Shown: positions 1 through 36,992 of the stretch, piece after piece
How the letters are laid out: each line of letters begins with the position of its first letter
Numbering within the stretch: the first letter of the stretch is position 1
NCBI GenBank assembly: GCA_019748395.1
Contig: JAIEPM010000631.1
Coordinates: 1-36,992 of the forward strand
Direction: 5' to 3'
Length of the DNA stretch: 36,992 bases
DNA from: Candidatus Obscuribacterales bacterium
Lineage (GTDB): Bacteria > Cyanobacteriota > Vampirovibrionia > Obscuribacterales > Obscuribacteraceae
Position numbers and translations under genes: made by a program
Notes under the pieces: generated by a model
What the model was told of the DNA's origin: nothing
Database searches by the model: none
The model's input: only the letters and a program-made list of their open reading frames with translations

Positions 1-155
1 TCAAATTTGTTGATGGTATCAAACAAGAAAAGGAGGCTGCCTAAAATTCCTAGAACACAAGATTTGACAAAAACTCGGCACCGGTTCCAAGGGAGCCTAT
101 TCTCATTCCAACTTGCATAAGTAACTCCTGTGTAGAAGCATATGAACCGGCGTTT

Positions 156-887
156 TTAGGAATCTTCGACTTTGGAAGGTAAGATCATTCCTGCAGACAA
201 AAAGACATAACCAAGCAAAAACAAAAGCAAATAAGGCAATACGTCCTCAAGCTGGAATGGCATTAAAGAACGAGGATCAACAATCAGCATCGAGCCGGCC
301 ATGATCAGTGCACCGATTTGCATCAAAACCACAGGCATTATTGCTTTTTCTTTGCGTTCAATAATTGATTTAATGCCCTGAATATGTCCGCTCAGCGAAA
401 TTCTTCCTGAGATATTTTTGGCAATCAGCTGAATGCAGTATGAATCGCCTGCATTCAGCAATAGAGGCCGCAGAAATAAGCGGTCTGCTTGCAAGCCCTC
501 AATTATTGAATTGTCCGCACCTTTTTGCGGGTTTCGCTCGTCAAGATCGGCCGGATTTGATTCAATCACCGAACCCATTAGGACTGTTGAGCCCGGACCT
601 GTGTTGATACTTAATTTGCCCTGGTATTCACCGGAATTAATTGGTAGATGTCCTGTATTCATCACTTTTACAACGATGATCTGCAGGTCTTCCACGAGGT
701 TGTCAGCAAAATAAACTCTCAAATGTTTTTTTGCTTCGCCTTTCAGCATGAAAAGCGATTGGCGCTTGACTATTTGAAAGCTCAGTTCTTTTCGTTTCTG
801 ATTGAGCACCCAGAGGATAATTGTCACTGTGATCGCAAGACAAGTCGCTATGGGCGCCAGCAGGCGTACATCAAAATTCTCGAACAA
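156..887 (-). CDS. membrane protein of unknown function
   Basis: A 243-residue protein I do not recognise with a named function. One membrane helix lies near residues 9-27 and two more close to the C-terminus (about 182-202 and 214-235). Between them is a soluble stretch of about 150 residues that looks beta-rich. It contains phrases such as VVKVMNTGHLPI and LLLNAGDSYCIQL, a style seen in conserved bacterial membrane proteins of unknown function that have an immunoglobulin-like middle domain. The gene ends 155 bases from the window edge. It lies 68 bases downstream of the glutathione peroxidase gene on the same strand, so the two could be co-transcribed, but nothing links their functions. The ORF is clearly real: hydrophobicity is well organised and there is a normal ATG start. 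Confidence 0.75.
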   Translation of the reverse strand: MFENFDVRLLAPIATCLAITVTIILWVLNQKRKELSFQIVKRQSLFMLKGEAKKHLRVYFADNLVEDLQIIVVKVMNTGHLPINSGEYQGKLSINTGPGSTVLMGSVIESNPADLDERNPQKGADNSIIEGLQADRLFLRPLLLNAGDSYCIQLIAKNISGRISLSGHIQGIKSIIERKEKAIMPVVLMQIGALIMAGSMLIVDPRSLMPFQLEDVLPYLLLFLLGYVFLSAGMILPSKVEDS

Positions 888-955
888 TTGGACACCCCAA
901 TTTATAATGAAGGCAAGCAGCTCGTTTCATTATAAATTATTGGGACTCCAGGAAA

Positions 956-1570
956 TTAAAGTTGCTTTTCGATGTCTGCAGCAATATCTTCCGGTTTGGT
1001 CCCGGACTCGTATCTCTTCACTACTTTGCCATGACGATCAACGAGAAACTTGGTGAAGTTCCATTTGATCGCTTGTGCATTGCCGTTTTCGGCGCCTGTG
1101 AGGTATTTGTAGAGCGGGTGCGCGTTGTTGCCGTTGACGTCGATTTTTTCAAACATCTGGAAATCAACACCGTAGTTTTTCTTGCAGAAGCTGGCAATCT
1201 CATGGCTTTGACCTGGTTCTTGCTGACCAAATTGATTGCAGGGAAAACCTAGAACTTTCAGACCCTTGTCGGCGAATTTTTTATTCAGCTCTTCCAGTCC
1301 TGCATATTGAGGTGTGTAGCCGCAGGCGCTGGCTGTGTTGACAATTAACAGAACGTCGCCTTTGAATTTGCTGAAATCGATCTCGCTGCCATCAAGGGCT
1401 TTGGCTTTGAACGTGTAAATCTCCGCCATTTTTGGCTCCTCCGAATTTGTGCTGATATTTTGCTTCTTGCCGCTGTCCCTGGCTTGAACTTCGATGCCTG
1501 CAAAAGCATTTGAGAGCAGCAAGAAAGACAAAAGTCCAGTTTGCAAAAGAATTTTTTCCAGGCTCAACAT
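956..1570 (-). CDS. glutathione peroxidase (GPx/thioredoxin-type), possible dual start
   Basis: Thiol peroxidase of the glutathione peroxidase family, which reduces hydrogen peroxide and lipid hydroperoxides. Numbering from the first Met, the peroxidatic cysteine is Cys83 in TASACGYTPQ, Gln113 is in FPCNQFGQQEPG, and Trp170 and Asn171 are in KWNFTKFLVD, which completes the family's catalytic set. Cys129 sits where thioredoxin-dependent members carry the resolving cysteine. Active-site Cys rather than selenocysteine is encoded. The full ORF (204 residues) has an N-terminal hydrophobic stretch (about residues 8-24, then Ala-rich) that reads as a signal peptide. An internal ATG (Met48, base 1429) begins the core domain. 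It is preceded by GGAGGAG at the right distance, a much better ribosome site than that of the outer start. Both secreted and cytosolic forms are possible. Confidence 0.9.
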   Translation of the reverse strand: MLSLEKILLQTGLLSFLLLSNAFAGIEVQARDSGKKQNISTNSEEPKMAEIYTFKAKALDGSEIDFSKFKGDVLLIVNTASACGYTPQYAGLEELNKKFADKGLKVLGFPCNQFGQQEPGQSHEIASFCKKNYGVDFQMFEKIDVNGNNAHPLYKYLTGAENGNAQAIKWNFTKFLVDRHGKVVKRYESGTKPEDIAADIEKQL

Positions 1571-1723
1571 GTTTATTTCCCGCCTTTATTGCTGCCGGAT
1601 TTAAATTTCCAACAGGCTTTAATTATCCACCAAGGCAAGCAGGCTATTAACTGTTTTGCAGTCTTTCAATGCAAAAAGTAATCTTATTTCTGAGTAGCAG
1701 CCTTCTGAGCTCTGCTTCTGGTC

Positions 1724-2797
1724 TCAGGCAGGCTTGCTGTCGCCTTCTTCAGGCAGAGTTTCGGCGCTTTGATGCATTGGTTTCAAGTAAAACTCCTCTG
1801 CCAGCAAAATCGCCACGGAGGCAAGCGGTACGCTCATCAGAGCTCCGGCGATGCCCATTAAAGAAGCTCCGGCAATGATTGAAAACATTACGATCAGTGG
1901 ATGCAAGTCAACTTCTTTGCCAAGCAGATGGGGCACCATAAATGAACTTTCCAGCCATTGCTCAATTCCATAAACCGCAAGAACTGCCAGGACCATGACC
2001 GGATCTTGATTGAAGGAAACTACAATGGCAAGTGCCGTAGCAATCATGGAGCCCACATAAGGGACCATGTTCAGCAAACCGGCCAATATGCCGAGTATTA
2101 ACGCATCGTCCAGTCTTATAATGCTGAAGCCGACAATTAGAAATGCCGAAACAAAAAATGAAACAAGGATTTGCCCGCGCACATAGCCGCCCAGTCGAGC
2201 TTCCAGTGGTACTATCAGTGGTGCAAAGCGAGCGGCTGCTTTTGCGGGTAACCATTTTAGAATACTTGACCAGATGGATTTTGCTTCGACTACAAAGTAG
2301 GCTGCCAGAAACAATACGAATATGGTGTTGGCAAGCAAACCGAGCAGTCCGGCAGTCATACCCATAGTTTGCCGGAGCAATTTCACTGAAAGCTCTCTTG
2401 CATCCGATGCGCTGATCCTAAACTCGCCGCGGCTGCCGGCAAGATTCATTGCCTTTTCATACCAGCCGCTCAGTTTCTCCAGATATTCGGGAAATCTGTG
2501 GAAGAGTTTGTGCGCTTGATGATGCAGCTCCGGTGCAATTGAGAAAGCAAGCAGTACATAAAGGACAATTACAGCTAAATAAATAGCTAAGATCGTCACG
2601 ATTCGCGGAATTTTTTTTGATTCTGCGGCTTCGGCAACCGGAGAAATTGCAGCTGCTATTGTCAGGGCAAAAACCACACAAACAAGCAGCGCTTTCAGTT
2701 CGTAGGCCGCTGTGAGCAGGCCTGCTGCAATCAGGCTGTATAAAACCAGCTGAAAGGCCAGATTCTTTTGCTTTTGCAGCTCGCTTAGATCAGCCAT
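1724..2797 (-). CDS. AI-2E family transporter (PerM/UPF0118 permease)
   Basis: A 357-residue polytopic membrane protein of the AI-2E/PerM family. It has two early helices (about residues 17-50), a third near 65-87, and then a soluble amphipathic stretch (about 90-150, containing HHQAHKLFHRFPEYLEKL). A second hydrophobic half follows, with the family-like segments ILAGLLNMVPYVGSMIA and LVIM-type motifs near EVDLHPLIVMFSI. That arrangement of helices, cytoplasmic loop and Pro-Tyr-Val-Gly segment is typical of the family. Members have been linked to autoinducer-2 export, Na+/H+ exchange and other transport. The actual substrate cannot be read from sequence. The length is normal. The gene is separated by about 150 bases from the peroxidase gene downstream on the same strand. 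Confidence 0.88.
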   Translation of the reverse strand: MADLSELQKQKNLAFQLVLYSLIAAGLLTAAYELKALLVCVVFALTIAAAISPVAEAAESKKIPRIVTILAIYLAVIVLYVLLAFSIAPELHHQAHKLFHRFPEYLEKLSGWYEKAMNLAGSRGEFRISASDARELSVKLLRQTMGMTAGLLGLLANTIFVLFLAAYFVVEAKSIWSSILKWLPAKAAARFAPLIVPLEARLGGYVRGQILVSFFVSAFLIVGFSIIRLDDALILGILAGLLNMVPYVGSMIATALAIVVSFNQDPVMVLAVLAVYGIEQWLESSFMVPHLLGKEVDLHPLIVMFSIIAGASLMGIAGALMSVPLASVAILLAEEFYLKPMHQSAETLPEEGDSKPA

Positions 2798-2909
2798 TGC
2801 AAGTTACTCAGTTCCGGAATGCTACTTTATTCTTCCCAGACTCAGTCTTGCTGCCTCGAATTTAAGGCGCGCTCTTTCTAAATTGACGAATTATAAGACG
2901 GCGCGAGCT

Positions 2910-3593
2910 TTATTCGGACGCCGGAACTTCGAGCCGGTAACCTTTATTGCGCTCGGTTTTGATGATTGAAGCTTGCCCCTCCAGGTCTATAGATCGTCTC
3001 AGGAGCTTTATATGCGACCTGATTGTATCCAGCGATGCCAGGGAGTCGTCATGCCAGACTCTTTCAAGCAGAGCTTCAGCCGTGAAAAATTGATTGGGAT
3101 GCCTGAGCAGGAACTCAAGCAGCTTTGTCACCATTGGTCTGACACTCAATTCCTTGCCGCCCCGGCATACCTTCTGGGTCAGGGGGTCGAGTGTGATATC
3201 TCCGGCTTGCAGAACCGTTCCGGTGTAATCAGGCGGACGCCTGAGCAGTGCCCTGAGGCGGGCAGCCAGTTCCTTGTTTTCAAAGGGCTTGCTCAAATAA
3301 TCATCAGCTCCGGCATCTAGACCGGTTTCTTTGTCGTCGGCTGAGGTCAAACAGGTAAGCATCAGAATCGGCGTTTTGTTCCCGGCAGACCTCAGGCGCC
3401 TGCAAACATCAACACCACTGACCCCCGGCATCATCCAATCGAGCACAATCACATCGTACTTGTTTACTCTCAGCATATCTAGGGCTGAAGCCCCATCTGG
3501 GGCTGTTTGCACAGTGAAACCACGACTCACAAGAGTGTGTCTGATCACTTCCGACATGTCCAGATCGTCGTCTACCAGCAAGACTTTCGCCAT
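2910..3593 (-). CDS. OmpR-family response regulator
   Basis: Two-component response regulator of 227 residues. An N-terminal receiver domain (about 1-118) carries the acidic pair VDDD at 8-10, the phospho-acceptor Asp52 in IVLDWMMPG, Thr80 in LMLT, and Lys102 in YLSKPFE. A C-terminal winged helix of the OmpR/PhoB type (about 130-227) ends in TERNKGYRLEV. The open frame extends 33 codons further upstream, but the first Met of the receiver fold at base 3593 has an AGGAAG ribosome site and matches family starts, so I use it. It lies 157 bases downstream of the LOV histidine kinase on the same strand and is the obvious partner. A light-responsive transcription factor is therefore the likely role (inference). 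Confidence 0.9.
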   Translation of the reverse strand: MAKVLLVDDDLDMSEVIRHTLVSRGFTVQTAPDGASALDMLRVNKYDVIVLDWMMPGVSGVDVCRRLRSAGNKTPILMLTCLTSADDKETGLDAGADDYLSKPFENKELAARLRALLRRPPDYTGTVLQAGDITLDPLTQKVCRGGKELSVRPMVTKLLEFLLRHPNQFFTAEALLERVWHDDSLASLDTIRSHIKLLRRSIDLEGQASIIKTERNKGYRLEVPASE

Positions 3594-3750
3594 TGCAACT
3601 TCCTGATCTTTGCCTAATTCCAGGGTCATTTTACAGCCATACCGCTTATTTAGGGAGCCCCAAGTGCAGAACTGCAAAACCCGGCTCTCCACAAGGGTAA
3701 GCTTACAAAGCTAAGGTGAACCAAGCGTGAACGTCCGGCCGGAAGCGCTT

Positions 3751-4842
3751 TTAAGGGTAAAGAGGCAATTCAAACCAAAAGGTACTGCCCTGCTTTGTCT
3801 GGCTTTCGACGCCGATTCTGCCTTGATGAGCTTCAATGATGGCTTTGCAAACAGCCAGTCCCAGTCCGGTCCCGCCGCGCATTCGGCGATCTGGGGATTC
3901 TAATTGTTGGAATTTTTCGAAAAGCTTGGCTTTGTCTTCAGCGGAGATGCCGGGTCCGTTGTCCGTTACTTCAACTCGCGCGCTTTTATTTTCACTCCTG
4001 CATATTCGCACCAGGACCGAGCTCTCAGCCGGTGAAAACTTGACTGCATTGCTCAGTAAATTTTCAAGAACCTGCACCAACCTTTGTCCGTCTGCATAAA
4101 CGTAAGAGCGGTCGTCTGATTTACAGCTGAGGCTGATTGAAGACTGGCTTGACACCGGACTGAAGTCTGCCACAACATTCTCGACCAGATCTGAAAGTAA
4201 AAGTTTTTGTTTGAGTAGACGAAATTTGCCTGATTCCAATTTCTTGAAATCTAGAATGTTTTCAATCAAGTGCCAGAGACTGTCGGCTGAGTTACGGGAA
4301 ATTTCAACAAAACGCGCTACTGTTGAATTTATAGGACCAGCTTCGCCGTCGGCGATAACTGAAAGCGAGCTTTTGATTTTTGTAATCGGGGTGCGCAACT
4401 CGTGAGAGACGATTGAATAGAAATCGGAAATCCGCTGTTCTGCTTCTATTCTGGCCGTAACGTCATTTTGGATGCCCACAAATGCGATTAGTTTATTGTT
4501 TTGATTGTAGACCGGGGAGACTGTCAGTTCATTGTAAAAGCGAGCGCCGTCTTTTTTGTAATTTCGAAGCACCGTTGTGATTGGCAGCCTTTCACGAATT
4601 GCCTGCCGCAAAGCTTCAAGTTCTAATTGCGATTTGTCATTTCCTTGCAAAAAGCGGCAGTTCTTTCCCAGAATCTCATCGGCTGAATAGCCTGTTATAT
4701 CAGTGAAAGCCGGGTTTGTATAAATGATCGGGTTGTCATCCTTTTGCGGATCTGTAATGACAACTCCATTGCGCGCATATTCAAGAGCCTGAAACATCAG
4801 CGAAAGCTGATCTTTTTCCGTCATCTCGTCTTTGATGAACAT
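3751..4842 (-). CDS. LOV-domain sensor histidine kinase (probable blue-light receptor)
   Basis: A soluble sensor kinase of 363 residues with no membrane segments. Residues about 15-130 form a PAS domain with the complete LOV signature. It has GKNCRFLQ at 59-66 with the flavin-adduct cysteine Cys62, Asn94 in RNYKKDG, Asn104 in FYNELTVSP, and Gln125 in FVGIQNDVT. These residues bind FMN and allow the light-driven cysteinyl adduct in known LOV proteins. A HisKA dimerisation domain follows with the phospho-acceptor His147 in SHELRTP. The HATPase domain has the N box LENLLSNAVKFSP, the G1 box DNGPGIS and the G2 box GTGLGLAVCK. The response regulator gene lies just downstream. A second ATG (codon 7) is close by, and the start is not critical to the domain reading. 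Confidence 0.93.
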   Translation of the reverse strand: MFIKDEMTEKDQLSLMFQALEYARNGVVITDPQKDDNPIIYTNPAFTDITGYSADEILGKNCRFLQGNDKSQLELEALRQAIRERLPITTVLRNYKKDGARFYNELTVSPVYNQNNKLIAFVGIQNDVTARIEAEQRISDFYSIVSHELRTPITKIKSSLSVIADGEAGPINSTVARFVEISRNSADSLWHLIENILDFKKLESGKFRLLKQKLLLSDLVENVVADFSPVSSQSSISLSCKSDDRSYVYADGQRLVQVLENLLSNAVKFSPAESSVLVRICRSENKSARVEVTDNGPGISAEDKAKLFEKFQQLESPDRRMRGGTGLGLAVCKAIIEAHQGRIGVESQTKQGSTFWFELPLYP

Positions 4843-4879
4843 GCGTCTTTTCCTCTTTGAACTTATGAATCCTAACAGA

Positions 4880-4917
4880 TAAAAAACAAAAAGCCAGACT
4901 CTGGGCAGAGTCCGGCT
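4880..4917 (-). terminator. rho-independent terminator after the first TadE-like gene
   Basis: Read on the minus strand, AGCCGGACTCT, loop GCCC and AGAGTCTGGCT form an 11-bp stem with a single C/A mismatch. It is followed directly by a T-rich run (TTTTTGTTTTTT). It lies 30 bases past the stop codon of the TadE-like gene at 4948 and before the LOV kinase start at 4842. It therefore separates the two TadE-like genes from the light-sensing pair. Confidence 0.9.
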
Positions 4918-4947
4918 TTTCGCTTTCGTGGGCTGGGCAGGAAAGTT

Positions 4948-5718
4948 TTAATTGAAAGTAAGTATTTGTTGATTGTTCGGACCGCTGATATAGGGCGCAT
5001 TTGATCTCAAGGGATCTGGTGATGCATTAACACCTGCCCAGAGGCACTTTTCGGCGTTAGGTTGATTTCCGACGACATCGTTGTTGTTTTGAGTTCCACC
5101 CAGGTTTTGAACTCCGCCAAAATCGGTCTGGAATCCGTATGCAGGCAGCATCACAACCTGTGTTGCATCAGTAACAGCCGGGTTCGAGCTTGAAGGGTCT
5201 ATAAGTTTGAAACCAAGTCTGATGAATGCCGGAGGTGCTTCGGATGCGTCTGTTGAAACACCGGTTGCTTTGAGCTCGACGATTTTTGGCAGCACACCGG
5301 CAAGGTCGTATGGCAGTGGAACATTTGTGGCTGTAATTTCAACCTTAGTCAGATCTGCATCTGCAGATTTTATTTCAACCTCGATGTCCGCGCTCGACGG
5401 TATGCCCATGGCAGTCGCAAAAGCTTTTGCTGTCGTTGCTGCCAGAGCTGCAGTTTTTTCGGCTTTTGTGCCGCTTGTTTGAAATTTCGGTCTTTTGGCT
5501 CCCAGGAAATAATTTTGACCGTTTACGCGTTTTGCAACTTCTTCTGCAACCGTTTGAAGTTTCTGGCTGTATTCGACATAAGCGTAAGAGTTGACGCCGA
5601 GTACTGTAATCAGCACAAAGACAATTGTGAAGGTCAGCATGCCTGCGGCTGTTCCGGCAAGAGTTAGACCGGCTTTAGAGCGTTGACGACTGTTTCTTTT
5701 TTTAGACTTGCTTTGCAT
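4948..5718 (-). CDS. TadE-like secreted/pseudopilin-type protein, paralog A
   Basis: A 256-residue protein with a basic N-terminus (KSKKRNSRQRSKAG), one membrane helix at about residues 20-42, and then a long extracytoplasmic region. Its closest match in style is the TadE/TadG group of minor pilins, which have one N-terminal helix and a secreted body. The last 90 or so residues (from GFKLIDPSSSNPAVTDATQ to the end) are almost identical to those of the neighbouring paralog, while the middle differs. Met at 5718 is preferred over the outer ATG at 5760. It has GGAGAG upstream, its N-terminus matches the paralog, and a TATTAT box at 5775-5780 would leave the outer start almost no leader. Function unknown; an assembled surface structure is a guess. 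Confidence 0.72.
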   Translation of the reverse strand: MQSKSKKRNSRQRSKAGLTLAGTAAGMLTFTIVFVLITVLGVNSYAYVEYSQKLQTVAEEVAKRVNGQNYFLGAKRPKFQTSGTKAEKTAALAATTAKAFATAMGIPSSADIEVEIKSADADLTKVEITATNVPLPYDLAGVLPKIVELKATGVSTDASEAPPAFIRLGFKLIDPSSSNPAVTDATQVVMLPAYGFQTDFGGVQNLGGTQNNNDVVGNQPNAEKCLWAGVNASPDPLRSNAPYISGPNNQQILTFN

Positions 5719-5763
5719 ATTCTTCTCTCCAGCTTGCCTGTCGCTCAGGCACTGTGCCATTTC

Positions 5764-5814
5764 CCACTGGACTAATAATAGGAGCTCAACGTTAGTTAGC
5801 TGTGAAAGTCAAAA
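5764..5814 (-). promoter_or_regulatory. conserved upstream block of TadE-like gene A
   Basis: On the coding strand this holds GACTTTCACA, then CTAACGTT, then CTCCTATTAT, at the same spacing as in the block before the paralog at 6697-6748. TATTAT (5775-5780) resembles a -10 box, but no good -35 hexamer sits 16-18 bases before it. The shared words may therefore be activator sites. Confidence 0.45.
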
Positions 5815-5836
5815 TCCGGATTTGCGTTCCGGATTT
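5812..5836 (-). terminator. hairpin between the two TadE-like genes
   Basis: AAATCCGGA and TCCGGATTT form a perfect 9-bp stem around a 7-base loop, just past the stop codon of paralog B (5848). On the minus strand only TTTT and then GACTTTC follow, so termination may be weak. The right arm runs straight into the conserved upstream block of paralog A. Confidence 0.5.
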
Positions 5837-5847
5837 CGCTTGCAAGC

Positions 5848-6627
5848 TTAGTTAAAGCTGAGTATTTGTTGCTTGTCCGGACCTGAGATATAAGGCGCGT
5901 TTGAGCGAAGCTGGCCGTTGACGCCGGCCCAGAGACACTGAGCTGCATCAGGCTGATTGCCGACAACATCATTGTTGTTCTGTGTTCCGCCCAGGTTTTG
6001 AACTCCTCCGAAGTCGGTTTGGAAGCCGTAAGCCGGCAAAATAACAACCTGAGTAGCATCGGTCACGGCCGGGTTTGATGTGGAGGGATCGATGAGCTTG
6101 AAGCCCATTCTGATGAATCCGGGCGGTGCGTCAACCTGCTCTGAGGCAATACCTGTTGCCGAAACGCTCAAGAATTGAGGGAAAAGCTTGCTGAATTGAA
6201 AAGGCAGTGGAATTTCAGCCATTGAAACTGTAACCGGTGTAAAAGCAACGCCTTCAACTGATTCGTCCGGTGCATCGGGGAAAGTCACAATCGGTGTCAC
6301 CGGCAATCCATAGATTTCGCCCAGCTTTTTGGCATATTCATTGGCTTTCTCTTTCTGTGATTCAAGCCCTTTGCCGCTGCGCTGAAACTGCGGTCTTAAA
6401 GCGCCCAGCCAGTAGGTGCGATTGCTGACCTGTCTGGCAACGGCATTTGCAATTACCTGGATTTTGGAGCCGTAGACCATATAGCTAAAAGTGTTGACTG
6501 CAAAAGCTGCCAGCGCAACAAAGAAAATGCTGACCACAAGCATGGCGGCGGCTGATTCCACAAGAGCCTGACCTTTAGTGTTGCGGTTGAGCTTGTTGAC
6601 TTTGCGAAGTTTAGCTTGATTCTTCAT
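5848..6627 (-). CDS. TadE-like secreted/pseudopilin-type protein, paralog B
   Basis: A 259-residue paralog of the gene downstream. After a basic start (KNQAKLRKVNKLNRNTKG) comes GQALVESAAAMLVV, which is the typical opening of a TadE-like helix (Gly, then Glu, then a hydrophobic run to about residue 45). An extracytoplasmic region follows. The C-terminal 90 residues are near-identical in protein to paralog A (YGFQTDFGGVQNLGGTQN and neighbours), while the DNA differs at many third positions. The duplication is thus old and the C-terminus is under strong selection. I start at Met 6627, which has AGGCAGGG just upstream and fits the paralog. The ORF is open back to an ATG at 6693, which would sit almost on the predicted transcription start. 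Confidence 0.72.
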   Translation of the reverse strand: MKNQAKLRKVNKLNRNTKGQALVESAAAMLVVSIFFVALAAFAVNTFSYMVYGSKIQVIANAVARQVSNRTYWLGALRPQFQRSGKGLESQKEKANEYAKKLGEIYGLPVTPIVTFPDAPDESVEGVAFTPVTVSMAEIPLPFQFSKLFPQFLSVSATGIASEQVDAPPGFIRMGFKLIDPSTSNPAVTDATQVVILPAYGFQTDFGGVQNLGGTQNNNDVVGNQPDAAQCLWAGVNGQLRSNAPYISGPDKQQILSFN

Positions 6628-6696
6628 TTTCCCTGCCTCAGCATCGGTCAGGACATGCTGCCCGCCATGTCTTGCTTCGATGCGCGAATTCATTAC

Positions 6697-6748
6697 CCAG
6701 TGAAAAGATAATAGGAGGCAAACGTTAGGCGAATGTGAAAGTCTAAAA
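6697..6748 (-). promoter_or_regulatory. conserved upstream block of TadE-like gene B
   Basis: Shares three words at identical spacing with 5764-5814: ATAATAGGAG, AACGTTAG and TGTGAAAGTC as written on the plus strand. On the coding strand TATTAT (6708-6713) could be a -10 box. It lies immediately before the stop of the response regulator gene, so it gives the TadE-like pair its own promoter. Confidence 0.45.
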
Positions 6749-6753
6749 CGGGC

Positions 6754-7425
6754 TTAGAACTTAATCTGGTATCCGTAGCCGCGCACATTGAGAATTTGCA
6801 GCTTTGAACCCAGTTTAGTCAGCTTTTCCCTGAGTCCGGTCAGAAAAACTCTAATTGTGCCTGATGCTGTGTCCGGAGCATCAGACCAGCCGCAGGCTTT
6901 GATTTCTTCGTGGCTTATTAGTCGTTGTGAGTTTTCAAGCAAGAGCCTCAAAACCACTGCCTCCTTGCTTGAAAGTGTGGCCGTGTTTGAGCCGCAGCTG
7001 ACCTGACTTGATTCAGGATTTAAGTCCAGGTCTCCGCATTTAATAGTTTTGAGTTCGGGCTCGGGACTGCGTCTTAGGGTCGCTCTGATTAAGGAGAGCA
7101 GGACTTCGCTTTCAAATGGTTTTGTCACATAGTTGTCTGCACCGAAATCCAGTCCGCTAATTTTGTCTGGAGTGCTGTTTCGACCAGTGAGCATGATTAC
7201 AGGTGTCTTGCCGCCGGAGGCTCTGTACTTCTGCAAAAGCTCCACCCCGCTCATTTTGGGCATTTCCCAGTCGAAAATCAAAAGGTCATAGTCATAAGTC
7301 TCTATGAAGTCCCAGGCTTCTATGGCTGTGGATACCTCGTCGGCATTGTGCCTTTCTTGCAGCAAGAGATCTTTGATTGCAGCGCGGGTTTCGTCGTTGT
7401 CATCTACTATAAGTATCTTTGCCAT
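6754..7425 (-). CDS. OmpR-family response regulator
   Basis: A 223-residue response regulator. The receiver domain has VDDN at 8-10, phospho-acceptor Asp52 in LIFDWEMPKMSG, Thr80 in VIMLT and Lys102 in YVTKPFE. The C-terminal winged helix (about 128-223) ends in LNVRGYGYQIKF, as expected for the OmpR/PhoB class. The ATG lies 10 bases after the stop codon of the histidine kinase gene upstream, which makes an evident operon and cognate pair. It is a paralog of the regulator at 2910-3593. The next genes downstream are the two TadE-like proteins, which makes their conserved upstream blocks attractive candidate targets (inference only). Confidence 0.92.
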   Translation of the reverse strand: MAKILIVDDNDETRAAIKDLLLQERHNADEVSTAIEAWDFIETYDYDLLIFDWEMPKMSGVELLQKYRASGGKTPVIMLTGRNSTPDKISGLDFGADNYVTKPFESEVLLSLIRATLRRSPEPELKTIKCGDLDLNPESSQVSCGSNTATLSSKEAVVLRLLLENSQRLISHEEIKACGWSDAPDTASGTIRVFLTGLREKLTKLGSKLQILNVRGYGYQIKF

Positions 7426-7435
7426 AGTCCTTTTC

Positions 7436-8881
7436 TCAGATTGCCTCGAGTTCTGCCGATCTTAAAGTGAACCAGAAACTACTGCCCTGCTCTTCGCCGC
7501 TCACACCGATTTTGCCGCCGTGTAATTCCACAAGCATTTTGCAGATTGGCAGTCCAAGACCGGTGCTGCCTTTTTTGGGGCGCTTGTCGTCAGGCACCTG
7601 TTCGAAAGGCAAAAAGATGCTTTCTCTATAAGATTCCGGCACTCCCGGTCCTTGATCTCGAATTTTAATACGGGTGAAATCACCTTCAGGCTCAGCGCTG
7701 ATTTTAATTTCGGAGCCTTTAGGACTGAATTTTAGAGCATTTCCAAGCAGGTTTATGATGATCTGCGTGATTCTTTCACGGTCTGCCACGACCAGAACTC
7801 CCTCAAGATTTGATTTTATGTCTACATTCGCAACAGCTGCAATCGACTCCAGTTCGCTGATTGAATCATTAACTACTTCCTGCATGTCGACCAGAGTTAA
7901 AGTGAGATTCAATTTGCCCGAGCGTAATTTTTCCATATCCAGAATGTCGTTTACCAGCATACTTAGACGTTTTACTACCCGTCTTGAGTTATTGATCCTT
8001 AGTTCCAGCCCTTTTTCCAGATCGCCGAACTGACCCATGGTCATGGAATCCAGCGAGATGCTGAGCGCTGTTAGCGGATTACGCAAGTCGTGGCTGACCA
8101 TTGAAACAAGCTGCTCTTTGCGCTCTTCGGTTTCCTTAAGTGAGCGATTCATGTCGTGAAAGACTCTGTCCAGATTGGCCAGCTCGTCTTTGCCGACAAT
8201 TGCTTCGTTCAGTTCCTGTCCCTGCGATAAGCGGCTTGTATTGTCGATAATCACGCTGAATCTCGATGCGAAGTCTTTGGCGAAAACAGCAAGCAATATT
8301 GCCGACATCAACATGTTGGCTGCAAAGCCGCCCAGCACCGCCGTGATGATCAGCCAGTGACTCTTTTCTATATCTTTGCTGTCTGAAGCGCCCGCTCGTG
8401 AGCGCTCTGCTATCAATTGGTCGAGACTGCTCAGGGAAGATTCGAGATCTTTGTGCAATTCACCGGCAAGCAGTGCTTTATTATTGAACTGCCGGGCTTT
8501 GACATTGAGCAGTTCTCTCATTTCGTTGAGATGTTTCAGTGTTTTTGTGAGGTTGAGTCTGGTTTCAGTGAGTGAACGAGAGCTGTCTTTCGTAGCAAGT
8601 ATCGAGAGATTTTCGGTTTTTCGGGAGAGCTTATCGTTAATTTGATCGAACGCCGGTAACAGTTTCTCATTTTGAGTAAAAGCGTAAGTGGCTAAAAGTC
8701 CGGTAGCCTTATAGCAAAGAATGCTGATATTCATGATCTCTGCGGTCTGATTTCGATATTCAAGATCCTTGTAAGTTATTTCCTCGACTGTCCGATAAAC
8801 ACCGAGCAGAACCAGCACAAAAATGAACTGCGCCAGTATTGGCGTGGAAAGCAAGATAATGACTCGTTGAAAAAAGGTCAT
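7436..8881 (-). CDS. membrane sensor histidine kinase with HAMP domain
   Basis: Sensor kinase of 481 residues. A first membrane helix (about 8-29) is followed by a helical extracytoplasmic sensor region (about 35-173) resembling four-helix CHASE3-type or MCP-like sensors. A second helix (about 176-200) leads into a HAMP linker (about 201-252). The HisKA domain carries phospho-acceptor His264 in VSHDLRNPLTA. The ATPase domain has the N box IINLLGNALKFSP, a G1 box in RDQGPGVPESY, and G2 in GSTGLGLPICKML. The response regulator follows 10 bases downstream. The sensor input is unknown. The gene begins the minus-strand run and is divergent from the solenoid-protein gene at 9122. Confidence 0.93.
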   Translation of the reverse strand: MTFFQRVIILLSTPILAQFIFVLVLLGVYRTVEEITYKDLEYRNQTAEIMNISILCYKATGLLATYAFTQNEKLLPAFDQINDKLSRKTENLSILATKDSSRSLTETRLNLTKTLKHLNEMRELLNVKARQFNNKALLAGELHKDLESSLSSLDQLIAERSRAGASDSKDIEKSHWLIITAVLGGFAANMLMSAILLAVFAKDFASRFSVIIDNTSRLSQGQELNEAIVGKDELANLDRVFHDMNRSLKETEERKEQLVSMVSHDLRNPLTALSISLDSMTMGQFGDLEKGLELRINNSRRVVKRLSMLVNDILDMEKLRSGKLNLTLTLVDMQEVVNDSISELESIAAVANVDIKSNLEGVLVVADRERITQIIINLLGNALKFSPKGSEIKISAEPEGDFTRIKIRDQGPGVPESYRESIFLPFEQVPDDKRPKKGSTGLGLPICKMLVELHGGKIGVSGEEQGSSFWFTLRSAELEAI

Positions 8882-9121
8882 TTTTGAGCCGGCAGTTTCC
8901 CTGCATAAACTTAGTGGATTCTTGCCACGGCAGAAGCAGCTTCAATCTATTGACGGCAGCTCCGACTCGGTCATGAGTCCTTATTGGACTGAGTTCTCAA
9001 ACAAAAGTGATGGAGGTCCTGCAGCTATTTGCCTTGCAGAGCCTTGAATTTGCTGCAGTTTTTTCAAAACAAGTTATTAATATCAGCTAAGTGTGGAATG
9101 AATTATTTGGAGGTCCATTAA
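8882..9121. promoter_or_regulatory. divergent intergenic region
   Basis: This 240-base gap holds the 5' sides of the histidine kinase (minus) and the solenoid protein (plus). I see no clear gene or hairpin. On the plus strand GGAGG at 9109-9113 is the ribosome site that sets the TTG start at 9122. Confidence 0.4.
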
Positions 9122-11248
9122 TTGAGTTCCGTAGCGCAGAGCAATAATTCAAGCCTGCTTTTCGGGCTGCTCATTTTCGTTCAGTTTTTGCTGGTTTGTT
9201 TTTTGATCTGGCTTGTGAATACGCCGTGGTATTGTCGCTCGTTTTATTCGCGAATGAGAGAACTTTATGCTGCAGACTTCAAAGCCGGCCCGCTTAAAGA
9301 GCCGCTGCTTTTGAGAAAAGCTCTCAAATATAGTGAACTTTCTCAATCTACTCGTTTTCCTAACCTCGATTTGATCGAAGAGTCGATTTTTCTATCGTCC
9401 TACAAGTCAAAATCGACTCTTAGCGCTTTGCAGCGCTTGAAACATGCAAGCGCAGAGGCTTCGGCCAGTCCTTGCTACAGAAGCGTTGCCGAACAAAAAC
9501 TACTGCGACAGGAATTGAGATTATGTCGTTTTGCAATTAAAAATAATGATACGGATTTTGCTGAAAAATTATTGAACGATCTTAGACTGCGGCTTCAAAA
9601 AGGTAATGCACTATTCAGTGCATCTCGCTTAAGCTTGATCAAGCAATATTTGGGAAACTTAGCTGAGCTAAAGCTCTTGCAGTCCGAGTCGGATGCTGCC
9701 TCCAGGCTGGAATCTGCTATTGAGCGTCTGCATGATCCTGAGTTTGCGAGAGCCTGGTACAAGCAAAATGGCTTCAAGACTTTTGAGCAAGATTTTCCTC
9801 AGGACTACATAGCTGAATATAATATGCAACACTTAAGCTCTGTGCCTGATCGGCAGCAGCAGTTACTTGCGCTCACCCGGGCTGTAAATGCCTGTGCTTC
9901 TGAATCGGTCCTGGATTCGAAAAGATTGCCTATTCTTTTTGATGCCTATGTTCAAGCCTCGCTTTTGAACGATAAGAAACTAAAAGAACTTATTTTTTCT
10001 GTTTGGTCTAAAACTTCTGCTTTGAAAAAACCGAGTACCGTCGACCAGGCTAAATTAATAGTCGGGTTGATAGGCTTTGTTGGTCAGAGCCCTGAGCAGG
10101 CGCGTTCAATTTTGCTTCTAGAGCGATATCTTGATTGTATGGATAGCGGGCTTGTCGACCCCAAAACGCAGGATTTCTTTATTGAGGATCTCAAACAGCA
10201 GTTAGATCAAATTCAACTGCGCGTCGATAAGGTCTCTGACTGTGAGAAGATACTGCGAATCGCAAAAAGAGTCGAGTTTTTGTGTGCTGCAAACAAAATG
10301 GATAGTTCCGGTGCTTTGGCCGAAGAGGCGCTTTGCTTTGCCCGATTGGGTAATTTTGAAAGTGCCGAAACTGCATTGCTTGCAAGTCTTTCGAAAGCAT
10401 CGAGTTTTCATAGGAACAAGAATTCAGAAGCAAATATGCTTGCACTATCAAGAGCTGTTCTTTCATACTTGCAAGCAAGTGCGCAAATCGATCGTGAGCA
10501 AGCTCTACTCAATCTTATTGTTGCCAACAAGGAGTGGTCTGCTGAGAATCGGGTCAAATTTATGCTGGATGCGGCAGAAATTTATCACAAGAAGAATGAT
10601 GATAAAAAATGGCGAAAAATTTGCGAAGAACTTGCATCGATGGAGCAGAAAGCTGATTTTTCCAGAGAGACCAGGGATGACGTTCGAGAATATCTTTTGC
10701 GCTCATACATCTGGCAGGAAAAGACTTTAGCTGCTGAGCAGCTCTATTTGAAATTCCTGGACCAGAGTAAAAGTAAACCCGCACAATTTGAAGAACTGAC
10801 AAGAATGGAACTGAGTTGGTTTAGAGCAAGACCTAGTTACAATGCCGAATACAAGCGAATGGCTCTGAAGGGAGAATTTCCAGATCGGATTTGTTACGAT
10901 GCTCTTGATTTTAGTGAAAAATATCAAAGAGATCCGGAAAAACGCGCATTTATCTATCTCTGGGCTGCTCAATACGAGTTTTGTAAGGATAATAAGAAGA
11001 CCTGTATAGAGCTATGCGACAAGGCTTTGAAAGGGCAATCTTTTGAAACAGCTGCCTCATTTCTGCCGGCTCTTTACTTAAAAGCCGTGGCTGAGGGCAA
11101 GAATCCCGAGCTCCCTTCCGACCGGATAAAGTGTAAAGCCGGAACGAAGAGCGAAATGGAATGTGAATGGTCCATGTTATACACGGCCGGCTGCAAAAAA
11201 GCTTCGGATAAATTGCGGCTGATGATTCCGCGCGTAGATGAGATCTAA
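9122..11248 (+). CDS. membrane-anchored TPR/alpha-solenoid protein, TTG start
   Basis: A 708-residue protein with one N-terminal membrane helix (about residues 12-35). The rest is an almost wholly alpha-helical body with TPR-like helix pairs, such as ALAEEALCFARLGNFESAE at about 392-410. The C-terminal part has a TPR-like pair around AFIYLWAAQYEFCKDNKKTC. No catalytic motif is visible, so a scaffold or protein-binding role is likely. The start is TTG at 9122. It is supported by GGAGG eight bases upstream and by the absence of a better ATG before the membrane helix. The gene stands alone on the plus strand and is divergent from the histidine kinase. I do not recognise a named family. Confidence 0.8.
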   Translation: MSSVAQSNNSSLLFGLLIFVQFLLVCFLIWLVNTPWYCRSFYSRMRELYAADFKAGPLKEPLLLRKALKYSELSQSTRFPNLDLIEESIFLSSYKSKSTLSALQRLKHASAEASASPCYRSVAEQKLLRQELRLCRFAIKNNDTDFAEKLLNDLRLRLQKGNALFSASRLSLIKQYLGNLAELKLLQSESDAASRLESAIERLHDPEFARAWYKQNGFKTFEQDFPQDYIAEYNMQHLSSVPDRQQQLLALTRAVNACASESVLDSKRLPILFDAYVQASLLNDKKLKELIFSVWSKTSALKKPSTVDQAKLIVGLIGFVGQSPEQARSILLLERYLDCMDSGLVDPKTQDFFIEDLKQQLDQIQLRVDKVSDCEKILRIAKRVEFLCAANKMDSSGALAEEALCFARLGNFESAETALLASLSKASSFHRNKNSEANMLALSRAVLSYLQASAQIDREQALLNLIVANKEWSAENRVKFMLDAAEIYHKKNDDKKWRKICEELASMEQKADFSRETRDDVREYLLRSYIWQEKTLAAEQLYLKFLDQSKSKPAQFEELTRMELSWFRARPSYNAEYKRMALKGEFPDRICYDALDFSEKYQRDPEKRAFIYLWAAQYEFCKDNKKTCIELCDKALKGQSFETAASFLPALYLKAVAEGKNPELPSDRIKCKAGTKSEMECEWSMLYTAGCKKASDKLRLMIPRVDEI

Positions 11249-11290
11249 GAATCTGGGCTGAAGGCAGCTTTGGGAGTAATACGGCGGCTT

Positions 11291-11331
11291 GCCAAGTTTC
11301 TGCCAGATTCTTGCCGAGATTTTGCCAGTGG
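11291..11331. repeat. 11-base tandem repeat
   Basis: Directly after the solenoid gene are GCCAAGTTTCT, GCCAGATTCTT, GCCGAGATTTT and a partial GCCAGTGG, back to back with an exact 11-base period. CCAGATTCT at 11303-11311 is also the inverted partner of AGAATCTGG at 11248-11256, which overlaps the stop codon. Confidence 0.6.
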
Positions 11332-11402
11332 TCCAAGCTTAGAATTCACCCAGGCGAGAATCAGAGTTCATGGGTTGGGTAAATGATCCGGAGGTTATCG
11401 GG

Positions 11403-11846
11403 ATGAGCGATTTGCATGAAGATCCGTCATGGCAGCGTGAGGCGAAAAACGTTGCACATAAGCTGGATCACAATGATCTTCAAGGTGCGCAGGAATCGAT
11501 GCGCCGCGATTTGTGGCAACTTCAGAACGACCCCCGAGCGCAGCACGAATTTATAAATATGGTAAGCAATTTTGACCGTAAAGGTGCCGGAGCAGACATG
11601 CTTATTTCTCGAGCGCAGGACGGTAAGGAATTCTGGCAGATTCTGCCTCCCAACTATAACGATGCTCGTTACCCTGTACCTGTACCGCCGCCTGTTCCCA
11701 TGCCCGCTCCTGAGGTGGTCGTAGTTGAGCCTCAAAGACCGTCTGCAGGCGAAAAATTTGTTGAAGGTATCGTGACTGGTGCAGGGGTTGGTATCGGACT
11801 CGGTATTATGAACAGAGTTTTCAACGGAGGACACAGACACCGCTGA
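11403..11846 (+). CDS. small proline-rich protein of unknown function
   Basis: A 147-residue protein that I do not recognise. Residues 1-80 are charged and helical (HEDPSWQREAKNVAHKL, ESMRRDLWQLQNDPRAQHEF). Residues about 84-110 are rich in Pro and Val (PVPVPPPVPMPAPEVVVVEP). The C-terminus has a Gly-rich hydrophobic stretch (IVTGAGVGIGLGIMNRVF) ending in His and Arg. The glycine pattern resembles a short glycine-zipper membrane segment. I take the ATG at 11403 because GGAGG lies eight bases upstream. An in-frame ATG at 11370 has no such site. The gene ends at a strong terminator and precedes the large leader-bearing protein on the same strand. Confidence 0.7.
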   Translation: MSDLHEDPSWQREAKNVAHKLDHNDLQGAQESMRRDLWQLQNDPRAQHEFINMVSNFDRKGAGADMLISRAQDGKEFWQILPPNYNDARYPVPVPPPVPMPAPEVVVVEPQRPSAGEKFVEGIVTGAGVGIGLGIMNRVFNGGHRHR

Positions 11847-11891
11847 GTTCTAAATATAGTTTTGCGTTCAAGCCGTTCTTGAGCGCATCCC

Positions 11892-11924
11892 GGACAGGCA
11901 ATTCACCTCTGCCTGTTCTTTTTT
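11892..11924 (+). terminator. rho-independent terminator
   Basis: GGACAGGCA and TGCCTGTTC form a 9-bp stem with one G-T pair around a 9-base loop, followed by TTTTTT. It lies 45 bases after the stop of the small proline-rich gene and isolates it from the large gene at 12165. Confidence 0.9.
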
Positions 11925-12164
11925 CTTTTTCCTCTCTCTGAGATTAGTCCACTGACTTTGATACAAAATAGGACATGGGCTGGTCTTTTCTTAACGGAGT
12001 CTTTGGATGATTTTGAGTCCATTTCATTTTCAGAAATGAAGCCCCTCGGCGATGTCAAGGTTCTCCACGAAATCCTCACGAATGTCGTTCATAGTTGATA
12101 AATTACTGCTCTGCCTGGGCATCTAAGTATTTGTCTGGACATCCATATTTCCTTGGGGATAACA
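11925..12164 (+). promoter_or_regulatory. leader region of the double-glycine protein gene
   Basis: No gene is visible in this gap of about 240 bases. It contains one perfect small hairpin, TTCATTT-TCAG-AAATGAA at 12023-12040, of unknown role, and the ribosome site GGGG (12156-12159) five bases before the ATG at 12165. I could not pick a convincing -35/-10 pair. Confidence 0.35.
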
Positions 12165-15098
12165 ATGAAGAAACATCATAAAAACTCTGAGAATTCGAAT
12201 GGAGATTCGATTTTTCAGGACCTCGAAGTGGTCGAGGATGTTACGGACGAGTCGATGGCTGATATCGTTGGCGGGCAGGCCCGCTGGGTGGGCCTGGGCG
12301 TCGTCGGACAGAGGGGGCAGATTGCCCTGGGTGACAACGCCAACGCCGGTGGTTTGATAGCAGATCAAAGCAAGTGGCTCAAAGGAGAGCTTGAGAATGC
12401 CTATGAGCAGGGAGAGGCTAACGCTCAAGCCTACGGGGCCGATCTGCCCGAAGGTGAGATCAAAGCCAGTATAAATCAGCTTGATAGCGATATGCTGGAA
12501 AATGATGTTATGCTCAACGCGCACGGGGTCAAAGAATTCGTTTCTGCCTGGGAATCAAACCTGAATTCCCAGATTCCACAAGGCGAAGGAATACCTGAGC
12601 TGCAGGGCTTCGGGCATCAGATTGAGCAAGCTTGGCTTCAACATGAGGCTTCGCAAGCCGCTGCCGCTGCCAGCGACCCGACCACCACGGGCTCTAGCGG
12701 AAGTGTCACGGCAGGGCTTGAGATGCATCAGTCCACAGCTTCCGGTCAAGCTATCCTTGGACAGGTGCAAGCAATAGTTTCTGAACTGGAATCGGCTAAC
12801 CAGGGCATAGCAGGCGATCCTGATGCACTTATCGTGAAAGATGGAGCAAAGCTTCTCTGTACTCTGGAAGAATCTCAACACACGCTCACCTATGCGGGAG
12901 AGCAACAGTTCATGGCGAATGTGAGTGAGAAGTTCCTAGAACAAACCGAGGCAAATCCAGGCTCTACGCCATACACCGAGAGCCTTTCGTACGGCAACAT
13001 TACCTCTTCCGAACTAAAGCAAGCGGCGGTCAATCTCTCTGTCGGCGATTCTGCACTTCTTTCCAGTATGGAACAGACCGTTGAGTCCGACTATGCTCAA
13101 TATCATCTTTCAGGTTCTAACCTGAGCAAGCAGCAATTAGACCAGCAAGTCAGCAGTGCCGCAGTATCTGTGATTGAGCAAAATGTGCTTATCTCCAGCT
13201 CCGATGGAGCGGCGATCATCAATGCAGTGGAGACTCAAGACAACATAGTTCTTGGAAAACAGGTAACGGCCATCAATGAGGCTATTTCCTCCGATACTGA
13301 AAAGGCTTCTCAGACTGGATTTTATAGTGGTGCGCAGGAGACCCCAGAACAGGTTTCGGCGGTTGAGGCTATGGCGATCAGTTACGCAAACTCCGGTGAA
13401 TTGAATCAATCAGAGGCGGCAAAGATAATAGTACAAGTTGAAAATCAGAGTGGTGTCACATTGGCTCGTCAGGAATTCGGGATGCTTGAAGACCTGGAAA
13501 TACAGGCAGCCTGGGCCAAGAATTACATACAAGGGACCGCGCCGACTGCCTCTGACTTAGCTGCAGACATTAGTGCAGTCAATCAAAATGACCAAGGACA
13601 GGCTTTGAGGCACTTGGCTATTTCTCAGGAAATTGAGCAGGTTGAGCAGATCTCCGGTTTATCGGGCGCGATTGCATCAAAGATGGCGACTGAATACATC
13701 GAAGCTGCTGACCAGCAGGTTCAGGTGTTTAATCTCCACGACCCGAACCTAAGTGCTGCGCAGATCAAAGCTGAAGTTGAACAGGTAATAACAAATCCAA
13801 ATACTGGATCCATACAGGAAATGACCGAAAATGCAATTAAAATTGTAGAGCAGGAATCTGGTGTCACTAAAGCAACAGAAGCCTTTGCTACAGCAGAAGC
13901 AGAGATAAATTATGTGGAGACTAATATTCCCTACAACACAATAATCGGCGGTCAGCATGTGGCGCAGGACCTGTCTCAGGAAGCTACGGAGATCAAATCA
14001 TTTGCCGCTAACCTGAATACTTCGGAGCTGGTAACGGATGTTGTTAGAGCATATGAGAACACTCATGGTTTAACCCTCGGCTTAGTTGAAGAGGCTATTT
14101 ACACAGATATTGACACGGCAAACTCTCATGAAACCTTCATTTCGCCTACTCAGGTTGATCCCCTGGTGGCTCAGGACGCTGCGTCCATCATGAACACCTT
14201 TCATCTAAATAACCTTGATTCAAGTTTTGTACTTCAGTCACGAGAGTCAATTCTGAATTCAATCGTTCAGAGTGTCGAAGACAACACCGGTGTTACAAAC
14301 GCACTGAACGAAAACGCGCATTATATCGCGCTGCAGGATCTTGGCAGCTGGAATCTGGGTAAGGAGATGGCCGGGTTGAAATATGTAGACCCTACATTGG
14401 AAAAGGCCGTTGTTGGGACACTCTGGGCTTCAACGGCGGTGACGGCGCTGGCGGGAGTTGCAAGCATTGCAAGTGCGGGAATGGCGTTCTTCGCTGCAGA
14501 GCCTACCGTTGCTGCAGCTGAGGCGGGAACGACCGCAGCGACAGTTGCGGCTGAAACCGCTGGAACAAGCACTATATCCGGTGCTCTTTCCGAGGTTAGC
14601 AATGCCGTTGCCGATACGTTTTTGAAAGGTATGATTCAAACCTTTGACGCTGCTGCTCAAATATCGTCCATCTCAATCACAGACGGCTTGAATGCTGCAG
14701 CTAATGCTGTTTTGAGGGGGATGACTGCGCCGCTCGACTCTATTTCGTCATGGTCCAACGCCACTATTGACTGGGCTCGGGTAGTTCAGGTCAGTGCAAG
14801 TAGCGGTGCAAGAGAACTGAGCTATCAAGAATTGGGCACTGCTGCATATGACACGGTTCCCGATGCAGCCCAGATTCCACAGTATGAAGCTGAGCTGTCA
14901 GCGGCTCAAACCGAATTAAACAGTTTCCGATTGACAAATTTCTTTGTCAGCCGGGCCACACCAGGTCCCATAGGCATGGGAATACACATGTCTCTCGGCT
15001 TAGCTGGAGTGTCAGGTGTGGGTGGGATCGGTTACGGAACAGGCGTGGCGATCCGAGATGAAATTAACTACCTTAAAGAACACAATGATCTCAATTGA
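12165..15098 (+). CDS. large repeat protein with double-glycine export leader
   Basis: A 977-residue protein of no family I can name. Residues 1-37 form a double-glycine leader: hydrophobic Val26, Met31 and Ile34 sit at -12, -7 and -4 before the Gly36-Gly37 cleavage pair, with acidic residues between. Such leaders are cut by C39-peptidase ABC exporters, so export by a type I-like route is expected. The body is helical and built of repeats of about 69 residues. The motif V-E-x-x-S/T-G-V/L-T recurs at residues 355, 425, 493, 561, 630 and 704, with weaker copies near 234 and 302. After the repeats come a hydrophobic Ala-rich stretch (about 755-800) and a Gly-rich end (about 935-965). There is no cysteine-rich or catalytic motif. 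The ATG at 12165 is chosen over an in-frame TTG at 12153. No exporter is encoded in the window. Confidence 0.82.
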   Translation: MKKHHKNSENSNGDSIFQDLEVVEDVTDESMADIVGGQARWVGLGVVGQRGQIALGDNANAGGLIADQSKWLKGELENAYEQGEANAQAYGADLPEGEIKASINQLDSDMLENDVMLNAHGVKEFVSAWESNLNSQIPQGEGIPELQGFGHQIEQAWLQHEASQAAAAASDPTTTGSSGSVTAGLEMHQSTASGQAILGQVQAIVSELESANQGIAGDPDALIVKDGAKLLCTLEESQHTLTYAGEQQFMANVSEKFLEQTEANPGSTPYTESLSYGNITSSELKQAAVNLSVGDSALLSSMEQTVESDYAQYHLSGSNLSKQQLDQQVSSAAVSVIEQNVLISSSDGAAIINAVETQDNIVLGKQVTAINEAISSDTEKASQTGFYSGAQETPEQVSAVEAMAISYANSGELNQSEAAKIIVQVENQSGVTLARQEFGMLEDLEIQAAWAKNYIQGTAPTASDLAADISAVNQNDQGQALRHLAISQEIEQVEQISGLSGAIASKMATEYIEAADQQVQVFNLHDPNLSAAQIKAEVEQVITNPNTGSIQEMTENAIKIVEQESGVTKATEAFATAEAEINYVETNIPYNTIIGGQHVAQDLSQEATEIKSFAANLNTSELVTDVVRAYENTHGLTLGLVEEAIYTDIDTANSHETFISPTQVDPLVAQDAASIMNTFHLNNLDSSFVLQSRESILNSIVQSVEDNTGVTNALNENAHYIALQDLGSWNLGKEMAGLKYVDPTLEKAVVGTLWASTAVTALAGVASIASAGMAFFAAEPTVAAAEAGTTAATVAAETAGTSTISGALSEVSNAVADTFLKGMIQTFDAAAQISSISITDGLNAAANAVLRGMTAPLDSISSWSNATIDWARVVQVSASSGARELSYQELGTAAYDTVPDAAQIPQYEAELSAAQTELNSFRLTNFFVSRATPGPIGMGIHMSLGLAGVSGVGGIGYGTGVAIRDEINYLKEHNDLN

Positions 15099-15283
15099 AC
15101 ATTCAGGTAAATAAGTTCTGCTGAACTTCGACCTGCAATAATCACGCATTACCCACATTTATCGCTCATGATTGGAAAGTCGAGAAATAACTGGCCAGGG
15201 GTTTTTGCCTGCTTAAGGATTCGCGATAAGACCGGCATTTTGTCCGTCCAGGGTTGACATGTCTCTACGAACGGGCATCTTGA

Positions 15284-16276
15284 CCTTGCGAGCCTAACGT
15301 GTGGCCACGAGCCTGCATTCTCAATGATGAGAATCAAAATTCAGTTCCGGAAAGCGAACGTGTGACCGTGAGCAAGAATCAACTGGCGGCATACGCTATT
15401 GCCCTAGAGTCTGCTGAGGCGATCACAACCGATGCCTCTCTTGCTAATCAAGTGCGAAGAGCCGTTGAGAATAGTAATGGAATTACATACGATATGGCGG
15501 AGACAGCGGTTAGAAAGGCTGACGATGCCACTTTTGTGAATGGAAGCAATGAAAGCTACCTGAGTCAGCAACAGGTCCAAGAGATCAATAGCCACCTGGC
15601 CGCTGATGTCCGCGAAGTGATGAGCGAAAACAATCACAGTGTAGGTAGCGACAGGCAAAAGCAGATCATGGCTATTGCGGCTCAAGTAGAGTATTACCAA
15701 GGACCTCGCCGTGGCGAACGCCAGTAACGAGATGAGCAGTCACAACCCGTTTGAGGATACTCATGTATCGGCTACTTCAATAAAGGACTCGAGATTGCAA
15801 CGGATGTGACCCTTGGCTTGCTTGAGATCACCTGTGCAGTTGCAGGGTCCGCGGCCTGTGTTGCCGGGGCTGGTGCGGCGGTCGCTGAGGCTGGTACTGA
15901 GGCTGCCGACGTGGCAACTACCGGCGGCTGTGCTGGGACGACAGCTGCGAATGCCGAGATGCTCGATGGCGAAGGCACAGCTCTTGCGGTTAACGCCGCT
16001 AACGCAACCAAGACTGCTGAAGGGGTTATACAGGAAGTGAAGTGCAATGCTACGAATGCGGCGGAAGAGGCTTCACCTGCATTGGCTAATGCAGAATCTA
16101 AGCTTGAGACGATTGCTTAAGACGCAAAAGCAGTCAAATGGAAAGCGTGGATTCGAAAAGACAAACCTCGACTGAGAGATATTTGGAATTCACTCGGTGC
16201 GGGTTCTCAGGCTGACCAGTTGCTCATGAAAATCTCTAACTGTCTCGGGTTTTATAGACCCGTGCCTTCCGGCTAA
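15284..16276 (+). pseudogene. decayed partial copy of the double-glycine repeat protein
   Basis: This stretch encodes broken pieces homologous to the 3' half of the gene upstream. Frame one from 15284 reads VRRAVENSNGITYDMAETAV, which matches a repeat unit (VVRAYENTHGLTLGLVEEAI), and continues to a stop at 15725. A second frame (about 15683-15806) reads DLAVANASNEMSSHNPFED, matching GVTNALNENAHYIALQDL. The first frame then resumes as YFNKGLEIATDVTLGLLEI and an Ala-rich hydrophobic stretch like that of the parent. It meets a stop at 16118, and stays open to 16274. At least two frameshifts and two or three stops are needed. No start codon with a ribosome site or leader peptide is present, so it is a remnant of a tandem duplicate, not a working gene. 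Confidence 0.75.
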
Positions 16277-16559
16277 GATTGCAAAGCTCTCAGAGTGAAT
16301 TGAGAACTTTGATCAGAAGGTGATCTCGCCTATCTTCCCTTGCATTCAGGTAAATGGAAACTCTTATAATTTAAAGGTGCGTTTAGTGGAGATTTCTGTT
16401 TGTAAGTTTGACTAGAGAGTTTTTACAGAATTTCTCTGGATTGTCGAAATCCGCACAGTTCATCGAACTCTCTAAATTAAGGAATCGAACGGTTTAACAT
16501 TTGAACTTTTTTGGAGGGGAACTCGTCTTAAAAAATAGATCTAAAACGGAGGTCGAGCT
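16277..16559. other. non-coding gap before the DUF6088 gene
   Basis: No ORF of note lies here. There are two weak hairpins: AAAGCTCTCA with TGAGAACTTT (about 16283-16313, one mismatch), and CGGGT with ACCCG at about 16247-16263 overlapping the pseudogene end. Neither has a T-run. GGAGG at 16548-16552 serves the next gene. Confidence 0.4.
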
Positions 16560-17441
16560 ATGCCAATTCCGACAATTACAAAAATCAGAGAATTTCTCGC
16601 AAATCACTCGACAGAGAATCTATTCACAACTCGTGACCTGCTAAATCTTGGCAAAAGGTCCGCCGTAGATAATGCAACCCACCAGTTAGTCAAAAACAAA
16701 GAGATTCGGAGAGTCGCACGAGGTGTTTTTTGCAGCTCGCTTCGTCGGAAGCGCATCACAGTATTGGAAGTTGCAGAAACAAAAGCAGAGTCATTCGGGA
16801 GAAAGCTGATTGCTCATGCTGAAAATCTCGCGATCAAGCTTGATTTAATTTCCGCGGCTAATACTGAAGCAAGTCTTTTTGCCACAAATGGCAACAGTAG
16901 CTCTTTTCACTTTTCGGGAATCATGATTCAATTCAAAAGAATAAGCAGCCGTAAATTTAGCTTAGGCGAATCCAAATCTGGTCAATTAATTAGGGCCATC
17001 ACTCATCTGGGAAAAGCAATTCTAGATTCTGCGGCAATCAATCTCCTCCTGCAAAAGACCTCGGGTACTCAATTAGATGAAATACTCAAGTTTAGTTCTT
17101 TTATGCCTGCCTGGTTGAGTGACTTTTTCAAAGACTACTTGCATTATCGAGTAAGTCCCACTCAAGAGGCACGAGTGGTTAATGAGTCCAGCTCTAAATA
17201 TGTTTATTCAAACAGACCGGAACGTCTTTCTTTGCGAAGATGTTTTATTGTGCTGCCGCCAACTCGCAGACTGCACGAGCATTTGCGCACATTACTTAGA
17301 ATGCAGACATCGCGCCGACAAAAAACAGCCGTAGCTTTCTCGGCAAATTATGATCTTGCCCCTAAAGAAGTTGAACTTCTCAGTTATAGCTCTAATCAAG
17401 AAAAAAACTATAGCATTCAAACCTGCACGGAAATGGAATGA
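16560..17441 (+). CDS. DUF6088 / AbiEi-like regulator, orphan
   Basis: A 293-residue protein. Its N-terminus (about residues 5-62) is the winged helix of the DUF6088/AbiEi-antitoxin type: FTTRDLLNLGKRSAVDNA, a run to LVKNKEIRRVARGVF, as expected for a DNA-binding repressor. Residues about 80-175 form the following mixed domain (HAENLAIKLDL to HLGKAILDSAAI). The C-terminal 100 residues are basic and unrecognised. AbiEi proteins are normally followed by an AbiEii nucleotidyltransferase toxin, but the next gene is convergent and encodes a protease, so no partner toxin is present here. It has GGAGG seven bases before the ATG. The setting, next to a decaying duplicated gene, suggests an accessory region. 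Confidence 0.72.
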   Translation: MPIPTITKIREFLANHSTENLFTTRDLLNLGKRSAVDNATHQLVKNKEIRRVARGVFCSSLRRKRITVLEVAETKAESFGRKLIAHAENLAIKLDLISAANTEASLFATNGNSSSFHFSGIMIQFKRISSRKFSLGESKSGQLIRAITHLGKAILDSAAINLLLQKTSGTQLDEILKFSSFMPAWLSDFFKDYLHYRVSPTQEARVVNESSSKYVYSNRPERLSLRRCFIVLPPTRRLHEHLRTLLRMQTSRRQKTAVAFSANYDLAPKEVELLSYSSNQEKNYSIQTCTEME

Positions 17442-17627
17442 ACTTGAAAGTTGTGTGATGCTTATTCGACGACGCCTTCTGATTTATAGAAGAACATCTT
17501 GTCGAACTCACAGAGCTAACTACCCTCGTCGCAGGTGCAGCTTAAGGCTAGATTGCTGATTCCGGGATATCTAATGCCGAATAGAGGCGCGAACCGACAA
17601 TGATTGTTCGCAGCGGACGAGTTTTTG

Positions 17628-19403
17628 TCAAGGCAGAGAAGCTGTTTTGCTGTCTTTGAGCTTTAGTCGAAACTTGGCCCAGCCGTTGGTATCGGAAGGA
17701 TCTACAAGATTCGCTTTGTATATTTTGGCGCTGTTTTCTCTCATTTTATTCAGTTCTAATTTATATATGTCTTTGCAAACAGGACTTGCTTCGAAGGCAA
17801 GAGCTGCGATTTGAATTTGTTTGTAAGCCTCTTCTCTCGACTTGTTGTCTGTTGCGTTCTGGAATGCCATGCTGTGTTTTTCGAGCTCAGCTCTTTCTCT
17901 TTCCACGCCTGCTAATCCTGGAAAAATCAAGAATGGGCGAATGAGTAATAACTCGGTGTTGAGTTTTTTCAAGAATTCTCTGCGTGAATTCATGTCTTTG
18001 TTTATGTCGTCAAATTTCGCTGAGCTAATCTCTTTGATTCTGCCTGCCGAAGTATTTTGTTCTGCTTCCTTTTCGATATTGCGCAAGTGTCTTGAAGGTA
18101 AGAATACCGAGAGCCCACCGGCGTGAGTGTAGTCTCCGTCTCCGTGGTACGAGTCAACCAGTCGGCTGCGCATCGTGAGAACGTCTTGTGCTGCAGCTTT
18201 CAGGGTGCGCTCCGGATCTTTAATTTCACCGCAGTCCACAGCTGTAATGAGTTTTTCGCTAAACTCTTTTAGGTCTACTCTAACCTGACCACTTTTGCTG
18301 TCGCCGAGCAGTAATCCCATTAATGAGTTTCTTCGTCCGTATTTTCTTGAGCTGTCTATGGCGGATTCAACCACGCTTCGACTTTTAGGATCATCAATCG
18401 TTGTGACTAATTGCTCTCCTAATTCATCGAGACTTTTTTGAAAGCCTTCATATCTTTTCATGTTGAAATGAGCCAGCGTTTCAACTGCCGGATCATATCC
18501 GTCAAATTTCCAGAGCTCCATGTCTTTATGGGTTTGAGCAACAATATCGCGCGCCAGAGTAAATCCGTCGGAGTCAGGTTTGTCCATTAGTCTGGCAATA
18601 GGGTCTAGATAATTTTGACCGTTGTAAATAGATTCTGTTTGCGCAGATGCCACTATTTGATCTGAAAGTTGTCTGATTCTTGAAAGAGCACCGTTTTGCG
18701 CCATCAAACAACTATCGAAGTCGATCATATCCAGCTTGCTATGACCGCTGCCTTTCAATCCATCTTGAACAGCCTTTACAAAATCCGTGACGCTTACTTT
18801 TCCTGTATCGCCGGTTAAGCCCTCATTGCCGGAACCGTGTGAATCCATAATCAAAGCACATTTTTTTGACGGTTCATTCTTGTGGCTGAATTGAAGTAGT
18901 GCTTTCAGGTCTTCTGCATAACCTTTTGACGGCACGCTTTCGATGTATTTCATTTCGCCGTTTTTGACTATGTATCGATCTATTCTATAGCTTGTGTTCG
19001 CAGTCGTGATTGGTCCTAGATCGTCCCATTCATCAGTTTCCGGAACTGCAGCCTGAGCGACAATACTCAAGCTCTTCCCCTTTGTCTTTTGGGCAAAGTC
19101 TTCCAGCAGTTTTAATCCTGATTCTACGCCTTGCCCATCGCCAAAGTTTGTAGTGAAGTCGATTGTAATTGTCCAGTCATTTCGATTCTTGTCTGGCGCT
19201 TTGACCGGTGGGCTCAGAGAATCCAAGAGTTTTTGAAGGTCTCGATTAGCTTTCAATTCATTGAGAGTTGAAGACAGCTTATCGCCGGCCTTTCGAATTT
19301 CATCCCAAACATCGCTAGGCAAGCCATAATCGCCGTTGCCTTCGCACTCCGCCTGAGTCTTGCTTTCAGCTTTTCTGCCCGAAGCAGTCAGTAAATTTTC
19401 CAT
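17628..19403 (-). CDS. clostripain-like cysteine peptidase (family C11)
   Basis: A 591-residue protein of the clostripain (C11) family, caspase-fold cysteine peptidases that cut after basic residues in characterised members. His189 in IMDSHGSG and Cys232 in IDFDSCLMAQ form the catalytic dyad, 43 residues apart as expected. Upstream the sheet begins at DWTITIDFTTNFGDG. The segment DYTHAGGLSVFLPS is the usual C11 element after the catalytic core. I start at 19403 (MENLLTASG), with GGGGGA upstream. The open frame extends 42 codons further but in unconvincing sequence. No signal peptide is visible from this start, so it may act in the cytosol or leave by another route. It lies 181 bases downstream of the hydrolase gene on the same strand. 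Confidence 0.85.
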   Translation of the reverse strand: MENLLTASGRKAESKTQAECEGNGDYGLPSDVWDEIRKAGDKLSSTLNELKANRDLQKLLDSLSPPVKAPDKNRNDWTITIDFTTNFGDGQGVESGLKLLEDFAQKTKGKSLSIVAQAAVPETDEWDDLGPITTANTSYRIDRYIVKNGEMKYIESVPSKGYAEDLKALLQFSHKNEPSKKCALIMDSHGSGNEGLTGDTGKVSVTDFVKAVQDGLKGSGHSKLDMIDFDSCLMAQNGALSRIRQLSDQIVASAQTESIYNGQNYLDPIARLMDKPDSDGFTLARDIVAQTHKDMELWKFDGYDPAVETLAHFNMKRYEGFQKSLDELGEQLVTTIDDPKSRSVVESAIDSSRKYGRRNSLMGLLLGDSKSGQVRVDLKEFSEKLITAVDCGEIKDPERTLKAAAQDVLTMRSRLVDSYHGDGDYTHAGGLSVFLPSRHLRNIEKEAEQNTSAGRIKEISSAKFDDINKDMNSRREFLKKLNTELLLIRPFLIFPGLAGVERERAELEKHSMAFQNATDNKSREEAYKQIQIAALAFEASPVCKDIYKLELNKMRENSAKIYKANLVDPSDTNGWAKFRLKLKDSKTASLP

Positions 19404-19584
19404 TGCCAATATTCCCCCAGCAGTTGGACTGAAATGTCTTGCCTTGAAACTGCTCCGCCAAAAGCAGATTTCAAGTTTTTTGCAAGACAACACCAGGCGT
19501 TTCAGCCCCGAGCCAGGTGAGCGCATCATAGCCCCCGCATTTCAGGTGAGCAATGATTTCATTAGTACTTTTCCCATTAGGAAA

Positions 19585-21324
19585 TTATTTAACTCCGAGC
19601 GAGTCGTCTTTCGATTGTTGGACTCGTGGTGCTCTGGCGTGATCGTCTATCCAGGTCGTGAGTGTGTCGAGCAACATCGGCGAAGGTACGAACGTCTCAA
19701 AAATGAGATGCTCCGCCGTGCCGATGATGAATAAGTTTTTGTCTGCGCTCTGGACTGCGTCGAAGAGCGCCACTGTTCCCTCTGGTTTGACTAGCCTGTC
19801 CTTCAAGCCTTGAATTACAAAAACTGGAAGAGTTTTGATTTTTTCGCATTCACCCTTTGTGCTTCTCATGAAAACTGCAAATTTGATCAGCTCTTTTGGC
19901 GACATGTCCATTTTTGCTTTTGCATCAGATTTCCATTTTTCAGCAAGGGCCTCATTCTTCGTGGCCTGAGCTGTGACCATGTCGCCTACTCGGAATGGTC
20001 TGTTTTTTCCACCCCCCAGCAGATGCGCTGCCACTGAGAGTCCCATGCGCTTGCCCTGAAAACGCTCGGCCGAAGGTACGGATGAAATGACTCCGGCCAG
20101 GCTGTCTTCATAGAGGGCTGCACCCCTTAATGCGATGGCACCACCCATGGATTCACCGAGCAGGAAAACTGGAAGATTGTGCTCTCGTTGTTTTATGAGA
20201 TTAACCATGGAGCCGATATCTTTGAGTGTTTCACTGAAATGGAGGTCCTCTTGTCCTTGTGTGGTTAACCAGGAACCGAAACCTCTTACATCTAATGCGT
20301 AGACGCTGTAGCCGCGTTTCTGCATTTCATGACCGAAGTTGTCGAAAGAACGATTTTCAAGACCGAGACCGTGGATGCAGAGTATTGCCGCTTTCGGATT
20401 TGGAACTTTGGAGGGCCAGTTGATTAACGGCATGGTGCGCATTTTAAATTCACTAACCAGCCAGAGATATTCTGCCGGTGATTCCGGATTGAATTGAGCG
20501 ATGTAGTTTTTTTCGAAATCCTGCTTCAGGGCCTCCCATTCGCCCAATCTGTCTTCTGCATCCATTTGTGCGCGCAAGCTGAGGAGCTGGTCGATAAGTG
20601 TTAGGAATTGTCCGGAGAGTGCTTTTCGCTCAGCCTCTTTTGCTGGTCCCTGGCTGCGCAATATACTCATTAGTTGGATGCGAGCCCAAAACAAATCGGC
20701 AATGTCTGAAATTTGATTTGACTTGGCTCTTTCACTTGTGAGAGCCACTAGCTTCTTTGCTAGAACTTCGGCTTCATCATATTTTTTTTGGAAGACATTA
20801 GTGCCTGTAAGCGACTCTAGTAATGAAACTCGCAAAATGTGATTGGGCGGAAGGAAGTTTGCCATTTGGAGCGAAGCATTGTAGTACTTGCTTGCCATAG
20901 CTGCATTTCTTTCGCCCCAGTAGCAGTCGGCCAGGCGCTTGTAAATTAGCGCTTGCTGCATTTGCGATCCTTTAGCTTCCGGTGAATTTAATACGAATTC
21001 CAATTGTTTGATAGCCGGACCGTAGTCTTCTTCCATGCGTTCGATTGCGGCAAGAAGGTAAGAAAGCTTCACTCTTTGCGCTTCCTTTTTCTCGCTTTTG
21101 AGCGCATCTTCGACCAGCTTTTGCGCTTCTGCATGTTTGCCGTCCATCTGCAATACATAGGCTTTTGACTGTACGTCATCAAAAGCATCGGCGTTCGCGC
21201 TTGTTTCAGCGGCAATTGTGTCCTTCGTATTTGTAGCAAACAAAGTGATCGAGCTGCTGATCAGCAGAACTGCAAGTGCGCGGCAAAAGTGAGCTTCCAG
21301 TTTCGTTTTTGCAGTCATTGACAT
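19585..21324 (-). CDS. secreted TPR plus alpha/beta-hydrolase fusion (lipase/lysophospholipase-like)
   Basis: A 579-residue protein. A signal peptide covers about residues 1-40 (hydrophobic core LAVLLISSSITLF). TPR-like helix pairs follow at about 45-270 (AYVLQMDGKHAEAQKLVEDAL, QMQQALIYKRLADCYW). The C-terminal alpha/beta-hydrolase (about 300-570) is of the serine aminopeptidase S33/monoacylglycerol lipase type. It has the oxyanion segment CIHGLGLENRSFDNFG, nucleophile Ser392 in GESMGGAIAL, the acid in VIQGLKDRLV and His in GTAEHLIFE. Ester or lipid hydrolysis at the cell envelope is likely; the substrate is unknown. It is divergent from a second, simpler hydrolase of the same type at 21601. 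The two share DVRGFG/DMRGFG and the other motifs and are probably paralogs. Confidence 0.88.
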   Translation of the reverse strand: MSMTAKTKLEAHFCRALAVLLISSSITLFATNTKDTIAAETSANADAFDDVQSKAYVLQMDGKHAEAQKLVEDALKSEKKEAQRVKLSYLLAAIERMEEDYGPAIKQLEFVLNSPEAKGSQMQQALIYKRLADCYWGERNAAMASKYYNASLQMANFLPPNHILRVSLLESLTGTNVFQKKYDEAEVLAKKLVALTSERAKSNQISDIADLFWARIQLMSILRSQGPAKEAERKALSGQFLTLIDQLLSLRAQMDAEDRLGEWEALKQDFEKNYIAQFNPESPAEYLWLVSEFKMRTMPLINWPSKVPNPKAAILCIHGLGLENRSFDNFGHEMQKRGYSVYALDVRGFGSWLTTQGQEDLHFSETLKDIGSMVNLIKQREHNLPVFLLGESMGGAIALRGAALYEDSLAGVISSVPSAERFQGKRMGLSVAAHLLGGGKNRPFRVGDMVTAQATKNEALAEKWKSDAKAKMDMSPKELIKFAVFMRSTKGECEKIKTLPVFVIQGLKDRLVKPEGTVALFDAVQSADKNLFIIGTAEHLIFETFVPSPMLLDTLTTWIDDHARAPRVQQSKDDSLGVK

Positions 21325-21600
21325 ATCCTTTCGATATTGCAGTTTGGGCGATGCTTGGGCAGCAGGTCACGCACCATTGTTTCCGAGAAAAGTATTTGCT
21401 GCCATAGCTTTTTGATAAGAATTCAATGTCAAGCTTTCACTTCAGAGCGGCACAATCTTGAGTTAATTCATCTTCTGAATTAACAGCTTGGCTAGGTTTA
21501 AGCCATTTGCTTTCGAGTTAGAAGCATCGACATGATATTCTTTGGGCTCGTAAATTCGATTTGAAGCCGCAGAGGCTCTGCATACAACGGTGGTCAAGAG
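21325..21600. promoter_or_regulatory. divergent intergenic region between two hydrolase genes
   Basis: This 276-base gap must hold both promoters. I see no hairpin terminator, repeat or convincing -35/-10 pair. The plus-strand gene has only a weak ribosome site (GGTGG). Confidence 0.35.
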
Positions 21601-22677
21601 ATGTTTGGACGACTTACAAAATTCTCAATTTCGGCTTTAGCCGCGCTTTCAATTACAAGCCCGGCTCTGGCTCTGGAAAGCACGATGCCGCCGCAGTATA
21701 TTGAGCAGATCAAGCCTGAAATTGCAGCTCAATACAAATACAGTGAAGACGGTGAATTCAGTCTGGCCGGCGGCCTACCAACTTATCAGTGGATGCCTGC
21801 CGACGGGAACATGAAAGCCGTAATTGTCGGAATTCATGGGCTGACTTTGCATGGTCGCCGTTATCGTGTTCTGGCCCGCACTATGGCCGTCAGTGGCGCC
21901 GGTTTCGTTTCGGTGGATATGCGCGGATTTGGTCGCTGCAAATTTCAAGACGATGGCAGCTTGAAACCCAAAGGCGAGCGGACCGAAGTTAATCACGAAC
22001 TTAGCTACGCCGATATTCTTAAAACAGTGCAGTCCGTGAGAGCTAAATATCCCGGCGTTCCATTGATAGTAATGGGTGAAAGCCTGGGCTGTACTTTTTG
22101 CATGCGTCTTGCAGGTGAGCACCCTGAACTGGTAGATGGAGTTATTCTTTCGGCTCCGGCGGTGCGTGTAAATCCGAAAATGTATGCCAGCCCCAGCGAC
22201 ATCAAAGCTGGAGTAAAGGCCATCGTATCGCCCAGTCATCAGGTAAATCTGCACAACTTTTTTATGGAGCTTGTGTCATCGAGACCTGAAGTCTGCAATG
22301 AAATGATTGATGATCCTTTTATCGTCAAGTCGCTTTCTCTAAAAGATTTGCTTTCAACAGATATATTCGTGGACAAAACCGTGAGCTGGAGTCGCAACAC
22401 GAGCGACCACCTGCCGCTTCTTGTTATTCAGGGCAGCAATGACAAATGCGTCGTTCCGAAACATCTGACCGATCTGATGATGAACATGAAGTCCGATGAT
22501 ATGCGTATTGCCTGGAAAGGCAGCTATGGGCATTTGCAACTGGAAACGGTTTTTATGCGAGCTCCGGTTATCGACAGCATCGGCATGTGGCTGAATGACC
22601 ACAATGCTACATACAGAGCTCATTTGAAGCAGCTGGAGCAAAATATTGCTGACCTTGGCGGTTCTGTAATTCGTTAA
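21601..22677 (+). CDS. secreted alpha/beta hydrolase (lysophospholipase-like)
   Basis: A 358-residue protein with a signal peptide (about residues 1-24, cleavage probably after SPALA). The hydrolase domain carries IHGLTLHGRRY (oxyanion hole), VSVDMRGFGRC, nucleophile Ser161 in MGESLGCTFC, acid Asp281 in VIQGSNDKC and His311 in GSYGHLQLE. This is a complete triad of the monoacylglycerol lipase/S33 type. Its closest relative in view is the C-terminal half of the divergently transcribed gene at 19585, which has an added TPR region. The substrate cannot be read from sequence. Confidence 0.88.
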   Translation: MFGRLTKFSISALAALSITSPALALESTMPPQYIEQIKPEIAAQYKYSEDGEFSLAGGLPTYQWMPADGNMKAVIVGIHGLTLHGRRYRVLARTMAVSGAGFVSVDMRGFGRCKFQDDGSLKPKGERTEVNHELSYADILKTVQSVRAKYPGVPLIVMGESLGCTFCMRLAGEHPELVDGVILSAPAVRVNPKMYASPSDIKAGVKAIVSPSHQVNLHNFFMELVSSRPEVCNEMIDDPFIVKSLSLKDLLSTDIFVDKTVSWSRNTSDHLPLLVIQGSNDKCVVPKHLTDLMMNMKSDDMRIAWKGSYGHLQLETVFMRAPVIDSIGMWLNDHNATYRAHLKQLEQNIADLGGSVIR

Positions 22678-22767
22678 TTCATTAACTGGCGTTAAATTTG
22701 TGGTCCAAACCCTGTAATTCGACTTGCATAAGCCTTAGTCTTGGTATTGTGGCTTATGAGAGTTCTT

Positions 22768-23754
22768 ATGGCGTTTCAGGATGACAGTTTAAGTCTCGGC
22801 TCTAAGGCTGAGAGCGAGGCCGGAGGAAACGCTCTTGAGCCAGATAAGAAGCTGAGCCCTGAAGACAAAAAGCGCACAAGAGTATTAGTAGCTCTTTGCT
22901 ATGCAACTTGCTGTTTGATCTGGGGGACGACCTGGTACGCAGTGAGAATCTCCGTTGAACCGGGTGATGGTTATCCGCCTAACTCTGCCGGTGCTATACG
23001 TTTTGCTGTGGCACTGCTGCTATACACGCCGCTCTGGTTGATCTTTGCGCGCAAGATGAGGCTACCGAATCGCTCTGAACTTTTTTGGATTTCGGTGGCG
23101 GGACTTTTGAATGGTTTGTACCAGCGCTTTGTTTACACGGCAGAGATGACGATCTCCGGCGGTCTGGCCTCGGTAATCATGGCGACTTCACCGCTGATGG
23201 TGGCAGTGATTGCGATTTGCAGCGGTATTGAGAAAGTACGCAAGCAAACCGTAATTGGTTTCTGTGTTTCCTTTAGCGGGCTGGCGCTTGTATGTCATGA
23301 TCGAATGCATGCAGCTGCCGATCAAGCTTTTGGTATTGGTCTTGCCTTGGTTGCTGCTCTGATGGCAAGTCTTTCCAATATATCCTTGAAGGGAAGAGGT
23401 ACCAAGCTTCATCCTGTAAGCTCTGCGATTATATTTTTGATCGCGACGCTCATTCCGGTGCTTGCCGCAAGTTTCATATTCGGTGAAAAGCCAGTACTTT
23501 GGCCACCAGCTATTGCGCCATTCAGTGCTCTGGTTTATATGGCAGTGATGAGTTCAATTCTTGCTTTCTTGCTTTATCTTTATATGCTTCGCCATATGAG
23601 TTTGATGGCTATTTCAACATTGCAGTTCGTATTGCCGATACTGGCTTTGCTGATGGATATGTTTTTCGAAAAGAGGGTTGTATTGACGCCGCAAGTCTGG
23701 GTCGGAATAGCGATTGTTTTAATTGGGGTCCTGCTGCCTTTGAGGCGTTCCTGA
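22768..23754 (+). CDS. EamA/DMT-family transporter
   Basis: A 328-residue protein with an N-terminal charged tail of about 40 residues and then ten hydrophobic segments. They fall in two halves (about 45-185 and 190-325), which is the duplicated five-helix EamA architecture. Motifs typical of the family are CCLIWGTTWYAVRIS in helix 1 and RFAVALLLYTPLW in helix 2. At the end of the second repeat are LQFVLPILALLMDMFFEKR and WVGIAIVLIGVLL. It probably exports a small metabolite such as an amino acid; the substrate is unknown. I start at ATG 22768, which has GAGAG six bases upstream. In-frame starts at 22741 (TTG) and 22756 (ATG) lack a ribosome site. Confidence 0.88.
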   Translation: MAFQDDSLSLGSKAESEAGGNALEPDKKLSPEDKKRTRVLVALCYATCCLIWGTTWYAVRISVEPGDGYPPNSAGAIRFAVALLLYTPLWLIFARKMRLPNRSELFWISVAGLLNGLYQRFVYTAEMTISGGLASVIMATSPLMVAVIAICSGIEKVRKQTVIGFCVSFSGLALVCHDRMHAAADQAFGIGLALVAALMASLSNISLKGRGTKLHPVSSAIIFLIATLIPVLAASFIFGEKPVLWPPAIAPFSALVYMAVMSSILAFLLYLYMLRHMSLMAISTLQFVLPILALLMDMFFEKRVVLTPQVWVGIAIVLIGVLLPLRRS

Positions 23755-23841
23755 GCTATCGTTCTTAATCACCGGGAAGCAAGAACTTGGGCTTAATTTG
23801 CGCGGCTTCGGCCTGAGGTGCTAGTCTGATAGGAGTTTCAA

Positions 23842-26547
23842 TTGCAATGGAAGCAGTTTCAGATGTCGGAAAGTCGATTCTCCAAATTCGAGGTTGAAGG
23901 TCCCTCCAAATTCGAAGTCTTAATGGTGTTCTTAGGCATTTTGGGTCCGATGGCCTGTCTTGTGATCGAGAGTTACTTGCACTTCTGTGCGCTCATCTAT
24001 TTCAATCCCATTCCTACGCCTTTCTTTAGCTTTCTGGTGGCTCTCGTTCCTCTTTCCAATATTTTCTCGCTCTCTGTTTATAAAAAGGGTTCACTTGCGG
24101 TACTTCGATATGCAAGTATTTTAAACGGCTTTGCTGTTTGTGTTTCGCTCCTTTATGCAATCGCCTTTTTGCCTTTAGCGCCCCTTGGCCTGGCTTTTAT
24201 AGTTGCTATGGGTATTGGCTTGCTGGTGTTTGCGCCGTTTTTTTCATTCTGCGTCATGCTCAAAATGCGCCGGAAAATTACCGCGCGAATGAAAGAATTT
24301 GGAGCCACTGCATTACCGCTGGATATTTGCGCCTCAATTCTTCTTTTACTTTGCGGAGCCCTTGGATTTTCGGAGGGACTGACCAGAGCTTGTAACGAGC
24401 AGATCTACAGAAATCCTGCAAATGCAGCGAAAGATCTACTCCTGCTGAGAGCCTTCGGCAATACGAACAGCATGCTGCGAGCTTGCTATGGTCTTGATGA
24501 GCGTCGCAACTTCTTAAATATTGGTTCTTATGCAGTATCTCTTTTCGGCGGTATCGAACCACGCCTTTATGACTACTACTACTATAATTCCGACCCCAGG
24601 CGCAGCAACTTTAAGCGAGAGTTGTTCTACCGGGCTACCGGAAGATCCTTCAATTCATTTCCCCGTCCACAGGGGAACTTCGCAGAGATTTTTCCATTCA
24701 GCGACGATGATTATTACTGGTATCAAGGCAATGACCAGGATTTCGCCGGAGAAATTGTCGGTGGTGTGGTAAAAGGGCTGAAGCTCGTTCAGTCGAATAT
24801 CGGCGGTCAGGTTGATCCCGATGCGGCAGTCGAGCATCTGGTTTGGACAATGAAATTCAGCAAGGAGGCTTATGGCAGCCGCGAGTTAAGAACTGAACTT
24901 CAGCTGCCGCCCGGAGCCGTCATCTCCGATTGCTGGTTGATTGTTGACGGTAAGAGGCTTGATGCAAGCTTTCAAGCCCGCAGCCAGGCTCGCACGCAAT
25001 ATGTAAAACAGGCAAACAATCAGCAAACCGGTTTACTCGTTGCGACTGCAGGCCCGGGGCGCGTACTTATACAGGCGCCTGCAATAAACGGGAGTCTTGA
25101 TCTCTGTGTGCAAATCGATGCGCCCATGGAAATAGAATCAGAGAACAAAGCTCTCTGCACGCTGCCGTCGCTGATTGAGCGCAACTTTGAACTTGCCTGC
25201 CAAACTGAAGTGAAGCTCGTTCAACTCGCCAAAACATCAAGCGATGTTTCTCTTTTGCAGGTAAAGTCGGCTAGATCTGCAAGAAAATTCAGCAACGCGC
25301 AGTTATTTATGGGACCGGATTATGTACTTGATGGTTTTGACGCCCCGCCCTTTTCCGAGTATAGCCGTGACAAGAATAAGCAAGCTTTTCTTTCTGAGAA
25401 TCCATACAACGCATCGACTCGCGGGGCTCAGATAATTCGCAAAAGTCGACTGAAAGAGAAGCCTCTTGTAGTTGTGCTTGACGGCTCGGCGAGTATGGAA
25501 AAATCTATAAAAGAACTCTTAGATGGCTTATCTCAGATAGTGTTTTCCGATGCGACTTTGGTTTGGGCCTCCGATGAGCCGATTCTTGTTGCGGAGCATG
25601 TTCGCACAGATAGCTCAGTCTGGAAAAATGCTCTTGCGCGTATTGCGGACTCCGCCTGTGTGGGAGGTCAGGATAATGCTGCGGCCTTAGCTCTTGCTTT
25701 CAACTCCGTGGATTTAAAGCAAGGTTCAAACATTGTCTGGTTGCATGGACCGCAAGCGGTGGAAATCGGCAAATTGAAAATGGACGAGCTATGGCGTCCA
25801 CTTTCGGCAAAATCGACGCTATATGAGTATCAGGCCGCCATGGGTCCTAACAAGCTGATTAAGAGTCTGGACAAGAGCCCATCGGTAAAATCGATTTCCC
25901 ATGTTTACGGCTTGAGGTCGGACCTGGAATCGGTATTTTTACAACTGGCCGGACGCAAGGATGTTTTTGAAATTGAGCGTAAGTTTATCGCGGCAAAAAC
26001 TGCAGAGCAGATTAACGCGCCCACTTTCTTAAGCCAGCTTTGTGCCAATGACTGGATACTCCAGAGACTTGGTGATGAGAGGGAAAATGCATTAAACGGC
26101 AAAATTGCTCAAGGCTATCATATTGTCACTCCTCTTACTTCTGCAATCGTTGTCTTGCCGACTGACTGGACTGTGCAAACTGAATCGACTTCAGAAAGAG
26201 ATGAAAGTGTTTCCTTAGATTCTACTGCCGCTCATGATAAATTGAAGGCAAGCTCGGCTGGGGAAGCTGCCCCTACTGCCACAGCAGCGATCTCCGGAGC
26301 TAAAGCTGAGCTTAATTCAGCTACTGCAAATAAGTCTTCCGCCGGCAGCTCGAAAGAACAGAGCGCTCAGGTCTTAACTGATGCCCCCAGTGTTGCTCCC
26401 ATTCCAATCGATACTAATTCGAACAACATTATGGATATTGCCACCAAGCCTGAGCCGCCTTTGAATATGTTGATCTTGATTTCAATGTTTGTTGCAGCAT
26501 TGATAGCCTGGAAACAAAGAGTGCTGAAATCAAAGTGCGCACGCTGA
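23842..26547 (+). CDS. VIT plus VWA-like multi-pass protein with C-terminal PEP-type sorting signal
   Basis: A 901-residue protein. The N-terminus has about five membrane helices (residues about 27-47, 57-77, 90-110, 112-135, 159-177). A VIT-like domain follows (about 310-450, with ELRTELQLPPGAVISDCWL and YVKQANNQQTGLL). A VWA-like domain has the metal-site motif DGSAS at 547-551. After a low-complexity Ser/Ala region (about 785-860), the C-terminus reads Lys-Pro-Glu-Pro-Pro at 869-873, then one helix (about 874-892) and a basic tail. This is the layout of PEP-CTERM-type exosortase substrates. VIT proteins with N-terminal helices paired with exosortases are known in Bacteroidetes (the MSEP-CTERM and XrtN systems). 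The TTG start has AGGAG six bases upstream. It overlaps the exosortase gene by 13 bases. Confidence 0.85.
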   Translation: MQWKQFQMSESRFSKFEVEGPSKFEVLMVFLGILGPMACLVIESYLHFCALIYFNPIPTPFFSFLVALVPLSNIFSLSVYKKGSLAVLRYASILNGFAVCVSLLYAIAFLPLAPLGLAFIVAMGIGLLVFAPFFSFCVMLKMRRKITARMKEFGATALPLDICASILLLLCGALGFSEGLTRACNEQIYRNPANAAKDLLLLRAFGNTNSMLRACYGLDERRNFLNIGSYAVSLFGGIEPRLYDYYYYNSDPRRSNFKRELFYRATGRSFNSFPRPQGNFAEIFPFSDDDYYWYQGNDQDFAGEIVGGVVKGLKLVQSNIGGQVDPDAAVEHLVWTMKFSKEAYGSRELRTELQLPPGAVISDCWLIVDGKRLDASFQARSQARTQYVKQANNQQTGLLVATAGPGRVLIQAPAINGSLDLCVQIDAPMEIESENKALCTLPSLIERNFELACQTEVKLVQLAKTSSDVSLLQVKSARSARKFSNAQLFMGPDYVLDGFDAPPFSEYSRDKNKQAFLSENPYNASTRGAQIIRKSRLKEKPLVVVLDGSASMEKSIKELLDGLSQIVFSDATLVWASDEPILVAEHVRTDSSVWKNALARIADSACVGGQDNAAALALAFNSVDLKQGSNIVWLHGPQAVEIGKLKMDELWRPLSAKSTLYEYQAAMGPNKLIKSLDKSPSVKSISHVYGLRSDLESVFLQLAGRKDVFEIERKFIAAKTAEQINAPTFLSQLCANDWILQRLGDERENALNGKIAQGYHIVTPLTSAIVVLPTDWTVQTESTSERDESVSLDSTAAHDKLKASSAGEAAPTATAAISGAKAELNSATANKSSAGSSKEQSAQVLTDAPSVAPIPIDTNSNNIMDIATKPEPPLNMLILISMFVAALIAWKQRVLKSKCAR

Positions 26548-27929
26548 AGGTTTTTGCCATTGTTCTTATTTCTTGCGGCTTCTGGCCTGTATGGCGATGG
26601 TATATTTCCAGAACTTTCGATGCTAGTGACGAGCCGTGGGGACTGCTTTCGATTGCAGCAATAATATTTTTGTATTTTCTAGAATCGAAAGAAGCTTCTT
26701 CGACGCAATCAGTGCGGGCTTACAGGTTCTATTCTGCGGCTTTAATTCTTTCGCTCTTATTCTACATAGTATCTTTGATATATCTGCCGCATTTGATTCA
26801 GGCTTTGCTGATGGTTTTGAGCCTTTTCTTTTTACTTTCTATGAGTTTTCGAATGCCCTCTAAATTGGGAGTTTTAGGGTTGTTTTTACTGGCATTACCA
26901 GTGCTGCCTTCTTTGAATTTTTTCGTAAGTTATCCGCTGAGAATGTTTATAACCGCCGCGTCGAGACAGTTGCTCAATTTAGCATCGATTCCGGTTGTGC
27001 AGGACGGAACGATGCTGATGCTCGGAGCTAAGCTGGTTTCGGTCGACGCGCCTTGTAGCGGAGTTAACATGCTCTGGTCATCGGCTTTTCTGGCTTGCTT
27101 ATGCATGTGTTTGAGACGTTTGAATTTGATAAGCTCGACAATGCTGTCGTTTGCAGCTCTGATTTTGATATTGTTCGCCAATGTATTGAGAGTCTCGGCG
27201 TTGACAATCTTCAGTTTTCAGTCAGCCGTTATGCCGGAGTCTATTGTGAAAGAGGAGCCAATCATTCACCTTCTGACCGGGCTAAGTGTTTTTGTTCTGG
27301 TTGCTCTGGGTATTGCCTTTCTTTCCGGCTATTTGCAAAACTTAGAGAAGAAAAGCGCGCCGAAGCTGAAAGATCCGGATAATGTAATTCCAAGAATCAT
27401 GGCGAAAAGCAATGCCGGTTCAAATAAGGTGCTTCTCTTGAGCATGCTTCTTTCTGCGCTGGCTGCAATCGTACCTCTCTGTTTGAAGGAGCCTGCCGGA
27501 ACAGCGCTGGAAGCTGAACCTCGCTGGCCGCTGAAAATCAATGGCGCTGAAGTCAGAGTCCTGGAAAGCAACGAAACACGCGATAAATTTGCTGAATCTT
27601 TTCCGGGGAAGATTAAAGTGTTTAGCGATGGCAGCCGCAAATATATTATGAGATGGATTCATACCGAAAGTCGGCAACTGCATCCAAGCAGCGATTGTTA
27701 TAAGGGGATGGGTTTCAGCATAGAGCACGGACCACTTGTTTCAATACTCGGAAATCGCTATAGCTCGTTCATAGCAGTAAAAAACGGCAGGAAATATAGA
27801 ATTCTTGAACGGATATATGATGAGCATGGCTCTTCTTGGACTGAGCCCTCCGAGTGGTATTGGGCTGCAACTCTGGATAAGACAAGCGGTCCATGGTGGG
27901 ATCTGGTTGTCATTGAGAACCTGAAGTGA
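26535..27929 (+). CDS. exosortase fused to EpsI-like C-terminal domain
   Basis: A 464-residue integral membrane transpeptidase-like enzyme. About eight hydrophobic helices fill residues 5-270. The exosortase catalytic residues are all present: Cys174 in VDAPCSGVNMLWS, Arg219 in FANVLRVSAL and His245 in PIIHLLTGLSVF. After a further helix (about 298-316), a soluble domain (about 330-464) includes WPLKINGAEVRVLE and LHPSSDCYKGMGFSI. That resembles the EpsI/DUF3485 domain found next to or fused with exosortases. The predicted task is to cut and transfer proteins at a Pro-Glu-Pro-type C-terminal signal. Its GTG start lies inside the end of the VIT/VWA gene, so translation is probably coupled, and that gene product carries such a signal. 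Confidence 0.88.
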   Translation: MRTLKVFAIVLISCGFWPVWRWYISRTFDASDEPWGLLSIAAIIFLYFLESKEASSTQSVRAYRFYSAALILSLLFYIVSLIYLPHLIQALLMVLSLFFLLSMSFRMPSKLGVLGLFLLALPVLPSLNFFVSYPLRMFITAASRQLLNLASIPVVQDGTMLMLGAKLVSVDAPCSGVNMLWSSAFLACLCMCLRRLNLISSTMLSFAALILILFANVLRVSALTIFSFQSAVMPESIVKEEPIIHLLTGLSVFVLVALGIAFLSGYLQNLEKKSAPKLKDPDNVIPRIMAKSNAGSNKVLLLSMLLSALAAIVPLCLKEPAGTALEAEPRWPLKINGAEVRVLESNETRDKFAESFPGKIKVFSDGSRKYIMRWIHTESRQLHPSSDCYKGMGFSIEHGPLVSILGNRYSSFIAVKNGRKYRILERIYDEHGSSWTEPSEWYWAATLDKTSGPWWDLVVIENLK

Positions 27930-28013
27930 AATGTTTTACTGTGTTATCATCGGACTGCATTTTAAGCTCTGAATATTTGTCGAGGCTGTTCATTTGCATT
28001 GTGAGCGCTACTG

Positions 28014-29951
28014 ATGAGTCAAAATCAGAAATCTGAGCAGCATCAAGCAGACCGGCTCGCTGCTATCCCGGGGATTCCAGCCAGATTTGAAGTGCATGAA
28101 ATTATTTCGAAGGGCAGCTCCGGTTTCTTGTATCGGGCTCACGATTCTTTGCTGTCCCGTAATGTTGCCATAAAAGTATTGAATCTGGACAGTTTGAGCG
28201 ATTTTTACAAAGAGCGCTTCCTGCTCGAGGCAAAGGCGCTGGCTCAGTTGAAGCATCCAAACATCGTGCAGATATTGAGCTTTGGAATTACAGAGCAAGG
28301 AAGTCCATATTATGTGATGGAACTTTTGTCGGGCGAGACACTGGCTCAGGAGTTGGAGCGCTTTGGTCGCCTGGAATCAAAACGATTCTATGAATTGAGT
28401 TCTCAGCTATGTCAGGCGCTGGCAGAGATTCATAAGCAGGATGTCGTGCACAGAGATCTCAAACCCGGCAATATAATTCAAACGCTTGACCAGGACGGAA
28501 AGCAGCTTGCAAAAATAATTGATTTCGGCGTAGCGCTTTTAGACTCTTCCGTTCATTCAGGAGACACCATGACACTGCCGAAAAATTATGTCGGTACCGT
28601 GCGTTATATGAGCCCCGAGCAATGCCGTGGTGAGCGTGGTGACAAACTTTCAGATATATTTTCTCTAGGCTGCATCATGTATGAATGTATCAGCGGTGAG
28701 GCTCCTCTTTCGGCTGATGCTCCGGCAGCAACAATTTACAGGCATCTAAATGAGGACGCCGCTGCACTCAAATTTCGAACTGATTCGGAGGAGCTGGGAA
28801 GGCTCAGCTATCTAATTGCTCGCTGTCTTGAACGCGATAAAAACAAGCGAATTGCTGAGGCTTTAGAGATCAAAAAGGAACTGGATGAAATTTTCGCCTC
28901 TGGTTCGCTTGAGTTGAGTTTAGTTACTGAAGCGTCCAAGGCAGACGCCTCAAAGAATCTGAAAAATATGATTTTGGGTTGTCTGCTTGTTTTGTTGCTA
29001 ATCGGCATCGGCATTTATTATCGAAAGAGTGGAGATAGACAGAGTGATTTGAATAGCGGAAGGAAGCCTGTATCGACAGCCATTGCAAAACCAGTCAGAG
29101 TCAGATTGAGCATTTTGTTCGGTGACTGGCGGCAAATACGGGAATCGACAGACGAAAAAGCAATGGAAGGACGCCGGGAAATTTTGCGAAAGACCAAAGA
29201 ACTCTTGCCCGAGCTCATAAACAAAAGCAATTTGCGTTTTGCTGCATATGAATTCATTGCAGTGCTTCAACGTGAACTAAAGCGACCAATTTCCGAACAG
29301 CTTGCCTCTGAGGAGTCTGCTCTAAACTGTTGTGAATATGCAGCAGGAGATTATGTTACTAACGCGGCCAGACCGTTATGTATTCTGTCTGAGATCTATC
29401 TTGATCTTGGCAAAAAAGCTGAAGCTGAGCGCTACGCGCAGCGGTGCCTGAGTTTGGTGGATAACTCATTGCTTGCAAAACGGGAAGGCAAAGAAATAAG
29501 ATCTTTTCAGAATATCGATGATTTTGACAGCTTTGCAGGAAAGGAAAAGTCGAGAGCTAATCTGGTTCTAGGGGTTATTTATTTGGAGCGAGGTGACTTT
29601 GCTAAGGGTGAGGCCTATTTTAATGAAGCCCAAAGTTTCCAGCATGGAAGCAAGAGCTCAAAAGCCGAGTCCTTGCAGGTTCAGAGAAAGGCTGAGATTT
29701 ATATAGCTCTGGATAAGCCTGTTCTGGCAGAGCGAGCGGTCCGGAACTATTTAGAACAGCTCTTGGATCCTGAATACAATCAGTGGGGCATTGATAATAC
29801 GTTTTATGAGTTGTTGCGATTTGCAAAATGGTCGTCAGAGAAGCATTTTCCAGAACTCAGTCGAGAGATTTACAAGATGACCGATGAACTTGCAAAAACC
29901 GATTCACGTTATCCGGCGCTACTCGATGATTTAAAAGCGCGCAGTAATTGA
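28014..29951 (+). CDS. membrane Ser/Thr protein kinase with TPR C-terminal region
   Basis: A 645-residue Hanks-type kinase. The kinase domain (about 25-290) has the Gly-rich loop ISKGSSGF, catalytic Lys54 in VAIKVLNLD, Asp148 in VVHRDLKPGN, DFG at 170-172 and MSPEQCRGE in the activation segment. One membrane helix (about 319-337) follows. The last 300 residues form helical repeats of TPR type (AGDYVTNAARPLCILSEIYLDLG, LVLGVIYLERGDFAKGEAYFNEA), which should lie outside the membrane. This is a typical receptor-kinase layout with an external TPR region. The gene follows the exosortase gene by 84 bases. Its 3' end overlaps the convergent kinase gene by 43 bases. Confidence 0.92.
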   Translation: MSQNQKSEQHQADRLAAIPGIPARFEVHEIISKGSSGFLYRAHDSLLSRNVAIKVLNLDSLSDFYKERFLLEAKALAQLKHPNIVQILSFGITEQGSPYYVMELLSGETLAQELERFGRLESKRFYELSSQLCQALAEIHKQDVVHRDLKPGNIIQTLDQDGKQLAKIIDFGVALLDSSVHSGDTMTLPKNYVGTVRYMSPEQCRGERGDKLSDIFSLGCIMYECISGEAPLSADAPAATIYRHLNEDAAALKFRTDSEELGRLSYLIARCLERDKNKRIAEALEIKKELDEIFASGSLELSLVTEASKADASKNLKNMILGCLLVLLLIGIGIYYRKSGDRQSDLNSGRKPVSTAIAKPVRVRLSILFGDWRQIRESTDEKAMEGRREILRKTKELLPELINKSNLRFAAYEFIAVLQRELKRPISEQLASEESALNCCEYAAGDYVTNAARPLCILSEIYLDLGKKAEAERYAQRCLSLVDNSLLAKREGKEIRSFQNIDDFDSFAGKEKSRANLVLGVIYLERGDFAKGEAYFNEAQSFQHGSKSSKAESLQVQRKAEIYIALDKPVLAERAVRNYLEQLLDPEYNQWGIDNTFYELLRFAKWSSEKHFPELSREIYKMTDELAKTDSRYPALLDDLKARSN

Positions 29952-31372
29952 TCCTTCAATTTTGAAACTGAAGTGAATCTATCTTTGTAATCCTGAGCGC
30001 TTGCCTGCGCGATAAGGTCATTTAATTCCTGAGAGATATCGCTATTGATTGAAGAGGGATTGCTGGCTTTAAGTGCAATTGGATCTTCTGCCGTGAGTAC
30101 GTAATGAATAGTGCCGGCCAGCGAATATAGATCTGTTAGTTCGTTGGTACTACCATTGAATTGCTCGGGTGCCATGTATGCCAACTTACCTGCTGATTCG
30201 CCGTTTTCTTCGTCAGAGTTGATTGCAACGGCGAAATCTATAAGCACAAGTTTGCCGCTTGAATTTACCATCAAGTTATCCGGAGTGAAGTCGCGGTGGA
30301 TCAAGGGCGGTTCAAGACCGTGCAATGTTTCAAGAAGCTCGCACATTTGCAAGGCCATTTGAATAGCCTCCCGTTCCGGAACAGGTCCTTGTTCTTTAAT
30401 TAATTTGCGCAGTGTTTTGCCTTCAATAAATTCCAGTACTAAATAAGCGCGGTGGTCTTCGACAAATGAATCAATATACTTAACTATTTGAGGGTGTTTG
30501 ACCGATTCAAGAGCGAGCGCTTCTGCATGGAAAGCTTCGAGAGCTTGTTTTCTTGCGTGCAAGTCGGCGTAGACCGGCAAAATTGTTTCTTTCAAAACTA
30601 AAAGCTCTGATTTTTCGCAATCAAAGGCCAGATAGGCTGTAGCTTGTCCGCCTCCGCCCAGTCGCTTCTTGATTTCGAATCTGTTTTTGAGTTTGCTGTT
30701 TTCAAGCAATGGTGTCAGGCGCTCGCGGCCGGGAGGGGCAGAAAGTGCATCCAGCCATATATCGGTAAAGCTGAGATTCCTTGATGGTTTAATTGCATCA
30801 AGAGCACCGGGTTCAATGGCAGTGAGCTTGCAGTGAGTTTTTATGAGTGTGGAAAGTTCCTCTCTGGTTTCATCTGATTCCAGATTAGCCAGCGGAATTT
30901 TGATGCTAGCTTTGCTGTTTTGTTTTGATTGAAGACATAGAAGCGACGTGCGTGAGTCTGCGCTTGCTTTTGGGCGTTCGATGCCGACTGTTTCAATCTC
31001 ATCCCATCCAAGAGTGGGGCCTTCTAAAGGAAAAAACAGGCTCTGCCAGACCATTCTGATGCCACGACTGTTCGCTATAATTCTGTAGGGACATGGTCTA
31101 AAAGCAAGGTAGCCGATTAGTGCGGCAAGCAGTGCTGCCGTGCCCTGCAGAACGTGATGCGCGAAGACGGAAGCTCCTGAGCTTCCCAGCTGTGACACGG
31201 GTAGAAATTCTACAAGCCATAAGACCGGCAGGGGTCCGTAAACAAAAAAGAAAATTGCGATTGCTAGAAGGAGCATGCGAGCTGCTATCGAGTGTCTTTC
31301 AAAAAGGAAGTCTTCAATCCAGCGTCTGGCAAAGCTTGGTTTATGGATGTTTAGTACTTGTACTTCGCTCAT
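29909..31372 (-). CDS. membrane Ser/Thr protein kinase, DFG changed to DFA
   Basis: A 487-residue protein. Two membrane helices lie near the N-terminus (about 33-57 and 67-90), followed by a PH-like or unknown region to about 215. The kinase domain (about 232-480) has KRLGGGGQATAYLA, Lys261 in LVLKETILP, Asp361 in IHRDFTPDN and MAPEQF in the activation segment. The metal-binding motif reads Asp379-Phe380-Ala381 rather than DFG. Because Lys, both Asp residues and APE remain, it may still be active. It is the second gene of a tandem kinase pair: its ATG overlaps the stop of the gene upstream (ATGA, 31369-31372). At its own end it overlaps the convergent kinase gene. Confidence 0.9.
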   Translation of the reverse strand: MSEVQVLNIHKPSFARRWIEDFLFERHSIAARMLLLAIAIFFFVYGPLPVLWLVEFLPVSQLGSSGASVFAHHVLQGTAALLAALIGYLAFRPCPYRIIANSRGIRMVWQSLFFPLEGPTLGWDEIETVGIERPKASADSRTSLLCLQSKQNSKASIKIPLANLESDETREELSTLIKTHCKLTAIEPGALDAIKPSRNLSFTDIWLDALSAPPGRERLTPLLENSKLKNRFEIKKRLGGGGQATAYLAFDCEKSELLVLKETILPVYADLHARKQALEAFHAEALALESVKHPQIVKYIDSFVEDHRAYLVLEFIEGKTLRKLIKEQGPVPEREAIQMALQMCELLETLHGLEPPLIHRDFTPDNLMVNSSGKLVLIDFAVAINSDEENGESAGKLAYMAPEQFNGSTNELTDLYSLAGTIHYVLTAEDPIALKASNPSSINSDISQELNDLIAQASAQDYKDRFTSVSKLKDQLLRAFKSSSSAG

Positions 31373-32796
31373 GCTTCGCTTACCGCCGGAGCTCGTGATT
31401 TTTTCAAAGTTTCGATTTCTAAAAGCAATTCTCGACTATTCGGCCTTTTATCTTCCTCTTCATGAGTGCAACGCCTGATTAACTCATCAAATTCCTCTGA
31501 AATGGAAACTCCCAGAGATCGCGGTGAAGACACTGAAAGTGCCTCAGGCAGCTTTGCCGTCAACAAATAATGCAAGCTTTTACCCAGAGAGTAAATGTCG
31601 CTCTTGGGGCTGGGTTTGGCGCGAAACTGTTCTGGTGCTATGTATGCTTGTTTGCCGATGATTGTTCCGGTGAAAGTACCGGCTATTTCTTTTGCTGCTC
31701 CGAAATCTATTAATGCGATGCTTTCGTTTGACCGGAGCAAAATATTCTCAGGGCTCAGATCCCGATGAACTATCGGCGAAGCCTGACCATGCAAATAGGC
31801 AAGTGTTTCAGCTAAGTCACTTGCCCATTGCAGCACCATTTCCTCGCTTTGCCGACCATCTCTTAAGATGACCCGGCCAAGGTCTACTCCTTCCAGATAT
31901 TCCAGACTCATGTAATGGCGACCATTTTCAATGAAATAGTCGTAGACCCTGGCCAGATTCTTATGGTTCAGCTTGCTCAGTAAGCTTGCTTCTCGGCGAA
32001 AGAGCTCTTCTGCTTTGCTTGTGACTTCTTCGTTATCAGGAAAAACCGATTCTTTCAGAACTATATTCCGGCCGTCATGACTGCGCGCCAGGTAAACAGC
32101 GGCAAAACCGCCAAAGCCCAGTTGTCTGAGAATATGGTAGCGTCCTTCCTGAATTTTGCTTCCCGGCTCAAGGGGAGCAAAGGTTGCTCCGGAGAATTTG
32201 TTTGCTAAAGATTTCTCCCATATCTGTGTATAGCTGGCCAGTTCGCCGCGATTGCCGGACTGCAAGGCGTATTCAAAGTCGTCAAGCTCGGCGTCTCTGA
32301 CGCAATTGCTCGCGCATGATTCAAATGCAATCAAAAACTGTTCCAGTTCATCTTTCTCGAAGCGCTTTAACTGCAACACGGCGTTGCCGCCGCTTTTGAA
32401 AAAGAGCGTAAGATGCTCGTCGTTTTGAAACGTTTCGCCGCGCTTCCAGTTAAGCTTGATTCGAGCAAGATCGTCCCAGCTTCTCTGCAAGCGGAAATTC
32501 ATGCTGCTCAGGTAAGCCAGAGGGAAGCAGAGTCCTTGTTTGCTTATTCTGATCAGCTTGTCTTCAAATAAAAATGCAAGCAGTCCGGAGCCCATAGTAA
32601 TCAAGCTGAGGCAGGCAAGAAATCCAAGAGCGGCTGCAATGTTCACATTTGCCGGGAGTTTGAGCAAAAGGACTATGTACAAAACGACAATGCCCGGTAT
32701 GGCCAGCCCCCAGACGGGAAAGAGAAGCATCATGATTGCCAGACCCGCCTTATGCTCAGGTCGCTTTTCAATCATGCGTAGGTCGAATTCGGCCAA
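31369..32796 (-). CDS. membrane Ser/Thr protein kinase
   Basis: A 475-residue paralog of the next gene. Two N-terminal membrane helices (about 18-42 and 50-75) are followed by a region of about 130 residues. The kinase domain (about 215-470) has LRQLGFGGFAAVYLA, Lys in NIVLKESVFP, Asp346 in IVHRDLSPEN, DFG at 364-366 and YIAPEQFRAKP. All residues needed for activity are present. The ATGA overlap with the downstream kinase indicates coupled translation, so the two membrane kinases are probably made together. The upstream gap of 280 bases is shared with the divergent secreted-protein gene at 33077. Confidence 0.92.
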   Translation of the reverse strand: MAEFDLRMIEKRPEHKAGLAIMMLLFPVWGLAIPGIVVLYIVLLLKLPANVNIAAALGFLACLSLITMGSGLLAFLFEDKLIRISKQGLCFPLAYLSSMNFRLQRSWDDLARIKLNWKRGETFQNDEHLTLFFKSGGNAVLQLKRFEKDELEQFLIAFESCASNCVRDAELDDFEYALQSGNRGELASYTQIWEKSLANKFSGATFAPLEPGSKIQEGRYHILRQLGFGGFAAVYLARSHDGRNIVLKESVFPDNEEVTSKAEELFRREASLLSKLNHKNLARVYDYFIENGRHYMSLEYLEGVDLGRVILRDGRQSEEMVLQWASDLAETLAYLHGQASPIVHRDLSPENILLRSNESIALIDFGAAKEIAGTFTGTIIGKQAYIAPEQFRAKPSPKSDIYSLGKSLHYLLTAKLPEALSVSSPRSLGVSISEEFDELIRRCTHEEEDKRPNSRELLLEIETLKKSRAPAVSEA

Positions 32797-32938
32797 GGTT
32801 TCTTCTGAATCAATAGTGTCATCTGCCTTTATAGAATTTTGTCGGCGCGACTGTCAATAGCAGATGCCGAGTGCAGAAGCTTCCAATTACCTATAAATGA
32901 ACAAGAAACGACCTTACAGTCAGTTAACAAAGCTTCCG

Positions 32939-33021
32939 GGAACAGGATCCGGCTCAGGGCGTCACTAAACACATAAGTTCTGAAATGAGCGAAAACCCGA
33001 AAAGCAGTGAGGACCTGTTCC
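32939..33021. repeat. long-range inverted repeat in the leader of the gene at 33077
   Basis: GGAACAGG(A)TCC at 32939-32950 pairs with GGACCTGTTCC at 33011-33021. This makes an 11-bp stem with one bulged A around about 60 bases. It lies 55 bases before the start codon, so it could fold in the mRNA leader. I match it to no known riboswitch class. Confidence 0.45.
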
Positions 33022-33076
33022 GCTGGTTTTGTAGCTTCTGTCGTCTTTCCTAATTAATCAAATGAGGTTCACCGCC

Positions 33077-34381
33077 ATGAAATCGTCCGTTAACTCGAGA
33101 GGAATCCGCAAATCCCTGGCTTTAGTTATTGCTCTCGGTCAGGTTTCGATTTGCGCAATGCTGCCCGCCTCAGCCGCCGACAACAAAGTTCGCGTAGCTG
33201 GAAGTCCAGTGTTTAGCATCAGCGGTCCAATTGCCTCGTCATCCGACCGTGCCGATAAAATTCAACACAATATCGATAACTCGCTGGTGGCTTCAGCCAG
33301 CCACGGTCCATCTGCGGTCAAAATAACCTATGTGAAAGGCCTGCCGGTTATTACTCTGGGCGGCTATTATCTGACTACCGTAGACAATGCCACAGCCAAG
33401 GCTGCAGGCAGCACGCCTTCGATTCTTGCACAGAAGTGGGCAACTGCTCTTAAGTCTGCGTTGGCTAATCAATCAAGTGTCGACGCTTACATAGCCCAGT
33501 TAACCGGCAAATCAGATACAAGCGATTATGTCAGTGATTCAAGCAGCCCGGATAATGCTCCGGCATATCAGCCAAGCACAGTTGCTTCCGCTGCTCCTTC
33601 TTATCAGCCGAATCTTGCAAGCGACACTGTGCCGGCTCTGCAAAGCGCCAACAGTCAATCATATGGATGGCAGCCGGTTTCCACGGGCTCAAGTTACAGC
33701 TCCAACACGCCCGCCGCGTACGCCTACAACAGTCCCGCCTATGGGCAAGTAAGTCAGAATGCATATCCTGCAAATCCGTCTGTTTATCAGGGGCGTGTTT
33801 CTTATGTTCCAGCCGGAATGATGATTCCTGTAAAGCTTGCTACTTCATTGAGTAGCCAGGTCGCTAAAGCCGGTGACATTGTCATTGCAAAAACCAGTCA
33901 GGACATTGTTCTTGCAAATGGTGTAATTCCAGCCGGATCCACAATTACAGGAACCGTCAGCGATGCCGCCAACGGTGCTTTCTTCGGACGTTCCGGCAAA
34001 CTTGGAATCAAGTTTACTTCACTTAGAACTCCCAATGGAGTTGAAACCCCGCTGACTGCTCATATTAGCGGCAGTGTTGGAAAATACAACGATAAGGATA
34101 ATGATACCTTCCGCGGTGAAACCGCCATGTCGAAAGTTAAGAAGTCTCTTGTTGCCACTGCTGTTGGTGCAGGAGCCGGATCGGCCATGGGTGTTGCTGT
34201 GGGGGCAATCGCTGCCGGAGGTCACGGCGTTGGTCGTGGTGCCTGGTCTGGGGCGGCTATCGGTTCGGGAGTAGGTCTTGCTGAGAGCCTGCTTGTGCGC
34301 CGAGGCAGCGAGGTTACGATGGTGCAAGGGCAAGAGTTTAACCTGCAGCTCGACGCACCGGTTACGGTGGCTATGAACTAG
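33077..34381 (+). CDS. secreted protein with TrbI/VirB10-like beta domain
   Basis: A 434-residue protein with a classical signal peptide (residues about 1-34, ending PASAADN). Residues about 35-145 form an unrecognised domain. Residues about 145-235 are low-complexity, rich in Ser, Tyr, Pro and Ala. The C-terminal 190 residues begin at SYVPAGMMIPVKLATSLSS. They include VLANGVIPAGSTITGTVSDA, a pattern shared with TrbI/VirB10-type beta-barrel domains and related outer-surface proteins. Near the end is a Gly/Ala-rich zipper (about 370-405, VGAGAGSAMGVAVGAIAAGG). I start at 33077, which has GAGG upstream; an earlier in-frame ATG at 33062 has none. Role unknown; an envelope or secretion-linked protein is likely. 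It ends at a strong terminator. Confidence 0.75.
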   Translation: MKSSVNSRGIRKSLALVIALGQVSICAMLPASAADNKVRVAGSPVFSISGPIASSSDRADKIQHNIDNSLVASASHGPSAVKITYVKGLPVITLGGYYLTTVDNATAKAAGSTPSILAQKWATALKSALANQSSVDAYIAQLTGKSDTSDYVSDSSSPDNAPAYQPSTVASAAPSYQPNLASDTVPALQSANSQSYGWQPVSTGSSYSSNTPAAYAYNSPAYGQVSQNAYPANPSVYQGRVSYVPAGMMIPVKLATSLSSQVAKAGDIVIAKTSQDIVLANGVIPAGSTITGTVSDAANGAFFGRSGKLGIKFTSLRTPNGVETPLTAHISGSVGKYNDKDNDTFRGETAMSKVKKSLVATAVGAGAGSAMGVAVGAIAAGGHGVGRGAWSGAAIGSGVGLAESLLVRRGSEVTMVQGQEFNLQLDAPVTVAMN

Positions 34382-34409
34382 TGGCGGCTCAATCATAGCC
34401 CACCAAAAT

Positions 34410-34441
34410 GCGCCCGTCCCTTGCTCGGACGGGCGCTTTAT
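34410..34441 (+). terminator. strong rho-independent terminator, bidirectional
   Basis: GCGCCCGTCC and GGACGGGCGC form a perfect 10-bp stem around a 7-base loop. TTTATTATAT follows on the plus strand and ATTTTGG on the minus strand. It sits between the convergent genes ending at 34381 and 34484 and can serve both. Confidence 0.93.
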
Positions 34442-34483
34442 TATATGGCTGTTGTGCGCAACGGGCTGCTCGGCTCTTTTGTT

Positions 34484-35230
34484 TCAGCGTCTGAGTTTTG
34501 TCTGAAGATATTCCCTTTCTCTATTGAGGAAGTCCATGCGCTTGTCCAGCTCCGGTTCCTGATATGGAGGACTTTTTATGAGGATCATCGTCCGCTCTAC
34601 TGCATTGAGAGCCTGCGTTAATTTGACTTGCTTATCCAGCACCTGTGAGTAGCCCATCCACATATGCCAGTCTTGCGGGCGATAGCTTACGGCCTGTCGA
34701 TAAAGCTCCTCTGCTTCATACAAGCGATTTTCCTTGATCAATATATTGGCTTTCAGAGCAAGCAACTCCGGAAATACAGCGGCTTTTCTCAGCGCCAGGT
34801 CGCAGAGTTTGAGGGACCTTTCAAATTGACCTTGTTCTGCGGAGATTCTAGCTACGTACATGATAACCAGTGCTTCAAGCCAATCAGGATAGTCCAGTTC
34901 GTCGTCGTCATTCAGGTTTAGATGTGATTGGTTTTGCTGTGCTTCCTCCAGTGGACCGGGGGCGACTCCGGCTTTACTGAAATCTTCAATGGCTTTATCC
35001 AGCTCCCCCTCGGCTAAGTATGCTTTACCGCGCAAGCGCCGGACTTCGCTGTCGTCATGATTTTGCTCCAGCCAGGCCGTGCAATCTTTGACAGTCTTTT
35101 TATAGTCTCCAAGATCATATTTCGAGCGTGCCGCAGTCAAAAGATCTGCCTGAATTTGGTCGGCCGCAAGCAGGGGTGTGTTGAAAATGAAATATGTAGC
35201 CGAAAGCAAGGCAAAAAGAGAGCTGCGCAA
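34484..35230 (-). CDS. secreted TPR protein
   Basis: A 248-residue protein. The N-terminus (SSLFALLSATYFIFNTPLLAADQ) is a signal peptide. The rest is TPR repeats: YDLGDYKKTVKDCTAWLEQN, KAYLAEGELDKAIEDFSKA, ISAEQGQFERSLKLCDLAL and ENRLYEAEELYRQAVSYRP. I start at the TTG at 35230. It lies one base after the stop of the upstream gene (TGA-A-TTG) and has GAGAGGG eight bases before it. An in-frame TTG at 35263 lacks a ribosome site. The tight junction shows coupled translation with the gene upstream. Such proteins usually act as scaffolds; a specific partner is not evident. Confidence 0.8.
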   Translation of the reverse strand: MRSSLFALLSATYFIFNTPLLAADQIQADLLTAARSKYDLGDYKKTVKDCTAWLEQNHDDSEVRRLRGKAYLAEGELDKAIEDFSKAGVAPGPLEEAQQNQSHLNLNDDDELDYPDWLEALVIMYVARISAEQGQFERSLKLCDLALRKAAVFPELLALKANILIKENRLYEAEELYRQAVSYRPQDWHMWMGYSQVLDKQVKLTQALNAVERTMILIKSPPYQEPELDKRMDFLNREREYLQTKLRR

Positions 35231-35231
35231 T

Positions 35232-36149
35232 TCAATCGCCCTCTCTTTGCAGTGTGCCTTCAAGGATGCATTTGTTTAGGCAAAAGCCATCCGCCTGATA
35301 ACTGACATAGGCCAGTTTTACATAAAGATGCTCGCTGTCCACACGGCTGAATCTCACTACGGACTCATCATAGGATGACACTGCTGACGGATCGCCGTAT
35401 AGACTTCGAGTCGTGCCTGATGTGAAAAGATCTTGCTCAATTGTCCCAGTACTGAGCTCTTGGAGTTGATTGGAAAGAACATCGCTGTCCACGAAGTTTC
35501 CGCCTGTGCTCTGTCCGTATCTTTTGCCGAAGGAAAAACTTTCAACACGCCAGAAAGGAATTGTTTTTTGACCCAGATCAGATAAACCGACACTCTGTGT
35601 GCTGCCCGGAAGATTGAATTCCTCTCCGGCTTTTACAAGTACGGCTTGAATCAAATCTTCGGCGTGTTTGAATTTTGCCTGCACTGTCGGCGGGCTCAAA
35701 TTGAGTTTATCACCGTCGCGAGAAAAGCGGCACAGCAGTGAGAGTTTTTCACCGGGACGGAAAAATTGATTGGCGCGATAGGCTGAGGCCGGTTGTGCAA
35801 GCCAGGCTGCAGCGGTACTTTCTCGAATTAAAACTTTGACGTCGCCTTTCCAGGTGCCTTCCCATTCCACGGGAAAAGACTTAACCTGTTTGCCGCTAAA
35901 TGGCAGCTCAGGATTTGTTTGGGATTGATCAAGTATTGGTGTGAGCTTCTGAAGTCTTTTAGGAAGTGCTGCTCCCTTGTCGTTGACAAGCTGCTCGATT
36001 CTTCCATATAGCTTGGGGGCAATAGCTGCTGTTTCGGCCGCCGGTGTGTTTGCTTGAGGTGCTGCCCATGCTTGCAGCAAAAAAAATCCATGCAAAAAAG
36101 AGATTGCAATACAAGCTTTTGAAAAATGGTTCAGAAGATGATTTTTCAA
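35232..36149 (-). CDS. secreted protein of unknown function
   Basis: A 305-residue protein with a signal peptide (hydrophobic core IAISFLHGFFLLQAWA, residues about 14-30). The mature part looks beta-rich and has no motif I recognise. Notable phrases are FPVEWEGTWKGDVKVLI at about 92-108 and AYVSYQADGFCLNKCILEGTLQ at the end, with a Cys pair that could form a disulfide. It is the middle gene of a three-gene minus-strand unit. It begins nine bases after the PEBP gene and ends one base before the start of the TPR gene. All three products have signal peptides, which suggests a shared envelope task. Confidence 0.75.
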   Translation of the reverse strand: MKNHLLNHFSKACIAISFLHGFFLLQAWAAPQANTPAAETAAIAPKLYGRIEQLVNDKGAALPKRLQKLTPILDQSQTNPELPFSGKQVKSFPVEWEGTWKGDVKVLIRESTAAAWLAQPASAYRANQFFRPGEKLSLLCRFSRDGDKLNLSPPTVQAKFKHAEDLIQAVLVKAGEEFNLPGSTQSVGLSDLGQKTIPFWRVESFSFGKRYGQSTGGNFVDSDVLSNQLQELSTGTIEQDLFTSGTTRSLYGDPSAVSSYDESVVRFSRVDSEHLYVKLAYVSYQADGFCLNKCILEGTLQREGD

Positions 36150-36158
36150 TTTTGCAAT

Positions 36159-36713
36159 TTAGCGTTTGTAGACGCCCATGAGCTCGCCTTCGGCAAGTAC
36201 ATGTCCTTTGATCGCTTGTTGAAATGCTGCTTTGGCGAAATTCTTCGGGAGCGATAATTTGCAATCCAGTGCCATCACTTTGAAGTGATAATGATGCAGT
36301 TTTCCGGGCGGTGGAGCCGGACCGTTATATCCTGTCTGTTTGAAATCGTTTAAGCCCTGGCAGACATCTTTCGCAAGAATCGCTGTTTTAGGCACATTCT
36401 CACCAAGTGCCAGTGTTTCTGCGGGGATATTTGCGATTATCCAGTGCCACCATGTTCCAACCGGGGCATCGGGGTCTGTGCAAGTTATTGCAAAGGTTTT
36501 GGTGCCGCTCGGTCCTTTAGACCACGAGAGCGGTGGTGAAAGATCGCTGCCGTCGCCTGTGAATTTGCGCGCTATTTCAGCTCCGGCTTTTAGAGCCGCA
36601 CTTTCTACGTTCAACATTTGTTGCGCTCCCTGACTGCAAAGAGTGCCTGTAAAAAAGAAAAGGATCAGCAAAACTAAAAATCGGCGTCGATAGACTCTGA
36701 AGCCTGACTTCAT
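36159..36713 (-). CDS. PEBP family protein (YbhB/YbcL, Raf-kinase-inhibitor-like), secreted
   Basis: A 184-residue protein. A signal peptide (residues about 1-31, core FLVLLILFFFTG) is followed by a phosphatidylethanolamine-binding-protein fold. Family motifs are LSPPLSWSKGPSGTKTFAIT, TDPDAPVGTWWHWII and GYNGPAPPPGKLHHYHFKV, which form the conserved anion- and ligand-binding pocket. The length is normal for bacterial PEBP proteins. The biochemical role of bacterial members is mostly unknown. The gene leads a minus-strand unit of three secreted proteins and is divergent from the phosphoglucomutase gene at the window edge. Confidence 0.92.
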   Translation of the reverse strand: MKSGFRVYRRRFLVLLILFFFTGTLCSQGAQQMLNVESAALKAGAEIARKFTGDGSDLSPPLSWSKGPSGTKTFAITCTDPDAPVGTWWHWIIANIPAETLALGENVPKTAILAKDVCQGLNDFKQTGYNGPAPPPGKLHHYHFKVMALDCKLSLPKNFAKAAFQQAIKGHVLAEGELMGVYKR

Positions 36714-36891
36714 CTTCTTCTGCCTCTGCCTCTTCAGTCGGACAAATCCGCGCTTTGGAACCCATGAAATTCAAGTTTAGCATAATGATTAAGTCGCGGC
36801 TCTTGGCATTGACTTGGATGTATGATCGCTCATTGCTTGCTCTGTGCAAAATACTCTTTGCGGGCAAGAATCGCTGAGCTGGAGAAAAACA
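36714..36891. promoter_or_regulatory. divergent intergenic region, PEBP and phosphoglucomutase genes
   Basis: This 178-base gap must carry both promoters. TTGACT at about 36809-36814 on the plus strand resembles a -35 box, but no good -10 box sits 16-18 bases beyond it. GGAG at 36881-36884 is the ribosome site for the ATG at 36892. Confidence 0.35.
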
Positions 36892-36992
36892 ATGAAACTC
36901 AATGAATTCGCGGGTAAAGCTGCTCGCCCTGAGATGCTGGTCAATGTTGCCAAGTTGGTGAGCGCTTACTACAGCGAAAAGCCGGACCCGTC
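36892..36992 (+). CDS. pgm: phosphoglucomutase, N-terminal fragment (cut by window edge)
   Basis: Thirty-three codons from an ATG with GGAG seven bases upstream run off the end of the window. The translation begins MKLNEFAGKAARPEM and continues with LVNVAKLVSAYYSEKPDP. This matches the start of alpha-D-glucose-phosphate phosphoglucomutases, whose E. coli member opens with a similar RAG-x-A run followed by LINVAQLTAQYY-x-LKP. The enzyme interconverts glucose 1- and 6-phosphate. The active-site serine and metal loop lie beyond the window, so the call rests on the N-terminus only. Confidence 0.75.
   Translation, partial: MKLNEFAGKAARPEMLVNVAKLVSAYYSEKPDP

Follow-up and report, generated by a model that had tools for sequence, protein, structure and literature searches.

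XrtN is a dedicated exosortase encoded adjacent to its multi-pass VIT substrate, and XrtK, with MSEP-CTERM, is likewise dedicated to a VIT substrate. No relevant open literature on XrtK, XrtN, XrtO, XrtQ or an exosortase with VIT was found. A 2011 study (PMC3237569) described both dedicated systems and VIT/VWA proteins whose sorting tails had been swapped. Two of the cases have a VIT/VWA substrate with an interchangeable C-terminal sorting signal, like the one analysed here, but an unrelated enzyme and motif: a Gram-negative dedicated sortase adjacent to its marine VIT/VWA target (TIGR03788), and rhombosortase with GlyGly-CTERM VIT/VWA proteins (PMC3237569).

The window, a 36,992-nucleotide contig (JAIEPM010000631.1) of a Candidatus Obscuribacterales bacterium, contains a VIT/VWA gene and an exosortase gene that overlap as the initial annotation had stated (Table 1). 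The host is a non-photosynthetic relative of cyanobacteria. The two genes are likely to constitute a dedicated sorting system, in which the exosortase would process solely the neighbouring VIT/VWA protein.

Table 1. Features of the gene pair (positions in the window)
Feature	Position	Strand	Evidence
Shine-Dalgarno-like AGGAG, 6 bases 5' of TTG start	23831..23835	+	Sequence
Multi-pass VIT/VWA protein of 901 aa, putative only substrate of the exosortase	23842..26547	+	ORF with TTG start; Pfam; homolog alignment; predicted fold
Five predicted N-terminal transmembrane helices (residues 24-176)	23911..24369	+	Hydropathy and AlphaFold2
VIT domain (fold residues 313-433; Pfam match 332-403)	24778..25140	+	Pfam; predicted fold
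VWA domain (residues 542-716)	25465..25989	+	Pfam VWA_2 sub-threshold; alignment; predicted fold
Disordered Ser/Ala-rich stalk (residues 779-871, pLDDT about 30)	26176..26454	+	Predicted structure
C-terminal sorting signal KPEPP, helix and basic tail KQRVLKSKCAR	26446..26544	+	Sequence; alignment; tail profile
Overlap of VIT/VWA and exosortase genes, exactly 13 bases	26535..26547	+	ORF coordinates, sequence
Exosortase, 464 aa, XrtQ-like (136.5 bits, cut-off 270), GTG start	26535..27929	+	ORF; profiles; alignment; tree
Cys174, putative nucleophile, invariant in 28 homologs	27054..27056	+	Sequence, alignment
Arg219, invariant in 28 homologs	27189..27191	+	Alignment
His245, invariant in 28 homologs	27267..27269	+	Alignment
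C-terminal domain of alpha/beta type (residues ~329-464), resembling EpsI in motif only	27519..27926	+	Alignment, predicted fold, motif

The VIT/VWA protein, a membrane protein of surface type, was originally called multi-pass, and the term holds in the sense of its five predicted N-terminal helices (H23-46, H60-82, H85-123, H126-152, and H158-190 in the AlphaFold2 model). The VIT domain scores 28.4 bits with Pfam VIT, above the cut-off of 26.5. The VWA domain is sub-threshold in Pfam (VWA_2, 18.3 bits vs cut-off 27), and its residues D547, S549, and D578 are invariant in the alignment of 22 homologs. The closest PDB fold to the predicted structure is inter-alpha-inhibitor heavy chain 1 (E 1.1e-18), itself a VIT and VWA protein.

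The translated ORF terminates in ATKPEPPLNMLILISMFVAALIAWKQRVLKSKCAR, with the PEP at residues 870-872 and a predicted C-terminal helix spanning H874-900. Sequence and predicted structure agree with the first reading of this C terminus: Pro-Glu-Pro is followed by a single helix and then by a basic tail that ends the protein, which is the layout of PEP-CTERM proteins. P870 and E871 are invariant in the 22 aligned VIT proteins, indicating that the Pro-Glu motif is not a chance occurrence. The PEP-CTERM model TIGR02595 stays below its cut-off on this tail.

The downstream enzyme is a member of the exosortase/archaeosortase superfamily. It scores 85.2 bits with Pfam Exosortase_EpsH (cut-off 25.7) and 36.7 bits with NCBIfam exo_archaeo (TIGR04178, cut-off 23), and the three residues that the initial annotation had listed as intact, the Cys, Arg, and His in Table 1, are all conserved. 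The general exosortase model TIGR02602 is not reached (66.2 vs 105.55). A sequence search retrieved no solved exosortase structure, its two weak matches being unrelated membrane or designed proteins, and a fold search retrieved none either (best match E 0.6).

The C-terminal domain of the enzyme had been described as a fused EpsI-like domain. It contains a conserved R380-Q-x-H383-P-x-x-x-C388 motif, of which H383 and C388 are invariant in the 28 homologs, and by eye the order H-P-x-x-x-C...WY...T resembles EpsI. Profile comparison gives EpsI homology no support: hhalign against five EpsI sequences returned a probability of 0.5%, and TIGR02914 (EpsI) is absent among the 25 families listed for the 28 exosortases. 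The motif makes the fusion of an EpsI-like domain plausible, although the statistics do not support it.

The substrates encoded in the source genome, a metagenome-assembled genome (MAG), were counted by profile searches with a 36-aa tail profile built from the C termini of the family itself. The window tail matches at E 1.6e-10, and no second tail match is present among the matches listed, down to E ~1.1. The genome carries one exosortase and one sorting signal of the family. One enzyme and one substrate from adjacent genes is the arrangement of a dedicated sorting system, within the limits of a MAG that is 90% complete and 4% contaminated, comprises 678 contigs, and could lack a second substrate. 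Most described exosortases have many substrates, with a median of eight PEP-CTERM proteins per genome (PMC1569441), and the enzyme could be of this general kind, with the VIT gene as one target among several. However, TIGR02595 has no match over its cut-off anywhere in the genome, the tail profile finds a single protein, and genomes with two pairs show signals and exosortases at a 1:1 ratio. A general exosortase is therefore extremely improbable and was rejected, and the single-substrate reading of the initial annotation stands, the check for many further PEP-CTERM proteins having left it unrefuted.

The pairing is conserved across genomes. Signal and exosortase are concordant in 51 of the 53 genomes of the order (26 with both, 25 with neither), bearing out the co-occurrence anticipated earlier; in the two discordant genomes (G009 and G019) the genes lie at contig ends. 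All tail-profile matches at E <= 1e-4 over the 53 genomes fall in VIT-family genes, the next match being at E 0.017, and the three genomes with two pairs (G008, G030, and G047) have two signals each, those of G047 being PEPP and PEADT tails. Every exosortase with readable upstream DNA (29/29) is directly preceded by a VIT gene whose product carries a Pro-Glu tail, and the gene ends of these 29 pairs mostly overlap or abut. Across the set, the pair has no conserved third gene as a neighbour. The signal occurs in the subtypes PEPP, PESD, PEAD, PEP+D/E, and PEP+H/R. The subtype tracks the enzyme clade, with 6 changes on the exosortase tree vs 15.8 in shuffles (shuffle minimum 12). Pairs of the same type are also found outside Obscuribacterales, in Desulfomonile, Accumulibacter, Steroidobacter, Armatimonadota, and Acidobacteriota.

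VIT homologs without the C-terminal signal had been named in advance as evidence against the pairing. Such paralogs do exist, 17 having been read, including one in the source genome. The link between signal and enzyme is strengthened by the fact that none of the 17 lies next to an exosortase. The paralogs retain the C-terminal helix, so that a helix is normal for the family; the Pro-Glu and helix could in principle be an ordinary membrane anchor, with the neighbouring exosortase acting on another target. This explanation is highly improbable, as every exosortase-linked member has Pro-Glu, whereas the 17 unlinked proteins lack it except L134, in which a single PE 12 residues before the helix was taken as chance; its sister L136 has no PE. 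The VIT tree requires six switches between signal-bearing and signal-free states, at least three of them on starred branches. An independent-pairs test on this tree yielded four supported pairs (three agree, none disagree, one unchanged), too few for significance.

Among curated subfamilies, the window enzyme scores best with XrtQ (NF012182), though below its cut-off (Table 1), and the XrtQ model matches all 28 enzymes scanned. The best XrtQ E-value among the 28 is 4.7e-47, vs 1e-108 to 1e-120 for true XrtQ, and judged by E-values all 28 appear to fall under every curated subfamily cut-off. In the exosortase tree, which includes no true XrtN, the window enzyme groups with XrtQ. The pair might need no name of its own and simply represent an established enzyme, XrtQ or XrtN, together with the VIT partner already known for it. 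XrtQ in, for example, Pseudomonas and Variovorax likewise forms a two-gene pair downstream of a VIT/VWA PEP-CTERM gene and has a C-terminal extension, and all 22 VIT relatives match TIGR04477 of the XrtN system (TIGR04476/TIGR04477). Nevertheless, such an assignment seems rather unlikely. The enzymes score far more weakly than true XrtQ, and the tested XrtQ partners are signal-peptide proteins resembling TIGR03788 that lack a multi-pass N terminus, whereas the window substrate is multi-pass. As for XrtN, compared by profile scores only, the window proteins are far under the cut-offs (52.8/200 bits for XrtN, 30.5/250 for the VIT partner), and the enzyme scores higher for XrtQ, XrtT, and XrtO. 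No XrtN over the cut-off occurs in 94 genomes of the class of the MAG labelled Pedobacter (L217).

The pair does not belong to XrtK/MSEP-CTERM (TIGR04287/TIGR04286). The window VIT protein has a weak N-terminal MSEP-CTERM match (28/150 bits), the window enzyme has no XrtK match, only 3 of the 28 enzymes match XrtK at all, and the signal is PE instead of MSEP. The XrtO/TIGR02921 (PEP_integral) system, which genomes of the same class also carry (L143, L144, and L147-L149), similarly combines a multi-pass VIT protein, ending in VPEPE or VPEPQ, with an exosortase overlapping downstream. XrtO enzymes, however, form a different clade (starred branch, support 98), and their substrates belong to the TIGR02921 family (293.6 and 433.9 bits, cut-off 200). 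The window enzyme scores 64.7 for XrtO (cut-off 250), and the window VIT protein has no TIGR02921 match. The cyanoexosortases were rejected as well (CrtB 29.3/300, CrtC 20.4/225, CrtA absent among the matches listed).

The system is thus of a known kind, since similar VIT partners accompany XrtN, XrtK, XrtO, and XrtQ, and the likeness to XrtK and XrtN drawn at the outset, a dedicated enzyme beside a VIT substrate, was well founded. The accompanying proposal of a separate, possibly undescribed variant holds in that no curated subfamily model is reached by the window enzyme; its separateness is not supported, given the pairs outside Obscuribacterales, the XrtQ grouping, and the 2011 descriptions (PMC3237569). 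What appears to be new is an uncatalogued variant, in which XrtQ-like enzymes seemingly below all curated cut-offs are paired with a substrate resembling the XrtN target.

The exosortase very probably cuts or re-attaches the tail of the VIT/VWA protein. By the EpsH/PEP-CTERM model, the five N-terminal helices would put the VIT domain, the VWA domain, and the disordered stalk on the periplasmic side. The sixth, C-terminal helix would re-enter toward the cytosol with the basic tail inside, which would leave Pro-Glu at the periplasmic surface of the inner membrane. On this same face, according to the published exosortase model, sits the Cys-Arg-His site, which would attack at or near Pro-Glu, cut off the terminal helix, and form a thioester. 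Tail cleavage would leave the protein unreleased because the five N-terminal helices still hold it. The freed stalk end may then be handed to an envelope acceptor, a lipid or polysaccharide, so that the VIT/VWA head would be tethered at both ends. This transfer is speculative, its chances being close to even.

In human inter-alpha-inhibitor heavy chains, the C-terminal ends are covalently joined to polysaccharide. By analogy, the stalk end might be joined to a glycan or lipid while the N terminus is held in the membrane, forming a covalent tether between inner membrane and envelope that lineages would toggle by swapping the Pro-Glu tail and exosortase for a plain helix anchor. Such a tether is an improbable extension of the model.

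Alternatively, cleavage may be the whole reaction, a possibility of some weight though well short of even. The exosortase would trim the C-terminal helix and convert a doubly anchored protein into one with a free periplasmic stalk, without transfer, and the pair would act as a regulated-proteolysis switch. Retention of the substrate by its five helices and the lack of a conserved acceptor-making gene beside the pair are consistent with this alternative, which rivals the mechanism and not the pairing. Plain trimming, however, would need a separate purpose, as paralogs with an uncut helix exist, and the published exosortase model is sortase-like, with transient attachment to the Cys followed by further processing (PMC1569441).

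The chemistry of exosortases is for the most part still unproven, as is their acceptor. With a single enzyme and a single substrate encoded by overlapping genes in ~4 kb, the pair is near the smallest test case available. The signal-free paralogs, one of them in the same genome, are natural negative controls, and the two-pair genomes with differing signals permit specificity tests. The catalogue of dedicated systems gains XrtQ-like enzymes paired with XrtN-like substrates, from Obscuribacterales as well as several bacterial groups outside it.

The ORF coordinates bear out the 13-base overlap noticed initially between the VIT/VWA gene and the downstream exosortase gene. Both lie on a contig of a 6.47-Mb MAG, probably that of a non-photosynthetic relative of cyanobacteria. 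Three Ser/Thr protein kinase-like ORFs directly follow the pair (28014-32796), and a gene family that includes one window ORF occurs near 15 of the 30 pair loci, at varying positions. Elsewhere in the window, two divergent alpha/beta-hydrolase-like ORFs, one with a TPR-like N terminus, flank an intergenic region (19585-22677). Two adjacent ORFs of 270 and 281 aa (4948-6693, - strand) each carry a hydrophobic segment at the N terminus and have almost identical C-terminal halves (FIRxGFKLIDPS...GGTQNNNDVVGNQP), which points to either duplication in tandem or homogenisation of a repeat.

Coordinates of the paired genes in the window
Feature	Position	Strand	Length
VIT/VWA ORF	23842..26547	+	901 aa
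Exosortase ORF	26535..27929	+	464 aa

Pfam detects a VIT domain above cut-off and a VWA domain below cut-off in the upstream protein. Its AlphaFold2 model (mean pLDDT 73) shows five helices at the N terminus, then the VIT and VWA regions, and finally a disordered stalk (residues 779-871) followed by a last helix (874-900); hydropathy agrees with these 5 + 1 helices. The last helix and basic C terminus match the terminal signal originally described, in which Pro-Glu-Pro is followed by a helix and basic residues. In the PDB, the model best matches structures of human inter-alpha-inhibitor heavy chain 1 (E about 1e-18). Basic clusters follow helices 2 and 4 and mark the C terminus; by the positive-inside rule, they suggest an external position for both VIT and VWA, with Pro-Glu at the outer face. 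VIT/VWA proteins with GlyGly, LPXTG or PEP tails were shown in 2011 (PMC3237569), and one integral-membrane PEP-CTERM family was noted by Haft and colleagues (PMC1569441).

The exosortase residues Cys174, Arg219 and His245, initially read as intact, are invariant in a 28-sequence alignment. EpsH was proposed to use a sortase-like chemistry that relies on Cys, Arg and His (PMC1569441). Cleavage by the window enzyme is likely by homology; transfer to an acceptor may follow. The exosortase model is confident (pLDDT 87.8); neither sequence nor fold comparison found a solved structure resembling it. The closest curated model is XrtQ (136.5 bits versus a cut-off of 270), and the window enzyme reaches the cut-off of no Xrt/Crt subfamily. 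XrtQ is matched by 28/28 relatives (best E 4.7e-47), those other than the first member being read as below cut-off from E-values because bit scores are listed for that member alone. The C-terminal domain, proposed as EpsI-like in the initial annotation, has a conserved R-Q-x-H-P-x-x-x-C motif, but the list of 25 NCBIfam families for the 28-member set does not include TIGR02914 (EpsI), Pfam finds no EpsI-type family in it, and the hhalign probability for a comparison with five EpsI sequences is 0.5%. EpsI fusions were noted when Haft and colleagues defined PEP-CTERM/EpsH (PMC1569441).

Within the order, 27 of 53 genomes contain the exosortase. A VIT homolog lies directly upstream at 29/29 loci with readable upstream DNA; the 30th (in genome G019) begins at a contig end. 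Every pair tail has Pro-Glu and a helix, and nearly all have basic residues; two VIT genes (L039 and L057) are split across two frames with the tail retained. A 36-aa tail profile, searched in all 53 genomes, matches only VIT-family tails at E <= 1e-4 (next match, E 0.017). Signal and exosortase are concordant in 51 genomes (26 with both signal and exosortase, 25 with neither), and in the two discordant genomes the genes are cut by contig ends. The Fisher p of about 7e-13 is not a true probability, because the genomes share kinship.

The tail also tracks the enzyme. Tail-motif classes, defined post hoc with the tails already seen, change 6 times on the exosortase tree versus a mean of 15.8 and a minimum of 12 in 500 shuffles. 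The window enzyme clusters with those of loci L032, L033 and L060 (98*), and this clade is exactly the set with PEPP tails. Three genomes with two pairs (G008, G030 and G047) each have two differing tails.

The VIT family, present in 46/53 genomes, is wider than the pair members. Homologs lacking the signal do exist, as had been considered, but none of those read adjoins an exosortase: among 17 long paralogs read with a complete C terminus, one of them in the window genome (contig C654, locus L120), the C-terminal helix is kept in 17, Pro-Glu at the helix occurs in 0 and an adjoining exosortase in 0. In the L134 paralog a PE occurs by chance, 12 residues ahead of the helix, and its sister has none. 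At L176 an exosortase is present and went unscored, its ORF start having been called too far upstream. The VIT tree shows 6 changes of signal state, of which at least 3 fall on starred branches; an independent-pairs test (3 agree, 0 disagree, 1 unchanged) is not significant because supported pairs are too few.

Across 84,980 species genomes, 346 relatives were found. Among the best 80 of these, most are immediately preceded by a gene for a VIT protein whose tail is of the PEP type. Their substrates are of two types. The first, signal-peptide VIT/VWA proteins near TIGR03788, is the partner of XrtQ in Pseudomonas and Variovorax and also of XrtQ-like enzymes in Verrucomicrobiota. The second comprises multi-pass, XrtN-target-like VIT proteins partnered by XrtQ-like enzymes in Obscuribacterales, Desulfomonile, Accumulibacter, Steroidobacter, Armatimonadota and Acidobacteriota; in Poribacteria (L168) the contig includes just the C terminus of the VIT protein. 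XrtK and XrtN pairs, as their NCBIfam names indicate, are single-substrate systems. In the exosortase tree, the enzymes of Obscuribacterales make up a single clade (95*), nested in a supported group with those of the other lineages. The suggestion of an undescribed variant is supported in that the window enzyme is under all Xrt/Crt cut-offs; separateness is not supported, since the same pairing extends outside Obscuribacterales. In a MAG labelled Pedobacter (L217), the exosortase of the pair clusters with proteobacterial XrtQ, and the label may be wrong.

Other families of the class have a differing pair, XrtO with TIGR02921 (L143, L144, L147, L148 and L149), which gives this class a second VIT/exosortase system. 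Genome G039, which also has a dedicated pair, encodes a distant, XrtA-like second exosortase of 309 aa (L150:5452-6381, - strand). Genome G097 encodes a 274-aa exosortase, close to XrtA and XrtW, on a short contig with no VIT neighbour (L146:3920-4744).

By the definition that Haft and colleagues gave in 2011, a dedicated system has one enzyme and just one target for it (PMC3237569). A 2025 study connected motility and biofilm with cyanoexosortase B (PMC12188702). The VIT/VWA protein and its exosortase are a real, conserved pair and very probably a dedicated sorting system. The kind of system is already known and the variant found here is new; the pair merits its own family model and a bench test.
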